A stretch of DNA of 64,000 nucleotides from Mesorhizobium sp. (GTDB lineage Bacteria > Pseudomonadota > Alphaproteobacteria > Rhizobiales > Rhizobiaceae): NCBI GenBank assembly GCA_004963905.1, contig SUGL01000026.1, positions 35,429-99,428 of the forward strand. The letters run 5' to 3'. The position numbers and the translations under genes were made by a program. Under the pieces are notes generated by a model that did not search any database, was not told the DNA's origin, and saw only the letters and a program-made list of their open reading frames with translations. Position 1 is the first letter of the stretch. Each line of letters starts with the position of its first letter. Below, in pieces: positions 1 to 64,000 of the stretch.

Positions 1-2
1 TC

Positions 3-182
3 GTCATCACCGGCACCAGCGTCGGCACCAGGCAGGAGATGCGCGAGCTGGTCGCCATGCACTCGGAGCAACCTCTCGAAACCCTAGTCGAGACCATCAG
101 GCTGGACGAAGTCTCGGACGCGCTCGCCGCGCTTGAAAGAGGCCAGTCGAAAGGCAGGTTCGTCATAAGCTTCACTGACTGA
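3..182 (+). CDS. Zinc-type alcohol dehydrogenase, C-terminal end (partial)
   Basis: The window opens inside a gene. The frame beginning at base 3 runs 59 codons to a TGA at 180-182. It reads like the last part of a medium-chain zinc-dependent alcohol dehydrogenase: a VGTRQEMRELV segment, then a short helix-rich stretch (LDEVSDALAALERGQSKGR) and a final beta strand (FVISF). The catalytic and NAD-binding parts lie upstream and cannot be checked. The family assignment rests only on this C-terminal pattern. Codon use matches the neighbouring genes. Confidence 0.6.
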   Translation, partial: VITGTSVGTRQEMRELVAMHSEQPLETLVETIRLDEVSDALAALERGQSKGRFVISFTD

Positions 183-284
183 TCGACAGTGTCCTGCGGC
201 CTGACGCGCGCAGAGAGGTTTGCGGAGGCCTCGCCATCAACGATGGAATTCAGCTCAAACCAAAACAGAACAGGGGAAACCATC

Positions 285-1226
285 ATGCCGAACGCAATGA
301 ACAGACTGAGAAATGTCGGAATTGGCCTGGCGCTGGTGCTCGCCGCAACGACGGTCGGGCAAACCGCCGATCTCGGCGCCAAGGACGAGCCGATCAAGCT
401 CGCCATGCTTGAATGGACGGGCGCGCATGTCTCCACCCACATCGCCGGGCAGCTTCTGCAAAAGCTCGGCTACAAGGTCGAATACGTCACCGCCGGCAAT
501 TTCCCGCAATTCTCAGGCTTGGCCGACGGCTCGCTCAGCGCCTCCGTGGAAGTGTGGATGAACAATGTCGGCGACATCTATCCCAAGACGCTGGCCGCCA
601 AGCAGATCGAGGATATTGGCAAGCTCGATCTGAAGACACGCGAAGGCTGGATCTATCCGAAATACATGGAAAAGGTCTGCCCCGGCCTGCCCGATTGGAC
701 GGCGCTCAACAAGCCGGAATGCATCCAGGCGCTGTCGACGCCGGAGACCGCGCCCAACGCGCGCTTCCTCGACTACCCCGCCGACTGGGGCTCGCGCGCG
801 GCAACCATCATTGCCGACAATTCCATGCAATACACCGCCGTGCCGGCCGGTTCGGAAGGCGCGTTGGTGGCCGAGCTCGAGGCCGCGGAAGCCGCCAAGA
901 AGCCGCTGGTGATGATGTTCTGGGGCCCGCATTACGCGCTTGCCGAAAACGACGTCGGCTGGGTCACCATGCCGCCCTGCAAGGAGCAGACCAACGAGCA
1001 CTGCATCACCCCTCCGGATGTCGACAAGATCGTCTGGTCGGGCTTCGGCGCTAAATGGCCGGCGGCTTATGCTTTCCTGAAAGCCTTCAAGGTGGATGCC
1101 GGCGAGCAGGAGAAGATGATGCTGGCCGTCGACAAGCAGGGCAAGGACCTCGACGCCGTCGTCAAGGAATGGATCGACAAGAACGAGACTGTGTGGAAGC
1201 CTTGGCTCGATGCTGCCAAGGGATAA
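285..1226 (+). CDS. Glycine betaine/proline-type ABC transporter substrate-binding protein
   Basis: This is a periplasmic binding protein of 313 residues in the OpuAC/ProX family. The ATG at 285 is preferred over the upstream GTG at 189. It has a purine-rich AGGGGAAA just upstream and is followed by a typical Sec signal peptide (residues 1-30, a hydrophobic stretch around GIGLALVLAATTVG). The mature part begins with the IKLAMLEWTGAHVSTHIAGQ segment typical of quaternary-amine binding proteins and is rich in Trp and Tyr, as expected for an aromatic cage. The gene is first in an operon with the ATPase and permease that follow. The exact ligand (betaine, proline, choline or a relative) cannot be read from sequence. 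Confidence 0.85.
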   Translation: MPNAMNRLRNVGIGLALVLAATTVGQTADLGAKDEPIKLAMLEWTGAHVSTHIAGQLLQKLGYKVEYVTAGNFPQFSGLADGSLSASVEVWMNNVGDIYPKTLAAKQIEDIGKLDLKTREGWIYPKYMEKVCPGLPDWTALNKPECIQALSTPETAPNARFLDYPADWGSRAATIIADNSMQYTAVPAGSEGALVAELEAAEAAKKPLVMMFWGPHYALAENDVGWVTMPPCKEQTNEHCITPPDVDKIVWSGFGAKWPAAYAFLKAFKVDAGEQEKMMLAVDKQGKDLDAVVKEWIDKNETVWKPWLDAAKG

Positions 1227-1313
1227 TCCGCCGATGTGCCTGGCAAGGGCCGAAGGCAATCAACGCCTGGCTCCCGCGATATGCGGGACCGGGCAAGGCG
1301 AGGGCAGTTGCCG

Positions 1314-2375
1314 ATGAACGCCGCCGCGCGCCCGACAAAGCTTGCCTGCCGCAACGTCTGGAAGGTCTACGGCCGGCGTCCGGGCTACTATTTCGACTCG
1401 CGCGGCTACGTGATCGATCCCGATGCGCTGGCCGAGCGGCTGCGCGCGGAGGCGCATCTGCCGGCCGTGGTCGATGCCAGCTTCGAGGTGGCGACCGGTG
1501 AGATCTTCGTCATCATGGGGCTGTCCGGTTCCGGCAAGTCGACGCTGGTGCGCTGCCTGTCGCGCCTGGTCGAGCCGAGCGCCGGCGAAATCCTCCTCGA
1601 CGGCAAGAACCTGCTCCAGGCCGGCGGCAAGGAACTGATCGAGCTGCGCCGCCACGCCATGGGCATGGTGTTCCAGAATTTTGGCCTGCTGCCGCATCTG
1701 AGCGTGCTCGACAATGTCGCCTTCCCGCTGAAGATCCAGGGCAAGCCGGCAAAAGACCGCGAAGCCCGAGCCCGCGAGATGGTCGCGCTGGTCGGGCTCG
1801 AAGGCCGCGAAGCCTCGTTCCCGCATCAGCTTTCCGGCGGCCAGCAGCAGCGCGTCGGCATCGCCCGCTCGCTCGCCGTCGGGCCGGAACTCTGGTTCCT
1901 CGATGAGCCGTTCTCGGCGCTCGACCCGCTGATCCGCCGCCAGATGCAGGACGAGTTCCTGCGCCTGCAGAAGATGCTGAAGAAGACCATCATCTTCATC
2001 ACCCATGACATCGCCGAGGCTTTCCGCCTTGCCGACCGGCTGGCGATCATGCGCGCCGGCAAGATCGTCCAGATCGGCCGCCCGGCCGACATCGTGCTCA
2101 ATCCCGCCGACGACTATGTCGCTCAGTTCACCGAGGACATGCCGCTGCTGCGCGTCATCACGGCGGGCGATGTCGCCAAGCCCGCCAACGGAACGGCGCT
2201 GCCCGAAAAGACCATCGCCGCCGACACCAGCCTCGAAGCGCTGATTCCGCAGCTCGCCTCCGGTGTGGCGGCCTTCACTGTGCCCGGCACAGGCGACGGC
2301 CCACCGGCGGTGCTCGACGCCGGCGCGGTGCTTGCCGTGCTCGAGCGCGAACAGGCAAGGCGCACGCACTCATGA
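1314..2375 (+). CDS. Glycine betaine/proline-type ABC transporter ATP-binding protein
   Basis: This is the cytoplasmic ATPase of the importer, 353 residues. The ATG at 1314 follows GAGGGCAG at good spacing and is preferred over the upstream in-frame ATG codons. Walker A is seen as GLSGSGKST, the Q-loop as MVFQNFGLLPH, the signature as LSGGQQQR and Walker B as LWFLDEPFSALD, followed by the H-loop THD. The N-terminal extension before the Walker box (RPGYYFDSRGYVIDPDALAERLR) is the one usual in ProV/OpuAA ATPases. The C-terminal ~80 residues are a poorly conserved regulatory tail. Its stop overlaps the permease start (ATGA), which suggests translational coupling. Confidence 0.88.
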   Translation: MNAAARPTKLACRNVWKVYGRRPGYYFDSRGYVIDPDALAERLRAEAHLPAVVDASFEVATGEIFVIMGLSGSGKSTLVRCLSRLVEPSAGEILLDGKNLLQAGGKELIELRRHAMGMVFQNFGLLPHLSVLDNVAFPLKIQGKPAKDREARAREMVALVGLEGREASFPHQLSGGQQQRVGIARSLAVGPELWFLDEPFSALDPLIRRQMQDEFLRLQKMLKKTIIFITHDIAEAFRLADRLAIMRAGKIVQIGRPADIVLNPADDYVAQFTEDMPLLRVITAGDVAKPANGTALPEKTIAADTSLEALIPQLASGVAAFTVPGTGDGPPAVLDAGAVLAVLEREQARRTHS

Positions 2376-4462
2376 CGGCGCCGGCCGCGGCATTACGCTC
2401 CTCGTCGAGGCTCGCAATCGATCCGGGCCTCCTTCCCTGGTGCGCTCTGGCCGTGCTGACGGCGCTTTGCCTGCTGTTGAAGGCGGACTTCCCCTGGCTG
2501 GTCAATTTCCCCAAGGAATGGACGCTGCCGCTGGCGGCTCAAGTCGACGCGGTGACCGACGCCGTCGTCGCCGTCGTCCAGCCGGCGTTCCGGGCGCTGT
2601 CGGCCTTCCTCGATGCGCCGATGCGCGGCGCGCGCCTGGCGCTCGCCTGGCTGCCCTGGCCGGCGGTGATGCTTTGCGTGGCGGCTCTTGCCATGAAGTC
2701 GAGCGGCGGCCGGCTCGCCATCTTCGCCTTGCTCGCGCTCGCCTATATCCTCTTCGCCGGCTACTGGCCGCAGAGCATGAACACGCTGGCGCTCGTGCTG
2801 CTGGCGGTGCCGATCTCGACCGTGCTCGGCTTTGTGCTTGGCGTCCTTGGTTATGCTCGGCCGCGGCTGCGCCCGGTTCTGCTCGGCGCGCTCGACCTGA
2901 TGCAGACCGTGCCGGCCTTCGCTTATCTCATCCCGCTATTGCTTCTGTTCGGCTTCGGGCCGGTTGTCGGACTGATCGCCTCCGCGATCTATGCGACGCC
3001 GCCGATGGTGCGCAACACCATGCTTGGGCTTGACCGTGTGCCGGCCGCCATCAGCGAGGCCGGGCTGATGAGCGGCTGCACGCGTCGCCAGCAATTTTGG
3101 CAGGTCGAGGTGCCGACGGCTCTGCCGCAGCTCCTCGTCGGCTTCAACCAGACGACGATGGCGGCGCTGTCGATGGTCATCGTCGCCGCTATCATTGGCG
3201 GCTTCGAGGATATCGGCTGGGAGGTGCTGTCCTCGATGCGCAAGGCCGAGTTCGGCCAGAGCATTCTTTCGGGCCTGGTGATCGCGCTGCTTGCCATCCT
3301 CATCGACCGGCTCACCATCGGCTTCGCCAGGGAGCCGGAGGCCGGGCCGACGGGCGCCATGCGGTGGATGACGCCGCGTCGGCTGGTTCTGTCGCTGCTG
3401 TTCGCTCTAGGCCTCGCGGTCGTCATCCGCCTCGCCGCGCCGGCTGCAACGCTTCTGCCGGAAACCGGGCTGCGCATGGAGATGGGCGCCGTCAACCAGT
3501 GGCTGCTTGGGATCGTGCGCGACTATGCCTGGTTCTTCGACGGCGTGCGCTACGCGGTCCTCTATTGCCTTCTGCTGCCGCTGCGGGTCGGCATTTCGGG
3601 GTCCGCCACGCCGGCCATCTGGGGCTTTGCGCTGTCGCCGGCGGCGATTGCTGTCTATTTCGCCCTGACTCTGGCGTTGGCCGCATTGTCGATGCGCAGT
3701 TTCGGCTGGCGGGCGGCACTGGCGGTGCTGGCTGCGGGCCTCATGCTCTACACCGGTTTCCTCGGTCTGCCCTGGCCGGTCTTCATCCTCGCCACAGCAC
3801 TCCTTGCCGGACAGGTCGCAGGGCTGCGGCTCGGTCTTTTCGCGCTCGCCGGCTTCGCGCTGATCCTCGTCAACGGGCTATGGCCGCAACTCGTGCAGTC
3901 ACTCTATCTCTGCACGCTGGCGGTGCTGCTCTGCCTGATGGTCGGCGGCGCGCTGGGGACGTGGGCGGCGCATAGCGACCGCGTCTCGCGCATCCTGAAG
4001 CCGATCTGCGACGCGCTGCAGACCATGCCGCAATTCGTCTTCCTCATTCCGGCGCTGATGTTCTTCAAGGTCGGCGAGTTCACCGCGCTGATCGCCATCA
4101 TGCTCTACGCCATCGTGCCGCCGATCCGCTATGTCGAGCACGGACTGAGGCATGTGCGCGCGGATGTCGTCGAGGCGGTCGAGCAGATGGGCGCCACGCC
4201 GATGCAGACGCTGCTGCAGGCCAAGCTGCCGCTGGCGCTGCCGGTCGTGATGCTCGGCCTCAACCAGACCATCATGGCGGCGCTCTCGATGCTGGCGATC
4301 GCCGCCCTTGTCGGCACCCGCGATCTCGGGCAGGCGGTCTATGTCGCGCTCGGCAAGGCCGATGCCGGCATGGGTTTGATCGCCGGCCTGTCTATCGCTT
4401 TTCTCGCGATCCTGGCCGACCGACTCATCCAGTCGGCCGTCGCTCGATCGGCGCTGGCTTGA
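2372..4462 (+). CDS. Fused double permease of the glycine betaine/proline-type ABC importer
   Basis: This 696-residue inner-membrane protein is about twice the length of an ordinary ProW permease. It contains two copies of the permease domain. The first has its coupling loop around residues 230-275 (EAGLMSGCTRRQQF, then FNQTTMAALSMVIVAAIIGG). The second has it around 600-650 (EAVEQMGATPMQTL, then LNQTIMAALSMLAIAALVG). The two loops clearly resemble each other, pointing to an internal duplication. One polypeptide could supply the whole transmembrane dimer. It starts 4 bases inside the ATPase gene and ends the operon. Confidence 0.85.
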   Translation: MTAPAAALRSSSRLAIDPGLLPWCALAVLTALCLLLKADFPWLVNFPKEWTLPLAAQVDAVTDAVVAVVQPAFRALSAFLDAPMRGARLALAWLPWPAVMLCVAALAMKSSGGRLAIFALLALAYILFAGYWPQSMNTLALVLLAVPISTVLGFVLGVLGYARPRLRPVLLGALDLMQTVPAFAYLIPLLLLFGFGPVVGLIASAIYATPPMVRNTMLGLDRVPAAISEAGLMSGCTRRQQFWQVEVPTALPQLLVGFNQTTMAALSMVIVAAIIGGFEDIGWEVLSSMRKAEFGQSILSGLVIALLAILIDRLTIGFAREPEAGPTGAMRWMTPRRLVLSLLFALGLAVVIRLAAPAATLLPETGLRMEMGAVNQWLLGIVRDYAWFFDGVRYAVLYCLLLPLRVGISGSATPAIWGFALSPAAIAVYFALTLALAALSMRSFGWRAALAVLAAGLMLYTGFLGLPWPVFILATALLAGQVAGLRLGLFALAGFALILVNGLWPQLVQSLYLCTLAVLLCLMVGGALGTWAAHSDRVSRILKPICDALQTMPQFVFLIPALMFFKVGEFTALIAIMLYAIVPPIRYVEHGLRHVRADVVEAVEQMGATPMQTLLQAKLPLALPVVMLGLNQTIMAALSMLAIAALVGTRDLGQAVYVALGKADAGMGLIAGLSIAFLAILADRLIQSAVARSALA

Positions 4463-4571
4463 GGCCCGCCCCATTCCGGCCTTTTCGCTATGCAACATGG
4501 CTTGGATGACCGCCCCTTTTTGCCCGTGACAACATTTCCGGTTGAGCCCCCGGCAATAGGGCGATAGATTA

Positions 4572-4586
4572 TGCTGCAGTGCACAA
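4572..4586. promoter_or_regulatory. TGC-N3-GCA palindrome upstream of the polymerase gene
   Basis: TGCTGC-AGT-GCACAA lies about 86 bases before the ATG at 4672, in the 209-base gap between the importer operon and the EPS polymerase gene. It fits the motif seen upstream of other EPS genes in the window. Regulatory function is inferred from recurrence only. Confidence 0.4.
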
Positions 4587-4671
4587 TGAGACCCGGCTGG
4601 GCTGAACATTGGCTTGTGCCGGCTGGCAGTTGCTGAACCGCTCTTAAGGCTGAACGGACAAAAAATCCGGC

Positions 4672-5955
4672 ATGAAGATTCCGAAATCCATTCTGCTCGA
4701 TCCGGAGGCAAACAAGGCCTACGGCACCTTTGCCGTGGTGATCTCCGTCTTTGCCTTCGCCTATTCCAGCAATTTCGGCCAGATCCTGATCCTTGCCTAT
4801 TACGCGGTCTGGCTGCCGCTGCTCTTCGTCGACTACAGGCGCTTCACCTGGAAGCTCTCCTACGCCTGGCTGCCGATACTCTTCGCAGCCTATGTTTGCC
4901 TGTCGGTCTTCTGGTCGCAGGCCGCCGGCATCAGCGCGCGTGCGGCGGTGCAGTATTCCTCGCACATCGTCTGTGCCTATATCGCGGCCCGCACCATCAG
5001 CGTCCGCACGCTGGTGCTGGGCTCGTTGATCGGCATCTTCTTCGTCCTGCTCTATTCACTGAAAGTCAACGCTTACGCACTCGACACGATCGACGGCACC
5101 TTCAATTTCGTCGGCGCTTTCACCTCCAAGAACCTGGTCGGTTTCTTCTCGTCGCTCGGCATCTTTTTGTCCCTCGTCTTCCTGATGTTCTACCGGCGCA
5201 ACTGGCTGAGCTTCCTCTGGACCGCGCCGATCATCCTGATGTCGGCATACATGCTGGCGATCGCCCATTCGGCGACATCCGTCGCCTCGCTGCCGGCGGT
5301 GCTCGGCATCGTCATCCTGCTGACCATGAGCAGGGTCTTGTCGCGGCGCTACCGCCGCGTGCTGTTCGTGGTCGGCGGCGGCGCGCTGGTGGCCGGCGTG
5401 GTGGCCGCGCTGAATCTCGGCCTGCTGGACGTCGTGCTCGGCATCTTCGGCAAGGATTCGACGCTGACCGGCCGCACCTATCTCTGGCAGCAGGGCTGGG
5501 AGGCGGCGCAGCAGCATCCGCTGCTCGGCTACGGCTATGCGGCCTACTGGGTGCAAGGCTTCGCCGATCCGGAACGGTTGTGGGCGGAATTCTACATCAC
5601 GACCCGCACCGGCTTCCACTTCCACAACACCTATGTCGAAACCCTGGTCGAGATCGGCTTCGTCGGCGTCACCATGCTGGCGCTGATCATTCTGCGCGCC
5701 TTCTACGGTCATGTATCGAAGGTGGTGTTCGGCGCCTGGAGCGCCGATTCGGTGGTGCTCGCCGGTGTTGTCGGGCTGATGCTGATCCGCTCCTTCTTCG
5801 AGGTCGAGATCCTCGGCCCTTACTTCATGGCCTCCTTCATCGTCTATTACGGTCTGTTCAAGCTAAACCCGCTGCCGGTCGCCCGGCGACGGCGCGTCGC
5901 CATCCCGGTCCATGACGAAAAGCCGGCAGCCGGCCACATGCCGGCCCCGGTCTGA
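4672..5955 (+). CDS. O-antigen ligase / ExoQ-like polysaccharide polymerase
   Basis: This is a polytopic membrane protein of 427 residues with about ten hydrophobic segments. A large periplasmic loop lies in the second half and carries the GRTYLWQQGWEAAQQHPLLGYGY stretch typical of the O-antigen ligase (Wzy_C) family, with a conserved HNTYVETLVEIG further on. Proteins of this family polymerise repeat units on undecaprenyl diphosphate at the periplasmic face. It stands at the left edge of the exo locus, so an ExoQ-type polymerase of the EPS repeat unit is the likeliest role. A ligase acting on LPS is the alternative. Confidence 0.75.
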   Translation: MKIPKSILLDPEANKAYGTFAVVISVFAFAYSSNFGQILILAYYAVWLPLLFVDYRRFTWKLSYAWLPILFAAYVCLSVFWSQAAGISARAAVQYSSHIVCAYIAARTISVRTLVLGSLIGIFFVLLYSLKVNAYALDTIDGTFNFVGAFTSKNLVGFFSSLGIFLSLVFLMFYRRNWLSFLWTAPIILMSAYMLAIAHSATSVASLPAVLGIVILLTMSRVLSRRYRRVLFVVGGGALVAGVVAALNLGLLDVVLGIFGKDSTLTGRTYLWQQGWEAAQQHPLLGYGYAAYWVQGFADPERLWAEFYITTRTGFHFHNTYVETLVEIGFVGVTMLALIILRAFYGHVSKVVFGAWSADSVVLAGVVGLMLIRSFFEVEILGPYFMASFIVYYGLFKLNPLPVARRRRVAIPVHDEKPAAGHMPAPV

Positions 5956-6021
5956 CCGGCTCAGCAAATTCCAGGGAAAAGTGGGGGCCACTCTCCCCGT
6001 TCGGAAAGAGCCGAGCCGCTG

Positions 6022-6097
6022 TAAGGTCTGTTGAGATCCAGGTCAGACCGAGGTCGCCGTTCGCAGGCCGGCCTCACCTGAATATCGACAGACCTTA
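6022..6097. repeat. Long inverted repeat between convergent genes
   Basis: TAAGGTCTGT at 6022-6031 is repeated in reverse as ACAGACCTTA at 6088-6097. The right arm covers the stop codon of the convergent acyltransferase gene. It could fold into a long hairpin and act on both transcripts as a terminator or mRNA stabiliser. There is no clear T-run, so the role is open. Confidence 0.35.
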
Positions 6098-7186
6098 GGC
6101 CACGGCCCGCGAGCGCTGCATCTGCCGCTGTAGGAAGCGGCGCACCGGCTCGTCATAGATACGGGTGGCGACGTCGGCGATGACGATGACCGCGGCGGCC
6201 ATCACTATGCCGAACCAGGGATGGTGCGCGAACGGGTCGACCGACACGGCCTTGCCGGCGCCGGCGATGATCATCAGCATCGGCGTGTGGATGATGTAGA
6301 TCGGGTAGGAAATCCGCCCCAGCCAGCCATAGAGGCCTGCCAGGCGCGGCGCGGTCGGCGCCACGGCGCCGGTCACCACCATGATCGGGAAGACGATGGC
6401 GATGCAGGCGAGATCGTAGGCGACGCGCGCGCTGCCAGCGGGCGCGATCGCGAAGACGATCAGCGTGAGCAGGATCGCGGCCTCGACCCACCAGCCGCGC
6501 CGCAGGAAGCCGAGGCTGTCCTGGTAGCGCGCCATCGAACGGCACAAGAGCACGCCCAGGAAGAAGGAGAAAGCGACGCGCGGCAGCCCGCTGATGATGG
6601 TCTTGCCGGTCATGCCGAAATCGAGCGTGCCGGCGATCACCGAGGCGACGATCAGCAGCACCAGGCTGGCAGCGACCAGCACCGTCAGCACGCGCCTCGA
6701 CAGCAGGAAGAAGACGGCGGCATAGGCGATGTTGACGATCAGCTCGAAGAACAGCGACCACGAGGCGGGATTGAGCGGAAAGATCGTATGGTAGGCCTCG
6801 CCGACCAGCGGAATGAACAGCATGCCTGTCGTGAGCTGCGTGCCGATCTCGGACAAGGGTATGTATTCGGTTGGGATCAGCCTGTTCTTGATCAGCAGAT
6901 AGAAGCAGCCGAGCAGCGTGCCGGCGAGATAGAGCGGATAGAGGCGTATCAGGCGGATGACCAGAAACGCGCCGAAGCCCATGCCGTTCTCGATCTTGCG
7001 GTCGTAAGCGTGGGCGATGACGAAGCCGCTGAGCAGGAAGAACAGGTCGACCGCGAGATAGCTCGACGGCAGCACCTTGCCGTCGGCCAGGAACGGCGAG
7101 AAGTGATAGAGCATCACGCTGATCGCGGCCACGCCACGGATGGCGTCGAGGTTGAGGTAGACGTGACGCGGAGCGGCGGGCTGCAT
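6095..7186 (-). CDS. Acyltransferase 3 family membrane protein (ExoZ/OatA type)
   Basis: This is a 363-residue integral membrane protein with about ten hydrophobic segments. The N-terminal LDAIRGVAAISVMLYHFSPF motif carries the family's conserved Arg and His. The LFFLLSGFVIAH segment follows at about residue 50. Such enzymes transfer acetyl or other acyl groups onto polysaccharides across the inner membrane. Its place between the polymerase and exoF-like genes suggests O-acetylation of the EPS repeat unit, comparable to ExoZ of Sinorhizobium. The acyl group and acceptor cannot be deduced. Confidence 0.8.
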   Translation of the reverse strand: MQPAAPRHVYLNLDAIRGVAAISVMLYHFSPFLADGKVLPSSYLAVDLFFLLSGFVIAHAYDRKIENGMGFGAFLVIRLIRLYPLYLAGTLLGCFYLLIKNRLIPTEYIPLSEIGTQLTTGMLFIPLVGEAYHTIFPLNPASWSLFFELIVNIAYAAVFFLLSRRVLTVLVAASLVLLIVASVIAGTLDFGMTGKTIISGLPRVAFSFFLGVLLCRSMARYQDSLGFLRRGWWVEAAILLTLIVFAIAPAGSARVAYDLACIAIVFPIMVVTGAVAPTAPRLAGLYGWLGRISYPIYIIHTPMLMIIAGAGKAVSVDPFAHHPWFGIVMAAAVIVIADVATRIYDEPVRRFLQRQMQRSRAVA

Positions 7187-7303
7187 TCTATGCCTTCAAG
7201 CGGTGCAAACAGATCGCTCGCCCGCACCTCGGCGCGAACGAGCCTGACATGTTCCTCCCGCCTCCATCGTTCGGGCCGTGCTGACAGGCCCGAGCCGGTG
7301 ACG

Positions 7304-8560
7304 CTATTGGCTGGCCGTCGGCGCCAGCTTGACCTTGATCACGTCGCCCGGCAGCACCGGCGTGTCTTCCTTGGCGTCGACCTCGCTGGTCTTGCCGTCG
7401 GCGACGCGCACCAGCGAGTAGAGCAGGGTCGGTTGCTCGCTGCCGGTGATGGAAGCCATCGTCGCGGGATCCGATGCCTGGGCGATCAGACCCTTCTGCA
7501 TGGCCACCCTCAACGTCGCCTCGTTCAGGTCGGCTTCGGCCTGCTGCCGGCTGGCGGCCAGGTTGGAGTTGAGCGTGTTGCGGGCATCGATGGCGTCCTG
7601 CTCAGCCTTGCTGATCGACTGCTTGGCCGTGAGGATGGCCGTCTCATAGTCGAGGATCTTGCCCTGCAGGTCGGCGACCGACTGTTTCGAATCGAGCAGC
7701 CGCGCATTGGCGACCAGGCCCTTCTGTGCCAGCGGGCCGATGCTGGTGAGCTGCTGCTGCGCCAGATCCACCTGCTGCTGCTGGTTGGCGATCTTCTTCT
7801 GCAGCGATTCGATTTCGCCCTGCAGAACCCCTTTCAGGTCGTCGAGCGCGTCCAGCTTCAGTTTCAGCGCCTTCTGGTCGGCCGTGAGAATTTGCATCTC
7901 ATCGGCAGCGATGGCCTGCACGCGCGGATCGCCCTCGACCTCCTTCGGAACCTCGAAGCTCGTCTTGCCGGCCAGGTCCGCATCGATGCGAGCGCGCTTG
8001 ACGAGCAGCCGCAGTCGCTGGTCGTCATAGATGTCGAAACTGCCCTTGGCGGTGACGAGGTCCTTGCCGAGCTGGGGGCCGTAGTCGGCGCTTCGACGGA
8101 TACCGCCGGCGATGCTCACCGCCTTCAGCACCGTAAGGTCGGGCACAAAAGGAAACTGGCCGGGATTCTGCACCTCGCCCGAAATGTAGAATGGCCTGAA
8201 CTGCGCCATTTCGACCGAGGCTTCAGGCTTGTCGGGCAGCGCCAGCTTGCGCTGCAGCGCAACCCCGATCGCCGTCGCGATCTCCGACGTCGTCTTGCCG
8301 GCCGCCTGCATCTCTCCGACAAAAGGCACCGAGAGCGTCCCGGCGGGACCGACCGAATAGTCGCCGTTGATGGCCGACCAGTCGCGGAACGTGCCGTCGA
8401 CCGTCTGCCATTCGGCGACGCGGATGTTGAGCTTGTCTTGCGGGCCGAGCCGATAGTCCTCGGCCGTCGCCATCTGTGGCGTAGCAAGACACATTACGAG
8501 CGCCACGGCCGCGAAGCGGCTGGGCGCCTTGGAAAGGAGTCCGATGGTGTATGTTTTCAA
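7304..8560 (-). CDS. exoF: Polysaccharide export protein, ExoF type
   Basis: This 418-residue exported protein has a signal peptide at about residues 1-33. A polysaccharide-export (Wza-like) domain follows (YRLGPQDKLNIRV, GTLSVPFVGEMQAAG), then an SLBB-type strand region (FYISGEVQNPGQFPFVPDLTVLKAVSIAGG). A long coiled coil spans about residues 190-330 (KIANQQQQVDLAQQQLTS and similar). This layout and length are those of ExoF, the outer-membrane/periplasmic partner of ExoP. The start is a TTG at 8560, with GGAAACG upstream; no ATG fits before the signal peptide. It lies in the same direction as exoY, as in known exo loci. Confidence 0.82.
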   Translation of the reverse strand: MKTYTIGLLSKAPSRFAAVALVMCLATPQMATAEDYRLGPQDKLNIRVAEWQTVDGTFRDWSAINGDYSVGPAGTLSVPFVGEMQAAGKTTSEIATAIGVALQRKLALPDKPEASVEMAQFRPFYISGEVQNPGQFPFVPDLTVLKAVSIAGGIRRSADYGPQLGKDLVTAKGSFDIYDDQRLRLLVKRARIDADLAGKTSFEVPKEVEGDPRVQAIAADEMQILTADQKALKLKLDALDDLKGVLQGEIESLQKKIANQQQQVDLAQQQLTSIGPLAQKGLVANARLLDSKQSVADLQGKILDYETAILTAKQSISKAEQDAIDARNTLNSNLAASRQQAEADLNEATLRVAMQKGLIAQASDPATMASITGSEQPTLLYSLVRVADGKTSEVDAKEDTPVLPGDVIKVKLAPTASQ

Positions 8561-8648
8561 TGAACGTTTCCGATCCGCGTTGGCCCCATCCGCCCGATGA
8601 GATCACTGCCGGATGCCTGCCCCGAGTTCGGCGGGGCAGGCCCGTCGG

Positions 8649-9326
8649 TCAATAGCTGCCGCGCGACATCCACACGGCAGGCACGGTCTTCACGATGATG
8701 CGGATGTCCTCGACCATCGACCAGTTCTCGACATAGTGGCGATCGAAGGCGACGCGCGTGTCGTAGGACACGTCGTTACGCCCGCTCACCTGCCACAGCC
8801 CAGTGAGGCCGGGGCGCGACTTCAGATAATAGACGGCGGCACTGCCGTAGATTTCGAGCTCGTCGCGCACGACAGGGCGCGGCCCGACCAGGCTCATGTC
8901 GCCCTGCAGGATGTTGATGATTTGCGGCAGCTCGTCGAGGCTGAGCTTCCGCAACACCGCGCCGACACGCGTCACGCGCGGGTCGTTCTTCAACTTGCGC
9001 GTCGCCGCCCATTCCGCGGCGGCGTCGGGGTTAGCGGCGAGGTGCGCGGCCAGCACCCGCTCGCCGTCCTCCACCATGGTGCGGAATTTGAGACAGGCGA
9101 AGATCCTTCCGCCGCGGCCGATTCGCTTGTGGCCATAGAAGATCGACCCGCCGTCGGAAAGCTTGACCAGCAGGGCGACCATCAGGAACAGCGGGCTGAG
9201 CAGAACCAGGCCCGCCAGGGAACCGACGATATCGAAACTGCGTTTGAGCAGACCGCCGATGGGGGGTGGAAAATCAATGCCGGCCTGCGAAAAAGCCGCA
9301 TTAGCCGACTTGGCGACGTCCCTCAT
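8649..9326 (-). CDS. exoY: Undecaprenyl-phosphate sugar-phosphate transferase, ExoY type
   Basis: This is the priming enzyme that puts the first sugar phosphate (galactose-1-phosphate in ExoY) on undecaprenyl phosphate. The protein has 225 residues. One hydrophobic segment follows KRSFDIVGS, and then come the family motifs FYGHKRIGRGGR, KFRTM, LDELPQIINILQGDMSLVGPRPV and SRPGLTGLWQVSGR. The ATG at 9326 is chosen because GGAG sits about 8 bases upstream. An upstream in-frame start at 9395 lacks this and would overlap a palindrome at 9378-9392. Length matches ExoY, which lacks the large N-terminal membrane region of WbaP-type enzymes. Confidence 0.9.
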   Translation of the reverse strand: MRDVAKSANAAFSQAGIDFPPPIGGLLKRSFDIVGSLAGLVLLSPLFLMVALLVKLSDGGSIFYGHKRIGRGGRIFACLKFRTMVEDGERVLAAHLAANPDAAAEWAATRKLKNDPRVTRVGAVLRKLSLDELPQIINILQGDMSLVGPRPVVRDELEIYGSAAVYYLKSRPGLTGLWQVSGRNDVSYDTRVAFDRHYVENWSMVEDIRIIVKTVPAVWMSRGSY

Positions 9327-9377
9327 GCAGAAGCTCCATACGTTGAACGGATGGTTTACGGCACGATACCAAAAAAA

Positions 9378-9392
9378 TGTTGCAGCGCAACA
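9378..9392. promoter_or_regulatory. Perfect TGTTGC-AGC-GCAACA palindrome upstream of exoY
   Basis: A 6-3-6 perfect inverted repeat centred about 59 bases before the exoY start. It is one of the best copies of the TGC-N3-GCA motif in the window. The position fits an operator. The regulator is unknown; PhaR/AniA-type regulators are reported to bind TGC-rich palindromes. Confidence 0.45.
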
Positions 9393-9395
9393 CAC

Positions 9396-9932
9396 AATTT
9401 CCCATCCGCGTGAAATGTTCGCGTCATGAATTGACTAAATAATAAACCTGCCGTGCCCAAATTTTGGCCTTTGTGGCATGTTTATGACAAGGTGAGAGAA
9501 TTTTTGCGAAATGTAGTGCCGCTTTTGGGCTGTTTTTGGGCAGTGCATTCTTTGCTGCAGACGAGCGGCGGTTGCAGGGCGTAAGAATCACTCGCGCCGG
9601 TAAGTTCTTAGCGTAAAATACTAATTAATGTTTTGGGTTCTACTATCGAGGGTTTCGTTGTGGTGAATAGGCGGCGATGCCGGAGTGTGCGTCGCAGCAT
9701 GGCGGAGTCGATGCCGCGAAACCGTTGGAAATCACCTGCATTTGGCCTTGTTGCAAAGGTCTCGCCTTAATAGAGTCGCAAACTGTTTCTGTCATAGTTT
9801 GGATGGGTCAGGAAGGTCGGAAGCAACCGGCCGAATTGGGCAGCCAGAATAGCTCTTTGGCGCAACGGGGAGTTACGCGGGTGGGTAAGTCACTGCTTTT
9901 GCATGCTTGTGTCGGTTGACGGGCCGACGAGC
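9396..9932. other. Long divergent intergenic region between exoY and exoX
   Basis: These 537 bases are visibly more AT-rich than the surroundings and hold no convincing gene. An open frame at 9677-9919 has no family features. The region contains a second, less perfect TGC-N3-GCA site (TGTGC-GTC-GCAGCA, 9686-9699) and A/T-rich tracts around 9430-9500 and 9605-9650 that could carry the divergent promoters. A long control region at this place is usual for the exoX-exoY pair. Confidence 0.5.
9686..9699. promoter_or_regulatory. Imperfect TGC-N3-GCA palindrome in the exoX-exoY gap
   Basis: TGTGC-GTC-GCAGCA, about 235 bases before exoX. The core TGC-GTC-GCA is intact; the outer bases match on one side only. 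Listed because of the better copies near other EPS genes. Confidence 0.25.
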
Positions 9933-10199
9933 ATGTCTTTGCCAAAATTCATCGTCGGAATGTTATTCGCGCTCGCGATCGTGGTCGGCTGGTCCTACTT
10001 CGACGGAGCATCGCTTGGCACCATCATCATGCGTGCCGTCATTTGCGCCGTCGTCATTCAGGCGGGCTATTTCCTTCTGGTCTATGCGATGATCGCCAGG
10101 AGCAGGCCGATGTCCGCCGAAAAGGCCCGGGAGGCCGACCGCGGCATCAAGGTGGCGGAGGGCGAAAAGCTAACCGCCAGGCGCGGCAGTCTCCGCTGA
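9933..10199 (+). CDS. exoX: Exopolysaccharide production repressor, ExoX/SyrA family
   Basis: This is a small membrane protein of 88 residues. It has two hydrophobic segments (IVGMLFALAIVVGWSYF, and AVICAVVIQAGYFLLVYAMIA) and a charged C-terminal tail, the layout of ExoX/PsiA/SyrA proteins. These lower EPS synthesis post-translationally, probably by acting on ExoY. Its position divergent from exoY supports the call. The ATG at 9933 is preferred because it aligns with the usual short N-terminus, although its ribosome site is weak; an in-frame ATG at 9903 is the alternative. The last 30 bases overlap the end of the convergent exporter gene. Confidence 0.68.
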   Translation: MSLPKFIVGMLFALAIVVGWSYFDGASLGTIIMRAVICAVVIQAGYFLLVYAMIARSRPMSAEKAREADRGIKVAEGEKLTARRGSLR

Positions 10200-12068
10200 C
10201 CGTTCAGCGGGCGCCGGAAGCGGCGTCCTGTCGGCCGACGTCTCGGCGTCCCGTTCGGCCCTTTCGCCGGAGAGCATCCTGGCCAGCCGGCTGCCCGACT
10301 TTGCCTTCAACTGCTGATATTGCCCGATCTCGACGATACGCCCGTTCTCGATGGCCACGACCCAGTCGGCGAAGGCGATCATCGATGGCCGGTGCGCTAT
10401 GGTGAGGATGGTCATCTGGCCGCGCAGCCCGTCGATCGACTGGGCGATCAGCGACTGATTCTGCCAGTCGAGCGCGCTCGTCGCCTCATCGAGGATGAGC
10501 AGCGAAGGCTTGCGCAACAGCGCTCGCGCCAGCGCGATGCGCTGGCGTTCGCCGCCTGAGAGCCTGACGCCGCGATCGCCCACCACGGTTTCCAGCCGCC
10601 GGCCGAGCCGCTCGACGAAGTCGGCCGCATGCGCCTTGCGCAGCGCCGCCCAGAGTTCCTCGTCTTCGGCCCGCGGCGCCGCCAGGCGCAAATTGGCCGC
10701 GATGGTGTCATGCAGCAGGAACACGTCCTGCGGCACATAGGCCACCTGATCGCGCCACGCCCTGCGGTTTCTTGCGGTGATCTCGACGCCATCGGCCAGG
10801 ATACTGCCCTCGGTCGGCTCGAGCAGCCCAAGCAGCATGTCGGCGATCGTGCTCTTGCCCGAGCCGGACGGACCGATCAGCGCCGTCACCTTGCCGGCGG
10901 GAAGGCTGAAGGTGATGCCGCCGACCACCGGCTTTCCGTCGCTGTCGCCATAGGCGAACGAGACGTCGCGGACGTTGAGGCCGGTGTCGAGCGAAAGCCT
11001 TGCGTCCTGCCCGGCATCGCCGGGCTCCGTCTCGCGCGCGGCGTCGAAGCGCGCCTGCAAGGCCTGCATGGCGGCGTATGCCGGCAGGTTGATCAGAACC
11101 TGCTGCGCCTGCGTCTGCATATCCATGAAGCGCGGCGCGACCCGCATGAAGACCAAGAGCAGCACGACGATTTCCGCAAGCGACAGATGGAAGCGCACCA
11201 GCGCGATGTAGATGAACAGGCTGAGCCCGATGGCGCTCGCCACCTGGAACAGCGCGGTGCCGATGGTGCTGTTGCGGACATAGGCGACGTTGTCCGCTTT
11301 CATCTTCTCGAGTGTCGCTCGGAGCTGCGCGAAATAGCCCGCTTCCACATTCAGGCTCTTGGCCACCTTGATGCCGCCAAGGAACTCCGAGACCGTGCGG
11401 TACTGGTCCTGGCGGCTGCGAGTCAGCACACGGCCATAGGCGGTGGCACGCGCACGGAAGGGCTGCAGTGCAACGAACAGGATCACGCCGATGAGGATGG
11501 CGAAGGATGTCATCACCGGTGAGATGAACAGCGAGACAACGAGGTAGCCGGCAAGCAGCAGCGTCGTCTGGGCGAGCATCAGCAGCGAGAAGGCCGCCGC
11601 CTGCACCCTGTCGATGTCGCCGGTCAGCGCGTGGTCGAGATCGGAGCCGCGCATGCGGGTGAAGACGCCCCAGCGCGCCTTGCCGATGCTCTCGAACAGG
11701 TTCATGCGCACGCGGTTGACGAAGTCGTAGAGCAGCCGCGCCATGTAGAGCGACTTGAAGCGGTTGAACATCGCCTGCAGCGCCACCAGTCCGACGAGCA
11801 GACAGAGCACCGTCGCAAGCGACAGTGTTCCGCCAGGTAGAAGCCAGCGCAGAGCGCCGGGCACACGCACGGCAAAATCCTGGTCGGCATCGCCGATCAG
11901 GTGCAGGAGCGGGATCACAAGCAGGATCGAGAGGCCCTCGGTCAGGCTTCCCAGGATCAGGAAGGCCAGCGCCGTCAGCGTGCGCCGCCCGCCGATCTGC
12001 GCCATCACGCCGCCGAAGCCGGCGACATCCCGCAAGAGCGACAGGCGAAGTTTCGAGGACCAGGCCAT
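10170..12068 (-). CDS. Lasso peptide ABC exporter (D protein), permease-ATPase fusion
   Basis: This 632-residue half-transporter has six membrane segments in residues ~15-310 and then an ATPase domain. Walker A is GPSGSGKST, the Q-loop region is VAYVPQDVFLLHDTI, the signature is LSGGERQRIALARALL and Walker B is LLILDEATSALD. The C-terminal ~30 residues are a low-complexity Glu/Ala/Arg tail. It is last in the lasso operon, 8 bases after the kinase gene, so it most likely exports the mature lasso peptide and confers self-protection, as McjD does. The ATG at 12068 has AAGGTGA upstream; a GTG at 12080 is possible. Confidence 0.82.
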   Translation of the reverse strand: MAWSSKLRLSLLRDVAGFGGVMAQIGGRRTLTALAFLILGSLTEGLSILLVIPLLHLIGDADQDFAVRVPGALRWLLPGGTLSLATVLCLLVGLVALQAMFNRFKSLYMARLLYDFVNRVRMNLFESIGKARWGVFTRMRGSDLDHALTGDIDRVQAAAFSLLMLAQTTLLLAGYLVVSLFISPVMTSFAILIGVILFVALQPFRARATAYGRVLTRSRQDQYRTVSEFLGGIKVAKSLNVEAGYFAQLRATLEKMKADNVAYVRNSTIGTALFQVASAIGLSLFIYIALVRFHLSLAEIVVLLLVFMRVAPRFMDMQTQAQQVLINLPAYAAMQALQARFDAARETEPGDAGQDARLSLDTGLNVRDVSFAYGDSDGKPVVGGITFSLPAGKVTALIGPSGSGKSTIADMLLGLLEPTEGSILADGVEITARNRRAWRDQVAYVPQDVFLLHDTIAANLRLAAPRAEDEELWAALRKAHAADFVERLGRRLETVVGDRGVRLSGGERQRIALARALLRKPSLLILDEATSALDWQNQSLIAQSIDGLRGQMTILTIAHRPSMIAFADWVVAIENGRIVEIGQYQQLKAKSGSRLARMLSGERAERDAETSADRTPLPAPAERSAETAAPGG

Positions 12069-12076
12069 GCGTCCGC

Positions 12077-13066
12077 TCACCTTGCCTGCGTGCCGGCGGC
12101 CAGATCGCGCTCGATCAGGGCGACGGCCTCGTCGATCCGCTCCAGCCCTGCCGGCACTTCGAGACGACCGACGCCGACCTTGGCGGCTAGCTGCGCGCAC
12201 TGACCGAGATGCGCGAACGCGAAATCGCCGACCAGCGCCTGCCGGCCGAACCGGGTGACGTAGGAGAACTTGATGATCGCCGGCAGGGCGCCGGCGCCTG
12301 GCAGCGGCGTGATCGCCGCCCGCTCGCCGCGCTTCAGCATATAGATTCGCGCAAGGGGCGCTGCTTCATCTGAAAATCCGTTGTGCAGACGGTGCTGCGC
12401 CTTCTCGATCTGCGGATGCACCTGCGGCCGCACCTCCGCCTGGTCGATCCTGATGGCGTCGGCGGCGTCGGTTGCGAGCTTGAGCTGCGGAAAACCAGCC
12501 AGGATCATCGGCCGGGAAGGGTTGGACAGGTCCAGCGCCACGACGTCGTCGGTAAGCAGAAGGTGACCGGCGCGGATCATCGCTCCCGCCGTGGTCGACT
12601 TGCCGGCGCCCTTGTCGCCCATGAAGACCACGCTTTGGCCGCCGACGGCGATCGCGCTGGCGTGCAGGACGAGCAGGCGGCGCTGATGCAGGGTGAGCGC
12701 CAGCACCGGACCCAAAAGCGGGAAGGCGAGCAGTGGATCATCGATGCCCGGCGCCGGATCGACATCGATCCTGGAAGCATCGCTGATCAGGAAGGTGCCG
12801 ACGGCTTGCCAGGATAGATACTGGCGCGTCGGCTCGAAGCGAAAGGCGGTTCCGCCTTCCGTTGCAGGCCTGGGAAAGTCGACCGGGCCGACCGCGATCG
12901 CGATGTCGGGCGGCGCCGGCACCGTCGGCTGCAACTCCGGCAGCGCCACCTCGGAGCTGATCGTCAGGCCATAGGCTCTGTAGAAGCGGCGAACGCGCCC
13001 GCTCAGGTTTTCGGGCCCGATGTCGGGATCCGGCCGGGTCGCGAGGGGAGCGGCTGAACCATTCAT
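12077..13066 (-). CDS. HPr-kinase-like lasso peptide kinase (K protein)
   Basis: This 329-residue protein resembles the C-terminal half of HPr kinase/phosphorylase. The P-loop GDKGAGKST is at residues 150-158, preceded by LHASAIAVGGQSVVFM, and the acidic pair LLTDDVVAL is at 173-174. Such HprK-like proteins in lasso clusters (PadeK of paeninodin is the model) phosphorylate the C-terminal Ser of the precursor. The precursor encoded here ends in Ser, which fits. The gene starts inside the last codon of the cyclase gene (ATGA) and is followed after 8 bases by the exporter. It contains no PTS-type HPr-binding signature that I can recognise, and the HPr encoded at 48 kb is far away. Confidence 0.8.
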   Translation of the reverse strand: MNGSAAPLATRPDPDIGPENLSGRVRRFYRAYGLTISSEVALPELQPTVPAPPDIAIAVGPVDFPRPATEGGTAFRFEPTRQYLSWQAVGTFLISDASRIDVDPAPGIDDPLLAFPLLGPVLALTLHQRRLLVLHASAIAVGGQSVVFMGDKGAGKSTTAGAMIRAGHLLLTDDVVALDLSNPSRPMILAGFPQLKLATDAADAIRIDQAEVRPQVHPQIEKAQHRLHNGFSDEAAPLARIYMLKRGERAAITPLPGAGALPAIIKFSYVTRFGRQALVGDFAFAHLGQCAQLAAKVGVGRLEVPAGLERIDEAVALIERDLAAGTQAR

Positions 13067-14985
13067 GCAAGGCTCCCCATTGGCTGGATCTGCCGCAGCC
13101 AGAGCGACAGCGAGATCGAGCGCCAGACATATTGCACATCGAGCGGCGCGGCTTCGTTCGGCTTCTGCAGCAGCCGCGCATAGGCGGCGTTGACTTCGCC
13201 CAGATTGACATAGGGCGCGATGCGGTCGCCGTCGGATACCAGCACGGTGTCCAGGAGGTCTCGGTGGTTGCGGAGCATGCCGTTGACCAGGTTGGCGGTG
13301 AAATCGATCTTGTCCCGCCGCCACTGCACCGCCGGCGGCAGCACGCCTTCCATCGCCCGGCGCAGCACGTGGCGGCCGAAGCCGTTGCGGAGCTTTTCCT
13401 CGCCGGGCAACGCCAGGCAGAACTCGACCAGCGGTTTGTCCCAGAACGGATAGCGCGGCTCGACGCCGAAATTGGCGGCGGCCTTGTCCAGCACTTCGAA
13501 GGCGTGCGGCACCAGTCCGGTCGAGAGTACCCAGCGATGGGTGAGCGCCTCGCTGGCGCTCACGCTGGGCGGCATGTAGCCGGCCCGGTGGAAGCGGTCG
13601 ACGAGGTCGGTTCGCCTGGCAAGGTCGGTATTGACCAGGGCGCCCCAGGCGGGGACGCGCGTCTGTGCGGCGGTCTTTAGCCGCAGCCTGGACAGAAGCC
13701 GGTTCATCCGGTTTCGCCACCTGGCGATTCGCCATGCCGGTCCGTAGACGGTCAGGAATCGGAAATACATGGCGAGCATGCCTTCGCCATAGGTGCCGGA
13801 GGCGCCGTGAAGCTCGCGCCAGAGCGCAAGCCATCGGCCGGCATTGGCGAGCTCATGCAGCAGTCCGTGCCCGTGCGAAACGACCTCGTCGCCGCCATGA
13901 CCGTCGAGCAGCACCTTCACCCCCTTGGCACCCGCCGTCCGGTAGATGCTGCGGGTCAACGACAGGCCGGGGGCGAGGAACGTCCCCTCCTGCTCCTCCA
14001 GAATGCGTTCGAACTCGGCGAAAGGCGCGTAGTTGCCAACGGAAATCATCGTGCCGTCGAGCCTATGCCGGTCGAGCACCGCGTCGATGAACGGCTTCTC
14101 GTCCATCGGCGAGCCCTTATCGAAGACCAGCGAGAAGGTCTTCAGCCGCGGTCTGTGCTCCGCGGCCGCTTGCAGGCCGGCGACGCCTGCGATCGAGGAC
14201 GAATCGAGGCCGCCGCTCAGCATCGCGCCCACGGCGGGCGTGCCGCGCATCCGGTTCCGCACCGACTGCGAGAAGAGATGCCTGAATTCCTCAGTGGCAT
14301 CCGGGCGCAGCGGCCTGGGCGAAGGTTCGACCTGCCAGTAGGGACGGAGCGTCACCTGGCTGTCCGTCACCGTCAGGATATGGCGGGCCGGCAAGCGGAA
14401 GATTTCGGCATACTGGGTCGACTGCGGATCGTCGGGTAATCCGGCAAGGAAGCCGGAAATCTGATGCTCGCTGATGCGTGTGCCGACACCATCCAGAGCA
14501 AGGAGAGGGCCGATCTCCGAGGCAAAAGCGAAGCGCTTGGCGCTCGAGTGATAGTGGAAAGGTTTGATGCCGAAATGGTCGCGGGCGCAAAACAGTGCCC
14601 GGCGCTCGGCGTCCCAGATCGCGAAGGCGAAATCGCCTTGCAGATAGGTCGGACAGGCCTCGCCCCATGTGAGATAGGCCTGCAGCAGGAGCATCGCGTC
14701 GGTGACCGGCTGGTCGCCTGCGCCGAGCCGCGCCAGAAGCTCGTCGCTGTTGTCCAGCCGGCAATCGGCCGTGATGGCGAGCTTGCCGCCGGCCATGGTC
14801 AGCGGGCCTGGGCCGTTCTCGCCCGTCGTGTTGAGCCAGGCATGGCCAAGCGCCACGCTTCCCGTCGTCCACCACGAGCTGCCGTCGCGGGCCCGGTGGC
14901 GCATATGCGCCAGCATCCGCTGGATGTCGGCCGCCTGGGCGGTTCCGCCGTCTTGCCTCAGCAGAATTCCGGCGATGCCGCTCAT
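13063..14985 (-). CDS. Lasso cyclase (C protein), asparagine-synthetase-like
   Basis: This 640-residue homologue of AsnB has an N-terminal glutaminase-like domain (residues ~1-200, MSGIAGILLRQDGG) and an ATP-pyrophosphatase domain with the PP-loop LSGGLDSSSI near residue 255. Residue 2 is Ser, not the catalytic Cys of glutamine-dependent asparagine synthetase, so ammonia release from Gln is not expected. Lasso cyclases instead adenylate an Asp/Glu side chain of the precursor and let the core N-terminus attack it. Its neighbours (B1, B2, kinase, exporter and a motif-bearing precursor) make the cyclase call strong. It starts 3 bases after the B2 stop. Confidence 0.86.
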   Translation of the reverse strand: MSGIAGILLRQDGGTAQAADIQRMLAHMRHRARDGSSWWTTGSVALGHAWLNTTGENGPGPLTMAGGKLAITADCRLDNSDELLARLGAGDQPVTDAMLLLQAYLTWGEACPTYLQGDFAFAIWDAERRALFCARDHFGIKPFHYHSSAKRFAFASEIGPLLALDGVGTRISEHQISGFLAGLPDDPQSTQYAEIFRLPARHILTVTDSQVTLRPYWQVEPSPRPLRPDATEEFRHLFSQSVRNRMRGTPAVGAMLSGGLDSSSIAGVAGLQAAAEHRPRLKTFSLVFDKGSPMDEKPFIDAVLDRHRLDGTMISVGNYAPFAEFERILEEQEGTFLAPGLSLTRSIYRTAGAKGVKVLLDGHGGDEVVSHGHGLLHELANAGRWLALWRELHGASGTYGEGMLAMYFRFLTVYGPAWRIARWRNRMNRLLSRLRLKTAAQTRVPAWGALVNTDLARRTDLVDRFHRAGYMPPSVSASEALTHRWVLSTGLVPHAFEVLDKAAANFGVEPRYPFWDKPLVEFCLALPGEEKLRNGFGRHVLRRAMEGVLPPAVQWRRDKIDFTANLVNGMLRNHRDLLDTVLVSDGDRIAPYVNLGEVNAAYARLLQKPNEAAPLDVQYVWRSISLSLWLRQIQPMGSLA

Positions 14986-14988
14986 GGC

Positions 14989-15405
14989 TTATTGCCCGTG
15001 ATCGACGAGATGGGTGAAGCCATTGACCGAGCCGCCAAGCACGATGTGGTCGCCGCTGACCAGCCAGGCATGCGCCTTGAGCTCCGCGCCGGTCCCGCGC
15101 TCGATGCCGATGCGGATCTTGGAGGCATTGCCTTGGCGGGCAAGCAGATATTGTCCGGCGAGAGCCTGGGTGAGGCAACTGGCGCCGGGCACGAAGCGCG
15201 CCGCGGCGGCCACGCCCCATGCGACACGCCGCAGATCGGCGATACCGGCGACATTCCTCGCCTCCAGCCGGGTCACCAGGGCGCGCATGCGGTTATAGGA
15301 GGAAAGTGTCAGCCCCAGCCGCACGAGGCCGACCACCGCCAGACAGCGCGCCAGAAACAGCATCTCCGGGCCGCTAAGGGAGAAGACCCTAGGCCAGTTC
15401 CTCAT
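14989..15405 (-). CDS. Lasso peptide leader protease (B2 protein)
   Basis: This 138-residue protein of the transglutaminase-like lasso B2 family removes the leader from the precursor. A cysteine-protease triad can be read as Cys77 (PGASCLTQAL), His112 (LKAHAWL) and Asp119 (VSGDHIV). The ATG at 15405, preceded by GAGG, lies inside the end of the upstream PqqD-like gene, so the two are translationally coupled. Length is normal for a stand-alone B2, separate from the B1 recognition domain. Confidence 0.85.
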   Translation of the reverse strand: MRNWPRVFSLSGPEMLFLARCLAVVGLVRLGLTLSSYNRMRALVTRLEARNVAGIADLRRVAWGVAAAARFVPGASCLTQALAGQYLLARQGNASKIRIGIERGTGAELKAHAWLVSGDHIVLGGSVNGFTHLVDHGQ

Positions 15406-15688
15406 GGTGGAGCCTCGCAAGCCCGGCTTCGATCAGCCCCTTGAGCAAGCCTTCGACATCGGCCTTGCAGCGTTCGGCATCGACATTGTAGCGCGCGATC
15501 ACGGCGCTTCTTATGTCGAGGATCGGTCGTGGCTCCTGGATCAGCTCCCAGATGTAGGCGCCGACGCCGTTCAGGCTGTAGTAGATGTTGGATTTGAGAT
15601 GGAGCAGCGCCAGCCCGTTGCCGAATTCGCAAGCCACCGCGTCGCCGCTCGCGACCACGCGGTCATGGTCCGATGGGTTCCAGTGCAT
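15389..15688 (-). CDS. PqqD-like RiPP recognition element (B1 protein)
   Basis: This 99-residue protein has the PqqD/RRE fold pattern: a strand-rich N-terminal half (GLALLHLKSNIYYSLNGVGAYIWELI) followed by helices ending in VEGLLKGLIEAGLARL. B1 proteins bind the YxxPxL leader motif and present the precursor to the B2 protease. It is the first gene after the precursor and the hairpin at 15801-15842, and it overlaps the B2 gene by 17 bases. Confidence 0.85.
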   Translation of the reverse strand: MHWNPSDHDRVVASGDAVACEFGNGLALLHLKSNIYYSLNGVGAYIWELIQEPRPILDIRSAVIARYNVDAERCKADVEGLLKGLIEAGLARLHHEELA

Positions 15689-15800
15689 CCTAAAACCTCA
15701 TTCTTGAACGCCACGCGTCTTCCGACCTGGACCGGGATCGGTTGCCTGCGATCGCCCGGCCAGGAAGCCGGGAGGCATGAGCCCCCCGGCTCACCTGTTT

Positions 15801-15842
15801 AAAAGAAACGCTCGGAGCCCCAAAATCCGACAACTCCGAGCG
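15801..15842 (-). terminator. Hairpin with T-rich tail between lasso precursor and processing genes
   Basis: Read on the minus strand, a perfect 9-bp inverted repeat (CGCTCGGAG...CTCCGAGCG, arms 15834-15842 and 15809-15817, 16-base loop) begins 10 bases past the precursor stop. It is followed by TTTCTTTT. This looks like an intrinsic terminator or leaky attenuator. It would give more precursor mRNA than processing-enzyme mRNA, as in other lasso operons. A second, 7-bp GC-rich hairpin (15766-15791) lies just downstream. Confidence 0.65.
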
Positions 15843-15851
15843 CGTGCAACC

Positions 15852-16004
15852 TCAGGAGAAGGTGAGCTGGTCGAACGGCGTGTGCGCGGGAAATGCCGCG
15901 TCCAACGCTGTCGTACCAGCGCCGCCCTGCGTGATCGTTTCGATCGAACCGTGAACCGTCAGGCTGGGGGTCTCGTACTGTTGCTTCTCAACATTCTGTT
16001 CCAT
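15852..16004 (-). CDS. Lasso peptide precursor (A protein)
   Basis: This is a 50-residue precursor. The ATG at 16004 has GGAGAG just upstream, which fixes the start. The leader (1-26) holds the canonical lasso motif: Tyr10, Pro13, Leu15, Gly19 and Thr25, the last at position -2 from the core. The predicted core (27-50, 24 residues) begins GGAGTTALD and ends FDQLTFS. Gly1 and Asp9 would form a nine-residue macrolactam ring. The tail has Phe12, His15, Phe18 and Phe23 as possible steric plugs and ends in Ser24, a possible phosphorylation site. My hand-calculated monoisotopic mass is about 2374.12 Da for the cyclised core and 2454.09 Da with one phosphate. The gene heads the operon B1-B2-C-K-D. 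Confidence 0.9.
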   Translation of the reverse strand: MEQNVEKQQYETPSLTVHGSIETITQGGAGTTALDAAFPAHTPFDQLTFS

Positions 16005-16503
16005 TTTACTCTCCAACTGAGGACTGGAAGCGGCTTCAGAATGCCGCCAGCATATTTCTATGCTGCGTTGCAATTGCTGCACGGCAACATTTATGAGTCA
16101 AGTCTGATTTACCAGGCATTAATCAATTCTCGGTTGCGGCGGCAGTCGTCGATGATGACGTCACCGGCCTTTGCATTTTGGGCGCATATCGTCCGGGCGC
16201 TCAACGCTGCTTTTTTGCCGTTTAAGTAAGCATTTGATTTGGTTCGAATAAGTTCCCGAACTCAAATGGCGGCCTCGCAGCTGCGAAGAAAATAGCGCGG
16301 AAAATACCGGTTGCCGGGTCACGTCGCGGCCCGCCGGGCCTGTCTTCAAAAGTGATCGGCGACACGGCGAATCTGAACGCGAAGGTTGCAGAAGCGAGGC
16401 CGCCTAGGAACTCGCTGGATAGCCATTCTGATTTTTGCCGATGCTTTTCTTCGCAGTTGCGGTATAAACGCCGCGGGCGGTTTTGTGGAGAACGACATCG
16501 GGC
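16005..16503. other. Divergent control region of the lasso operon and nucleotidyltransferase
   Basis: These 499 bases contain no believable gene. Near the lasso side lie two adjacent TGC-N3-GCA palindromes (16061-16089). A TTGACT-like -35 hexamer on the minus strand (16096-16101) lies just beyond them, but no convincing -10 was found. The right half, up to the start at 16504, shows nothing recognisable. Confidence 0.45.
16061..16089. promoter_or_regulatory. Tandem TGC-N3-GCA palindromes upstream of the lasso precursor
   Basis: TGCTGC-GTT-GCAA at 16061-16073 and TTGCTGC-ACG-GCAACA at 16074-16089. Their centres are 14 bases apart, and they lie 57-85 bases before the precursor start. This is the only place in the window where two copies abut, which suggests cooperative binding of one regulator. 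Confidence 0.45.
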
Positions 16504-17661
16504 ATGGCCGTGCAGGATGCTTCCTACGACAGGCTGCGTGCGTCCGGCTGCGCCGACGAAGTCGCCTATGTGCAGGCCTGTCTGCGGCTGTTCTTCAACC
16601 CGGCTGCGGGAGCCGCCGACCATGGCGGCATGCCGGCTCCCGCGATCTCCGTGGCCGACGTTGCCGACATTGCGAGGTTGAACAAGGTCGCGGTCTTTTT
16701 GCTCAAGGCCCTCTCGCACGGGGCGACCGCCGCGACGCCTGCCGAATTGCTCGCATGGCTCGATGGCTATCGCCGGCGCACCATGTCGATGAACGCCGCC
16801 TGCATCGGCGATTCGATCGCCATCCATCGGGTGCTGCGTGACAGGCAGGTCGACTTCGTCTTCCTGAAGGGGCCGCTGCAGCAGCAATTGCTCTATGGCG
16901 ATCATTTCATGAAGCCGTCCGGCGACGTCGACATACTGGTTTCGCCGTCCGGTTTCTTCGCCGCCCGCGAGGCCCTCCGCTCGGCCGGCTACGAGGTCGC
17001 GGGCAAGTCGCGCTCGGTCTGGTGGGTGCGCTTCCTCGGCGAGCAGCATATGGTCCGCGACGACGGGGTTCGGGCCGCCACGGTCGATCTCCACCACCGG
17101 CTGCAGCAGCCTGGCTCGCCCAGTCCGCGCGACATAGACGGCTTCCTGCGCCGCAAGCGCGAGATCGAGATTGCCGGAACCGCCATGCCTTTGATTTCGG
17201 CGCCCGACATGCTGCTCTTGTCCTGCATCAGTGTCGCCAAGGCCTTCTTCAACCGCGAGCCTTGCGCCGGCTATGTCTGCGACGTCAGGGCGGCTTCGAG
17301 CCGGTTGAGCGAAACCGAGCAGCAGATGGTGCTCGACCATGCCGCCGAGCAAGGCCTGGCCGATACGCTGCTGCTTGGTTTGCGTGCTGCCGATGTCCTG
17401 CTTGGCGGCACCGCCACGCTGCTTTCGGATCGCGCCACACGGATCCTGGCGCGCATCGACAATGCCGACCTCTTCCATATGGTGATCGCGCCCTGGCTGT
17501 CGTCGTTGCGCTGGCCGCAGCGGCGGACGGTGCTGTGGGAGCTCTGCGGCCGCGAGCCGGTGCGCTATCTGGCCGAAGCCGGCTGGGCGGCCTCCGCCGA
17601 TCTCAGCCGGCGCATCTTCGAGCGGCCGGCCGTCGCCGCGCCGCTGCGGAGCAACGGATGA
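16504..17661 (+). CDS. Nucleotidyltransferase-fold protein, lasso-cluster N type
   Basis: This 385-residue protein resembles the uncharacterised nucleotidyltransferase family often found beside lasso and EPS genes (NTP_transf_5). The recognisable part is FVFLKGPLQQQLLYGDHF at about residues 118-135, followed by SGDVDILVSP at 139-148, which supplies the metal-binding Asp pair. The C-terminal half is helical and unassigned. It is divergent from the lasso precursor and shares its control region. A related protein in the pseudomycoidin cluster (PsmN) is reported to be needed for sugar addition to the phosphorylated peptide. Here that role is only an inference. The ATG at 16504 is chosen; its ribosome site is weak. 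Confidence 0.7.
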   Translation: MAVQDASYDRLRASGCADEVAYVQACLRLFFNPAAGAADHGGMPAPAISVADVADIARLNKVAVFLLKALSHGATAATPAELLAWLDGYRRRTMSMNAACIGDSIAIHRVLRDRQVDFVFLKGPLQQQLLYGDHFMKPSGDVDILVSPSGFFAAREALRSAGYEVAGKSRSVWWVRFLGEQHMVRDDGVRAATVDLHHRLQQPGSPSPRDIDGFLRRKREIEIAGTAMPLISAPDMLLLSCISVAKAFFNREPCAGYVCDVRAASSRLSETEQQMVLDHAAEQGLADTLLLGLRAADVLLGGTATLLSDRATRILARIDNADLFHMVIAPWLSSLRWPQRRTVLWELCGREPVRYLAEAGWAASADLSRRIFERPAVAAPLRSNG

Positions 17662-17722
17662 AGGCCGATTTCACATTCAGGGCCATGGGCGGGCTGTCAC
17701 TCACGCAATTGAAAGGTGAAAC

Positions 17723-18739
17723 ATGCCCGTGACGACCCCCAGGGTCTGCGTCATCATCGCCGCCCGCAACGCGGCGCGGACCATACCGGTCGCCATCGCT
17801 TCGGCTCTGCGCGAGCCGGAGGTGGCGGAAGTCGTCGTGGTCGACGATGCCTCCACCGACGACACCCAGAATGTGGCGCGCGGCGCCGATGACGGCAGCG
17901 GCCGGCTCTCGGTCATGCGTCTCGACGTCAACCGCGGTCCCTCCTTCGCCCGCAATGCCGCGATCAAGGCCTCCGCCTCGCCTTTCATCAGCATCCTCGA
18001 CGCCGACGATTTTTTCCTCGAGGGCCGCTTTCGCCGGCTGTTCGCCAGCGCCGACTGGGATTTCGCGGCCGACAACATCATGCTGATCAGGGACGATGCG
18101 GCGGCCGATCCCGCCAAGGTCGCGGCTCCTCCCTTCGCGCCCGAACCGCAATTCCTCGACTTCGAGCGCTTCGTCGAAGGCAACATTTCCCGCCGCCGCG
18201 TGCTGCGCGGCGAGCTGGGCTTCCTCAAGCCGGTGATCAGCAGGGCGTTCCTCGACCGGCACGGGTTGAGCTATGACGAGAACCTGCGCCTCGGCGAGGA
18301 TTACGAGCTCTATGCGCGCGCCGTCGCCTGCGGAGCGCGTTTCAAGATCATCAAATCTTGCGGCTATGGCGCCATCGTTCGCGCCGATTCGCTGAGCGGC
18401 CGCCACAGGACGCAGGATCTGAAGCGGCTTGCCGATGCCGATCTGGCGCTGCTGGCGCTCGGCAACTTGCCGGAAGCCTCGAAGGCCGCCTTGCGGCGCC
18501 ACGAGCGCCATGTGCGTGACAAATACCGGCTGCGCAATTTCCTCGACGTGAAGGCGGAGCGCGGCCTGGCATCGGCCGCCGCCTATGCTTTCGCCAGCCA
18601 GTCCAATCTGATCCCGATCGTTCGCGGCGTGGCCGCCGACAAGCTGGACGCGCTGTTCCGCCGCACCGGCATTGCTGCAAAGCAGCAAGTGCCGCCGATG
18701 CGCTTCCTGATGTCGGCGACAAGTGCCGCGAAGGAATGA
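17723..18739 (+). CDS. Family 2 glycosyltransferase, ExoO-like
   Basis: This 338-residue GT-A glycosyltransferase has the nucleotide-sugar motifs VCVIIAARNAARTI at the N-terminus, VVVVDDASTDDT (residues ~35-47) and SILDADDFF (~90-98, the metal-binding DxD). LGEDYEL (~193) probably carries the catalytic acid. There is no membrane segment, so it acts on the cytoplasmic face. It resembles the ExoO-like enzyme at 30825 in layout. It follows the nucleotidyltransferase by 61 bases, so it could add a sugar to the EPS unit or take part in lasso peptide modification. The sequence does not decide between these. Confidence 0.8.
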   Translation: MPVTTPRVCVIIAARNAARTIPVAIASALREPEVAEVVVVDDASTDDTQNVARGADDGSGRLSVMRLDVNRGPSFARNAAIKASASPFISILDADDFFLEGRFRRLFASADWDFAADNIMLIRDDAAADPAKVAAPPFAPEPQFLDFERFVEGNISRRRVLRGELGFLKPVISRAFLDRHGLSYDENLRLGEDYELYARAVACGARFKIIKSCGYGAIVRADSLSGRHRTQDLKRLADADLALLALGNLPEASKAALRRHERHVRDKYRLRNFLDVKAERGLASAAAYAFASQSNLIPIVRGVAADKLDALFRRTGIAAKQQVPPMRFLMSATSAAKE

Positions 18740-18830
18740 TCGGATGACGGCAACGGCGTCGGGCCGTTCCCAAAAAAATCCGCTTTCCGAAACTACGAGG
18801 TTGCCTACTTGCCCCGAGAATGGCAGTCTA

Positions 18831-18845
18831 TGTTGCGGTGCAGCA
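18831..18845. promoter_or_regulatory. TGTTGC-GGT-GCAGCA palindrome upstream of a hypothetical gene
   Basis: A nearly perfect 6-3-6 copy of the recurrent motif, 20 bases before the ATG at 18865. It would lie inside the coding region if the in-frame ATG at 18820 were used, which argues for the later start. Confidence 0.4.
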
Positions 18846-18864
18846 ATTGCGAAAGGCCAATCGA

Positions 18865-19254
18865 ATGGCTTCGATTTTTGGCTTCAGATCCAGGGACCCG
18901 GCCCGCGACCGGCAGACCGATCTCCAGCGTTTCGACCGTCTGGCGAAGTTGTTCGACCAGATCGGCGCCGAGATCGAGGCCGAGAAAACCGGACTGGAGA
19001 ATCGCTATCGGTCGACGGCGACCAACGCGGCCTTCCTGGTCGAGGCGATGGAGAACGGCTCCGCGTCGACGGATAAGTCGTCGGACGTCAGCGCGATGAC
19101 CGGTGCGATCCTGAACTACGAGCGGCGCATCGCCGAGCTCACGCGCCAGAAAGGCTTGATGAAGGAATTGCGTCATTCGCTCGACGCGATTGTCGACGGC
19201 GCGCAGCAGGCCAAAGCGCCGACCGGATTGGCGAAGGCCGCGGGACGCGGCTGA
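18865..19254 (+). CDS. Hypothetical charged, helical protein
   Basis: This 129-residue soluble protein is not assigned to a family. It is rich in Glu, Arg, Lys and Ala, with heptad-like helices (FDRLAKLFDQIGAEIEAEKTGLENRY, and ILNYERRIAELTRQKGLMKELRHSL). A coiled-coil or oligomeric adaptor is therefore plausible. It has no signal peptide or membrane segment. The ATG at 18865 has GAAAGG 9 bases upstream. It sits between a glycosyltransferase and exoK, with its own putative control site. Confidence 0.55.
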   Translation: MASIFGFRSRDPARDRQTDLQRFDRLAKLFDQIGAEIEAEKTGLENRYRSTATNAAFLVEAMENGSASTDKSSDVSAMTGAILNYERRIAELTRQKGLMKELRHSLDAIVDGAQQAKAPTGLAKAAGRG

Positions 19255-19384
19255 AGGCATCCACGGACACTGTCATCGATACGAGACCATAAAGGAGTTC
19301 AAAGGGCGGAAGATCGGAAGCGGCTCGCTGAGGCGGGCCGGAAGTGACTTTGGGTTGGGGCGGACAACACAAGGTGAGTTTGTC

Positions 19385-20251
19385 ATGAACGCAGATTCGA
19401 ACAACACGTCCATCGCGGCGGCTTGCGGCACGCCGCATCCGCGCTCGAATGGGTCACGCAGTCCTTGGCCAAGCCTGGCAGGAGCGCTGCTCGCCGTTGC
19501 AGCCGCAGTCTCGGCCGTCCCGGCGCATGCTGAGGACATGCAGAGCGCGCCCTCCTTCGTCGACAATTTCTCGAACTTCGACCGTTCGCGCTGGTTCGTC
19601 TCCGACGGTTGGAACAACGGCAACCACCAGAACTGCACCTGGTCGAAGGACCTGGTTCGGCTTTCCGACGGCGTGCTTTCGCTGAGCTTCGAAAAACGCA
19701 AGCTGAAGGATCGCGAGTTCGCCTGCGCCGAGATCCAGACCAAGCAGCGCTATGGCTATGGCGTCTATGAGGCGCGGATGAAGACCGATAGCGGATCGGG
19801 CCTCAACGCCGCGTTCTTCACCTATATCGGGCCGCAGGACAAAAAGCCCTGGGACGAGATCGACTTCGAGGTGCTCACCAAGGATCCGTCGAAAGTCCAG
19901 GTGAACAGCTATATCCAGGGCAAGCCGAAGAACGGCAAGCTGGTCGATGTCGGGGGCGGCGCCGACAAGGGCTTCAACGACTATGGCTTCGTCTGGGAGA
20001 AGGACCGGCTGCGCTGGTACGTCAACGGCAAGCTGGTCAACGAAGTGACCAATCCGGACGAATTGCCGACCAATCCGCAGAAGATCTTCTTCAGCCTGTG
20101 GGGCAGCGACAAGCTGACCAACTGGATGGGCGCCTTCACCGATCCCGGCCGCAAGGTGACCATGGAGGTCAAGCGCGTCGCCTTCACCGCCTTGGGCCAG
20201 CCGTGCCAGTTCCCGGAATCGCTGGCGTGCAGCATAAGTAACAGCAACTAG
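19385..20251 (+). CDS. exoK: Family 16 glycoside hydrolase, ExoK-type EPS endoglycanase
   Basis: This secreted 288-residue beta-glucanase has a signal peptide of about 49 residues ending in VPAHA. The family 16 active site reads DEIDFE, giving catalytic Glu158 and Glu162 with Asp160 between. The substrate-cleft motifs WFVSDGWNNGNHQNCTW and FSLWGS are also present. ExoK cleaves nascent succinoglycan to lower its chain length. The N-terminal extension before the signal core is somewhat long, so the true start might be slightly later. A palindromic repeat begins one base after its stop. Confidence 0.87.
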   Translation: MNADSNNTSIAAACGTPHPRSNGSRSPWPSLAGALLAVAAAVSAVPAHAEDMQSAPSFVDNFSNFDRSRWFVSDGWNNGNHQNCTWSKDLVRLSDGVLSLSFEKRKLKDREFACAEIQTKQRYGYGVYEARMKTDSGSGLNAAFFTYIGPQDKKPWDEIDFEVLTKDPSKVQVNSYIQGKPKNGKLVDVGGGADKGFNDYGFVWEKDRLRWYVNGKLVNEVTNPDELPTNPQKIFFSLWGSDKLTNWMGAFTDPGRKVTMEVKRVAFTALGQPCQFPESLACSISNSN

Positions 20252-20296
20252 GCATGATCCCCAGAAACGGGGACCGGTTTTGGGATAAGATCATGC
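20252..20296. repeat. Short palindromic intergenic repeat
   Basis: Outer arms GCATGATC (20252-20259) and GATCATGC (20289-20296) enclose a GGGGACCGGTTTTGGG-like core. This is a common form of rhizobial REP-like elements. It abuts the exoK stop codon and may stabilise its mRNA 3' end. Confidence 0.6.
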
Positions 20297-20381
20297 GCAA
20301 CATCCATGCCCATAAGGGCCTGGGGACATCTGAACTGGCCGGGCCGTTCTGCGGCCCGGCCTTAAACAGGAACAGAACCGA

Positions 20382-21713
20382 ATGAACTTGACGGTGTTTG
20401 GAATTGGCTATGTCGGTCTCGTCCAGGCCGCGGTGCTCGCGGAGGTCGGGCACGAGGTGGTGTGCGTCGACATCGATGCAGCGAAGGTGGAGCGGCTCAA
20501 TCAGGGCTTCATCCCGATTTTCGAACCCGGGCTGGAAAGTCTCGTCAGGGAAAACCACGCTGCCGGCCGCATCCGCTTCACCACCGATGCGGCCGCGGCG
20601 GTCAAACACGGCCAGATCCAGATGATCGCGGTCGGCACGCCGCCCGGCGAGGACGGCTCGGCCGATCTGAAATATGTGCTCGCCGTCGCCGAGGCCATCG
20701 GCCGCGAGATGGACGCGCCGAAGATCGTCGTCGGCAAATCGACCGTGCCGGTCGGCACCTGCGAGAAGATCAAGGCAAGGATCGCCGAGACCCTGAAGGC
20801 GCGCGGGCGCGAGGACCTGAGCTTCGATGTCGCCTCGAACCCTGAGTTCCTCAAGGAGGGTTCTGCCGTCGCCGATTGCATGAAGCCCGATCGCATCATC
20901 GTCGGCACGTCGAGCGAAGACACCGAGGCGGTGATGCGCGAGCTCTACGCGCCGTTCAATCGCAACCACGAGAAGATGATCGTGATGGACGTGCGTAGCG
21001 CCGAGTTCACCAAATATGCGGCCAACTGCATGCTGGCGACCAAGATCAGCTTCATGAACGAGATGGCCAATCTGGCCGAACAGTTGGGCGCCGACATCGA
21101 AGAGGTGCGCAAGGGCATCGGCAGCGATCCGCGCATCGGCTACCACTTCATCTATCCCGGCCTCGGCTATGGCGGCTCCTGCTTCCCCAAGGATGTGCGC
21201 GCGCTGATCAAGACCGCCGAGGGCGTGAAGTTCGACGCCAAGCTGCTGCGCGCCGTCGAGGAGCGCAACAACGCGCAGAAATCGGTGCTGTTCGAGAAGG
21301 TCGACCGCTATTTCCAGGGCAACCTCAGGGGCAAGACCTTCGCCGTCTGGGGGCTAGCCTTCAAGCCGAATACCGACGACATGCGCGAGGCCCCGTCGCG
21401 CACGCTGATGGAGGCGCTGTGGGCGGCCGGCGCCAAGGTGCAGGCCTATGATCCGGAGGCGATGCAGGAATGCCAGGCCATCTACGGCCTGCGCGAGGAC
21501 CTCCTGCTCTGCGGCACCAAGGAAGCGGCGCTGCGCGGCGCCGACGCGCTTCTGATCTGCACCGAGTGGAAGAGCTTCAGGGCCCCCTCCTTCGACGCGC
21601 TCAAGGACGCGCTGACCACGCCGGTCATCTTCGATGGCCGCAACCTCTACGATCCGAAGGTCATCGCGCGCTACGGCATCGAATACCATTCGATCGGCAG
21701 GATGGCGGCATGA
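20382..21713 (+). CDS. ugd: UDP-glucose 6-dehydrogenase
   Basis: This 443-residue enzyme oxidises UDP-glucose to UDP-glucuronate, the donor of acidic sugars in EPS. The NAD-binding motif is GIGYVGL at residues 7-13. The catalytic cysteine is Cys267 in [10 protein letters not shown], with [13 protein letters not shown] around residue 151 and the late [16 protein letters not shown] motif. All key residues are present and the length is normal. Placed among exo genes, it suggests that the EPS made here contains glucuronic acid. Confidence 0.92.
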
Positions 21714-21824
21714 CGGCGGCTGCGGTGAGCCTCCCGCCGAACGGCTCCGGCGAACGACAGTGGGGCCGACAATGACGGGGAGGCCGACCATGATCGTGCG
21801 CGTTTCGGCAAAGGGTTCGATCTG

Positions 21825-23270
21825 ATGGTGATGGATGTTCAGCCCGAACAAATCGCCAACGAGCATTTCGATCTCGTCGTCATCGGTTCCGGTTTCGGTT
21901 CAGCCTTTTTCCTGCATGAGTTCTTGAAGCGGCGCAAAGTCCGCGCCCTGGTGCTCGAATGGGGCCGCCACAACACGCACGAATGGCAGCTCAACCAGAA
22001 CGCCAACACCGACATAGACGACGAGAGCACCTACAAGACCGACAATGCCGACAAGCCATGGAACTACACGATCGGCCTCGGCGGCGGCACCAACTGCTGG
22101 TTCGCGCAGACGCCGCGCTTCCACCCTAACGATTTCAGGCTGAAGAGCACCTACGGCGTCGGCAACGACTGGCCGATCAGCTATGACGATCTCGAGCCGT
22201 TCTATTGCGACGCCGAGGAGGTCATGTCGATCTCCGGCGATCCCGACATGGCGCGGATGCTGCCACGCTCGCGGCCGTTCCCGCAGCCGCCGCACCGCAT
22301 GTCGACGCCGGACCGGATGATGAAGGCCGCACAGCCTGAGCAGCATTTCGTCATGCCGACCGCCCGCGCCCGGGTGGCGACGGCGCAGCGCACCTCATGC
22401 TGCGCCAACCTCAGATGCTGGCTGTGTCCGGTCGACGCCAAGTTCACCGTCAACAACGGTTTGATGCACGTCTTCCAGCACGCGGACGTGTCGGTGTGCC
22501 TGGGCGCCGAGGTGCGCCGGCTCGACCATTCGGGCGGTTCGGTCCGTTCGGTCGCTTTCCTGCGCAACGGCAAGGAATATTCGGTCAGCGGCGACCTCGT
22601 CATCCTCGGCGCCAATGCCATCCAGAGCCCGGCGATCATGCTGCGCTCCGGGCTCGGCGGCGAGTTCGTCGGGCTCGGCCTGCACGAATCCTACGGCTGG
22701 AACTACGAGGTCTATCTCGACGGCGTCGACAATTTCGACGGCAGCACCATCACCACCGGCCTGAATTTCGGTCTCTATGACGGCCCGCATCGCGCCGAGC
22801 ACGCGGCGGCGCTGGTCTATTTCGAGAACCGCTGGCAGCATGGCATGCGTGCCGAGAAGGGTCGGCTGCGGCAAGTGCTGCCGCTGGTCATCGTCACCGA
22901 GAACCTGCTCGATCCGGAAAACCGGGTGATACTCGACAAGGACGAGAATGCCTTCGTCAGCTTCAAGGGTGCGTCGGATTACGCAACCAAAGGCATGGCC
23001 AAGGCGCTCGAGCGGCTGCCGGCGCTGCTCAAGCCGCTACCGGTCGAACAGATCTTCGACCGTGGCATACGGCCGACCGAATCGCATGTGCAGGGCACCT
23101 TGCGGATGGGCACCGGCCCGGCCGACTCGGTGGTCGACCGCAACATGATCCACCACCAGCTCCGGAACCTCGTCGTTGTCGGCACCAGCACCTATCCGAG
23201 CTGCTCCTGCGCCAACCCAAGCCTGACCGCCGCCGCCCTTTCGCTGCGGGCGGCGACCCGGCTGGCATGA
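21825..23270 (+). CDS. GMC-family FAD sugar dehydrogenase with a likely iron-sulfur site
   Basis: This 481-residue flavoprotein has the dinucleotide-binding motif VVIGSGFGSAF at residues 18-28. GLGGGTNCW (84-92) forms the usual FAD contact. The C-terminal GMC elements are HVQGTLRMG and NPSLTAAAL. Residues 192-201 read CCANLRCWLC. The Cys-Cys-x4-Cys spacing (192, 193, 198) matches the 3Fe-4S ligands of FAD-dependent glucose dehydrogenase from Burkholderia. It has no signal peptide, and the next gene encodes a small Tat-signal protein. So it is probably exported as a folded complex and oxidises a sugar in the periplasm. The substrate is unknown. A tiny upstream reading frame ends at its start codon (TGATG), and the start at 21825 has only a modest ribosome site. 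Confidence 0.78.
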   Translation: MVMDVQPEQIANEHFDLVVIGSGFGSAFFLHEFLKRRKVRALVLEWGRHNTHEWQLNQNANTDIDDESTYKTDNADKPWNYTIGLGGGTNCWFAQTPRFHPNDFRLKSTYGVGNDWPISYDDLEPFYCDAEEVMSISGDPDMARMLPRSRPFPQPPHRMSTPDRMMKAAQPEQHFVMPTARARVATAQRTSCCANLRCWLCPVDAKFTVNNGLMHVFQHADVSVCLGAEVRRLDHSGGSVRSVAFLRNGKEYSVSGDLVILGANAIQSPAIMLRSGLGGEFVGLGLHESYGWNYEVYLDGVDNFDGSTITTGLNFGLYDGPHRAEHAAALVYFENRWQHGMRAEKGRLRQVLPLVIVTENLLDPENRVILDKDENAFVSFKGASDYATKGMAKALERLPALLKPLPVEQIFDRGIRPTESHVQGTLRMGTGPADSVVDRNMIHHQLRNLVVVGTSTYPSCSCANPSLTAAALSLRAATRLA

Positions 23271-23281
23271 AGGAGGGGCCG

Positions 23282-23725
23282 ATGAAGATCACGCGACGCA
23301 CCGCGCTGGCCGTTGTTGCCGGCGGCATCGCTTCGACCGGCATCGCCGCTGCCGCGGTATCGACCTTCTCGGATGAGGATCTGGTCCGCCTCACGCTCGA
23401 AAGATACTTCGGGTCGCTCAACATGCGTATCGAGCATCTGCAGCAGTTCGTGCTCGAATTCCGCAACCGCAACCCGTGGGTATTCCCGAGCGACAAGTTG
23501 GCGGATGCGGTGACGCTTTTGGAGACCGTGAGACTCGACAGGGCGCGTGAGTTCCTGCCCAGGCAGAAGCAGCAGGATGTCAGGAATTTCGAGCGCTGGG
23601 TCATCGCCGAGTTCCACATGCTGACCGACTATGCCTGGCGCAGCTCGCCCGCCGACCCGATCCGCTTCACCGGTTGGCATCCATGCACCAATCCCTTCGC
23701 CAATCTCGAGCAGCAAAGTGCCTGA
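23282..23725 (+). CDS. Tat-exported small subunit of the GMC dehydrogenase
   Basis: This 147-residue protein begins MKITRRTALAVVAGG, a twin-arginine signal with its hydrophobic core. The ATG at 23282 is preceded by AGGAGG at ideal spacing, which decides it over an ATG at 23267. The gene follows the GMC gene by 11 bases. In FAD-glucose and similar dehydrogenases, a small subunit of this kind carries the catalytic subunit through the Tat pore. The mature part has no haem motif (no CxxCH). No cytochrome subunit gene is nearby, so the electron acceptor is unknown. Confidence 0.72.
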   Translation: MKITRRTALAVVAGGIASTGIAAAAVSTFSDEDLVRLTLERYFGSLNMRIEHLQQFVLEFRNRNPWVFPSDKLADAVTLLETVRLDRAREFLPRQKQQDVRNFERWVIAEFHMLTDYAWRSSPADPIRFTGWHPCTNPFANLEQQSA

Positions 23726-23799
23726 AACCGCCCGGCGGGCATGCTCGCCGGCAAGCCAAGAACGATTTGGCCAAGAAAAATGTGACAAGGAGCCGAACC

Positions 23800-24879
23800 A
23801 TGAAAGTTCTTTTCGCAGGCGGTAATGGTTATCCGCCGCAGTTCAGCGGCGGCGTCCAGTCCAGCACCCATCATCTGGCGGAGCAGCTGATCGAGCACGG
23901 CCATGAGGCGTCGGTGCTCGCGGCTTTGTTTGGCCAGGGGATGTTCGGCTACAAGGCGCGCGCCAAGATGAAGCTGCTTGGCCAACGCGCCGTCATCGAC
24001 AATTTCCCCGGCTATCCGGTGGTGCGGGCCTGGTTCCCCTGGGAAGCGGCCGCGTTCGCCGTCAAGAAACTGCAGCCGGATGTCGCCGTGGTGCAGTGTC
24101 ACAAGTCGGTTCCGCTCGGCAAGGCGCTGCAGGCCGAAGGCGTGCCGCTGGTCGTCTATCTCAGGAACGTGGAATTCCACGAATTGGGCGGCGACCTGCG
24201 CGAGCTGAACTCGGCCTTCTACATCGCCAATTCAGAATTCACGGCGCGCACCTACAAGCGTGAGTTCGGCATCGAGTCCACCGTGATCCCGCCGACCATC
24301 AATCCCGCCGCCTACAGCACGCCGACGACGGGCGAGTATGTCACCTTCATCAACCCTTACGAGGAAAAGGGCTTCGAGCTGGCCGTGCGCATCGCGGCCG
24401 CCTGCCCGGAAATCCCCTTCCTCTTCGTCGAGAGCTGGAAGCTGGAGGACGATCATCGCGCCCGCATCGCGGAGACGATCGCGCCGTTCTCCAACATCAA
24501 GCTGGAGAACCGCACCGACGACATGAAGACCCTCTATGGCCGCACCAGGATCCTGCTGGCGCCGAGCAAATGGGAAGAGGCCTGGGGCCGAGTCGCCTCG
24601 GAGGCCCATTGCAGCGGCATTCCCGTCGTCGGCTCGCGCCGTGGCGGTCTGCCCGAAGCGATCGGCTCGGGCGGCATGGTGCTGGATTATGACGCCCCTA
24701 TCGAGGACTGGGTCGCCGCAATCACGCGCCTGTGGAACGATCGCGAGGAGTATGAACGGGTCTCGGAGGCGGCGCTCACCTTCTCGCAGCGCCCGGAACT
24801 CGATCCCGAGCGCCAGTTCGCCACGTTCTTCAGCTTGCTCGATAGGGCCGCCCGGCAGCGCGCCCGGCGCGCTGCCTAA
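23800..24879 (+). CDS. Family 4 glycosyltransferase
   Basis: This 359-residue GT-B glycosyltransferase begins MKVLFAGGNGYPPQFSGGVQ, the glycine-rich N-terminal loop of the family. The C-terminal donor site reads LLAPSKWEEAWGRVASEAHCSGIPVVGSRRGGLPEAIG, with the conserved Glu residues of the EX7E motif. It has AAGGAG before the ATG at 23800. It is the last gene of the plus-strand run that includes exoK, ugd and the GMC pair, and it ends at a hairpin shared with the next, convergent gene. The sugar donor cannot be assigned. Confidence 0.85.
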   Translation: MKVLFAGGNGYPPQFSGGVQSSTHHLAEQLIEHGHEASVLAALFGQGMFGYKARAKMKLLGQRAVIDNFPGYPVVRAWFPWEAAAFAVKKLQPDVAVVQCHKSVPLGKALQAEGVPLVVYLRNVEFHELGGDLRELNSAFYIANSEFTARTYKREFGIESTVIPPTINPAAYSTPTTGEYVTFINPYEEKGFELAVRIAAACPEIPFLFVESWKLEDDHRARIAETIAPFSNIKLENRTDDMKTLYGRTRILLAPSKWEEAWGRVASEAHCSGIPVVGSRRGGLPEAIGSGGMVLDYDAPIEDWVAAITRLWNDREEYERVSEAALTFSQRPELDPERQFATFFSLLDRAARQRARRAA

Positions 24880-24883
24880 AATT

Positions 24884-24905
24884 TGCGTAAGATTTTACTT
24901 ACGCA
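24884..24905. terminator. Hairpin between convergent genes
   Basis: TGCGTAAG (24884-24891) and CTTACGCA (24898-24905) form an 8-bp stem with the loop ATTTTA. It lies just after the glycosyltransferase stop and covers the stop of the convergent gene, so it can serve both transcripts. Confidence 0.5.
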
Positions 24906-25921
24906 GGTCTTTTGACCCGGCTCTTCAGCAGCTCGTAGGCGCGTTGACCAAGCAGGGCGCGCGCGGCGGTCGTGACCACCTTCTTGCGCCCGTCGGGCGA
25001 ATTGATCTGCCTGAGCCGCGCCGGCAGGTTGCGCGCCGCCTGCTCCAGTGCAGGGAGCGAAAGCGCGTCGGGAAAGCTCACTATGTTGGTTTCGACGCAC
25101 AGCACCGGCTTGCCCGACAGCTTGGCGATCTTGAGCGCCTGCTCGTGCTCGCTCTCGATGAACAGGATGGCGTCCGACTTGCGGTAGAACTCGGCCTTGA
25201 AGCTGCCATGCGCGCCGAGTCGCTGCCGCTCGGCTTTGCTCGGCAGGTCGAGCATGATAAGATGATCGTATTTGATCTCGTGCTTGGCCAGCCACGCTTC
25301 TGTCAGCTTGCGGTACTTTTCCAGCCGGCTCGTCACCAGCCAGCCGATCTTGCGGGTCGGTCCGAGCAGCGGCCGCGCCTCGGCGAGGAACTTCTCATAG
25401 GCCGGGCCGTCGTCATTTTCTTCCTCGGTCGGATCGAGGCAGAGCACGCCGTCTATGTCGACGCAGCACTGCTCGAGGAAGACATGGTGCATGAAGTTCC
25501 ACTGGAACATCCTGGGATGCGGCACGACCTCGAAGACGATGTCGGTTTCCTTGTGCTGCGACAGCAGGCCGAACACGGCCGCGTACACGAAATCGCCCTC
25601 GATGCCGGCGGCCGCGATCTTGCTGCGCGCATCGCGCATGGCGTTGCCGCCGCTGACGCTGTCGTCGATCACCAGGATCTTGCGCATTTCGGAATGCTGC
25701 CGATCGAGCGCGGCACGCCGCTTGGTGATCCCCGACGTGTAGATCTTGCCGGCGAGGAAGCTGTCGAGATCGGTCATCGGGATGTTCGCCGTCAGGCTGA
25801 CAAGCGTCGCGGCGAGGATTCCGCTTCTCGGTACGCCGACCACCAGGTCGATGTCGCGCGGCAGCCGGTGCAGGTTCCGCGCGATCGCGTCGTTCATGTC
25901 TGAAATCGATCGGTAATTCAT
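24899..25921 (-). CDS. Phosphoribosyltransferase-HAD-like fusion protein
   Basis: This 340-residue protein appears to have two domains. Residues 1-130 look like a type I phosphoribosyltransferase. DLVVGVPRSGILAA sits at about 25-38, and the PRPP loop LVIDDSVSGGNAM at 83-95. From residue 150 the text VDIDGVLCLDPTEEEND is a HAD motif I with Asp155 and Asp157. GWLVTSRLEKYRKLTEAWL follows as a likely motif II region. This suggests a phosphatase or phospho-sugar domain fused to the transferase. It sits among EPS genes and not with purine or pyrimidine genes, so a role in making a pentose-containing EPS precursor is possible. No function can be fixed from sequence. Confidence 0.62.
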   Translation of the reverse strand: MNYRSISDMNDAIARNLHRLPRDIDLVVGVPRSGILAATLVSLTANIPMTDLDSFLAGKIYTSGITKRRAALDRQHSEMRKILVIDDSVSGGNAMRDARSKIAAAGIEGDFVYAAVFGLLSQHKETDIVFEVVPHPRMFQWNFMHHVFLEQCCVDIDGVLCLDPTEEENDDGPAYEKFLAEARPLLGPTRKIGWLVTSRLEKYRKLTEAWLAKHEIKYDHLIMLDLPSKAERQRLGAHGSFKAEFYRKSDAILFIESEHEQALKIAKLSGKPVLCVETNIVSFPDALSLPALEQAARNLPARLRQINSPDGRKKVVTTAARALLGQRAYELLKSRVKRPA

Positions 25922-26003
25922 GCTGTTGCCTTACCCTCAAGTCAGCGGTTTTGCCGGTTGTTCGGCCATGGCCGAGACGCAATTGCACTTGCACAAGGCA
26001 AGC

Positions 26004-27533
26004 TCACTTCGCCTCGCTGGGTGCTGGTGTAAACCCGCGTGCCGGGATCAGCCGCAAGGCCTCTCGAAGCGCCTCGCGGCCGGCGCCGAAGGCGAGCGCG
26101 ACGATTATGGTGACGACATAGGACAGCACCGCGCCGCCTGCCAGGGCGATCACAGGCTGCGCCGGCAGCACCGGCTTGGCGAGCCAGACCAGCGCCAGCG
26201 CCAGATGCGCGCCGAGCACGAACGGCGTCGCGGCGTGAAGCACATGGCTTGCCCGCAGCGGCCCGGCCTTGCCGACATAGAGCCAAAGGAAGGGGGTGCG
26301 CAGATATTCGCTGACCGCATAGACGACGGCGACGCCGAGCGCGCCGTAGGGCAGGCCGATGGCGAAGGCCAGCACCGAGGTCACCGCGGTGATGATGCCC
26401 CAGCGCATGAAGTCGCCCGAGCGGCCCTGGCTGACGAACAGCCATCCGGCCGGATTGTTGAGCGGCTGCAGCAGGCCGGCGAAACCCAGCGCCAGGAAGA
26501 TATTGGCGCTTTCCCGCCATTGCTCGCCGAGCACGAAGGGAATGAGCTTGTCCGACATGGCGGTGGCGAAGGCCACGCCCGGCAGCGCCACCAGAAGGAT
26601 AAGCGGCATGACGCGCAGATAGGCGCTGCGGTAGCGGTCCGGCTCGTCCTTGAGCCGCGAAAGCGCTGGCACCATCACCTTCGACAGCGGATTGGTGATC
26701 TGGCTCAGCGGGAAGAGCAGCAGCTTGTAGGCGCGGTCGTACAGGCCGAGCTGGGCCTCGCCCCAGTATTTGCCGATCAGCACATTGTCGAGGTTGCGGG
26801 CGAAGAAATTGGCGAAGTTGAAGCCGGTGATGCCGGCGCCGAAATGGATCAGCTGGCCGATGCCCTCGACCTTGCTCGGCAGCCCGGGACGCCAGCGCGA
26901 GGCGGCCCAGTAGCAAAGCGTCGGCAGCACGGCGCCGGTCAGCGTGCCGGCAAAAAGCGCCCAGTAGGAGCGGTCGATGAAGGTCCAGGCGATCGACACG
27001 GCGAGGCCGCAAACGGCGCCGGCGACATCGATGATGGCGAGCCGGGTGAATTCCATGCGGCGCGTCAAAAGCGCCAGATGCTGGGCGCCGAGGCCGTAGG
27101 CCATGATTTGCAGGCCGAATGCGGCGACCAGGCCTGTCACGCGCGGCTCGCCGTAGAAGACGGCGACAAGCGGCGCCGCCACGGCAAGGACGCAGGCCAG
27201 GATCGCGCTCACCGCCGTGTTGATCCAGAAGAGGTAGTTGACCTCCTCGTGCCGAATGCCGGTCTTCTGGATCGTCGCCTGGGTCAGGCCGAAATCCTGG
27301 AACAGCGCGATGAAGGCAAGCACCGGCGCGCACATCGCCACCACGCCGAAGTCCTGCGGCGACAAAAGCCGCGACAGCACGATGACGGAGACGATCTGGG
27401 TGGCGACCCGCACGCCTTGCGCCATCGCGGTGACGACGGCGCCGCGACCGACCGATCTGCGCAATGAGCCCTCGGGCGGATCGAATGCACTGGTTTCCAA
27501 ATTCAGGATCCCTGTTTTGCACCGGCCCGACAT
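26004..27533 (-). CDS. Wzx-type polysaccharide flippase
   Basis: This inner-membrane protein of the MOP/polysaccharide-export superfamily has 509 residues and about twelve to fourteen hydrophobic segments. The N-terminal GRGAVVTAMAQGVRVATQIVSVIVLSRLLSPQDFGVV is characteristic of lipid-linked oligosaccharide flippases (ExoT/WzxC type). It would carry the undecaprenyl-linked EPS repeat unit to the periplasm for polymerisation. The ATG at 27533 is a reasonable but unproven start. Longer in-frame starts would run through two palindromic control sites. It is divergent from the glycosyltransferase at 27698. Confidence 0.82.
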   Translation of the reverse strand: MSGRCKTGILNLETSAFDPPEGSLRRSVGRGAVVTAMAQGVRVATQIVSVIVLSRLLSPQDFGVVAMCAPVLAFIALFQDFGLTQATIQKTGIRHEEVNYLFWINTAVSAILACVLAVAAPLVAVFYGEPRVTGLVAAFGLQIMAYGLGAQHLALLTRRMEFTRLAIIDVAGAVCGLAVSIAWTFIDRSYWALFAGTLTGAVLPTLCYWAASRWRPGLPSKVEGIGQLIHFGAGITGFNFANFFARNLDNVLIGKYWGEAQLGLYDRAYKLLLFPLSQITNPLSKVMVPALSRLKDEPDRYRSAYLRVMPLILLVALPGVAFATAMSDKLIPFVLGEQWRESANIFLALGFAGLLQPLNNPAGWLFVSQGRSGDFMRWGIITAVTSVLAFAIGLPYGALGVAVVYAVSEYLRTPFLWLYVGKAGPLRASHVLHAATPFVLGAHLALALVWLAKPVLPAQPVIALAGGAVLSYVVTIIVALAFGAGREALREALRLIPARGFTPAPSEAK

Positions 27534-27581
27534 CGTCGTGACCAGCGCCCGCCGCCGCACACAAGCTACCGCAAGAGCTTT

Positions 27582-27594
27582 TTGCAGTGCAACA
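27582..27594. promoter_or_regulatory. TTGC-AGT-GCAACA palindrome in the flippase/glycosyltransferase gap
   Basis: First of two TGC-N3-GCA sites in this 164-base divergent gap, about 50 bases from the flippase start. Confidence 0.4.
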
Positions 27595-27629
27595 AAAAAT
27601 GTGAGGCGCATGCTACGCCGCACCAAAAA

Positions 27630-27644
27630 TGTTGCGATGCAGCA
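27630..27644. promoter_or_regulatory. TGTTGC-GAT-GCAGCA palindrome in the flippase/glycosyltransferase gap
   Basis: Second site in the gap, preceded by AAAAA as is the site before exoY. It lies about 54 bases upstream of the glycosyltransferase start at 27698. Confidence 0.45.
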
Positions 27645-27697
27645 AAAGCTGTACTAGCATCTCCTGTGGGTGGCGGGCCCAACTGCGGTCGAGTTTC

Positions 27698-28885
27698 ATG
27701 CTGCATGTCTTGTACCTTGTGCATGACGTATCCGATCCGGCGGTGCGCCGAAGGGTCAAAATGCTCAGGGCAGGCGGTGCCAGGATAACCCTGGCGGGCT
27801 TCCGCCGCACCCCCAGTCCGATCGCCGAGATCGAGGGTCTCGAGCCGGTCGACCTCGGCCCGACGCGCGACGGCCGATTCGCGCAGCGCATCGGCGCGGT
27901 GGCCAAGGCTGCCGTGTCGATGGGCGCCAAGCTCGGCGCCGTGGCGCGCCCCGACCTGATCATCGCGCGCAACCTCGAAATGCTGGCGCTTGCCCGCCGC
28001 GCGAACAAGGCTTTCGGCGCGGGCGTGCCGATCGTCTACGAATGCCTGGACATCCATCGGCTGGTGTTGCGCAACGACCTTGTCGGCAAGACGCTGCGCG
28101 GGGTCGAACGCCATCTCGCCCGCGATGTGAAGCTTTTGGTGACCAGCTCTCCCGCTTTCGTCGCCAATTATTTCAAGCCGTTCGGGCAAATCGCCGCACC
28201 GGTCGAGCTGATCGAGAACAAATATTTCGACACCATGCCGGTGCCGGCCGACGATCCGCCAGCGGACGATGTGCTTGGGAAGGACGGCCCGGCGGCGCCG
28301 CCCTGGCGCATCGGCTGGTTCGGCGCGCTTCGCTGCCGCCGCTCCCTGGATATCCTGGCCGAGTTCACCCGACGGCAGAACGGACGCTTCGAAGTGGTGC
28401 TGAGAGGCCGTCCGGCGCTGTCCGAATTCCCGGATTTTCACGCTTTCGTCGAAGCCGAGCCCTGGCTTTCCTTTCGCGGTCCCTATCGCAATCCGGAGGA
28501 CATGGCGGCGATCTACCGGGAGGTGCATTTCTCCTGGGCGATCGATTTTTTCGAGCAGGGCCAGAATTCCGAATGGCTGCTTCCCAATCGCCTCTACGAA
28601 GGCTGCCGTTTCGGCGCCGTGCCGATCTCGATGGCGAGCACCGAAACCGGCCGGTTCCTCAAACGACAGGGCATCGGCGTGCTTCTGTCCGAGGCGGCGC
28701 CCGAAGGGCTCGACACCGCGCTCGGCCGGATGAGCCGGGAGCGCTTCGGCAAGCTGAAGTCGCGGGTGCTCGCCCGCAATCCGCGGACCTGGAGCTACGA
28801 CCGCGGCGATTGCCTGGCTTTCGTCGACAAGCTGCGTGGCCTGACCGCCGTTCGCGGGACCTTCGCGACCGAGGCGCTGGCATAG
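27698..28885 (+). CDS. GT-B glycosyltransferase, ExoL-like
   Basis: This 395-residue glycosyltransferase begins MLHVLYLVHDVSDPAVRRRVKML, with an early LARPDLIIARNLEMLALA element and the donor-side stretch WRIGWFGALRCRRSLDILAE (~residue 205). The C-terminal half contains EWLLPNRLYEGCRFGAVPISMAS, where the conserved acidic residue of retaining GT-B enzymes is expected. It heads the run followed by exoA, exoM, exoO, exoN and exoP, so an ExoL-type glucosyltransferase of the repeat unit is the best guess. The start at 27698 is the first ATG after the two palindromes. Confidence 0.72.
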   Translation: MLHVLYLVHDVSDPAVRRRVKMLRAGGARITLAGFRRTPSPIAEIEGLEPVDLGPTRDGRFAQRIGAVAKAAVSMGAKLGAVARPDLIIARNLEMLALARRANKAFGAGVPIVYECLDIHRLVLRNDLVGKTLRGVERHLARDVKLLVTSSPAFVANYFKPFGQIAAPVELIENKYFDTMPVPADDPPADDVLGKDGPAAPPWRIGWFGALRCRRSLDILAEFTRRQNGRFEVVLRGRPALSEFPDFHAFVEAEPWLSFRGPYRNPEDMAAIYREVHFSWAIDFFEQGQNSEWLLPNRLYEGCRFGAVPISMASTETGRFLKRQGIGVLLSEAAPEGLDTALGRMSRERFGKLKSRVLARNPRTWSYDRGDCLAFVDKLRGLTAVRGTFATEALA

Positions 28886-28886
28886 G

Positions 28887-29900
28887 ATGGCTGAGAATGG
28901 AAAAAAGCCGATGATGCGGACAACGGCATCGAGCCTGATCGTCATTCCGTGCCTCGACGAGGCCGCCCATATCGGCGTGCTGCTCGGGCAGTTGCGTCCG
29001 GCTGCGGCAAGACTCGGCGCGCGCATCATCGTCGCCGATGGCGGCAGCACCGACGGCACGCAGGCCATCGTCGAAAAGATCGCCGCCGAGGATCCGCGGG
29101 TCGTGCTGCTGGCCAATCCGAAGCGCATCCAGAGCGCGGCCGTCAACCTGGCGGTGGCGACGTTCGGCGACGACGCCGGCTATGTCATCCGCATCGACGC
29201 GCATGGCGGCTATCCCGCCGACTATTGCGACAGGCTGATCGAGGAGGCGCTTGCTACCGGCGCCGATTCGGTCGTCGTCTCGATGCTGACCAGCGGTACC
29301 GGCGCGGTGCAGAAGGCCGTCGCCGCGGCGCAGAATTCCAAGCTCGGCACCGGCGGTTCGAAGCACCGCCACATGTCGGCTGGCGAATGGGTCGACCACG
29401 GCCACCATGCGCTGATGCGCATCGGCGCCTTCAGGGCGGTCGGTGGCTATGACGAGAGCTTCAGCCACAACGAGGACGCCGAGCTCGACTATCGGCTGCG
29501 CCAGGCCGGCTACCGCATCTGGATGAGCGGCGAGACGCATATGATCTATTACCCGCGCGCCACGCTGAAGAGCCTCTATTTCCAATATCTCGGCTATGGC
29601 CGCGGCCGCGCGAAGAACGTGCTGAAGCATCGCATGGTGCCGAAGCTGCGGCAGATGATCCCGCTGCTGGTCGCGCCGGTCGTTCTTTTGGCGCTTTTCT
29701 CCTTCGTCTCCTGGCTGGCGGCCGTGCCTTTCCTGCTTTGGGCGATCGTGTGCCTCGGCTACGGCGCGGTGACGACCATTCGCCAGCGCAACCCGGGCAT
29801 AGCGCTGGCCGGCGTTTCGGCGATGGTCATGCATTTCGGCTGGTCCGTCGGCTTCTGGCTGCAGCTTCTCACGCCCCGATCGCAACGCGAGGCGGCATGA
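28887..29900 (+). CDS. exoA: Succinoglycan-type glycosyltransferase ExoA
   Basis: This 337-residue family 2 glycosyltransferase has two hydrophobic segments at the C-terminus (residues ~255-320) that tie it to the inner membrane. Motifs are LIVIPCLDEAAHIG, IIVADGGSTDGT (~48-59), IRIDAHGGYP (~100) and HNEDAELDYRLRQAGYRIW (~193-211). The DAHGGYP variant of the DxD motif and the membrane tail match ExoA, which adds the second sugar of the succinoglycan unit. The gene begins 1 base after the preceding stop and overlaps exoM (ATGATG over its TGA). Confidence 0.85.
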   Translation: MAENGKKPMMRTTASSLIVIPCLDEAAHIGVLLGQLRPAAARLGARIIVADGGSTDGTQAIVEKIAAEDPRVVLLANPKRIQSAAVNLAVATFGDDAGYVIRIDAHGGYPADYCDRLIEEALATGADSVVVSMLTSGTGAVQKAVAAAQNSKLGTGGSKHRHMSAGEWVDHGHHALMRIGAFRAVGGYDESFSHNEDAELDYRLRQAGYRIWMSGETHMIYYPRATLKSLYFQYLGYGRGRAKNVLKHRMVPKLRQMIPLLVAPVVLLALFSFVSWLAAVPFLLWAIVCLGYGAVTTIRQRNPGIALAGVSAMVMHFGWSVGFWLQLLTPRSQREAA

Positions 29901-30835
29901 TGGCCGGCCGCTCGATCGACATCTGCATCTGCACCTTCCGCCGGCCGGAGCTTGCCGACACGCTGCGCTCCATTGCCGCGCTGGAGAAGCCTGCCGGCTT
30001 CGAGATCGGGGTGGTCGTCGCCGACAATGACGACGAGCCGACGGCACGGCCGCAGGTGAAGGCGTTGGCACAGGAGCTAAAGCTGCCGATCCGCTATCGC
30101 CACGCGCCGGCCCGCAACATCTCGATCGCCCGCAATGCCTGCCTGGATGCCAGCGTATCGGACCTCGTCGCCTTCATCGACGACGACGAGACGGCGTCGC
30201 CGGGCTGGCTCGTCGAGCTTGTCGCAACCGCAGAGGCGACCGGCGCGACGGCCGTGCTCGGGCCGGTTCGCGCGACATATCGTCAGGATGCGCCGGACTG
30301 GATGCGCAAGGGCGACTTCCACTCGACCTTGCCCGTCTGGGTGCGCGGCGAGATCCGCACCGGCTATACCTGCAACGTCCTGCTCAGGATGACCGAGGAG
30401 AGCCTGCGCAACCGACGCTTCAGCCTGGCGCGCGGCCAGACCGGCGGCGAGGATACCGAGTTCTTCGATCATATGGTCAAGGCCGGTGGACGCATCGCCT
30501 TTGCCCCGCGGGCCTTTGTCGACGAGGTGGTGCCGCGCTCGAGGGCGGCTTTCGACTGGCTGCGCCGCCGCCGCTTCCGCTTCGGACAAACGCATGGCCA
30601 CCTCATCGGACGCAACACCGGCGGCGTGCGCCGCATCAGTCAGGTCGGTCTCGCTTCCGCCAAGGCGGCCTATTGCTTCGGCATGGCGCTGTTGACGGCG
30701 ATCAGCCCGGTGCGACGGAACCGCAGCGTGCTGCGGGGCATTATGCATGTCGGCGTCGTCAGCGGTTTGGTCGGCGTCCGCGAAATCCGCCAATACGGCC
30801 TGAACCCGCAGAAAGGGGAAAAGCGTGCAGCCTGA
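29897..30835 (+). CDS. exoM: Glycosyltransferase ExoM
   Basis: This 312-residue cytoplasmic family 2 glycosyltransferase has SIDICICTFRRPELADTL at the start, IGVVVADNDDEPTA (~36-49) and LVAFIDDDETAS (~90-101, the DxD motif). GGEDTEFFDHMVKAGGRI at ~175 probably holds the catalytic acid. In known loci ExoM follows ExoA in gene order and in repeat-unit assembly. Two in-frame ATG codons (29897 and 29900) overlap the exoA stop. Confidence 0.82.
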   Translation: MMAGRSIDICICTFRRPELADTLRSIAALEKPAGFEIGVVVADNDDEPTARPQVKALAQELKLPIRYRHAPARNISIARNACLDASVSDLVAFIDDDETASPGWLVELVATAEATGATAVLGPVRATYRQDAPDWMRKGDFHSTLPVWVRGEIRTGYTCNVLLRMTEESLRNRRFSLARGQTGGEDTEFFDHMVKAGGRIAFAPRAFVDEVVPRSRAAFDWLRRRRFRFGQTHGHLIGRNTGGVRRISQVGLASAKAAYCFGMALLTAISPVRRNRSVLRGIMHVGVVSGLVGVREIRQYGLNPQKGEKRAA

Positions 30836-31775
30836 CGTCAGCTTCGTCATCGCCGCTTACAACGCGGAGGCGACCCTTGACCGGGCGATCGCCAGCGCGA
30901 TGGCGCAGCGCGACGTCGCGATCGAAATCATCGTCGTCGACGACCGGTCGCGCGACCGCACGCTCGATGTCGCGCGCGCCTATCCCGAAGACATCGTGAA
31001 GGTGGTCGCGCTTCCCGCCAACCGGGGTCCCGGCGGCGCCAGGAATGCGGGGCTCGATCTCGCCCGCGGACGCTGGGTGGCCGTGCTCGATTCCGACGAT
31101 GCCGTTCTGCCCGGCCGGCTGGCGGCGATGATCGCGCGGGCGGAACAGGCAGGCGCCGAGATCGTGGTCGACAATGTCCAGGTCGTGCGCGAGGACGGCA
31201 CGCCCGACGACATCATGTTCCCGACCGGGTATCTCGAAGAGCTCGGTGAAATCTCGCTGGCCGGTTACATCGCCGGCAACGTGGTCTTCGAATCGCGCTT
31301 CAACCTCGGTTATCTGAAGCCGATCTTCCAGCGTCGATTCCTGAACGAAAACCAGCTCCGCTACGACGAGAAGCTGCGCATCGGCGAAGACTACATTCTT
31401 TTGGCGAGCGCGCTGGCCAAGGGCGGCCGCTGCGTGGTCGAGCCGACCACCGGCTATGTCTATCACATCCGCACCGGTTCGATCTCGCGGGTGCTCGAAT
31501 TGCATCATGTCGAGGCGATGGCCGAGGCAGATGCCGCCTTCGCCGCCGCGCATTTCATGGACGAGCCCGCCAGAACGGCCTTCGCGAGGCGCGGCCGCAG
31601 CCTGCGCAAGGCGGCCTCGTTCCTGTCATTGGTTCAGCACATCAAGGCGCGTGCGCCGCTCAAGGCGATACGCACGGCGCTCAGCGATCCGGCCGCGGTC
31701 AGGCATATGTCGATGCCGATCGCAGTCCGGCTCAGAAGGGTTGCGGCACAGTTTGCCGTGGGGACGGGGAGGTGA
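30825..31775 (+). CDS. exoO: Glycosyltransferase ExoO
   Basis: This 316-residue family 2 glycosyltransferase has the motifs VSFVIAAYNAEATLDRAI, IIVVDDRSRDRT (~36-47) and VAVLDSDDAVLPGR (~86-99). RIGEDYILLASALAKGGR at ~185 also fits. It overlaps exoM by 11 bases and starts with GTG at 30825 after AAAGGGGAA. The order L-A-M-O-N-P seen here is close to that of the Sinorhizobium succinoglycan locus. The exact linkage made in this organism may differ. Confidence 0.82.
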   Translation: MQPDVSFVIAAYNAEATLDRAIASAMAQRDVAIEIIVVDDRSRDRTLDVARAYPEDIVKVVALPANRGPGGARNAGLDLARGRWVAVLDSDDAVLPGRLAAMIARAEQAGAEIVVDNVQVVREDGTPDDIMFPTGYLEELGEISLAGYIAGNVVFESRFNLGYLKPIFQRRFLNENQLRYDEKLRIGEDYILLASALAKGGRCVVEPTTGYVYHIRTGSISRVLELHHVEAMAEADAAFAAAHFMDEPARTAFARRGRSLRKAASFLSLVQHIKARAPLKAIRTALSDPAAVRHMSMPIAVRLRRVAAQFAVGTGR

Positions 31776-31850
31776 AGCATGCGGGCGGATGGAATGCATT
31801 TTCATAGCCAGCGATAGGTTGAAAATCGATCTCCTCAGAAGGAATAAGCG

Positions 31851-32747
31851 ATGCAGAAAGTCAGGAAGGCAGTCATACCGGTGGCGGGGCTCGGAACGCG
31901 GTTCCTGCCGGCGACCAAGTCGATGCCGAAGGAAATGCTGCCCGTCGTCGACAAGCCTGTCGTGCAATATGCCGTGGACGAGGCGTTCGAGGCCGGTATC
32001 GAGCACATCGTCTTCGTCACCGGTCGCAACAAGGCGGTCATCGAAGACTATTTCGACCTGCATCCTGAACTGATCGGAACCCTCGAGCAAACCGGCAAGA
32101 AGGCGCAGCTCCAGTCGCTGGAAAGCCTGCTGCCGGTGGCCGGCGCCACCTCCTTCATCCGCCAGCAGTCGCCGCATGGTCTCGGCCATGCCGTATGGTG
32201 CGCGCGCGACGTGATCGGCAACGAGCCTTTCGCCCTGCTGCTTCCCGACATGGTGTCCTTCGGCGCGCCGGGCTGCCTCGCCGAAACCGTCGACCTTTAT
32301 CAGCGGACCGGCGGCAACGTCATCGCCGTCGAGCGCTGCGATCCTTCGGAAACCGGCAAATACGGCATCGTCGGCCGCGGCGCCGAGGTGGCCTCCGGCT
32401 TCGAGGTGACCGCCATGGTCGAGAAGCCGGCCCCCGCCAAGGCGCCGTCGAACTTCTACATCAACGGCCGCTATATCCTGCAGCCGGAGATTTTCGCGCT
32501 GCTCGGCACCCAGCAGCGCGGCGCCGGCAACGAGATCCAGCTCACCGACGCCATGGTCCGCCTGGCGGAGAGTCAGCCCTTCTATGCCCAGCCCTTCAAC
32601 GGCCGCATGTTCGACTGCGGCTCCAAGGAAGGCTTCATCGAGGCCACCATCGCCTTTGCCCTGGCGCGCGACGACATGAAAGGACCGGTCTTCGAAATGC
32701 TGCAGCAATTCGTCCGGTCGCACGAGCGCCGGGAAGTAGCCGCATAA
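31851..32747 (+). CDS. exoN: UTP-glucose-1-phosphate uridylyltransferase
   Basis: This 298-residue enzyme makes UDP-glucose for EPS and for Ugd. The N-terminal nucleotide-binding signature [23 protein letters not shown] and the downstream [13 protein letters not shown] and EKPAP are intact. The length is normal for ExoN/GalU. It is preceded by AGAAGGAAT at good spacing. In this context it is the EPS-dedicated copy, following exoO by about 75 bases. Confidence 0.92.
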
Positions 32748-32800
32748 TGCCCAAATTTTGGGTGCATATGCGCAATCGCGATGGCGCGACAGCCGCGCAA

Positions 32801-32825
32801 GCGCCTGGCTTTCCTGGCCAGGCGC
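32801..32825. promoter_or_regulatory. Stable hairpin in the exoN-exoP gap
   Basis: GCGCCTGGC (32801-32809) and GCCAGGCGC (32817-32825) form a perfect 9-bp stem with a 7-base loop, 90 bases before the exoP start. No T-run follows, so it is not a standard terminator. It could modulate exoP expression or mRNA processing. Confidence 0.35.
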
Positions 32826-32914
32826 CCCGTGGCACGGATGTTGCGTGGTCTTTTCTGGTAACGACGCCACTCTTCGAAGGCCGGTAGCGCCTGCAACCTG
32901 GAATTGGACCGAAG

Positions 32915-35299
32915 ATGAATTATGCCAACTTTCCTCTCGACAAGAGGATGCCATTGCCCAGTACCGAAGCGGAAAAGGGTGAAGACTTCATCGACGTCGA
33001 GCGTCTGCTTGGCATGGCGGCTCGGCAGGCCAAGGTGGTGGCGGTCTGCGCCGTCATCGGCCTGTTCCTGGGCGTGATCTACCTGCAGACCACGCCCAAG
33101 CAATACACGTCGGTCTCGAGCGTTTTGATCGATGAGGGCCTGAACAAGGTCGTGGACGACATTTCTGCGGCAAACGTCACGCAGCAGACGGACGCGACCA
33201 TCCTCAGCCAGATAGAAATTCTCAACTCGGCGCGGCTGGCATCGGTGGTTGTCGACAAGCTGAAGCTCGACCAGAACGACGAGTTCATGTATCCGCCGCA
33301 ATCGGCCCTTGCCCAGGGTATTGGTTTCCTGCGCGGCGCGGTCGCCTATTTTCGCGGCGGCTCCGGCACGGATGACATTCCAGGAATCCAGAACGTCGAC
33401 GAAGCGACACGCCAGGCAATGATCACCGCCGCGCGTCACGACTATGCGGTCCTCAAGCTGCAGACCGAGTTGATGGCCGATCGCGTCGGCCGCAGCAACG
33501 TCATTACCCTGGGCTATCAGTCGACCAATCCGGCTCTCGCCACGGCCATCACCAAGGCTTATGCCGAGGCCTATCTCGCCGATCAGCTCAACGCCAGCTT
33601 CGACGCCACCGAGCGCGCGGCCGTCTGGCTGCAGGGCAGGCTGACCGAGCTTCGCCAAAGCTCGCAGCAGGCCGCCATGGAGGTCGAGAAATTCAGGGCC
33701 GAGCACGGGCTGTCCGCAAACAGCGACGGTCAGTTGATCAGCGGCAAGCAGCTGTCCGACCTCAACGCCCAGCTCATCATCGCACAGGCCGATACGGCGC
33801 GGGCCAGCGCCCGCTACCAGCAGTACAAGGCGATCGTCGAAAGCGGTTCCGAGAACGCCTTCAACGATTCCGCGATTGCATCCGATCAGCCGAGCAGCTC
33901 AGTCATCATCGGCCTCAAAACCCGCTATCTCGCCGTCTCCAAGCGGCTGCAGGATGTCGAGGCGAACTTCGGCAAGGACCACCCGCAGGCGGTGGCGCTC
34001 GCCAGGGAAAAGGCCGATGTGTCGGCGCAGATCTTCGGGCAGTTGAAGCAGATCACCGAAAGCTATCGCAACGACTTCCAAGTCGCGCAGGCGCGCGAGG
34101 CCGAGCTCAGGCAGAAGATCACCACCGCTGCCGGCCAGAGCTCGGCCGACAACGAGTCGCAGGTGAGGCTGAGGGAACTCGACCAGCAGGCGCAGGCGCT
34201 CTCCACGCTCTACCAGACCTTCCTCAGCCGCTACCAGGAAGCCTCGCAGCAGCAATCCTTTCCTGTCGGCAAGGTGCGCATCATCTCGGACGCGAACATG
34301 CCCCTGGCAGCGTCGAGCCCGCGCACCATCAGGGTGCTGGCGCTTTCGCTGGTGCTTGGCCTCATGCTCGGCGCCGGCTTCGGAGGCCTGAACGAATTCA
34401 ACGAGCGCTTCTTCCGCACCGGCGAGGACGTTCGCGATCGCGTCGGTCTGAAGTTCCTCGGCTATCTGCCGACGATCGGCGGCGGCAGGGCCAAGGAGGC
34501 GAAGCCGGACGACTTGCCGGCCGACGGCAAGGTCACCAGCCTGTCGGCGGCCGAGAAAAGGGCGCGCATGCGGGTGAGCCTCGACGCGCCGGCCTCGATG
34601 TTTGCCGAGACGCTCCGCAACGCCAAGATCGCGTTCGACGTGGTGATGGAAGACAAGGACAGCCGGGTGATCGGCGTCATCTCGGTCCTGCCCGGCGAAG
34701 GCAAGTCGACGGTCGCGGCAAACCTTGCAGGCCTGCTCGCCGCCAACGGAGCCAAGACGTTGCTGATCGACGGCGACCTGCGCAATCCCGGCCTCAGCCG
34801 CAGCCTCGGCATGGAGACCGAGCACGGGCTGATGGAAGCGGTGGTCAACGGGCAGACCTGGCAGTCGGTCGGCAAGGTCGACCGCCAGACCAAGCTGGCG
34901 ATCATCCCCGCGGTGCTGCGCGGCCAGTTCTCGCACACCAGCGAGCTTCTGGGCTCGGCCGGGATGCGGCGCTTCATCGAGAACGCCAAGGAGACGTTCG
35001 AATACATCATCGTCGACCTGCCGCCGCTTGGGCCGGTGGTCGACGCCAAGGCCTTCGCGCCGCTGGTCGACGGTTTCGTGCTCGTCACCGAATGGGGCCG
35101 CACGCCGCGCGCCATGATACGCTCGATGCTGGAGCAGGAGCCTTATATCGCCGACAAGATCGTCGGCGCGGTGCTCAACAAGGTCGAGCTGAAGAAGCTG
35201 GCGAAATACGGCTCGCTCGGCGCTTCGGAAAAGTTCTTCGACCGCTATTCGAGCTACTATCTGGAGAAGTCGGACTCGCGCTACAAGCAGGCCGCCTAG
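32915..35299 (+). CDS. exoP: Polysaccharide chain-length regulator and tyrosine autokinase ExoP
   Basis: This 794-residue inner-membrane protein has a Wzz domain and a membrane segment at ~40-57. A long periplasmic coiled coil and a second membrane segment at ~467-490 follow. The cytoplasmic BY-kinase domain has Walker A SVLPGEGKSTVAANLAG (~590), Walker A' TLLIDGDLRNPGLSR and Walker B IIVDLPPLGP. The C-terminus carries a tyrosine cluster (RYSSYYLEK and a further Tyr), the site of autophosphorylation. ExoP sets chain length and works with ExoF and the polymerase. It closes the plus-strand exo run. Confidence 0.9.
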   Translation: MNYANFPLDKRMPLPSTEAEKGEDFIDVERLLGMAARQAKVVAVCAVIGLFLGVIYLQTTPKQYTSVSSVLIDEGLNKVVDDISAANVTQQTDATILSQIEILNSARLASVVVDKLKLDQNDEFMYPPQSALAQGIGFLRGAVAYFRGGSGTDDIPGIQNVDEATRQAMITAARHDYAVLKLQTELMADRVGRSNVITLGYQSTNPALATAITKAYAEAYLADQLNASFDATERAAVWLQGRLTELRQSSQQAAMEVEKFRAEHGLSANSDGQLISGKQLSDLNAQLIIAQADTARASARYQQYKAIVESGSENAFNDSAIASDQPSSSVIIGLKTRYLAVSKRLQDVEANFGKDHPQAVALAREKADVSAQIFGQLKQITESYRNDFQVAQAREAELRQKITTAAGQSSADNESQVRLRELDQQAQALSTLYQTFLSRYQEASQQQSFPVGKVRIISDANMPLAASSPRTIRVLALSLVLGLMLGAGFGGLNEFNERFFRTGEDVRDRVGLKFLGYLPTIGGGRAKEAKPDDLPADGKVTSLSAAEKRARMRVSLDAPASMFAETLRNAKIAFDVVMEDKDSRVIGVISVLPGEGKSTVAANLAGLLAANGAKTLLIDGDLRNPGLSRSLGMETEHGLMEAVVNGQTWQSVGKVDRQTKLAIIPAVLRGQFSHTSELLGSAGMRRFIENAKETFEYIIVDLPPLGPVVDAKAFAPLVDGFVLVTEWGRTPRAMIRSMLEQEPYIADKIVGAVLNKVELKKLAKYGSLGASEKFFDRYSSYYLEKSDSRYKQAA

Positions 35300-35326
35300 A
35301 GCAATTCCAAAAAAACAAAGACTTAC

Positions 35327-35362
35327 AGCGCGTCGCCTGAATCCGCTTCAGCGCGACGCGCT
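35327..35362. repeat. Palindromic repeat of the GCGTCGC type
   Basis: Arms AGCGCGTCGC (35327-35336) and GCGACGCGCT (35353-35362), with an inner CTGAA/TTCAG pair. It lies between exoP and a convergent LysR gene and overlaps the latter's end. Similar units occur at 38408, 41751 and 63241. It could act as a bidirectional terminator. Confidence 0.55.
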
Positions 35363-36289
35363 CTGACGATCGCCCGCCTGAGACGAGGATTGACGCGCGA
35401 CGAGTGAGACAACGGCTTCACGGATCCAGCGTTGGCCGCTGTGTCCGTGATTGCGCTCATGCCACACCATTCCCACTGCAAAGCCTTCAACCGGGAAGGG
35501 ACAGTCCATCACCTCAAGCCGGTCCGCGGAGTCGCGCACCAGCCGTTCCGGGACCAGTGCCACGAAGTCCGAGCGAGACACGATCTCGGGGACAAACAGG
35601 AACGACGCCGCGGAGAGGACCACGTTACGCTTGTGTCCCAGAGCAGCCAAAGCGCTGTCCAACGGCGTCGCGAAGCTACCCCCTTCCAAGGATACGATCA
35701 CCTGCTCCAGCTCAGCAAATTCAGCGACCGTGATTCCTTTCCGCAGCCGCGGATGCTTCCGGCGGCCGATGAGCACATAACGTTCATCGAACAGATGTCG
35801 GGTGCGAAGACCTGGCGAGGCCGCCTGCGGTGTCATCAGCGCCAAATCCACATCGCCGCGCGCCATCTGCGCTTCCAGCTGCGGCAGGTCCAGATTGCGG
35901 ATGGCGACGCGAACACCGGGCGCTCGCGTCCTGAGTTCCACAACGAGCGGCTTGACCACCGCCGCTTGCAGATAGTCCGTACAAGCGATTGCGAAGCTTA
36001 GCTTGGCCTTTGCCGGATCGAAGTTCCTATGCGAGGCGACCGTGGCGCGAACCTGATCAAGAGCCTGGCGCAAAGGATCGAGCAATTCCATTGCTTTGAC
36101 CGTCGGCGTCATCCCTCGCTGGGCAGGAATTAGCAGCGGGTCATCGAACTCGCGCCGGAGACGGTTCAGCTGGGCGCTTACCGCTGGTTGGCTGAGGTGC
36201 AGTCGGGCAGCCGCCTTCGTGACGTTCCGCTCGACCAGCAGCATCTCCAGGGTGACCAACAGATTGAGGTCCAAGCGTTTGGTATCCAT
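35348..36289 (-). CDS. LysR-family transcriptional regulator (NodD-like subgroup)
   Basis: This 313-residue regulator has an N-terminal winged helix-turn-helix in LDLNLLVTLEMLLVERNVTKAAARLHLSQPAVSAQLNRLRREF, followed by a periplasmic-binding-protein-like effector domain (residues ~95-300). The helix-turn-helix and the early LDLNLL wording resemble the NodD/LinR subgroup. It is divergent from the NmrA-family gene at 36445 across a 155-base AT-richer gap. LysR regulators often control the divergent gene, so it probably regulates that gene and itself. The inducer is unknown. Confidence 0.85.
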   Translation of the reverse strand: MDTKRLDLNLLVTLEMLLVERNVTKAAARLHLSQPAVSAQLNRLRREFDDPLLIPAQRGMTPTVKAMELLDPLRQALDQVRATVASHRNFDPAKAKLSFAIACTDYLQAAVVKPLVVELRTRAPGVRVAIRNLDLPQLEAQMARGDVDLALMTPQAASPGLRTRHLFDERYVLIGRRKHPRLRKGITVAEFAELEQVIVSLEGGSFATPLDSALAALGHKRNVVLSAASFLFVPEIVSRSDFVALVPERLVRDSADRLEVMDCPFPVEGFAVGMVWHERNHGHSGQRWIREAVVSLVARQSSSQAGDRQSASR

Positions 36290-36444
36290 GGAATGGATAG
36301 TAGCCGAACATTTTTATAATTTCCAATATAGTTCACGCCAAGCTTGACTTGGGGCCAAGGCCGACGCGCGGCGCCATAACGGGCCGTGGCGGAGGTCGAT
36401 CGGGGCGGAAGCGGTTTCCGTCCCTCGAACCAAGGACAACCAGC

Positions 36445-37437
36445 ATGAGCCAAGCCGATATTGTCAAACCTCTGATTACCGTCGTTGGTGCCTCGAGCAA
36501 GCAAGGCCGCAGCGTCGCCAACTCCTTGCTCGACACCGGGCGCTACAGGGTACGCGCCCTGACGCGGCGCCTCGACAGCCAACCCGCGCAGGCATTGGCT
36601 AAGAAGGGTGCCGAAGTCGTGGTGGCGCCTCTTGAACTCGGCAGGCGGGCTGAGCTGACCGAAGCAATGAAAGGTTCGGCCGGGGCGTTCTTGATGACGC
36701 CGCCCGTCGTCAAGGTGCCTCCGGCGGAACCCGAACTTGACCTGGGCAAGGAGTTGGCCGATGCGGCGGTGGCCGCTGGCGTCGAGCACGTAGTGTTCAG
36801 CGGGCTGGAAAATGTTGAAGCCATTACCGGCGGCACCAAGTGGGCGCCGCATTTCACGGACAAGGCAAAGGTGGAGGACTACATTCGCGGCTTGCCCGTC
36901 CGCAGCTCGTTTGTGTATCTGGCGTTTTACTACACCAATTTTCTGGAATACTACGTGCCGCAGGGTGGGGAGGATGGCATAACGTTCGCCATATACTTGC
37001 CGCCGGACGTCCCCATGCCGTTCTGTGATCCGCTGACCGCGGCCGGCCCGGCGGTGCGCGAGATCCTTGACCACCCGGAGCGATACGCTGGCGAAGTTCT
37101 GCCTGTGATCGGCGAGTTCATCTCGGCGCAGCAAATGGTGGACACTTTTGTGCGGGTCACCGGAAAGCGCGCGCGCTATGCCTCTGCCTATTCGCGTGAA
37201 GACTTGTTACGCCATTTTCCGGGCTTCGCCGGCAACGAGCATCTCGTGCGAGAGACGGTGGGTATGGTCGAATACGCCGTCGAATATGGCTACTACGCCC
37301 CTGAGCGCGATCTGACCTGGAGTCGGAGAATCGATCCGGATGCCGTGACTTGGGAACAGTTTCTCAGGCGCAGCAAGTGGCAAGGCGACCTGCTGTCCTT
37401 TGGCGCCGCCGCAGACGCCGAGCTTGCGCCGAGTTGA
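36445..37437 (+). CDS. NmrA-family NAD(P)-binding protein
   Basis: This 330-residue Rossmann-fold protein of the NmrA/atypical short-chain dehydrogenase group has the nucleotide-binding loop ITVVGASSKQGRSVANSLL at residues 9-27 and the sugar-dehydrogenase-like VEHVVFSGLENV stretch (~115). A clear Tyr-x3-Lys catalytic pair is not seen, so it may be a redox sensor or an NAD(P)H-quinone reductase-like enzyme and not a dehydrogenase. The start at 36445 follows CAAGGACAAC. It is divergent from the LysR gene, its likely regulator. Confidence 0.75.
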   Translation: MSQADIVKPLITVVGASSKQGRSVANSLLDTGRYRVRALTRRLDSQPAQALAKKGAEVVVAPLELGRRAELTEAMKGSAGAFLMTPPVVKVPPAEPELDLGKELADAAVAAGVEHVVFSGLENVEAITGGTKWAPHFTDKAKVEDYIRGLPVRSSFVYLAFYYTNFLEYYVPQGGEDGITFAIYLPPDVPMPFCDPLTAAGPAVREILDHPERYAGEVLPVIGEFISAQQMVDTFVRVTGKRARYASAYSREDLLRHFPGFAGNEHLVRETVGMVEYAVEYGYYAPERDLTWSRRIDPDAVTWEQFLRRSKWQGDLLSFGAAADAELAPS

Positions 37438-37533
37438 GAGCGAACTGTGCTTGCGTCATGAAGGCGGCCTGGAGCGTTTTGCCTCCGGAGTTGATACTCG
37501 GAGCGGTCCGAACTGCTCCTCGAAACGTCTCTC

Positions 37534-38304
37534 TCACTCCCTGGACGACAGCAGCCGTCCATATTTGCCGACGATCCGAAGGGCGGTCAGCCGGCCGCTC
37601 TGGAAGGCGCCGGTGTCGATGCCGAGCCGGCGACCCTCGAGCGTTGGAACATCCACGATCGTATGTCCGTGGACGACCCAGCGGTCGAGGTGATGCGCCG
37701 CCGCGAGGAAGTCGGACCGAATGTTGAGCAGGTCGGCCTCGTCCTGCTCCTCGAGCGCGATCCCGGGCCGGATGCCGGCATGCACGAACACGAACTGCTC
37801 CGAGCAGACCATCACCGGCAGCGAGCGCAGGAAGCCGACATGGCTGGCGGGAATCGTCTCGCGGATGCGTTCGTCGACCTCTTCGCTCGAGGCGTAGAGA
37901 TTGGCGAGGTGGGCAGCGTCGATGCCGTAGGAATAGAGGGTCTCCCGCCCGCCAACCGCAAGCCATGGCTCCAGCGACAGATAGCCGTCGATGTAGTTGA
38001 GCATCGCCACTTCGTGGTTTCCGGCCAGGCACACGCGCAGGAAGCCTTTTGGCGGCGGCGCCATGAGGTGCTCGATCACACGCCGCGATTGCGGTCCGCG
38101 GTCGACATAGTCGCCGAGCATGATGATGATCTTGCGGCCACGGAACTGCAGCGCGTCGAGCAGGATCTTCTGCTCCAGCGCGCGCAGCTCGTCGTGGCAA
38201 CCATGCACGTCGCCGATCGCGTAGACCACCGTGTCGCGCATATCCATCACCAGCCGCTCGCGCGGCAAGGGTCGGGGTCGTCTCGATCGCTGGAACAGGC
38301 TCAC
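37534..38304 (-). CDS. Metallophosphoesterase, serine/threonine-phosphatase type
   Basis: This 256-residue phosphatase has the motif series of the PPP family: YAIGDVHGCHDEL, IMLGDYVDRGPQSRRV, CLAGNHEVAMLNYI, FVHAGIRPG and VVHGHTIV. All metal ligands (Asp, His, Asp, Asn, His, His) are present. The start is uncertain. GTG at 38304 gives the short basic N-terminus common in rhizobial members, whereas an in-frame GTG-type start at 38355 would add 17 residues. It has no clear operon partner. Substrates may be phosphoproteins or small phosphorylated molecules. Confidence 0.82.
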   Translation of the reverse strand: MSLFQRSRRPRPLPRERLVMDMRDTVVYAIGDVHGCHDELRALEQKILLDALQFRGRKIIIMLGDYVDRGPQSRRVIEHLMAPPPKGFLRVCLAGNHEVAMLNYIDGYLSLEPWLAVGGRETLYSYGIDAAHLANLYASSEEVDERIRETIPASHVGFLRSLPVMVCSEQFVFVHAGIRPGIALEEQDEADLLNIRSDFLAAAHHLDRWVVHGHTIVDVPTLEGRRLGIDTGAFQSGRLTALRIVGKYGRLLSSRE

Positions 38305-38407
38305 GGATAGCGGCTCGGTACTCAAATTAGGGTCATGCCACGGAGCGTGGACCAAGCCTCGATATCATGTCGGATGCAAACAATTCCACACCGCAACCGT
38401 GCTTTGC

Positions 38408-38512
38408 TTAAAGCGCGTCGCGTTGAGACGGACTCAGGCGACGCGCTTTAAGTTCTTGTTTTGATGCATGTCGTTTTCCCAAAACCGCTGCGCACTCTTG
38501 GGCGACATGCAT
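38408..38512. repeat. Composite rhizobial intergenic palindrome (two units)
   Basis: Unit 1 has 14-bp perfect arms TTAAAGCGCGTCGC (38408-38421) and GCGACGCGCTTTAA (38438-38451). Unit 2 has ATGCATGTCG (38464-38473) and CGACATGCAT (38503-38512) around CCCAAAACCGCTGCGCACT. The same two units, in either order, occur at 41681-41790 and 63182-63285. This matches the mosaic intergenic elements known from rhizobial genomes. Confidence 0.7.
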
Positions 38513-39591
38513 TAGGCGGCTTTCAGCCGGTAGCGGAAGAGCGTGTGGTCCAGCAGCAGGCGGATGCGCGGCTCGGCCTCGGCCGCCACCAGCCAGCTTG
38601 CCGCGATCATGGCAGCGCCGACGATCGGGATCGAGACGAGGTAGGGCACGCCGGCTTGGACCAGGACGCCCAGCATCGCCGCGCCGACGACATCGTGGAT
38701 GAGATAGAGCGGATAGGTCATCAGCCCAATCCGGCGCCAGCCGCGCCAGGACAAATCGAGCCTCAGCGACCATGCCATCAGCGCAACCGCCGCGAGGAAG
38801 ACGATGATCGGCGGCGCGTAAGGCATCGTGGCTTCCACCTTGATGCTGTGCACGTCGACCGAGCTGATGATCTGCAGCACGCCGCCAGCCAGGAACAGGG
38901 CTGAGAAGCAGAGCCGTGGCACCGTCACCGCCTTGAAGCGCATCAGCCAGATGAGCACGCCGACGGCGAAGAACGCGCCGTGGTGCATCAGGGTGAGCTG
39001 CAGCCAGCGCGTCTCCGCCAGGTCGGTCCAGCCGAAGGCGAAATAGAGGCACCAGAACAGCGTGCTGACGAGGCCGATGACGACGGCGACGGCTTCAATG
39101 AGGTCGAAGCGGCCAAGCCGCAGCAATATCCAGACGATGGCGTAGAAGGCGATCTCGATCCCGAGCGTCCAGTAGACGCTGTCCACCCATGGCTCGAAAG
39201 GCACGAAAAGCGCCGTGCGGGCAAGCCGCACCACGGCGTCCGTCGGCCAGGAAAGGCCGACCATGAGCAGCACGATCGCCGAGATCGGCGCACAGACCCA
39301 GACCGCCGGCGCCAACCGTCTGACGCGCGCTTCGAAGAACTTGAGCGGCGTCGAGTTCTCGGCGCTGAAGGCGATCACGAAGCCGCTGATGACGAAGAAC
39401 ACCTGAACGCCGACCCAGCCGGAGCCGACAAAGGCCATCTCGGGATGGGGCGGGATGCCGCCGGTCGAGCGTGCCGAGACGCCGCCGGGAAACGCCCATA
39501 CCCAGAAACCGTAGTGATAGAACATCACCATGACGGCGGCCAGAAAACGCAATATGTCGACGCCGCCGAAAGTCGTCTTGTGCTGAGCCAT
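38512..39591 (-). CDS. Acyltransferase 3 family membrane protein
   Basis: This 359-residue polytopic protein has FGGVDILRFLAAVMVMFYHYGFWVWAF at the start, with the family's Arg-x10-His pair, and VGVQVFFVISGFVIAFSAEN at about residue 58. It is a second likely polysaccharide O-acyltransferase, distinct from the one at 6095-7186. A TGC-N3-GCA palindrome lies 44 bases upstream, as for other EPS genes, which suggests that it decorates the same EPS. Confidence 0.8.
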   Translation of the reverse strand: MAQHKTTFGGVDILRFLAAVMVMFYHYGFWVWAFPGGVSARSTGGIPPHPEMAFVGSGWVGVQVFFVISGFVIAFSAENSTPLKFFEARVRRLAPAVWVCAPISAIVLLMVGLSWPTDAVVRLARTALFVPFEPWVDSVYWTLGIEIAFYAIVWILLRLGRFDLIEAVAVVIGLVSTLFWCLYFAFGWTDLAETRWLQLTLMHHGAFFAVGVLIWLMRFKAVTVPRLCFSALFLAGGVLQIISSVDVHSIKVEATMPYAPPIIVFLAAVALMAWSLRLDLSWRGWRRIGLMTYPLYLIHDVVGAAMLGVLVQAGVPYLVSIPIVGAAMIAASWLVAAEAEPRIRLLLDHTLFRYRLKAA

Positions 39592-39634
39592 GCCTTGCCT
39601 CGGGAATGGCCCCCCAAATGAACTTTAGGGTCTG

Positions 39635-39650
39635 TTGCTGCATTGCACAA
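39635..39650. promoter_or_regulatory. TTGCTGC-ATT-GCACAA palindrome upstream of the acyltransferase
   Basis: Part of a longer interrupted palindrome CTGTTG...CAACAG, 44-59 bases before the start at 39591. A degenerate second half-site (TGC-AGT-GCG) follows at 39659. Confidence 0.4.
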
Positions 39651-39724
39651 CAGGCGATTGCAGTGCGGGACGAATTCGTGAAAGCGCCTGACGTGGCGAT
39701 CCGCTCCCCAATACCGCGACGGCG

Positions 39725-41632
39725 CTAGATACCGATGCCGCGTCCCTTGAGCGCCATGGTGATCTCGTCGAGGATGGCGGGATCGTCGATGGTCGCCGGC
39801 ATCGTCCATTCCTCCTTGTCGGCGATCTTCTGCATCGTGCCGCGCAGGATCTTGCCGGAGCGCGTCTTGGGCAGCCGCTTGATCGTCACCACCGTCTTGA
39901 AGGCGGCGACCGGCCCGATCCGCTCGCGCACCAGCCCCACCACCTCGCTCTCGATCGCGCCGGTATCGCGCGACACCCCGGCATTGAGCACGACGAAGCC
40001 GAGCGGCACCTGGCCCTTCATCGCGTCGGCTATGCCGATGACGGCGCATTCGGCGACATCGGGATGCGCGGCCAGCACCTCCTCCATCGCGCCGGTCGAA
40101 AGCCGGTGGCCGGCGACGTTGATGATGTCGTCGGTGCGCGCCATGACATAAAGATAGCCGTCCTCGTCGACCATGCCGGCATCGGCCGTCTTGTAGAAAC
40201 CGGGGAACTCCTCGAGATAGGCCTGGCGGAAGCGGGCATCGGCATTCCAGAGCGTCGGCAGGCACCCGGCCGGCAGCGGCAGCTTGACCACGACATTGCC
40301 GAGCGTGCCGCGCGGCACCTCATGGCCGGCATCGTCGAGAATGCGGATGTCGTAGCCGGGCATAGGCACGCCGGGTGAGCCGTATTTCACCGGCAAAAGA
40401 CCCAAACCGGCCGGGTTGATGGTCATCGGCGAGCCGGTCTCGGTCTGCCACCAATGGTCGATCACCGGACGGTCGAGCTTCTGCTCCGCCCATTTGATGG
40501 TCTCGGGGTCGGCGCGCTCGCCGGCGAGGAACAGGGTGCGGAACTTCGACAGGTCGTATTTCGGCACGAACTCGCCTTGGGGATCCTGGCCCTTGATGGC
40601 GCGGAAGGCGGTCGGCGCGGTGAACAGCGCCACCACGCCGTGCTCCGAGATTACCCGCCAATAGGTGCCGGCGTCCGGCGTGCCGATCGGCTTGCCTTCG
40701 AACAGCACGCTGGTGCAGCCATGCAGAAGCGGTCCGTAGACGATGTAGGAATGGCCGACCACCCAGCCGACGTCGGAGGCCGCCCAGAACACTTCGCCCG
40801 GCTTGACGCCGAATTCGTTGTCCATGGTCCATTTCAGGGCGACCATATGGCCGCCATTGTCGCGCACGATACCTTTCGGCTGGCCGGTCGTGCCGGAGGT
40901 GTAGATGATGTAGAGCGGGTCGGTTGCGAGCACGGGCACACAGTCGACATTGGCGCCGGCCGCGCGTTCACGCGCCACTGCGTCGGCATAGTCGAAGTCG
41001 TAATTGTCCTTCATCCCGCAGCGCAACTGCTCGCGTTGCAGGATGAGGCAGGCATCGGGCTTGTGCTTCGACATCTCGATCGCCTTGTCGAGCAGCGGCT
41101 TGTAGGCGACGACCCGTCCGGGCTCCAGGCCGCAGGATGCGGAGATGATCAGCTTGGGCTTGGCGTCGTCGATGCGGGTGGCGAGCTCATGCGAGGCGAA
41201 GCCGCCGAACACCACTGAATGCACGGCGCCGATGCGGGAACAGGCGAGCATGGCAATGGCCGCCTCCGCCACCATCGGCATGTAGATGATGATGCGATCA
41301 CCCTTGCCGATGCCGCGGTTCTTGAGCACCGACGCCAGCGCGACCACTTCGCGCTTCAGTTCCGCATAGGTGAATTTCCGGATCGTGCCGGTGATCGCGC
41401 TGTCGTGGATCAGCGCCAGCTGGTCGGCGCGCCCGCCCGCCACATGGCGGTCGATGGCGTTGAAGCAGGTGTTGCAGGTGGCGCCGACGAACCAGTGGCC
41501 ATAGACGCCCGCCGTTGGATCGAAGACGCTTTTTGCCGGCGAATACCAGTCGATTGCCTTGGCCGCCTCGGCCCAGAACCCTACGGGGTCGCGTTTCCAG
41601 CCCTCATAGACCTCGTGGTAGCGTGACGCCAT
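39725..41632 (-). CDS. prpE: Propionyl-CoA synthetase
   Basis: This 635-residue acyl-CoA synthetase of the ANL superfamily has the N-terminal RYHEVYEGWKRDPVGFWAEAAKAIDW wording typical of PrpE. The AMP-binding motif YIIYTSGTTGQPKGIV is near residue 240, DHWWQTETGSPM near 395, and the C-terminal catalytic lysine motif TRSGKILRGTM near 590. It converts propionate (and acetate less well) to acyl-CoA with ATP. It is monocistronic here, with a palindromic repeat upstream at 41681-41790. Confidence 0.88.
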   Translation of the reverse strand: MASRYHEVYEGWKRDPVGFWAEAAKAIDWYSPAKSVFDPTAGVYGHWFVGATCNTCFNAIDRHVAGGRADQLALIHDSAITGTIRKFTYAELKREVVALASVLKNRGIGKGDRIIIYMPMVAEAAIAMLACSRIGAVHSVVFGGFASHELATRIDDAKPKLIISASCGLEPGRVVAYKPLLDKAIEMSKHKPDACLILQREQLRCGMKDNYDFDYADAVARERAAGANVDCVPVLATDPLYIIYTSGTTGQPKGIVRDNGGHMVALKWTMDNEFGVKPGEVFWAASDVGWVVGHSYIVYGPLLHGCTSVLFEGKPIGTPDAGTYWRVISEHGVVALFTAPTAFRAIKGQDPQGEFVPKYDLSKFRTLFLAGERADPETIKWAEQKLDRPVIDHWWQTETGSPMTINPAGLGLLPVKYGSPGVPMPGYDIRILDDAGHEVPRGTLGNVVVKLPLPAGCLPTLWNADARFRQAYLEEFPGFYKTADAGMVDEDGYLYVMARTDDIINVAGHRLSTGAMEEVLAAHPDVAECAVIGIADAMKGQVPLGFVVLNAGVSRDTGAIESEVVGLVRERIGPVAAFKTVVTIKRLPKTRSGKILRGTMQKIADKEEWTMPATIDDPAILDEITMALKGRGIGI

Positions 41633-41680
41633 CGGCTTCTCCTCCCCAGGAACATTTCGTTGTCCGGCAATAGCCTAAAG

Positions 41681-41790
41681 CATGTCTCCCGAAAGTGGGA
41701 ACCGGTTTCGGGACATTCGGGACAAAAGACATGCGTAAAATCAAAACCCAAAGCGCGCTAGGCGATCTGAAAGATCGCGATGTGCTTTAG
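41681..41790. repeat. Composite rhizobial intergenic palindrome (two units)
   Basis: GCATGTC (41681-41687) and GACATGC (41729-41735) enclose CGAAAGTGGGAACCGGTTTCGG. A second, degenerate unit AAAGCGCGCT...GATGTGCTTT (41751-41790) follows. It belongs to the same family as 38408-38512 and 63182-63285. Confidence 0.65.
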
Positions 41791-41901
41791 GCCGCTTTTG
41801 CTGGCTATGTCTTCCTGCATTTTGGTCGACGTTGCCGGCAAGTGGATCCGGCAGCGCCCCGGGTGGGAGCGCGTTTTGCCTGTCAGGAAGTTGAATTCCG
41901 C

Positions 41902-42018
41902 TTAAAGCGGCAAGGCCGCAAGCATCAGCCCCACACCGCCGGCGATCAATATCGCGGCCGCCAATGCCTTCCGATGGCGCTCGAATGCCGTCGGAGCTCG
42001 ATCCCAGTTGTAACGCAT
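41902..42018 (-). CDS. Possible 38-residue single-pass membrane protein
   Basis: The minus strand has an ATG at 42018 preceded by GGGGGAG at 8-9 bases. It opens a 38-codon frame ending in TAA. The peptide begins MRYNWDRAPTAFERHRK and continues with one hydrophobic segment (ALAAAILIAGGVGLMLAALPL). The basic N-terminus and single helix are typical of real small membrane proteins. Expression and function are unknown. It lies alone in the gap between prpE and the second RiPP-like island. Confidence 0.45.
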   Translation of the reverse strand: MRYNWDRAPTAFERHRKALAAAILIAGGVGLMLAALPL

Positions 42019-42241
42019 ACTGTCCACTCCCCCGAAAGCCCCCGGCGAAACTTAGCTTACCTAAAGGAAAGTTGGCAACCCTGACGGGTGCCGGCGACTT
42101 GACAGCGGGCACGGCGGCGGCTCGATGTGTCGGTCATCGCCTAGTGATGGTTCGGCGCGTCTGCGCAGCAGTCGTCGTCAGCGATGGACAGCGCCGGGAG
42201 GCGGCGGTAAATCCTTGTCCGGCAATTGTCTGGATAGACGT

Positions 42242-42529
42242 ATGGTCGAAATCGCCTCTGAAACGGTTCTGCGGATGGCGGACGACGCTTCCGTGCAGCA
42301 TGTCGGCGACGGCGCGGTCGTGCTTCTGGCACGCAGCGGCCAGCTCTACACCTGCAATGGCACCACCGAGGCCTTTCTCGACAAGATCGATGGCGTGCGC
42401 AGCCTCGACCAGGTCGTCAATCTCCTGTCGGACGAATTCGAAGTCGACAAGGCGACGCTCGACCAGGACATGGCGGCACTCGCCGCCGAGCTGGTGGCGG
42501 AAGGCATCCTGGTCGACCCGGGCGCGTGA
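42242..42529 (+). CDS. PqqD-like protein of the second RiPP-like island
   Basis: This 95-residue protein has the PqqD/RRE pattern: VQHVGDGAVVLLARSGQLYTCNGTTEAFLDKIDG followed by VNLLSDEFEVDKATLDQDMAALAAELVAEGILV. It should bind a peptide segment. It is the first gene of a set that mirrors the accessory genes of the lasso cluster at 10-17 kb, but no motif-bearing precursor was found next to it. The ATG at 42242 is the natural start; longer upstream reading is not protein-like. Confidence 0.75.
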   Translation: MVEIASETVLRMADDASVQHVGDGAVVLLARSGQLYTCNGTTEAFLDKIDGVRSLDQVVNLLSDEFEVDKATLDQDMAALAAELVAEGILVDPGA

Positions 42530-42963
42530 TGGCCGACGGACCAATCCTGCGTGCACTGTTCGAGGTCCATTTGTGGCTCAGCGCCCGGCTGATGCCGGTG
42601 CTGATCGGCCGGCGCGACTTCGAGACGGTGTTGAAATGGGCGCCGCTCGACGCGCCCACGCCCTATCGCGGCCTGCCTTCCGCCTATATCGTCACCCGCG
42701 TCAACCGCGCGGTCCGGCATCCTTGGCTGATGCGCGACCGCAGATGCCTGCGAGAAGGGCTGCTCGGCTTCCGTTTCCTGCGCTTGGCCGGTTTCGACCC
42801 CGAGCTGCGCTTCGGCGTCGATTCAAAGTCGATGCATGCGCCGCGCCTGTCGGCACATTGCTGGGTCTGCCTCGACGGCAAGCCGGTGGTCAGCGACAGC
42901 CTGCCCGGCATGGTCGAGATCTATCGCTACCATGCCGATACGGCCGGGGCGCGCGCCGCTTGA
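42529..42963 (+). CDS. Lasso B2-like protease of the second island
   Basis: This 144-residue homologue of the transglutaminase-like B2 proteases has a triad read as Cys73 (DRRCLREG), His110 (LSAHCWV) and Asp116 (CLDGKPV). Residues 60-80 and 105-120 align in spacing with the lasso B2 at 14989-15405. The start codon overlaps the PqqD stop (TGATG), so the pair is coupled. An uncharacterised peptide or protein, not necessarily a lasso precursor, would be the substrate. Confidence 0.75.
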   Translation: MADGPILRALFEVHLWLSARLMPVLIGRRDFETVLKWAPLDAPTPYRGLPSAYIVTRVNRAVRHPWLMRDRRCLREGLLGFRFLRLAGFDPELRFGVDSKSMHAPRLSAHCWVCLDGKPVVSDSLPGMVEIYRYHADTAGARAA

Positions 42964-43946
42964 CCGGCGCGGCATCCTCCTTCCGCTATGACCTCAACGG
43001 CCAGGTCATCTCCGTGTCGGCGTCGCGCCCCGAGCTCTGGCCGAGCTTCGACCTGATGCTCGGCACGTTGCGCGTCGATGAAGCGGTCGAACCCGGTTTT
43101 CGCATCAACATCGTCGAAACGTCTGCATTGTCCGAAAATCCGGAAGGAAAGCTCGCCTTCGACGGCGAAGCGCCGCTGGACGGCCATTGCCGGATCATCG
43201 ACGCCGGCGACGTCGTTTATCTGGTCTTTCCCGGTCTCCAGACGGCGTCGATCCATGCCGACAAGGGCTGGGCCGATATCCGCGTCCACCCCGACGGCAA
43301 GGTCAAATGGACGCTGCTGATGATGGTGCTGGATGCCGCGCTCGACGCCGGCGGCCAGCACATGCTCCATACCGCCGGCCTGACGCTGCCCGGCCGCGAG
43401 GCGCTGGTGCTGATTCATGCGCCGAGCGGCACCGGCAAGTCGACGACGTCAATGGCGCTGGCATCGCAGGGCTTCGGCCTTTGCTCGGACGATGTGATGA
43501 TCCTCAGCGCTGCGCCAAGCGGCACCACGGCCTGGGGCATGCCGCGCAAGGTGAAGATCCACCGCAACACCGCGGCGATGCTGCCGTTCCTCTCGCTCTG
43601 CCTCGGCGAGACATGGGACGCCGAGGGCGAGCAGGCCGTCTCCCTTGAGCGGCTGGGCGAAATCATCCGCATCGAGGATGTTCGCGCCAGGCCTGTCGCG
43701 GCGCTCCTGCATCTGGCGCGCTCGGCCGATGGCCGGACCCGGCTCATGCCCTTGGCCAGGACCGACGCGATGGTGGCTTTAGCCACCGACAATGTCAGGA
43801 CCGGCCTGACCGGCCTCCTGCCGATGCAGAAACGGCGCATGGCGGCGATCGCGGCGCTGGTCAAGGCGGTCCCGACCTTCACCCTGGAAGTCGGCGCGAG
43901 GCCGGCGGATGCGGCGGCGCTGATCCGCGCCACGCTGGAGGAGTAG
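42960..43946 (+). CDS. HPr-kinase-like protein of the second island
   Basis: This 328-residue protein has the P-loop APSGTGKST at 154-162, preceded by LHTAGLTLPGREALVLIH, and the acidic pair LCSDDVMIL at 177-178. It resembles the lasso kinase at 12077-13066 in length and motif order. The likely start is TTG at 42960, overlapping the B2 stop; the first protein-like residues follow at once and there is no ATG nearby. With the PqqD- and B2-like genes it forms a tight three-gene unit. The phosphorylated target is unknown. Confidence 0.72.
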   Translation: MTGAASSFRYDLNGQVISVSASRPELWPSFDLMLGTLRVDEAVEPGFRINIVETSALSENPEGKLAFDGEAPLDGHCRIIDAGDVVYLVFPGLQTASIHADKGWADIRVHPDGKVKWTLLMMVLDAALDAGGQHMLHTAGLTLPGREALVLIHAPSGTGKSTTSMALASQGFGLCSDDVMILSAAPSGTTAWGMPRKVKIHRNTAAMLPFLSLCLGETWDAEGEQAVSLERLGEIIRIEDVRARPVAALLHLARSADGRTRLMPLARTDAMVALATDNVRTGLTGLLPMQKRRMAAIAALVKAVPTFTLEVGARPADAAALIRATLEE

Positions 43947-43962
43947 AGTTTTCCACGGGCGC

Positions 43963-44988
43963 TCACGCAGCGTAGCGTCTCGCCCGGGCCAGCCGCTGGA
44001 CCCAGCGGAAGGCATCGCGGCTGAGGCGCGAGCGCATCTTGTCCCGCGAATTGACCCTGAGCAGCATGTTGCCGGTGATCAGCCACTTGGCGAGCCGTAT
44101 CGCGAGATCGGGCCTGATGCGGTTGGCAAGCGCGATCGCGCGCGGCTCGTCGAACAGGCGCCCGGTCACGTTCAGCACCGTCGCCAGCTCGAGCTCGATG
44201 CCGGTCATGAGCGCGGCCTCGAGCAGCCGCGTTTCCGCCTCCGGCGATTGCGGTGCGCGCACGCCCTGCAGCACGTCGACACAGAGCTGCAGCCGATGGA
44301 ATTTGTGGCCGCCGGCGGCGTGAACGATGGCGATAGTGAGCAGCGCCGCCGGCGTGTCGGCCTCGCCTCCATCGATGACCTGCAGCTCACGAAAGCCGAG
44401 CGACAGCCGCCGCCGCATGCCGGTGTCATGCACCAGGTTGCCGTGGAGCTCGATCAGCAGGCTGGAGTTCTCCTTCTCCAGCCACTTGAACTCCTGCAAC
44501 TCGTGCGACTCGGCCTCGCCGCTGGCAAGCTCGAAGCCGCAGCCGGCGATCACGCTATTGGCTTCTGCGATGCTGGCGGGGTCGACGAGGATGTCTATGT
44601 CGGTGAACGGCCGGTCGGCGGCATGGCGGTAGAGCTTGCGCGCGAAGACCGGACCTTTGACGATGCGGGCGGCAACGCCCTTCGCCGCCAAGGCCTTCAT
44701 TATCCGCTCGCCGTGATATTGCAGCAGCATCGACTGCCCGGCCGCAAGCGTCGCCTGGTCGCGCAATTCGGCCAGCTTCTGCCGCAAGGCCGTATCTGCC
44801 GGCAGGTTGGCGTCACCGATTTCCCGAAGCTTGCGCAGCATGATCGGCAGCACGCCGTGGAACTCGGCATTGGCAAGCAGTGCCATGAGGCTGCTTGCCG
44901 AAAGAGTCCACTTCCCGTCAGCCGGCGCTTCGGGGTCGGCAAAGTCGAGCAGCAATTTTTCTTCGGCAGGCGAAAGCGGTGGCAGCAT
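43963..44988 (-). CDS. Nucleotidyltransferase-fold protein of the second island
   Basis: This 341-residue protein of the same family as the one at 16504-17661 has RIVKGPVFARKLY at residues 108-120 and RPFTDIDILVDPAS at 126-139. These supply the KG turn and the Asp pair expected of the fold. It is convergent with the kinase gene, 16 bases apart. The co-occurrence of a kinase and this family in both places suggests that they act in sequence on one molecule. Confidence 0.72.
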   Translation of the reverse strand: MLPPLSPAEEKLLLDFADPEAPADGKWTLSASSLMALLANAEFHGVLPIMLRKLREIGDANLPADTALRQKLAELRDQATLAAGQSMLLQYHGERIMKALAAKGVAARIVKGPVFARKLYRHAADRPFTDIDILVDPASIAEANSVIAGCGFELASGEAESHELQEFKWLEKENSSLLIELHGNLVHDTGMRRRLSLGFRELQVIDGGEADTPAALLTIAIVHAAGGHKFHRLQLCVDVLQGVRAPQSPEAETRLLEAALMTGIELELATVLNVTGRLFDEPRAIALANRIRPDLAIRLAKWLITGNMLLRVNSRDKMRSRLSRDAFRWVQRLARARRYAA

Positions 44989-45063
44989 CGACCGGGCAAT
45001 GTTCGCGAATGGCTTGCAAGCGCGAACATGGTCGCAGAAAAGTGTGAGGCAAGCCAGCGAAGG

Positions 45064-46050
45064 CTACATCCCCCAGCGCAGCGCCGCCGTGCGCACCGGC
45101 GCGTCCCACAGCGCCGTCATTTCCCGGTCGAGCATCGCCAGCGTGATCGAGCATCCAGCCATGTCGAGCGAGGTGACATAGGAGCCGACCAGCGAGCGGA
45201 CCACCGTCACGCCGCTCTTCTCGAAGATTTTGCGTGCGCTGTTGTACATCAAGTAAAGCTCCATCGACGGCGTGGCGCCGAAGCCGTTGACGAACAGCAG
45301 CGCCGGTCCCTTGGCGCGGTCGCCCAGGTCGCCGACGATCGCCGCGCAAACCTCCTCGGCGATGGCGTCGGCGCTCTTCAGCGCATCGCGCCGCCGGCCG
45401 GGCTCGCCATGGATGCCGACGCCGAATTCCATTTCGTTGTCGCCGATCTCGAAAGTCGGCCGGCCCGCCGCGGGCACTGTGCAGCTGGTGAGCGCCACGC
45501 CCATCGAGCGCGTCGCACCGTTGACGCGATCGCCCAGCGCCTTGAGTTCGGGCAAGGCCACGCCTTGCTCGGCCGCGGCGCCGACGATTTTTTCCACCAC
45601 CAGCGTGCCGGCGACGCCACGCCGCCCCGTGGTGTAGGACGAATTCTCGACCGCGACGTCGTCATTGGTCACCACCTGCAGCACGCCTTCCGACATTTCG
45701 GCGGCCATGTCGAAATTCATCACGTCGCCTTCGTAGTTCTTGACGATGAACAGGCAGCCGGCGCCGGTGTCGACCGCCTGCACGGCCGCCAGCATCTGGT
45801 CCGGCGTCGGCGAGGTGAAGACCTGGCCGGGGCAGGCGGCGTCCAGCATGCCGTGGCCGACCAGCCCGCCATGCAGCGGCTCATGGCCGGAGCCGCCGCC
45901 GGAGATCAGCGCCACCTTGCCCGGTTTCAGTTCTCTGCGGCGGACGAATTTGTGGTCGTCGCCGAGCATGAGGATGTCGGAATGCGCGGCGACGAAGCCG
46001 TCCAGGCTTTCGGTGAGCACCGTGTCCACCGAATTCAGAAACTTCTTCAT
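45064..46050 (-). CDS. dhaK: PTS-dependent dihydroxyacetone kinase subunit DhaK
   Basis: This 328-residue DAK1-domain protein holds the ketone substrate as a hemiaminal. The substrate-binding loop SGGGSGHEPLHGGLVGHGML and the covalent histidine motif GVGIHGEPG are both present. DhaK receives the phosphate from DhaL-ADP. The ATG at 46050 has GGGAGGA upstream. It is the last gene of the minus-strand operon that also encodes DhaL, DhaM, HPr and EI. A palindrome (46086-46126) separates it from the preceding gene. Confidence 0.9.
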   Translation of the reverse strand: MKKFLNSVDTVLTESLDGFVAAHSDILMLGDDHKFVRRRELKPGKVALISGGGSGHEPLHGGLVGHGMLDAACPGQVFTSPTPDQMLAAVQAVDTGAGCLFIVKNYEGDVMNFDMAAEMSEGVLQVVTNDDVAVENSSYTTGRRGVAGTLVVEKIVGAAAEQGVALPELKALGDRVNGATRSMGVALTSCTVPAAGRPTFEIGDNEMEFGVGIHGEPGRRRDALKSADAIAEEVCAAIVGDLGDRAKGPALLFVNGFGATPSMELYLMYNSARKIFEKSGVTVVRSLVGSYVTSLDMAGCSITLAMLDREMTALWDAPVRTAALRWGM

Positions 46051-46085
46051 GGCCGTCCTCCCGAATAGCCTTGGATCCGATATGC

Positions 46086-46126
46086 GCAATTCCAGGAAAG
46101 TCGCCACACGCTGTTCCTGGAATTGC
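46086..46126. repeat. Inverted repeat between dhaK and the preceding gene
   Basis: 13-bp perfect arms GCAATTCCAGGAA (46086-46098) and TTCCTGGAATTGC (46114-46126). It resembles rhizobial REP-like elements. It lies within the operon and could protect the upstream mRNA segment or lower dhaK expression. Confidence 0.6.
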
Positions 46127-46130
46127 TTTG

Positions 46131-46562
46131 TCAGCCGCTGCCCTTGCCGGCGATGCTGGTGATCTTCTGGATGAATTCGTTGATCGCCCGGTCGAGCGCG
46201 GCATTCTGCTTGTCGTCGCCGAAATCCGGCACGATGAGCGAGACGTGGCGTGTCTTGCGCGGGCCCGAGGCTGCCGGCATCTTGCCGGGATGCGCCTGGT
46301 GATAGGCGACCAGAAACTGGTCACGCTCGGCCGGGCTGAAATGGCAGACCGTGAAGATAGAAGGCAAATGCTTCGACGGAATGGGGATCGAATAGGCAGG
46401 GCTCGAGATCTGCGTTACGAAGCTGCGGTGCTTGCCGAGCGCATCGGCAAGCCGCTGGCGCATGCCGGAAGGCCGCTGGTCGATGACCTGCGACAGGATC
46501 GTCTTGTAGGCGCGGATCGCGTCTTCCGAGCCGGCTTCCTGTATCTTGGCTGCCTTGGCCAT
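46131..46562 (-). CDS. Hypothetical protein of the dha operon, possible DNA-binding
   Basis: This 143-residue protein is not assigned to a known family. The stretch GMRQRLADALGKHRSFVTQI followed by FSPAERDQFLVAYHQAHPG looks like a helix-turn-helix of the Xre/lambda-repressor type. The C-terminal part (RHVSLIVPDFGDDKQNAALDRAINEFIQKI) is a strand plus helix. The ATG at 46562 lies 7 bases after the EI stop, so it is co-transcribed with the PTS genes. It might regulate the operon, but this rests on pattern only. Confidence 0.55.
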   Translation of the reverse strand: MAKAAKIQEAGSEDAIRAYKTILSQVIDQRPSGMRQRLADALGKHRSFVTQISSPAYSIPIPSKHLPSIFTVCHFSPAERDQFLVAYHQAHPGKMPAASGPRKTRHVSLIVPDFGDDKQNAALDRAINEFIQKITSIAGKGSG

Positions 46563-46569
46563 GCCGCGC

Positions 46570-48144
46570 TTACACCGAAACCTCCGCGATCGCCGCCTTG
46601 GCCATCGCGAGTTGCGCCGGAGCCACCGAAAGATCGCGCAGGCCGGCCTCGAGCAGGGCCGGGATGGCGGCGGGATCGCCGCCGGCGTCACCGCAGAGGC
46701 TGACCGGAATGCCTTTCTCCCGTCCGAAATGGGTCACCGACTCGATCAGCCGCAGCACCGCCGGATGGCGGATCGAATTCAGATGCGCGACGGCGGCATT
46801 GTCGCGTGCCGCCGCCATCACATATTGCGTGAGATCATTGGAGCCGATCGAGAAGAAGGCGACATCGGCGAACGCCTCCGGCGCTATCGCCACCGACGGC
46901 ACTTCGACCATGATGCCGAGCGGCGGCAGCTTATGTGCAACGCCGCGCGTGGCAAGCGCCGCCTGCTCTTCGGCGAACAGCGCCGCGGCTTGGGCATATT
47001 CTTCGGCGGTGGCGATCATCGGGAACATGACCTTCAGATTGCCGTGTATGGCGGCGCGCAGCAATGCCCGGATTTGCACCCGGAAGATGTCGCGCCGTGC
47101 CAGCGACAGCCTAATGCCGCGCAAACCCAGAAACGGGTTGGTCTCCTCGACGGTGAAGCCTGGGATCGGCTTGTCGCCGCCGGCATCGACGGTGCGGATG
47201 GTCACCGGTTTTTCGCCCGCCCACTCCAGCACCTTGCGATAGGCTTGGTATTGCGTCTCCTCGTCCGGCAGCGACTTGCCGAACAGGAATTCCGTCCGCA
47301 TCAGGCCGACGCCGTCGCAGGTCTCGATATCGATGCTGTCGACATCGGATGGATAGGCGATGTTCACCTGCACCCGCACGGGCGTGCCGGCTTTGGTCAC
47401 GGCCGGCCGGGCGAGGAAAGTCTGTGCCTTGCCCTGTCGCGCCGCGAAGGAGGCGGACGACAGCCGGAACGCCTCGACCTCCGCCGGCGAAGGTGAGATC
47501 ACGATCTCGCCATGCTCGGCGTCGAGCAGCACGACCCCTGACGGTTTCTCCGCAAAAGCGCCAAGCGCCACCACCATCGGCACGCCGCGCGAGCGCGCCA
47601 GCATGGCGACATGGCTGGCCGTGCTGCCGGCCTCGAGCGCGATGCCGCCGCCGCGACTCCAATCCGTTTCCAGGAAGCGCGTCGGCGCGATATCGGTGCC
47701 ATAAAGGATCGCGCCTTGCGGCGCGACGGCTTCCCAATCCTCGCTCAGCGCCCGCAGCACCTGGTCGCGGATGTCGCGCAAATCCGCGGCGCGCGCGCGG
47801 AAATAATCCTGGTCGGAAGCCTCGTAGCCGGCAATCTCGGCATCCAGCGCCTGCCGCCAGGCAAGATCGGCCGGCGCTCCGGACCCGATCACCGCGAAAG
47901 CCGGACCGCTCAGCGCATCGTCCTCCAGCATGGCGATGTGGAATTCGAGAATGCCGGCGGCATCGCCATCGGCGGTTTCGACAAGCGAGGTCAGCCGGCT
48001 CACCGCCTTGCCGATCGCCTCCTTCAGCGCTGCCTTCTCTTCTGCGGCACTCGCCTTGGATTTGTAACCGGCGGGTGGGCGGTCGAGGTCGAACAACGGC
48101 CCTTCGGCATAGCCGGCAGAGGCTGGAATGCCCTCAAGCCGCAT
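46570..48144 (-). CDS. PTS enzyme I (phosphoenolpyruvate-protein phosphotransferase)
   Basis: This 524-residue cytoplasmic enzyme transfers phosphate from PEP to HPr. The active-site histidine is in EAGSTASHVAMLARSRGVP. The PEP-binding barrel shows GVGLMRTEFLF, IRTVDAGGDKP, NPFLGLRGIRL, MFPMIAT and FFSIGSNDLTQY. It is near the minimal EI length of about 570, with no GAF or extra domains. The ATG at 48144 has AAGGA upstream. In this context it powers the DhaM-DhaL-DhaK chain and not a sugar permease. Confidence 0.88.
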   Translation of the reverse strand: MRLEGIPASAGYAEGPLFDLDRPPAGYKSKASAAEEKAALKEAIGKAVSRLTSLVETADGDAAGILEFHIAMLEDDALSGPAFAVIGSGAPADLAWRQALDAEIAGYEASDQDYFRARAADLRDIRDQVLRALSEDWEAVAPQGAILYGTDIAPTRFLETDWSRGGGIALEAGSTASHVAMLARSRGVPMVVALGAFAEKPSGVVLLDAEHGEIVISPSPAEVEAFRLSSASFAARQGKAQTFLARPAVTKAGTPVRVQVNIAYPSDVDSIDIETCDGVGLMRTEFLFGKSLPDEETQYQAYRKVLEWAGEKPVTIRTVDAGGDKPIPGFTVEETNPFLGLRGIRLSLARRDIFRVQIRALLRAAIHGNLKVMFPMIATAEEYAQAAALFAEEQAALATRGVAHKLPPLGIMVEVPSVAIAPEAFADVAFFSIGSNDLTQYVMAAARDNAAVAHLNSIRHPAVLRLIESVTHFGREKGIPVSLCGDAGGDPAAIPALLEAGLRDLSVAPAQLAMAKAAIAEVSV

Positions 48145-48185
48145 GACCCGCGTTCCTTGCGGTCGGGGAACTGGGCTGGCTTGCG

Positions 48186-48488
48186 TCAAGCGGAGCGGGC
48201 ATGGTCCGCATCCTCGTCGAAATCGCGCTGCACCAGATCGACCAGCGCGCCGACTGCTTCCTGGGCGCCGTCACCTCTTGCCCGTATGTGCAGCACGGTT
48301 CCCTTCGGCGCCTTGGCCGCCATCACCTTGACGATGCTCTTGGCGTCGAACCACGGACCGTTGGCGGCCACCGCTACTTCCACCTCGGCGGCGAACGACT
48401 TTGCGAGCTTGGTGAACTTCACCGAAGGACGCGCGTGCAGCCCCACCTCGTGGGTGATCAGGACCGTGGCTTCGGCGGATGCGGACAT
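48186..48488 (-). CDS. HPr phosphocarrier protein
   Basis: This 100-residue protein contains the HPr active site GLHARPSVKF, with the phosphorylated His, and the surface GPWFDAKSIVKVMAAKAPKG, the region of Ser46 in other HPrs. It passes phosphate from EI to DhaM. In some bacteria HPr and DhaM are fused; here they are separate adjacent genes. The C-terminal acidic tail (RDFDEDADHARSA) is unusual but short. Confidence 0.88.
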   Translation of the reverse strand: MSASAEATVLITHEVGLHARPSVKFTKLAKSFAAEVEVAVAANGPWFDAKSIVKVMAAKAPKGTVLHIRARGDGAQEAVGALVDLVQRDFDEDADHARSA

Positions 48489-48507
48489 TCAGTCGGTTCC
48501 CGTTCAC

Positions 48508-48897
48508 TCACGACGGCGACAATTCATGCGCCGTCGCCACCACTTCCTTGAGCGAGGCGCCGCCGGAGGCCTCGGTCGCCGCCATCACCGCGCCCTCGAC
48601 GATCGGCGCGTTGCAGACGACGATCTTGTGCGAGCGTGGCTCGCCGATCATCTCGACCGCCATCTCGCTGTTGGTCTCGGCTCCGCCGAGATCGACCAGG
48701 ATGGCGACGCCGGCTTCCGACCAGGCCTTGTCGATCGCGCCCATGATCGCCTCGACGCTGGTGCCGAGCCCGCCATGGCCGTTTCCGCCGCACCATGCAA
48801 GCGGCACTTCGTCGCCCACCATCTGGCGCACCATGTCGGCCGTGCCCTCGGCGACCAGCGGCGAATGCGATACGATGACGATGCCGACATTGCTCAT
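48508..48897 (-). CDS. dhaM: PTS-dependent dihydroxyacetone kinase phosphotransferase DhaM
   Basis: This 129-residue EIIA-mannose-like domain has the active histidine in VGIVIVSHSPLVAEGTADM. ILVDLGGAETNSEMAVEMI follows. It carries phosphate from HPr to the ADP bound in DhaL. It is a minimal DhaM without the HPr and EI domains found in E. coli; those are separate genes just downstream. Its start overlaps the dhaL stop (TGATG). Confidence 0.87.
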   Translation of the reverse strand: MSNVGIVIVSHSPLVAEGTADMVRQMVGDEVPLAWCGGNGHGGLGTSVEAIMGAIDKAWSEAGVAILVDLGGAETNSEMAVEMIGEPRSHKIVVCNAPIVEGAVMAATEASGGASLKEVVATAHELSPS

Positions 48898-49496
48898 CAA
48901 TTACCCTCGATCGCTTCAGCGACTGCGCGCACCAAGAGCGCGGTCGAGCGCGCCCCGGCGTCCATATGCCCGATCGAGCGCTCTCCCAGGAAGGAGGCGC
49001 GCCCGCGCAGGGCCTTCATCGGCACGGTGGCGTCGGCCGCCTTGTCGGCTGCATCGGCGATTCCGGTGGCCGTCTTGCCCTGCGCCAGCGCCTCATACAC
49101 CGGTTGCAGCACGTCGAGCATGGTTTTTTGCCCGGGCTGCGATTTGCCGCGCGCCGAAACCGCCTCGATCGCCTTGCCGAGCGCCGCCGTCAGCGCGGCG
49201 CGGTCCGGCGCCGGCGGCAACTCCTTGCCGAGCGCCATGAACAGCGTGCCGAACAGGGGCCCGGAGGCGCCGCCGACTGTCATCACCAGCTTGGTGCCGA
49301 CCGCCTTCAGCGCGTCCGGCAGCGGTTTTGCCGTGATTGCTTGGGCCTCGGCGCGCACGGCTTCGAAGCCGCGCTTCATGTTCAACCCATGGTCGCCGTC
49401 GCCGATCGCCTGGTCGAGCGCGGTCAACTCGTCGGCATGCGCCGCGATCGTATCCGCCGCCGCCGCGATCAATCGAGAGAATTCGGATGCGGGCAT
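48897..49496 (-). CDS. dhaL: Dihydroxyacetone kinase ADP-binding subunit DhaL
   Basis: This 199-residue DAK2-domain protein has the nucleotide/metal site LDQAIGDGDHGLNMKRGFEAV (three Asp residues) and GGASGPLFGTLFMA. GQKTMLDVLQPV and GRASFLGERSIGHMDAGA match the remaining family motifs. In PTS systems DhaL keeps ADP as a cofactor that is rephosphorylated by DhaM. The ATG at 49496 has AAGGA upstream. Confidence 0.9.
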   Translation of the reverse strand: MPASEFSRLIAAAADTIAAHADELTALDQAIGDGDHGLNMKRGFEAVRAEAQAITAKPLPDALKAVGTKLVMTVGGASGPLFGTLFMALGKELPPAPDRAALTAALGKAIEAVSARGKSQPGQKTMLDVLQPVYEALAQGKTATGIADAADKAADATVPMKALRGRASFLGERSIGHMDAGARSTALLVRAVAEAIEGN

Positions 49497-49506
49497 TCTC
49501 TGTCCT

Positions 49507-51147
49507 TCATGCCGGGGCGAACATGGCCGCCACGGCCGCGAACGCCTCGGCCACCGCAAAGGCGCCCGGATCCGCTGCGTCAAGCTGCCGGCCGATATAG
49601 GCGGAGCGGCCGGCCTTCGCCTTCTGCATCGCGGCGGTCGTCTCCGCGCCGTACCGGGCGGCCTGGGCCGCAGCTTCCAGCCCGCTCGCGTCGAGCGTTT
49701 TCAGCGCCGGCTCCAGCGCGTCGACCATGGTGCGGTCGCCGACCTTGGCGCCGCCATAGAAGGTCATCCGGTCGAGGCCGGCGAGCAGTGCCTTGCTGAG
49801 CGATGCGCCGCCATTGAGCGCCTGCGCCGCGGCGGTGAAGAAGATCGACAAAAGCACGCCGCTCGAGCCGCCCATCGAGGTGCCCAGCGTGTCGCCGATT
49901 GCGGCAAGCGTTGCCGCCCGGTCGGCAAGCGGCAGCGTGTCGAGGCGGTCGAGCACGCCGCGCGCGCCGGTCGCTACCGTCGATCCGGTGTCGCCGTCGC
50001 CAGCCTTGGCGTCGAGGGCATTGAGGGGCTCTTCGAGCGCGATCAGCTTTTTGCAAATCGCGGCGATCAGCCGCTCGGCGCCGGCGTCGCGGCTGGCCGC
50101 TTTGGCGGCGCCACGAATGGCGGGCTTGGCCGCTGCTACAACGACCGGGCGGCGAACCGGTTTCGCCGGCAGCCACGCGTGCGGGCCGACCGGCGCCAGC
50201 AGCGCGGCTTCGCGTTCCGCGTCGAGCTTGATCAGCGACAGCGAAAACCCGTTCATGTTGAGCGCAGTCATCAGGTGCCCAGGGCCGACGGTCAGCGTCA
50301 GCGCCTTTGCCAGCGGCGAGGACAGCACGGCATTGGCGATGAGGGACATCTCCAGCGGCGGCACCGACCCCAGATTGTTGATCAGCAGCGCATAGCGGCT
50401 GCCGACGTCGAGCCGCGCGGCAAGGCGCTCGGCCATGATGGCGACCAGCCTGCCGGCGCTCTGCAGGGCGATGCGCTCGACGCCCGGCTCGCCATGGATG
50501 CCGAGGCCGAGCTCGCCGTCATCCGCGCCGAAGCGGTCCTCATGCGCCTGGCCAGGGATCGAGCAGGAGGAGAGCGAGATGCCCAGCGAAACGATGTCTT
50601 TCGCCGCCGCGCGCGCTGCCGCCGCGATGGATGCCAGGTCATGGCCGCTTTCCGACAGATGCCCAGCGATCTTATGCACGAACAGCGTTCCGGCGACGCC
50701 GCGGGGCTGGGCGATGTCGGGCAGCGCGATGTCGTCGGCGACGATCGCCATTTCGACCGCAAAACCCTCCGCGCGCGCCTTTTCGGCGGCGAGACCGAAA
50801 TTGAGCCGGTCGCCGGTGTAGTTCTTGACGATCAAAAGGCAGCCGGCCGGCCCGGTCGTCGCGCGGATCGCCGCCAGCACCGCCTCGACGCTCGGCGAAG
50901 CGAAGATCTCCCCGGAGACGGCCGCCGTCAGCATGCCGGCGCCGACGAAGCCGGCATGCGAGGGCTCGTGCCCGGCGCCACCGCCGGAAACGATGCTGAC
51001 CTTCGTCTTGTCCCAGTCGGCGCGCAGCACGACCTTGATTTCGGGATAGCCGTCGAGGCGCGCCAGCGTGCCTGAGCCTGCCGTGGCCAAGAAGCCATCC
51101 AGCGCTTCGGTGACGATCGAGTCCTTGCGGTTGAAAAAGTGCTTCAT
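49507..51147 (-). CDS. Fused DAK1-DAK2 (ATP-type) ketose kinase
   Basis: This 546-residue single-chain dihydroxyacetone-kinase-like protein has a DAK1 domain at ~1-330, with SGGGAGHEPSHAGFVGAGML and the covalent-His motif LGIHGEPG. A linker rich in Ala, Arg and Pro follows (~330-365). The DAK2 domain at ~370-546 has LDAKAGDGDTGSTVATGARGV, SMGGSSGVLLSIFF and GDRTMVDALEPALKTL. Proteins of this form use ATP directly and act on dihydroxyacetone, glyceraldehyde or tetruloses such as erythrulose. It lies between the transporter genes and the PTS-type Dha genes, so two different DAK systems share one locus. Confidence 0.85.
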   Translation of the reverse strand: MKHFFNRKDSIVTEALDGFLATAGSGTLARLDGYPEIKVVLRADWDKTKVSIVSGGGAGHEPSHAGFVGAGMLTAAVSGEIFASPSVEAVLAAIRATTGPAGCLLIVKNYTGDRLNFGLAAEKARAEGFAVEMAIVADDIALPDIAQPRGVAGTLFVHKIAGHLSESGHDLASIAAAARAAAKDIVSLGISLSSCSIPGQAHEDRFGADDGELGLGIHGEPGVERIALQSAGRLVAIMAERLAARLDVGSRYALLINNLGSVPPLEMSLIANAVLSSPLAKALTLTVGPGHLMTALNMNGFSLSLIKLDAEREAALLAPVGPHAWLPAKPVRRPVVVAAAKPAIRGAAKAASRDAGAERLIAAICKKLIALEEPLNALDAKAGDGDTGSTVATGARGVLDRLDTLPLADRAATLAAIGDTLGTSMGGSSGVLLSIFFTAAAQALNGGASLSKALLAGLDRMTFYGGAKVGDRTMVDALEPALKTLDASGLEAAAQAARYGAETTAAMQKAKAGRSAYIGRQLDAADPGAFAVAEAFAAVAAMFAPA

Positions 51148-51211
51148 GGATTTCGTCCAGTCCGTATCTGCGGTCGTCAAAAAGATGTGTGCGCCGGCTA
51201 CATCAGTCCCG

Positions 51212-52225
51212 CTACATCAATCTCTGCCCGTCCGAGCCGAAATAAAGCGGCGAGCGGTAGCGGATCGTCACTCTGTCCCCCTTTTCGAGCGGCGTGTCGG
51301 GATCGGTCAGTGTCACAAGCTTCTTCGCGCCCACCGACACATGCAGATGGTTCTGGTCGCCGAGATGCTCGACCCAGTCGACGACGCCGTCGGCGTGGCC
51401 GTTGACCGCCTTCTCGATCGAGAGATGCTCGGTGCGCGCGCCGATCGTCGTCGTGCCGGTCGGCGCGCCGCCATCGGGCAGCAGCCCGGCCGGCAACAGG
51501 TTGATCGCCGGCTGGCCGAGCCGGGCGGCGACATGGAGATTAGCCGGCTCCGAATAGATCGCGCGCGGCGTGCCGATCTGCACGAGAACCCCCTCCGAGA
51601 GGATGCCGATGCGGTCGGCCATGGTCATCGCCTCGATCTGGTCATGCGTGACATAGAGCATGGTGGCGCCGAGCTCCGACTGGATGCGCTTCAGCTCGAG
51701 CCGGAGATCGGCGCGCAGCTTGGCGTCGAGCGAGGACAGCGGCTCGTCCATCAGGTAGATCGCAGGCTTCCGCACCAGCGCGCGGCCGATGGCGACGCGC
51801 TGCATCTCGCCGCCCGACAATCTGGTCGAGCGATTTTCGAGCTTGTGGTCGATGCGCACCATCCGCGCCACTTCCTCGACGCGGCGGCGGATCGCTTCCT
51901 CGGGAAAACGCCGTGCCGGCGAGCGCAGCGGGAAGGCGAGGTTGTCGTAGACCGACAGATGCGGGTAGAGCGAATATTGCTGGAACACGAAGGCGGTGTC
52001 GCGCTCGGCCGGCGACAGCGCCGTCGCGTCGTGCCCGCCAATGCGGATCGTGCCGCTGTCCGGCCGCTCCAGCCCGGCAATCAGCCTGAGCGTCGTCGTC
52101 TTGCCGGCGCCGGTCGGGCCGAGCAGCACGACGAACTCGCCGTCCTTGATCTGCAGGTCGAGCTCGCTGACGGCGACGGTCTCGCCGAAGCTCTTGGTCA
52201 CCCCATGAACATGGACGTCAGCCAT
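51212..52225 (-). CDS. Carbohydrate ABC importer ATPase, second of two
   Basis: This 337-residue UgpC/MalK-type ATPase has Walker A LLGPTGAGKTTTLRLIAG, Q-loop FVFQQYSLYPHLSVYDN, signature LSGGEMQRVAIGRAL and Walker B YLMDEPLSSLDAKLR, plus the C-terminal TOBE-type domain. The ATG at 52225 has AGGAGG upstream and overlaps the end of the previous ATPase gene by 8 bases. It probably pairs with the ATPase at 52218-53318 as a heterodimer, since only one pair of permeases and one binding protein are encoded. Confidence 0.85.
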   Translation of the reverse strand: MADVHVHGVTKSFGETVAVSELDLQIKDGEFVVLLGPTGAGKTTTLRLIAGLERPDSGTIRIGGHDATALSPAERDTAFVFQQYSLYPHLSVYDNLAFPLRSPARRFPEEAIRRRVEEVARMVRIDHKLENRSTRLSGGEMQRVAIGRALVRKPAIYLMDEPLSSLDAKLRADLRLELKRIQSELGATMLYVTHDQIEAMTMADRIGILSEGVLVQIGTPRAIYSEPANLHVAARLGQPAINLLPAGLLPDGGAPTGTTTIGARTEHLSIEKAVNGHADGVVDWVEHLGDQNHLHVSVGAKKLVTLTDPDTPLEKGDRVTIRYRSPLYFGSDGQRLM

Positions 52226-53318
52226 GGCGCGCCTCCTGATCATGCATGGCGGTCCTGACCGCGCGTCCCGTGCCTTCCTCGAACAGCGAAAGCCTGGCGC
52301 TGCTCAGCGTCAGCCCGACCCGCTCGCCCGGATTCAGATGGATGCCGGCCGGCACCCGCGCCTTGATGATGCCGTCCGCTGTCTCAACCGCGACGATCTG
52401 CGTGGTGCCGAGATATTCGGTGCCGTAGATCGCGCCGCGCAGCTTCGAGGCGTCGTCGAAGCGGATGTGCTCGGGCCGGATGCCGAGCGCCATATCGGCG
52501 GGCGCCACATCCTCGCGCACTTCCGGCACCGCCACCTTGGCGCCCTGCACGACGATTTCCTTCGCGCCCTTGGCGAGCCCGCCGCCGAAGCGCAAAAAGT
52601 TCATCGGCGGCGAGCCGATGAAGTCGCCGACGAACATCGTCGCCGGGCGGTCGTAGATCTCGCGCGGGCTCCCGAACTGCTCGATGACGCCGTGGTTCAT
52701 CACCGCTATTTTGTCGGCCATCGACATCGCTTCCATCTGGTCATGCGTGACATAGACGGTGGTGGCGTGGATGCGGTTATGCAGCTCGCGCAGCTCATGC
52801 ACCATCAGATCGCGGAATTCGGTATCGAGGGTGCCGAGCGGCTCGTCCATCAGGAAACATTTCGGCCGCCGCACGATGGCGCGGCCGAGCGCGACGCGCT
52901 GGCGGTCGCCGCCGGCAAGGCCGGAGACGGACTTGTCGAGCAGGTGATCGATGCGGAGCAGCTTCGCCGTTTCCTCCACCCGCTGCCGGATTTCGGCCGA
53001 GGCCATGCCCTGCGCCAAAAGCGGAAAGCCGATGTTCTTGCGCACATTCATGTGCGGATAGAGCGCGAAGAGCTGGAAGACGAAGGCGATGTCGCGCTCG
53101 CGCGCCCTGCGCATGGTGACGTCCTCGCCGCCGAGCAGGATCTTGCCGCCGGTCGGCAGCTCGAGGCCGGCGATCATCCTCAGCGTCGTCGTCTTGCCGC
53201 AACCGGACGGGCCGAGCATGACGAAGAACTCGCCGTCCTCGACGACGAAATTGGAATCCTGCACGGCGACGAACTCGCCGAAGGCTTTCCTCAGGTTCTG
53301 AACGCAGATCTCGGCCAT
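52218..53318 (-). CDS. Carbohydrate ABC importer ATPase, first of two
   Basis: This 366-residue ATPase has Walker A LGPSGCGKTTTLRMIAG, Q-loop FVFQLFALYPHMNVRKN and Walker B FLMDEPLGTLDTEFR. The signature reads LAGGDRQRVALGRAI in place of LSGGQ. The variant signature suggests that one of the two composite ATP sites is specialised. The TOBE domain contains GIRPEHIRF. The start at 53318 follows the small membrane protein gene directly. Paired unequal ATPases are known in the rhizobial glycerol transporter (GlpS/GlpT). Confidence 0.85.
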   Translation of the reverse strand: MAEICVQNLRKAFGEFVAVQDSNFVVEDGEFFVMLGPSGCGKTTTLRMIAGLELPTGGKILLGGEDVTMRRARERDIAFVFQLFALYPHMNVRKNIGFPLLAQGMASAEIRQRVEETAKLLRIDHLLDKSVSGLAGGDRQRVALGRAIVRRPKCFLMDEPLGTLDTEFRDLMVHELRELHNRIHATTVYVTHDQMEAMSMADKIAVMNHGVIEQFGSPREIYDRPATMFVGDFIGSPPMNFLRFGGGLAKGAKEIVVQGAKVAVPEVREDVAPADMALGIRPEHIRFDDASKLRGAIYGTEYLGTTQIVAVETADGIIKARVPAGIHLNPGERVGLTLSSARLSLFEEGTGRAVRTAMHDQEARHG

Positions 53319-53320
53319 GG

Positions 53321-53524
53321 CTATTCCGGGAATTTCGAGACGATGATGAACATTGCCGTGCCGGCGAGCATGGTGACGAAGGAGTAACTGTAGAGCGCCA
53401 GCGCGAAGGACTGGAACAGCATCAGGAAGCCGATGGCGATGATCGCCGTGGCGATGTTCTCCATCAGGCCGCGCCTTGCCCAGCGGGGCCAAGAGGAGCG
53501 CTTGGAGACAACAGTGCGGCTCAT
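53321..53524 (-). CDS. Small membrane protein of the ABC importer operon
   Basis: This 67-residue protein has a basic N-terminus (SRTVVSKRSSWPRWARRG) and two hydrophobic segments (IATAIIAIGFLMLFQSFALALYSYSF, and VTMLAGTAMFIIVSKF). It ends two bases before the ATPase gene. Small membrane proteins occur at the same place in rhizobial polyol/glycerol-type ABC operons. It may be an accessory of the permease pair; no function is established. Confidence 0.62.
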   Translation of the reverse strand: MSRTVVSKRSSWPRWARRGLMENIATAIIAIGFLMLFQSFALALYSYSFVTMLAGTAMFIIVSKFPE

Positions 53525-53540
53525 GCGTTCCTCCCGTCCT

Positions 53541-53718
53541 TCTCCCCGTTTAGGGGGAGAGATGGTTGCCAGGTGGTTCCCCCACTCCGTCGCTGCTTCG
53601 CAGCGCCACCTCTCCCCCCTCCGGAGGGAGAGGAAAGGAGCCTGGCTGAATGAAGTTCGCGCCCTTCCTCTCCCCCGTCGATCGGGGGAGAGGTGTCGAG
53701 CGAAGCTCGACGGAGTGG
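53541..53718. repeat. Cluster of GGGGGAGAGG palindromes inside the transporter operon
   Basis: The clearest hairpin has 11-bp arms CCTCTCCCCCG (53667-53677) and CGGGGGAGAGG (53683-53693). GTCGAGC-GAA-GCTCGAC (53695-53711) follows. An opposed copy (CCACCTCTCCCCCCTCCGG...) lies at 53608-53632. The element fills most of the 217-base gap between permease and small-protein genes. Relatives occur inside hrpB (60446) and at the right end of the window (63981). Confidence 0.6.
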
Positions 53719-53741
53719 GGGTCGAGTTATTCCCACATCAA

Positions 53742-54692
53742 TCATTTGCGCACCGCGCCGAAGGTGATGCCGCGCAGCAATTGCTTGCGGAGCAGGATGG
53801 TGAAGACGAGGATCGGCACCAGGAAGATCGTCGTGCCCGCGGCCACCGCCGGCCAGTCCTGGCCGCCTTCGCCGATGATGGTCGGGATGAAGGGCGGCGC
53901 GGTCTGCGCCGTGCCGGAGGTCAAGAGTGCTGCGAACGCATATTCGTTCCAGGCGAAGATCAGGCAGAAGATGGCGGTCGCGGCAATGCCGGTCGTCGCT
54001 TGCGGCAGCACGGTGCGCCAGAAGGCCTGCAGCCGCGTATAGCCGTCGATCATCGCCGCTTCCTCATACTCGCGCGGGATCTCGTCGATGAAGCCCTTGA
54101 GCAGCCAGACCGCCAAGGAAACGTTGACCGCCGTGTAGAGCAGGATCATGCCGAGCGCGGTGTCGGAAAGGCCGAGCTCGCGGTACATCAGGTAGATCGG
54201 GATCGCCACAGCGATCGGCGGCATCATGCGCGTCGACAGGATGAAGAACAGAAGGTCGTCCGCCAGCGGCACCTTGAAGCGCGAGAAGCCATAGGCAGAG
54301 AGCGTGCCGAGAAACACCGCGCAGAAGGTCGAGCCGAAGGCGATGATCAGCGAATTGACGAAGCGCGGCAGGAAGTTCGACGGGCCCGCGATCACCATGT
54401 TGCGCTTGCGCACCGTCTCGTCGCAGAAGCCGGTCGCCGGGCCGAGCGAGTTGATGTATTCCGGCGTCTGCCTTGTGCGGGTGGTGAACAGGTTGCAATA
54501 GCCCTCGATGCTGGGCTGGAAGACGATTTTCGGCGGATAGGCGATCGAATCCGGCGGCGTCTTGAAGCTGGTGGCGAAGATCCAAAGCAGCGGCACGATC
54601 GAGACCAGCGCGTAGGCGACGACGATCGCGCCGGCGATCCGCTTCGAATTCGCCGAAGGCGCGACGACGGAATGGGCGGTGGTCAGGCTCAT
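53742..54692 (-). CDS. Carbohydrate ABC importer permease (MalG type)
   Basis: This 316-residue permease has six membrane segments and the coupling motif EYEEAAMIDGYTRLQAFWRTVLPQ at about residue 215. Other family stretches include YGFSRFKVPLADDLLFFILSTRMMPPIA. The long periplasmic loop after the first segment (residues ~45-110) is typical of the MalG-like partner. Its start overlaps the stop of the other permease gene (ATGA). Confidence 0.87.
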   Translation of the reverse strand: MSLTTAHSVVAPSANSKRIAGAIVVAYALVSIVPLLWIFATSFKTPPDSIAYPPKIVFQPSIEGYCNLFTTRTRQTPEYINSLGPATGFCDETVRKRNMVIAGPSNFLPRFVNSLIIAFGSTFCAVFLGTLSAYGFSRFKVPLADDLLFFILSTRMMPPIAVAIPIYLMYRELGLSDTALGMILLYTAVNVSLAVWLLKGFIDEIPREYEEAAMIDGYTRLQAFWRTVLPQATTGIAATAIFCLIFAWNEYAFAALLTSGTAQTAPPFIPTIIGEGGQDWPAVAAGTTIFLVPILVFTILLRKQLLRGITFGAVRK

Positions 54693-55636
54693 CTCTGCTT
54701 CACCTTGTTGAGCGCCTTGACGTAGATGTTGGCCAGCCCGAACACCGCGACGAACAGGATGATGGCGAAGGCCGAGGAATAGCCGGTGCGCCAGCTCTCG
54801 AAGGCCTGCCGCTTCAGCGTGATCGAGGCGACCTCGGTGGTCGAACCCGGTCCGCCGCCGGTCAAGAGATTGACCATGTCGAACATCTTGAAGTTCTCGA
54901 TGCCGCGGAACAGCACCGCCAGCATGATGAAGGGCAGCGCCATCGGCAGCGTGATCGACCAGAACTGCCGCCAGTTGGAGGCGCGGTCGACTTCGGCCGC
55001 CTCATAGATGTATTCGGGGATGGAGCGCAGGCCGGCGAGGCAGATCAACATCACGTAAGGCGTCCACATCCAGGTGTCGACGATGATGATCGCCCACGGC
55101 GCGAGCTCGACGTTGGACAGCATCTGCACATTCGTCGGCGGAATGCCTGTGACGAAGGAGACGGCATAGGCGAACAGCCCGATCTGCGGCTCGTAGAGGA
55201 AGCGCCAGAAATTGCCGACCACCGCCGGCGACAGCATCATCGGCACCAGGATGATCGTCGTCCAGAAGGCATGGCCGCGGAACTTGCGGTCGATCAGCCA
55301 GGCCAGAGTGAAGCCGATCACCGTCTGCAGGAGGATCGTCCAGAACACGAAATGCGCCGTCGTCTGCATGGCGATCCAGATGTCCTGGTCGCCCAGGATG
55401 CGCCGGTAGTTGGCGAGCCCCAGATTCTTCACCACATCGTTCGGCCGGTTGGCGCGGTAGTTGGTGAACGAGAGGTAGATCGCCCAGAACAGCGGGAAGA
55501 TGTTGATGGCCAAAAGCAACAGGATCGTCGGCGAGATGAACAGCCAGGCGAGGCCCTTGTCGCTGATGCCCCGGATCCTCTTGGCCAACGGCTCCGGTGT
55601 GGCCCGGGCAACGTTGTCCGCAGTCCGATTGAGCAT
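54689..55636 (-). CDS. Carbohydrate ABC importer permease (MalF type)
   Basis: This 315-residue permease of the CUT1 family has six membrane segments and the coupling loop EYIYEAAEVDRASNWRQFWSITLPMALPF at about residue 205. The ATG at 55636 has AGGA 7 bases upstream and is chosen over a start 7 codons earlier. It pairs with the permease at 53742-54692 to form the membrane channel. Confidence 0.87.
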   Translation of the reverse strand: MLNRTADNVARATPEPLAKRIRGISDKGLAWLFISPTILLLLAINIFPLFWAIYLSFTNYRANRPNDVVKNLGLANYRRILGDQDIWIAMQTTAHFVFWTILLQTVIGFTLAWLIDRKFRGHAFWTTIILVPMMLSPAVVGNFWRFLYEPQIGLFAYAVSFVTGIPPTNVQMLSNVELAPWAIIIVDTWMWTPYVMLICLAGLRSIPEYIYEAAEVDRASNWRQFWSITLPMALPFIMLAVLFRGIENFKMFDMVNLLTGGGPGSTTEVASITLKRQAFESWRTGYSSAFAIILFVAVFGLANIYVKALNKVKQR

Positions 55637-55743
55637 GGTTAGTCCTGCTTCGGTCACGGGTCAGTCTCGGCGATGGAATTTATCTGAACTGCGTCCCGTG
55701 CCAAGGGCGGCACGGGACGCTGCGGTTGGGCTCGGGAGGAGCC

Positions 55744-57075
55744 TTACATCTTGCCGTCGTCCTGGAAGATCTGCGTCCAGTCCTTGACCAGTCCGTCGAG
55801 CGCGTCCTTGGCCGAGCCCTGGCCGGCGACGACATAGTCATGGAAGCGCTTCTGCGAGGCCTGTAAGAGCGGCGCGTAGCTCGGTTCCGCCCAGAAGTCC
55901 TTCACGATGGCCATGGAGTCGAGGAAGGCCTGCGCATAGGGCTGGCTGGACGGGAACTTCGGGTCCTTGACGACCGAGTTCAGGCAGGAATAGCCGCCGA
56001 GCGACCACCATTTCGCCTGCACGTCCTTGTTGGCGAACCACTTGATGTATTTCAGCGCCGATTCCTGCTTGTCGGAATAGGAAACCACCGAGATGCCCTG
56101 ACCGCCGAGCTGGGCGAACTGGTCGCCGTCGGGACCTTTCGGGTTGACGAAGTAACCGATCTTGTCGCCGCCGACATTCTCGTCCTTCTGCAGGCCCGGC
56201 CAGGTGAAGGCGAAGTTCATATGCATCGCCACCTGTCCGGATTTGAAGGCGTCGACGCCTTCGCCCATGTAGGCATTGGAGGAACCAGGAGGCGTGCAGC
56301 AGTCATAGAGCGCCTTGTAGAATTCCAGCCCCTTCACCGATTTCTCGGAGTTGACGAAGCCGTCCATCGCGTAAGGCTTCTTCGGGTTCTCGTACTGGAA
56401 GCCGTAGCTGTAGAGCACGTCCATGGCGCCCATGGTGATGCCTTCCGAGCCGCGCTCGGTATAGATCGAGGCGCCGTAGACCGTCTTGCCGTCGATCTGC
56501 CGCTTCTGGAAGAATTCGGCGATCTGTTTCAGCTGGTCGAAGGTCGTCGGCGGGGCGAGGTCCCAGCCATATTTCTCCTTGAACTCCTTCTGCAACTCGG
56601 GCCGCGAGAACCAGTCCTTGCGATAGGTCCAGCCGACGACGTCGCCCATGGCCGGCAGCGCCCAGTAGTTCGGCGTGTTCTTCGGCCATTCCGAATAGCC
56701 GACCACGGTCGCCGGCACGAAATCGTCCATGCTGATCTTCTCCTTGTCGAAGAAGTCGTTCAGCTTGACGTAGTGGCCGTTCTCGGCGGCGCCGCCGATC
56801 CACTGGCTGTCGCCGATGATCAGGTCGCAGAGCTTGCCGTGCGAGTTGAGCTCGTTGAGGAAGCGGTCGGCATAGTTGGTCCACGGCACGAACTCGAATT
56901 TCATGCCGATGCCGGTTTCCTTGGTGAAGTCCTTGGACAGTTCCACGAGCGCGTTGGCCGGATCCCAGGCCGCCCAGCAAAGCGTCAGGTCTTCCGCATG
57001 CGCGACGTTCGAGACGGCGGTCGACGCGGTGATCGCCGAGGCCAGTCCCAACGCCAGTTTCCAGGTCGATTTCAT
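55744..57075 (-). CDS. Carbohydrate-type ABC substrate-binding protein
   Basis: This 443-residue periplasmic binding protein has a signal peptide of about 27 residues (LALGLASAITASTAVSNVAHA). LCWAAWDPANALVELSKDF opens the mature fold. It belongs to the large family 1 of solute-binding proteins for sugars and polyols, by overall pattern and by the WALPAMGDVVGWTYRKDWF segment. The ATG at 57075 is preceded by GGGAGGT. As first gene of the operon, it names the substrate class, but the ligand cannot be read. The downstream DAK kinases suggest a polyol or ketose. Confidence 0.82.
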   Translation of the reverse strand: MKSTWKLALGLASAITASTAVSNVAHAEDLTLCWAAWDPANALVELSKDFTKETGIGMKFEFVPWTNYADRFLNELNSHGKLCDLIIGDSQWIGGAAENGHYVKLNDFFDKEKISMDDFVPATVVGYSEWPKNTPNYWALPAMGDVVGWTYRKDWFSRPELQKEFKEKYGWDLAPPTTFDQLKQIAEFFQKRQIDGKTVYGASIYTERGSEGITMGAMDVLYSYGFQYENPKKPYAMDGFVNSEKSVKGLEFYKALYDCCTPPGSSNAYMGEGVDAFKSGQVAMHMNFAFTWPGLQKDENVGGDKIGYFVNPKGPDGDQFAQLGGQGISVVSYSDKQESALKYIKWFANKDVQAKWWSLGGYSCLNSVVKDPKFPSSQPYAQAFLDSMAIVKDFWAEPSYAPLLQASQKRFHDYVVAGQGSAKDALDGLVKDWTQIFQDDGKM

Positions 57076-57178
57076 GCCTTACCTCCCATTTGCGAAACGC
57101 GTCCGGATGACGGTTTCAAGAACCCTCGACCCTCGCTCCTCCGAGGGCCCAAACATGACGCGCGATGCGCCGCCGATG

Positions 57179-57217
57179 TTTAGTAATTTGTTTAGTGATG
57201 CTCTTTTTACTAAACAA
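57179..57217. promoter_or_regulatory. Operator-like TTTAGT repeats upstream of the importer operon
   Basis: A perfect 9-bp inverted repeat TTGTTTAGT (57188-57196) and ACTAAACAA (57209-57217) has a 12-base spacer. A third half-site TTTAGT (57179-57184) lies one helical turn away in direct orientation. It is about 105-140 bases before the binding-protein start and strikingly AT-rich for this genome. The pattern suits a ROK- or GntR-type sugar repressor; no such regulator gene is in the window. Confidence 0.5.
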
Positions 57218-57231
57218 CGCAAGTGAATTCG

Positions 57232-57247
57232 TTGCTGCGTCGCAGCA
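57232..57247. promoter_or_regulatory. TGCTGC-GTC-GCAGCA palindrome upstream of the importer operon
   Basis: A perfect 6-3-6 copy of the recurrent TGC-N3-GCA motif, 158-172 bases before the binding-protein start and beyond the TTTAGT operator. Confidence 0.4.
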
Positions 57248-57317
57248 TGGCGAAAGCGGTGCTTGAAATCGTTGGGAAATAATTGCCGGTCGCTCTGACC
57301 GGTCGTTCGTCAGCCGG

Positions 57318-58007
57318 CTACTTGGCGCTCTTCGTGCTCACCGTCACCGGCCGGATCGGCGGCGCCGGCGGCAGCAGTTCGCGGATGTCGGCAAAGGGGA
57401 AGACCGGCTCGAAGCGGAAGGCCTCGGCCAGGGCGCCCGGCGTGCCGTTGCACTGGCCGGCGCGGAATTCGTTCTGCGTGCGCGCGCCGGCGACGAAACG
57501 CTCGGGATCCTGCGAGCGATGCGCGCGGATCGCTTGCGCCTTGATGTCCCAATGGGCGGAGATGTCGACGTAATGCGTCGGCGAAAAGCCGGTGCCGCCG
57601 AGCGTGTCGGCATGCAATACCGGCACCGCGAAGGACGCCGCGATGCGCACGCCGTCGGACAGCGCGCGATGGTCGCCGTGATAATCGTTGGGCGCATGGG
57701 TGATGGCAAGGTCGGGCTTCACTTCGCCGATCAGCGCCTTCAGCGCCGCAATGAGCGCGGCATCGCCAACCAGTGCCCCGTCGGGGAACTCGAGGAACCG
57801 CGGCGTGACGCCGAGCAGGCCGGCCGCCCTGGTCGCCTCTTCGCGGCGTGCGCGAACGAGCGTCACCGAATCGCCCTTGCCGCCCTTGGCGCCGTCCGTG
57901 GCTATTCCAAAAGTGAGCTCTGCGCCTAGCGCCGCATAGGCGGCCATCGTACCGAACATGAAGATCTCGATGTCATCGGGATGGGCCCCCAGTGCCAGTA
58001 CCTTCAC
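57318..58007 (-). CDS. PIG-L family deacetylase
   Basis: This 229-residue zinc-dependent de-N-acetylase has the metal motif LALGAHPDDIEI at residues 4-15 and the distal His motif ITHAPNDYHGDHRALSDG at about 125-140. Members remove acetyl groups from sugars such as N-acetylglucosamine derivatives. The start is GTG at 58007, preceded by GGGAGAG. It is divergent from the EamA gene with 25 bases between starts. The substrate is unknown. Confidence 0.85.
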   Translation of the reverse strand: MKVLALGAHPDDIEIFMFGTMAAYAALGAELTFGIATDGAKGGKGDSVTLVRARREEATRAAGLLGVTPRFLEFPDGALVGDAALIAALKALIGEVKPDLAITHAPNDYHGDHRALSDGVRIAASFAVPVLHADTLGGTGFSPTHYVDISAHWDIKAQAIRAHRSQDPERFVAGARTQNEFRAGQCNGTPGALAEAFRFEPVFPFADIRELLPPAPPIRPVTVSTKSAK

Positions 58008-58032
58008 TTGCTTCTCTCCCGGAAATCGAAAC

Positions 58033-58923
58033 GTGCCGAACGGAATCCTGCTCGCCCTGATCGCCTATGCAAGCTATTCGTGCAGCGATGCCGTCATCAA
58101 GAGCCTCGGCGGGCAGTTCACGGTCTTCGAGATCGGCTTCTTCGTGACCTTGTTTGCCGGCTGTTTCCTGTTCTTCACCCGTCCGGCCGATGAACGCTGG
58201 CGCGACTTCTGGCGCACCAAACGTCCATGGGCCGTGCAGGCCCGCGCCTTGGCCGGCATCGCGTCGGGAGTGCTCAGCGTCTATGCCTTCACCACCATCC
58301 CGCTGGCCGAAGTCTATGCGCTGATCTTCCTGGCGCCGCTGCTGGTCACCATCCTCTCGACCGTCATCCTGAAAGAGCGCGTCGGCCCCTGGCGGTGGCT
58401 TGCCGTCGTCGCCGGCTTCGCCGGCGTCATGCTGGTGGTGCGGCCGGGCTTTCGCGAACTCCATCTCGGCCATCTCGCCGCCTTCGCGAATGCTTTCCTC
58501 GCCGCCACCAGCGTCATCCTGATGCGCTCGCTTGCCCAGCAGGAAAAGCGCACCACGATCCTCGGCGCGCTGGTTGGCTATGGCCTGCTGTTCAACGGGG
58601 TCGGCACGGCCGCGACGTCGTTCTCGTTCCCCAATCTAGGCCAACTGGCTTGGCTGATCCTGGCCGGCGTCTTCACCGCCGGCGGACAATTGCTGCAGTT
58701 GCTCGCCGTCAAATACGCGCCGGCCAACCGGATCGCGCCGACGCATTATTCGCAGATCGTCTGGGCGGTCGTCCTCGGGGCATTGTTCTTCCAGGAATAC
58801 CCCGACTGGCTGTCATTGGTAGGTCTCGCGGTGGTCGGCGGCTCCGGCCTGCTGACGATGGTGCGCGAAGAGGTGAGGCTCGGCACCGTGCGCTGGAACC
58901 CATTTTCGCGAACAAGGCTTTGA
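58033..58923 (+). CDS. EamA/DMT-family transporter
   Basis: This 296-residue membrane protein has about ten hydrophobic segments in two five-helix EamA repeats. The first starts NGILLALIAYASYSCSDAVIKSLGG, the second around LAAFANAFLAATSVILMRSLAQQ. The likely start is GTG at 58033; there is no closer ATG, and an upstream in-frame ATG would run through the divergent gene. Such carriers export amino acids, nucleosides or other metabolites. Confidence 0.82.
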   Translation: MPNGILLALIAYASYSCSDAVIKSLGGQFTVFEIGFFVTLFAGCFLFFTRPADERWRDFWRTKRPWAVQARALAGIASGVLSVYAFTTIPLAEVYALIFLAPLLVTILSTVILKERVGPWRWLAVVAGFAGVMLVVRPGFRELHLGHLAAFANAFLAATSVILMRSLAQQEKRTTILGALVGYGLLFNGVGTAATSFSFPNLGQLAWLILAGVFTAGGQLLQLLAVKYAPANRIAPTHYSQIVWAVVLGALFFQEYPDWLSLVGLAVVGGSGLLTMVREEVRLGTVRWNPFSRTRL

Positions 58924-58979
58924 CCGGTCGCCTGTCTCACACGTTGCGCGGCGACTGCGACGGCTGATATGCGGGCGCG

Positions 58980-61508
58980 ATGACGATGAAACCCTTGCCG
59001 GAACTTCCGGTCACAGCCGTGCTGCCGGCGCTCCGGCAAACACTTGCCGGGCGCAACGGCGCCGTGCTTGTGGCGCCGCCCGGCGCCGGCAAGACGACGC
59101 TGGTGCCGCTGGCGCTGCTCGACGCGCCCTGGCTTGGCGCGGGCCGGATCGTGCTGCTCGAGCCGCGCCGGCTCGCCGCCCGCGCTGCCGCGCGCCGCAT
59201 GGCCGAGCTGCTCGGCGAGGAGCCCGGCGGCACGGTCGGCTATGCCATGCGGATGGAGAACCGCACTTCGGCGCGGACAAGAATCCTCGTCGTCACCGAA
59301 GGCGTGTTGTCCCGCATGATCCTCGACGATCCGGAACTGCCCGGCGTTTCGGCGGTGATTTTCGACGAATTCCACGAGCGCTCGCTCGACGGCGATTTCG
59401 GGCTGGCGCTGGCGCTCGACGTGCAAGGGGCGCTGCGGCCCGATCTGCGCCTGCTGGTCATGTCGGCGACGCTCGACGGCGCGCGCGTTGCCAGGCTTCT
59501 TTCCGGAGCGCCGGTGATCGAAAGCGAGGGCCGCGCATTCCCGGTCGACATCCGCTATGACGAGCGGGCGGCCGGCATGGCCGTCGAGGACGCCATGGCC
59601 AAGGCGGTCCGTTTCGCTCTTGGCACGGAGCAGGGCAGCGTGCTCGCTTTCCTGCCGGGACAGCGCGAGATCGAGCGCACGGCGGAGCGGCTTGAAGGCA
59701 ATGTCGCGGCCGATACCGACGTCGTTCCGCTCTACGGCCAACTGGACAACCGGGCGCAGGACGCGGCAATCAAGCCGCCGCCGCCCGGCCGCCGCAAGGT
59801 GGTGCTGGCGACGTCGATCGCCGAGACCTCCATCACCATCGACGGTGTGCGCGTCGTCATCGATTCCGGCCTGTCGCGCCTGCCGCGCTATGAGCCGGCG
59901 AGCGGCCTGACCAGGCTGGAGACCGTGCGCGTCAGCAGAGCTTCCGCCGACCAGCGCGCCGGCCGCGCCGGGCGAACGCAGCCAGGCGTCGCCATCCGGC
60001 TGTGGCGCGCCGAACAGACGGCAGCGCTGCCCGCCTTCACGCCGCCGGAAATCCTCGAGGCAGACCTTTCCGGCCTGCTGCTCGACTGCGCCGCCTTCGG
60101 CGTCGCCGATCCGTCGAGTCTGTCCTTTCTCGACCCGCCGCCCGCGCCGGCGCTCAACGAGGCGCGGCTGCTGCTCGAGGCGCTGCACGCCATCGATGAC
60201 GCTGGCCGTCTGACGGAGGCGGGCGCCGCGATGCGCAAGCTGGCGCTGCCGGTGCGGCTCGCGCATATGGTCGCCGAGGCGGCGAAGGCCGGGCAGGCGC
60301 TGGAGGCGGCGACGCTTGCCGTGCTGCTCACCGAGCGCGGGCTGGGCGGCGACAGCGCCGACCTCGAACGCCGATTGATGCGTTTTCGCGGGGAAAAATC
60401 GCCGCGCGCCAATGCCGCCCGGCAGCTTGCCGAGCGCCTGGCTTCACCCTCTCCCTTGAGGGGAGGGGTCGCCGGTCGCGTGCTCGAACCGACCCCGCCC
60501 CGATCCGCTGCGCGGATCGACCCTCCCCTCAAGGGGGAGGGTAAAAGCGCCGGCGCTCTCCTCATCCATGCCTGGCCGGATCGCGTCGCCAGGGCGCGCG
60601 GCGAACGCGGCCGCTTCGTGCTCGCCAACGGTTCCGGCGCGATGGTCGACGCCGCCGATCCGCTCGCCAGCGAGACCTGGCTGGTCGTCGCCGACCTTCA
60701 GGGCAAGGCGCAGAACGCCCGCATCACCGCCGCCGCGCCCGTCGACGAGGCCGATATCCGCGCGGCCCTTGCCGACCGCATCGAGACGAAGCGAGAAACA
60801 AGCTTCGACCGCGAGCGGCGCGCCGTGCGTGTGCGCGAGACTGCACGCCTCGGTGCCATCACGCTTTCCGAGCGCATGCTGCCGGCGCCGTTGGGCGCCG
60901 ATGCCGACCGCGCCATCCTCGATGCCTTGCGCGAGCATGGCCTGGCGCTGCTCGACTGGGGCAAGGAGGCGGAGACGCTACGCCAGCGGCTCGGCTGGCT
61001 CCATCGCGGCCTCGGCGCGCCCTGGCCGGACGTCTCGGACCAGGTGCTTGTCGATCGGCTCGACGACTGGCTGCTGCCTTTTCTTGCCGGCGAGGCCTCT
61101 TTCGCAGCGATCAAGCCGGCTACGCTCGCGGCCGGGTTGATGTCGTTGGTCCCGCACGAACTGCAGCGCAAGGTCGATGCGCTGGCGCCGACCCATTTCA
61201 GCGCGCCCTCGGGCAGCCATGTGCCGATCCGATATGACGGCGAATGGCCGGTGCTCGCGGTCCGCGTGCAGGAGTTGTTCGGTCTCGACAAACATCCGGC
61301 GATCGCCGGCGGCACGGTGCCGCTGACGCTCGAGCTGTTGTCGCCGGCGCACCGCCCGATCCAGACGACGCGCGATCTGCCCGGCTTCTGGCGCGGCTCC
61401 TGGGCCGACGTGCGCGCCGACATGCGCGGTCGCTATCCCAAGCATGTCTGGCCGGAAAACCCGCTGCTTGCCGCCGCCACCAGCCGCGCCAAGCCGCGCG
61501 GGACGTAG
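58980..61508 (+). CDS. hrpB: ATP-dependent RNA helicase HrpB
   Basis: This 842-residue DExH helicase has motif I VAPPGAGKTTLVPLALL (~32-48), motif II VIFDEFHERSLD (~126), motif III MSATLDG and motif VI QRAGRAGRTQPG (~325). The helicase-associated and HrpB C-terminal domains follow. Residues ~490-523 are encoded by a GC-rich palindromic element (60446-60542) that reads through in frame. This gives a Pro/Arg/Gly-rich insert between a helical domain and the C-terminal region. The rest of the protein is intact and of normal length. Confidence 0.9.
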   Translation: MTMKPLPELPVTAVLPALRQTLAGRNGAVLVAPPGAGKTTLVPLALLDAPWLGAGRIVLLEPRRLAARAAARRMAELLGEEPGGTVGYAMRMENRTSARTRILVVTEGVLSRMILDDPELPGVSAVIFDEFHERSLDGDFGLALALDVQGALRPDLRLLVMSATLDGARVARLLSGAPVIESEGRAFPVDIRYDERAAGMAVEDAMAKAVRFALGTEQGSVLAFLPGQREIERTAERLEGNVAADTDVVPLYGQLDNRAQDAAIKPPPPGRRKVVLATSIAETSITIDGVRVVIDSGLSRLPRYEPASGLTRLETVRVSRASADQRAGRAGRTQPGVAIRLWRAEQTAALPAFTPPEILEADLSGLLLDCAAFGVADPSSLSFLDPPPAPALNEARLLLEALHAIDDAGRLTEAGAAMRKLALPVRLAHMVAEAAKAGQALEAATLAVLLTERGLGGDSADLERRLMRFRGEKSPRANAARQLAERLASPSPLRGGVAGRVLEPTPPRSAARIDPPLKGEGKSAGALLIHAWPDRVARARGERGRFVLANGSGAMVDAADPLASETWLVVADLQGKAQNARITAAAPVDEADIRAALADRIETKRETSFDRERRAVRVRETARLGAITLSERMLPAPLGADADRAILDALREHGLALLDWGKEAETLRQRLGWLHRGLGAPWPDVSDQVLVDRLDDWLLPFLAGEASFAAIKPATLAAGLMSLVPHELQRKVDALAPTHFSAPSGSHVPIRYDGEWPVLAVRVQELFGLDKHPAIAGGTVPLTLELLSPAHRPIQTTRDLPGFWRGSWADVRADMRGRYPKHVWPENPLLAAATSRAKPRGT
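60446..60542. repeat. Palindromic element inserted in frame within hrpB
   Basis: Two ~25-base near-inverse arms (CCCTCTCCCTTGAGGGGAGG near 60448-60467 and CCTCCCCTCAAGGGGGAGGG near 60522-60541) enclose a third hairpin GATCCGC-TGC-GCGGATC (60502-60518). The whole unit lacks stops in the hrpB frame and codes for about 33 residues. It resembles intergenic repeats elsewhere in the window, so it is probably a mobile palindrome that landed in a gene. Confidence 0.65.
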
Positions 61509-61555
61509 GTTCATGCCGCTTTCGGCGGCCCATTCGCGTTAGTGAGCAACGTGCG

Positions 61556-61670
61556 TTGGCGATTGGCGCAAACGCCCATCACGTCGTCATCCACGGGCGG
61601 AGCAAGGAGCGAAGCGACGCGCGTAGACCCGAGGAGGACGAAATCGCGAGGGGTCCCGGCCAATCGCCAA
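61556..61670. repeat. 115-base element with 12-bp terminal inverted repeats
   Basis: TTGGCGATTGGC (61556-61567) and GCCAATCGCCAA (61659-61670) are perfect inverse copies bounding a segment with GGAGCAAGGAGCGAAGCGACGC. It occupies the hrpB-actS gap. The same terminal sequence GCCAATCGCCAA recurs at 63932-63943. This is the form of a small non-autonomous repeat; it codes for no protein. Confidence 0.55.
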
Positions 61671-61769
61671 GCGCTCATGATGGTGAACCGAAACACCGGC
61701 TGCCAACCAGTCAAGGCGCCTTTACAGCGCTACTAGCGCTTGCCCTCCTGCGGCTATAATCGTAACTCG

Positions 61770-63095
61770 ATGATCAATATTCTGCGCGCACCCGATTCCC
61801 AACAGAGCCAGCGGCTGCGGCTCAACACACTGATCCGTCTGCGCTGGCTGGCCATCGTCGGCCAGAGCCTCACGGTTCTCGTGGTGGCCTACGGGCTGGA
61901 ATTCCCGCTGCCGGTCTCGATGTGCTTCGCGCTCATCGCCTGCTCGGCCTGGATGAACCTCTGGCTGACCTTCCGCTATCCGGCAGCACATCGGCTGACC
62001 CCGCTCTCCGCCTTTGCCATCCTCACCATCGACAGCCTGCAGCTCGCCGGCCTGCTCTACATGACCGGCGGCCTGACCAATCCGTTCTCGGTCCTGCTCT
62101 CGGTGCCCGTCGTCATCTCCGCCGCTTCGCTGCCGCTGCGCCTCACCGCGGTGCTCGGCGCGCTGGTCATCGCGGCGGCAACGCTGCTTGTCTTCTTCCA
62201 CCTGCCGCTGCCCTGGTACGGGGGTGCGCCGCTGCCGATGCCCTTCATCTACGTCGCCGGCATGTGGATGGCGGTGTTCGCCTCGATCGCCTTCACCGCC
62301 ATCTATGCCTTCCGCGTCGCGGCCGAGGCGCGCCTGCTCGCCAATGCGCTCGCCGCCACCGAACTGGTCTTGCAGCGCGAACAGCATCTTTCCGCGCTGG
62401 ATGGCCTTGCGGCAGCGGCCGCACATGAGCTCGGCACGCCTTTGGCAACCATCACCGTCGTTGCCAAGGAAATGGAAAAGGCGCTGGGCGCGGATCCGAA
62501 ATTCAGTGAGGACGTGAAGCTCTTACGCTCGCAGAGCGAACGCTGCCGCGAAATCCTGAAGCGGCTGACCAGCCTGTCCTCGGAAGGCGAGGCGCATCTT
62601 TCGCGCCTGCCGCTGACTTCCCTGGTCGAGGAGGTGACGGCCCCGCATCGCGATTTCGGCATCACGATCCGGCTGCGTCCCGGCGAGCGTATCGGTCCGG
62701 AGCCGGTCGGGCAGCGCAGTCCCGGCGTGATCTACGGGCTCGGCAACCTGGTAGAGAACGCCGTCGACTTTGCCAAGAAGACCGTTACCGTCAGCTGGAA
62801 CTGGGATAGCGAGGAGGTCTCTTTCTCCATCACGGACGACGGACCGGGCTTCCCCCCGGAAATCATCGACCGCATCGGCGAGCCCTATATGTCGACGCGC
62901 CAGGGCACGGAGGCCGGCGGCGGCCTCGGCCTCGGGCTTTTCATCGCCAAGACCCTGCTGGAGCGCTCGGGCGCCACGATCGATTTCCGCAATTCGAGCG
63001 GGCTCGGCGAAGGTGCGGTGGTGCAGATCACCTGGCCCAGAAGCGTCTTCCTCAATCAGGAGCAGGTGTCCGCCTCCATCTTCGACAATGCCTGA
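61770..63095 (+). CDS. actS: Redox-responsive sensor histidine kinase, ActS/RegB/PrrB family
   Basis: This 441-residue membrane kinase has six hydrophobic segments in residues 20-195. The GGLTNPFSVLLSVPV loop (~96-110) is the conserved quinone-sensing motif of the family. The H-box is AAAAHELGTPLATITVVAKEME (~215). A cysteine in SERCREILKRLTSL (~255) corresponds to the redox-active Cys of RegB. The kinase domain has the N-box GNLVENAVDFA, DDGPGFP and GGGLGLGLFIAKTLLE. It is separated from actR only by a repeat, so the two form a pair. Confidence 0.92.
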   Translation: MINILRAPDSQQSQRLRLNTLIRLRWLAIVGQSLTVLVVAYGLEFPLPVSMCFALIACSAWMNLWLTFRYPAAHRLTPLSAFAILTIDSLQLAGLLYMTGGLTNPFSVLLSVPVVISAASLPLRLTAVLGALVIAAATLLVFFHLPLPWYGGAPLPMPFIYVAGMWMAVFASIAFTAIYAFRVAAEARLLANALAATELVLQREQHLSALDGLAAAAAHELGTPLATITVVAKEMEKALGADPKFSEDVKLLRSQSERCREILKRLTSLSSEGEAHLSRLPLTSLVEEVTAPHRDFGITIRLRPGERIGPEPVGQRSPGVIYGLGNLVENAVDFAKKTVTVSWNWDSEEVSFSITDDGPGFPPEIIDRIGEPYMSTRQGTEAGGGLGLGLFIAKTLLERSGATIDFRNSSGLGEGAVVQITWPRSVFLNQEQVSASIFDNA

Positions 63096-63181
63096 GCTTT
63101 GCGCCCGCTGCATGGCAGGTCTGTTGCCGGCTGTAAAAATTGGACATTGCTGTTGCGGAATTGTATCTGCGTAAAAGTAAG

Positions 63182-63285
63182 GCATGTCGCCCAAAAGTGC
63201 GTAGCGGTTTTGGGAAAACGACATGCCCGGAACGAAGGACTTAAGGCGCGTTCGCTGGAATCCGTTTCGACGCGACGCGCTATAA
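63182..63285. repeat. Composite rhizobial intergenic palindrome between actS and actR
   Basis: GCATGTCG (63182-63189) and CGACATGC (63219-63226) enclose CCCAAAAGTGCGTAGCGGTTTTGGG-type sequence. A GCGCGTTCG...CGACGCGC unit (63241-63285) follows. It is the third full copy of the two-unit family in the window and sits within a two-component operon. Confidence 0.65.
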
Positions 63286-63305
63286 GTCAGTAGGATGCTG
63301 ATGAA

Positions 63306-63869
63306 ATGAGCGCGGACGAAACCACTGGCGCAATGGTTGAGGGCGAGGATACCTCGCTGCTGATCGTCGACGACGACAAGCCGTTCCTCACCCGGCTTGC
63401 CCGCGCCATGGAAACCAGGGGCTTCGCGGTCGAGACGGCGGAAAGCGTGGAAGAGGCGGTCGCCAAGGCGCGCGCCCACCCGCCGGCCTATGCGGTGGTC
63501 GACATGCGGCTGGGCGACGGCAACGGCCTCGACGTGGTCGCCGCCATCCGCGAGAAGCGCGACGATGCCCGCACCATCATCCTGACCGGCTACGGCAATA
63601 TCGCCACAGCGGTGACGGCGGTGAAGCTCGGCGCCATCGACTATCTGTCGAAGCCCGCCGATGCCGACGACGTCTTCGCCGCGCTCACCCGCACCGCCGG
63701 CGAGCGTGCCGCGCCGCCCGAAAACCCGATGTCGGCCGACCGCGTGCGCTGGGAGCATATCCAGCGCGTCTACGAAATGTGCGACCGCAACGTCTCCGAG
63801 ACCGCGCGCCGGCTCAACATGCACCGCCGCACCTTGCAGCGCATCCTGGCCAAACGCGCGCCGCGTTAG
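63306..63869 (+). CDS. actR: Response regulator ActR/RegA/PrrA
   Basis: This 187-residue regulator has a receiver domain with the acidic pocket LLIVDDDKPF, the phospho-acceptor Asp in VVDMRLGDGNGLDV (~residue 70) and the conserved TGYG and KPAD. A short Pro-rich linker (AAPPENPMSADRVRWEHIQ) leads to a Fis-type helix-turn-helix NVSETARRLNMHRRTLQRILAKR. All features are diagnostic of the RegA family, which controls redox, acid-tolerance and carbon/nitrogen genes. It is partner of the kinase just upstream. Confidence 0.93.
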   Translation: MSADETTGAMVEGEDTSLLIVDDDKPFLTRLARAMETRGFAVETAESVEEAVAKARAHPPAYAVVDMRLGDGNGLDVVAAIREKRDDARTIILTGYGNIATAVTAVKLGAIDYLSKPADADDVFAALTRTAGERAAPPENPMSADRVRWEHIQRVYEMCDRNVSETARRLNMHRRTLQRILAKRAPR

Positions 63870-63931
63870 GATCGCCGGCCGCGCAACACAGGCGCTTCGG
63901 TCAACCGCAGTTCCGGCTTCCGGCGGAGATC

Positions 63932-64000
63932 GCCAATCGCCAAATTCGGCGCCGCCCCTCATCGCCCTGCCGGGCACTTCTCCCCGTATAGTGACGGGGA
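63932..64000. repeat. Intergenic repeats at the right end
   Basis: GCCAATCGCCAA (63932-63943) repeats the terminal arm of the element at 61556-61670. TCCCCGT (63981-63987) and ACGGGGA (63994-64000) form a hairpin that is cut by the window end. No gene is visible in 63870-64000. Confidence 0.45.

What the first reader, a model, noticed from the sequence alone, without database searches (positions are those of the whole stretch)
10170..16004. Complete lasso-peptide cluster embedded in an exopolysaccharide locus
Six minus-strand genes in order A-B1-B2-C-K-D lie between exoX and exoK. Seen: a 50-residue precursor with leader Tyr10, Pro13, Leu15, Gly19 and Thr25 at position -2; a core starting GGAGTTALD; B2 with a Cys/His/Asp triad; an AsnB-like cyclase; an HprK-like kinase; an ABC exporter. 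Known: this leader motif and gene set define lasso peptides. Inferred: a 24-residue product with a Gly1-Asp9 ring, hand-calculated at about 2374.12 Da. The core sequence does not match any lasso peptide I can recall, and placement inside EPS genes suggests a role in surface or biofilm biology.
Basis: partly seen in the sequence, partly recalled or inferred. Interest (0 to 1): 0.9.

Follow-up and report, generated by a model that had tools for sequence, protein, structure and literature searches.

The report
Conserved lasso peptide within exopolysaccharide locus
Many species of the root-nodule bacterial genus Mesorhizobium carry, at the same spot inside their slime-sugar (exopolysaccharide) gene cluster, a full set of genes for one nearly unchanged knotted "lasso" peptide, which suggests a shared surface or signalling product rather than a passing antibiotic; no product has yet been shown.

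Summary
Window 10170-16004 (-) encodes a lasso-peptide cluster A-B1-B2-C-K-D: a 50-aa precursor with the expected leader motif, and a cyclase about 230 bits above NCBI's lasso cut-off.

The cyclase occurs in 103 of 146 genomes of the genus (broken in 2). In 68 of 68 genus-type loci read, the cluster lies between exoX and an exoU-like glycosyltransferase/exoK. In other genera of the order, 6 of 6 readable loci also have exo genes on at least one side. The core is nearly constant: Gly1, Asp9 and the C-terminal Thr-Phe-Ser are invariant in 69 sequences. Of 25 lasso-negative loci of the same exo layout, 17 keep a decayed end of D, so those lost the cluster. Other kinase-type lasso loci of Alphaproteobacteria lack exo neighbours (0 of 20).

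Best reading: a phosphorylated, probably further decorated, class II-type lasso peptide exported as part of the exopolysaccharide/surface programme. Lasso identity is near certain; the EPS role is inference. No mass spectrum, expression or mutant was available. No report of it appeared in ten searches of an open-access library (listings).

The parts
15852..16004 (-). A: lasso precursor, 26-aa leader + 24-aa core GGAGTTALDAAFPAHTPFDQLTFS
   Evidence: leader models NF033528, NF033521 above cut-off; core nearly constant in 69 sequences
15389..15688 (-). B1: PqqD-like leader-recognition protein (RRE)
   Evidence: PF05402 66 bits
14989..15405 (-). B2: transglutaminase-fold leader peptidase (ATG start at 15405; a TTG start at 15420 is also possible)
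   Evidence: PF13471, NF033537; Cys and His conserved
13063..14985 (-). C: lasso cyclase (AsnB-like, Asp9 activation and isopeptide bond)
   Evidence: NF033535 756.5 bits, cut-off 525
12077..13066 (-). K: HPr-kinase-like peptide kinase, expected to phosphorylate the C-terminal Ser24
   Evidence: H135 G150 G153 G155 K156 S157 D173 D174 invariant in 20 aligned K; AlphaFold pLDDT 87.1, HPr kinase/PEPCK fold; Pfam and NCBIfam kinase models match below cut-off
10170..12068 (-). D: ABC exporter (membrane + ATPase domain), no peptidase domain found
   Evidence: PF00664, PF00005; best NCBIfam match HepA 323.5 bits, below its cut-off 725
16504..17661 (+). N: NTP_transf_5 nucleotidyltransferase-fold protein, divergent from A; belongs to the lasso cluster
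   Evidence: PF14907 121.2 bits; present in all 103 genus genomes with C plus G122; lost with the cluster; fold search
16005..16150 (-). Conserved promoter/5'-leader region of A (AATTGATTAA-N5-GGTAAATCAG ... CTTGACTCA; two small hairpins)
17723..18739 (+). GT2 glycosyltransferase, exoU-like by position; part of the exo locus, not of the lasso cluster
   Evidence: PF00535; retained in 34 of 34 lasso-negative exo loci read
18820..19254 (+). small ORF of unknown family, part of the exo locus
   Evidence: no Pfam/NCBIfam match; found in 67 of 68 lasso-positive loci (the other contig is cut) and 32 of 34 lasso-negative loci
19385..20251 (+). exoK beta-glycanase
   Evidence: NF052392 431.2 bits, cut-off 350
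9903..10199 (+). exoX-like regulator (repressor of EPS production)
   Evidence: NF052519 39.5 bits and SyrA PF11089 22.3 bits, both below cut-off
8649..9395 (-). exoY-like undecaprenyl-phosphate sugar phosphotransferase
   Evidence: best model TIGR03022 312.2 bits, below cut-off 403
7304..8560 (-). exoF-like polysaccharide export protein
   Evidence: polysaccharide-export models, below cut-off

Best explanation
This is a lasso-peptide cluster of the kinase-bearing kind, fixed in the exopolysaccharide locus of Mesorhizobium and some relatives. Proposed pathway: B1 holds the leader of A; K phosphorylates the C-terminal Ser24 of the linear precursor; B2 cuts after Gln26; C activates Asp9 and joins it to Gly1, giving a nine-residue ring with a 15-residue tail (class II-type, no Cys); N caps the Ser phosphate with a sugar or nucleotide group; D exports the product. 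Function: a conserved, genus-level surface or signalling component made with the EPS, not a diversifying weapon. Shown here by sequence: gene identities, catalytic residues, nearly constant product, constant location, co-loss of N with the cluster. Inferred: every chemical step in this strain, the position of the phosphate and the cap, and the EPS-related function.
For: Family models. K has the motif reported for BsfK and earlier lasso kinases, with the same spacing (PMC10368454 passages; alignment), and an HPr kinase/PEPCK fold. Ser24 is invariant in 69 of 69 and is the last residue in 7 of 7 precursors from other genera of the order (L136 and L137 are of one genus). C is in 103 of 146 genus genomes, N in the same 103 plus G122, an incomplete assembly whose 4.2-kb contig ends just past N. 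Gene order is the same in 68 of 68 genus-type loci as far as each contig reaches, and exo genes flank at least one side in 6 of 6 readable loci of other genera. C and exo protein distances correlate, Spearman 0.854 over 2345 pairs of 69 loci: mostly inherited together. Core pN/pS 0.31, leader 0.07 (medians of 68 comparisons): no sign of diversification. Outside the class, 2 of the 4 loci whose flanks I scanned (of 8 fetched) lie beside polysaccharide genes (L103, L106), without a null test. PsmK/PsmN chemistry in pseudomycoidin: passages of PMC8498205 and PMC9266682.
Against: No expression, mass or mutant data. The cluster is dispensable: at least 5 presence/absence changes on the exo tree, and 34 lasso-negative loci keep exoK, GT2 and exoX. 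Core pN/pS (0.307) is about that of the cyclase (0.315). Other kinase-type lasso loci of Alphaproteobacteria have no exo-type neighbours (0 of 20), and the Nostoc relative L100 has none among the 7 flanking proteins scanned, so EPS linkage is not a rule for such peptides. In Calothrix L102 the precursor runs on past Thr-Phe-Ser, and L105 does not end in Ser, so the C-terminal Ser is not universal among the farther relatives. N's fold model is only moderate (pLDDT 74.6), one PDB match has E <= 0.001, and its donor is unknown.
Confidence: 0.55

Rival explanations
1. Narrow-spectrum antibiotic. The peptide kills or inhibits lasso-negative Mesorhizobium or other soil bacteria; D exports it and gives self-protection. 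The exo locus is merely where it sits.
For: Many characterised lasso peptides were found as antibacterials or enzyme inhibitors (recalled). Patchy presence is what competition genes often show. An ABC exporter is present.
Against: Core varies little among 69 sequences and is alike across the order, with no sign of diversification. No separate immunity gene was recognised among the neighbours annotated.
Confidence: 0.22
2. Genomic passenger. The exo locus is a stable place where an ancestral cluster happened to land and was inherited; peptide and EPS have nothing to do with each other.
For: Vertical inheritance alone keeps linkage. EPS genes survive clean loss of the cluster. Other kinase-type lasso clusters lack exo neighbours.
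Against: Linkage is kept in other genera of the family and order whose cyclases are only 38-55% identical, and polysaccharide genes recur beside members in Pleurocapsa and a Pyrinomonadaceae MAG (no null test).
Confidence: 0.2
3. The cyclase is a metabolic asparagine synthetase and the rest is coincidence.
For: C matches Asn_synthase PF00733.
Against: Lasso cyclase model 756.5 bits against 261.9 for TIGR01536; Ser at residue 2 in 77 of 77; precursor, B1 and B2 adjacent in 68 of 68 genus-type loci.
Confidence: 0.01

Closest known systems
Paeninodin (Paenibacillus) and the SyanK cluster (Sphingobium)
   Same: A, B1, B2, C, D plus HPr-kinase-like K; C-terminal Ser as phosphate site (PMC8498205, PMC9266682 passages)
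   Different: Gene order differs between phyla by the review; here a divergent N and a fixed EPS location. The paeninodin paper is not held, so sequences were not compared.
Pseudomycoidin (Bacillus pseudomycoides; PsmK, PsmN)
   Same: Kinase plus nucleotidyltransferase-family N; product carries phosphate with one or two hexoses on the C-terminal Ser
   Different: Bacillota; in such Firmicutes clusters N is said to lie between B2 and D or fused to B2, here it is divergent from A; original paper not held.
bsf cluster of Bradymonas sediminis (BsfA-BsfN)
   Same: Same seven gene types including K and N (PMC10368454 passages)
   Different: Ile at -2, phosphate on Ser3 and a C-terminal Asp; here Thr at -2 and a C-terminal Ser
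Cyanobacterial lasso family (NCBIfam NF033528/NF033535; Nostoc, Calothrix)
   Same: Cyclase 38-40% identical; Nostoc core GLGLGLFTDKEFPISTPKDDVTFS shares Asp9, FP, TP and final TFS
   Different: A lies after C in Nostoc and Calothrix; no polysaccharide genes among 7 neighbours scanned in Nostoc L100
M. loti R7A/MAFF303099 exo cluster exoQFYXUKTLAMONP
   Same: exoX, then exoU, then exoK, the interval that the lasso cluster occupies here (PMC8227245 section 6 read)
   Different: The review names no lasso genes (0 occurrences of 'lasso'); whether these two strains carry the cluster was not tested

Membership tests
Lasso-peptide biosynthetic cluster | Precursor with leader motif Tyr-x2-Pro-x-Leu-x3-Gly and Thr at -2 | tested here: met
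   invariant in 69 of 69
Lasso-peptide biosynthetic cluster | Core beginning Gly with Asp/Glu at 7-9 | tested here: met
   Gly1 and Asp9 in 69 of 69
Lasso-peptide biosynthetic cluster | RRE (B1) and transglutaminase-fold peptidase (B2) | tested here: met
   PF05402, PF13471, NF033537
Lasso-peptide biosynthetic cluster | B2 catalytic Cys-His-Asp | tested here: inconclusive
   Cys and His conserved; the Asp seven residues after His is not
Lasso-peptide biosynthetic cluster | Asn-synthetase-like lasso cyclase without glutaminase Cys | tested here: met
   NF033535 above cut-off; Ser2 in 77 of 77
Lasso-peptide biosynthetic cluster | Threaded product | not testable with these tools
   needs mass spectrometry/NMR
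Phosphorylated lasso peptides (paeninodin type) | Kinase with His, P-loop and Asp-Asp residues | tested here: met
   invariant in 20 aligned K; pattern in 75 of 76 (the miss, L059, has the residues with an insertion)
Phosphorylated lasso peptides (paeninodin type) | C-terminal Ser in the precursor | tested here: met
   69 of 69
Phosphorylated lasso peptides (paeninodin type) | Kinase activity on that Ser | not testable with these tools
   needs enzyme assay
Phosphoglycosylated lasso peptides (pseudomycoidin type) | Nucleotidyltransferase-family N in the cluster | tested here: met
   PF14907; co-occurrence and co-loss with C
Phosphoglycosylated lasso peptides (pseudomycoidin type) | Hexose on the Ser phosphate | not testable with these tools
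   needs mass spectrometry
Alphaproteobacterial lasso clusters with isopeptidase and TonB receptor (astexin/caulosegnin type, recalled) | Isopeptidase, TonB receptor and FecI/FecR genes in the cluster | tested here: not met
   none among the genes between exoX and exoK; not sought elsewhere in the genome

The most novel reading that the evidence does not exclude
The lasso peptide is joined through its C-terminal Ser phosphate, by N, to a sugar of the exopolysaccharide pathway: a knotted peptide cap, primer or tag on the EPS that Mesorhizobium shows to its legume host and neighbours. It would be a peptide-polysaccharide conjugate with no counterpart among the lasso peptides known to me.
Probability: 0.1. 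Interest if true: 0.95.

Novelty: new variant of a known kind. Interest (0 to 1): 0.72.

Why it matters
Native roles of lasso peptides are mostly unknown; they are usually met as scattered antibiotic clusters (recalled). Here one nearly constant lasso peptide is encoded in about 70% of the sampled species (103 of 146) of a genus of nitrogen-fixing legume symbionts, inside the EPS locus in every locus read, next to exoU- and exoK-type genes whose M. loti counterparts matter for infection and, for exoU, host EPS monitoring by EPR3 (review PMC8227245). Naturally cluster-free relatives, many with the scar still visible, give ready comparison strains. It makes the question 'what does a lasso peptide do for its maker?' directly testable, and offers a way to find the job of the kinase/N decoration.

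Tried and rejected
Asparagine-synthetase reading: rejected. Exo linkage as a rule for all kinase-type lasso clusters: rejected, 0 of 20 K-centred regions (11.7-20 kb, 17 genomes; 20 of 45 listed non-self K matches) had ExoX, Y, F, K, P or GT2 hits at E <= 1e-5, although 16 of 20 had a cyclase hit; one had a weak group-1 glycosyltransferase hit. RNA family in the A region: none above gathering; one chance match at E 0.28. Hairpin between A and B1: not significantly more stable than shuffles (z -1.28, 23 of 200 shuffles as good) and not found by the terminator scan, so not claimed. Structured 5' leader of A: 23 pairs predicted, only 2 with a compensatory change; weak. Of the 21 locus/gene hits in lasso-negative gaps, 17 are D and 2 N; the other two were not counted: a B2-like hit in L160 that matched only a falsely extended B2 start and looks like an intergenic repeat, and a weak C-like hit in L143 (E 5e-3). 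Three of the 17 D hits are weaker than E 1e-4. Diversifying selection on the core: not seen (simple pN/pS without correction, synonymous sites much diverged). D as a clue to a polysaccharide-type substrate (best NCBIfam model HepA): PDB hits are general multidrug/lipid exporters, so not used. PDB sequence matches for B2: none meaningful. Novelty search: ten library searches, of which I saw the listings. Seven papers were asked for and two are not held. Passages were read in PMC8498205, PMC10368454, PMC9266682, PMC9332814 and PMC8227245, and section 6 of the last in full; the other listed papers were not opened. None seen describes this cluster; open-access papers only, so a subscription-journal or genome-mining-table mention is not excluded.


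Full report
OBSERVATION. The precursor A (15852-16004) has a 26-residue leader with Tyr10, Pro13, Leu15, Gly19 and Thr25, and a 24-residue core GGAGTTALDAAFPAHTPFDQLTFS. Two NCBIfam lasso-leader models match it above cut-off; C matches the lasso isopeptide cyclase model NF033535 at 756.5 bits (cut-off 525), B2 the lasso B2 model at 66.1 (cut-off 33), B1 PqqD at 66 bits, D is an ABC exporter. K and C overlap by four bases (ATGA), and B2's likely start at 15405 lies inside the end of B1, as in an operon.

Directly upstream of A, on the other strand, lies N (16504-17661), a PF14907 nucleotidyltransferase. Three facts tie it to the cluster. It occurs in all 103 genus genomes that have the cyclase and in one more, G122, a 79%-complete assembly whose contig ends just past N. 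In lasso-negative species N is lost while the next gene, GT2, stays. And in two of those loci the first codons of N remain as a scar (L123, L146). Nucleotidyltransferase genes next to lasso kinases are known: PsmN of pseudomycoidin is reported to put one or two hexoses on the phosphorylated C-terminal Ser (passages of PMC8498205 and PMC9266682), and the bsf cluster has one too (PMC10368454 passages).

THE PRODUCT IS NEARLY CONSTANT. In 69 precursors (window plus 68 loci; one 50-residue copy was found in each of the 68) there are 24 distinct cores. Gly1, Asp9, Phe12, Pro13, Ala14, Thr16, Pro17, Thr22, Phe23 and Ser24 are invariant; the most variable places are 3, 5, 8, 11, 18 and 20. Precursors from seven loci of other genera of the order (L113, L116-L118, L136-L138) end Leu-Thr-Phe-Ser or Leu-Thr-Leu-Ser and keep the Leu-Asp pair. 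Nostoc relatives share Asp9, Phe-Pro, Thr-Pro and the final Thr-Phe-Ser; in Calothrix L102 the chain runs on after Thr-Phe-Ser, and other relatives outside the class differ more. Median pN/pS against the window: leader 0.071, core 0.307, B1 0.318, B2 0.294, C 0.315, K 0.389, D 0.253, N 0.286, GT2 0.208, ExoX 0.348, ExoY 0.164, ExoK 0.404 (67-68 comparisons for lasso genes and GT2, 49, 23 and 56 for ExoX, ExoY, ExoK; uncorrected). So the core evolves like an enzyme, not like a diversifying toxin.

THE PLACE IS CONSTANT. In 68 of 68 genus-type loci the order is UGDH-exoK-small ORF-GT2-N-A-B1-B2-C-K-D-exoX-exoY-exoF, as far as each contig reaches (L074 is cut before N). Outside the genus the cyclase is rare: 4 further genomes in the family sample (10 of 394 at E <= 1e-60, 6 from the genus) and 3 further in the order sample (10 of 397 at E <= 1e-90, 7 from the genus). 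One of the seven contigs is too short to judge (L113). The other six all have A-B1-B2-C-K, a divergent N, and exo genes on at least one side: exoX/Y/F and GT2/exoK in L136 and L137 (one genus), exoX/Y/F with GT2 in L116, exoX/Y/F in L117, GT2/exoK in L118, exoK/exoF in L138, where the D match lies apart beyond N (L136 is the same contig as L098). GT2 is exoU-like by position: a review gives the M. loti order as exoQFYXUKTLAMONP, with exoU directly between exoX and exoK (PMC8227245 section 6). That review does not mention lasso peptides.

HISTORY. The cyclase is absent from 43 of 146 genus genomes (in two of the 103 positives, G051 and G078, it is broken). exoK is found in 35 of the 43, and 34 loci with exoK, GT2 and exoX were read. 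In 25 of them the exo layout is that of the window but GT2 and exoX are only about 300-710 bases apart; 17 of these 25 keep a piece of the 3' part of D in the right place and orientation (E <= 0.01; best case 89% identity over 74 residues, E 2e-40; 14 of 17 at E <= 1e-4), and none of the 34 gaps matched when read backwards. Eight of the 25 show no D remnant. The other nine loci form one separate branch with another exo layout and no D remnant, so there absence may be old. On a tree of GT2, ExoF and ExoY (107 rows, quick method, some long branches), presence/absence needs at least 5 changes. Cyclase and exo distances agree (Spearman 0.854). The plain reading is ancestral presence, mostly vertical descent, and repeated loss of the whole cluster including N. 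One row does not fit simple loss: L046 carries the cluster inside a branch of 18 cluster-free loci, which means either several separate losses or re-gain by exchange of this stretch.

HOW IT PROBABLY WORKS. K carries the motif reported for lasso kinases at the same spacing; its AlphaFold model (pLDDT 87.1) is PEPCK/HPr-kinase-like (best hit 2.2e-09; HprK/P from 5.7e-07). Most known kinases of this type act on the linear precursor at a C-terminal Ser, which is invariant here; BsfK is an exception that uses Ser3. N's model is moderate (pLDDT 74.6); its best PDB matches are nucleotidyltransferases (5uvd E 2.4e-4, the only one at E <= 0.001; ANT(2'')-Ia 3.4e-3, LnuA 3.9e-3), with FKRP (a ribitol-phosphate transferase, recalled) at E 0.018, compatible with making a phosphodiester on the Ser phosphate, donor unknown. 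C, B1 and B2 act as in other lasso pathways; D exports. The A promoter region is strongly conserved (78% mean column identity over 27 sequences), and its AATTGATTAA-N5-GGTAAANCAG element occurs once in the genome without mismatch (one further site at 3 mismatches), so the cluster seems to have its own control; whether it is shared with exo genes is unknown.

WHY EPS. For: the linkage outlasts deep divergence inside the order, the decoration enzymes make phospho-sugar type chemistry plausible, and two of four scanned relatives outside the class (eight fetched) lie beside polysaccharide genes (Pleurocapsa L103: sugar transferase, Wzz, group-1 glycosyltransferases, and an NB-ARC/NACHT protein; Pyrinomonadaceae L106: O-antigen ligase, glycosyltransferases, an AMP-binding protein); no null expectation was computed for this. 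Calothrix L102 has one glycosyltransferase nearby and Nostoc L100 has no polysaccharide gene among 7 scanned. Against: cluster-free species keep the exo locus, and other alphaproteobacterial kinase-type clusters (cyclase 23-42% identical in the best aligned piece) are not beside exo genes (0 of 20). I therefore rate lasso identity as near certain, C-terminal phosphorylation likely, a sugar or nucleotide cap about even, and an EPS/surface role about even.

NOVELTY. Lasso clusters with K and N are known, so this is not a new class. The core family, its fixture in an EPS locus and its near-constancy across a symbiotic genus were not seen in the listings of ten searches or the passages read. Automatic annotation probably recognises the genes, since NCBIfam has a model that this cyclase passes, and a table in a genome-mining supplement could list the precursor.

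Noticed in passing
window 16005-16150 (-): Promoter/5'-leader region of A is well conserved (mean column identity 78% over 27 sequences) and holds an invariant CTTGACTCA and two short hairpins, one with a compensatory A-U/G-C pair.
   Followed up: partly
L139 (G051) and L140 (G078): Cyclase gene broken while the other cluster genes still match: two overlapping pieces in G051, a missing middle in G078; looks like recent loss of function.
   Followed up: partly
L046: Carries the cluster although its exo locus falls inside a branch of 18 cluster-free loci: separate losses around it or re-gain.
   Followed up: no
window 18820-19254 (+): Conserved 144-aa ORF between the exoU-like GT2 and exoK with no Pfam or NCBIfam match, kept in most lasso-positive and lasso-negative loci.
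   Followed up: no
L102 16323-18783: A Calothrix relative has two adjacent nucleotidyltransferase-like genes (the second scanned as NTP_transf_5) followed by a group-1 glycosyltransferase beside its lasso cluster.
   Followed up: no
genomes G940, G1001, G1165: Single alphaproteobacterial genomes with five matches each to the lasso-type K kinase model, suggesting several kinase-type clusters or kinase paralogues per genome.
   Followed up: no
lasso-negative loci L130-L132, L156-L161: A deep branch of the genus has a different exo layout with kilobases of other DNA between GT2 and exoK and no lasso remnant.
   Followed up: no
L160, GT2-exoX gap: An intergenic repeat-like stretch matches the region just upstream of B2 in L053 and L060.
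   Followed up: partly
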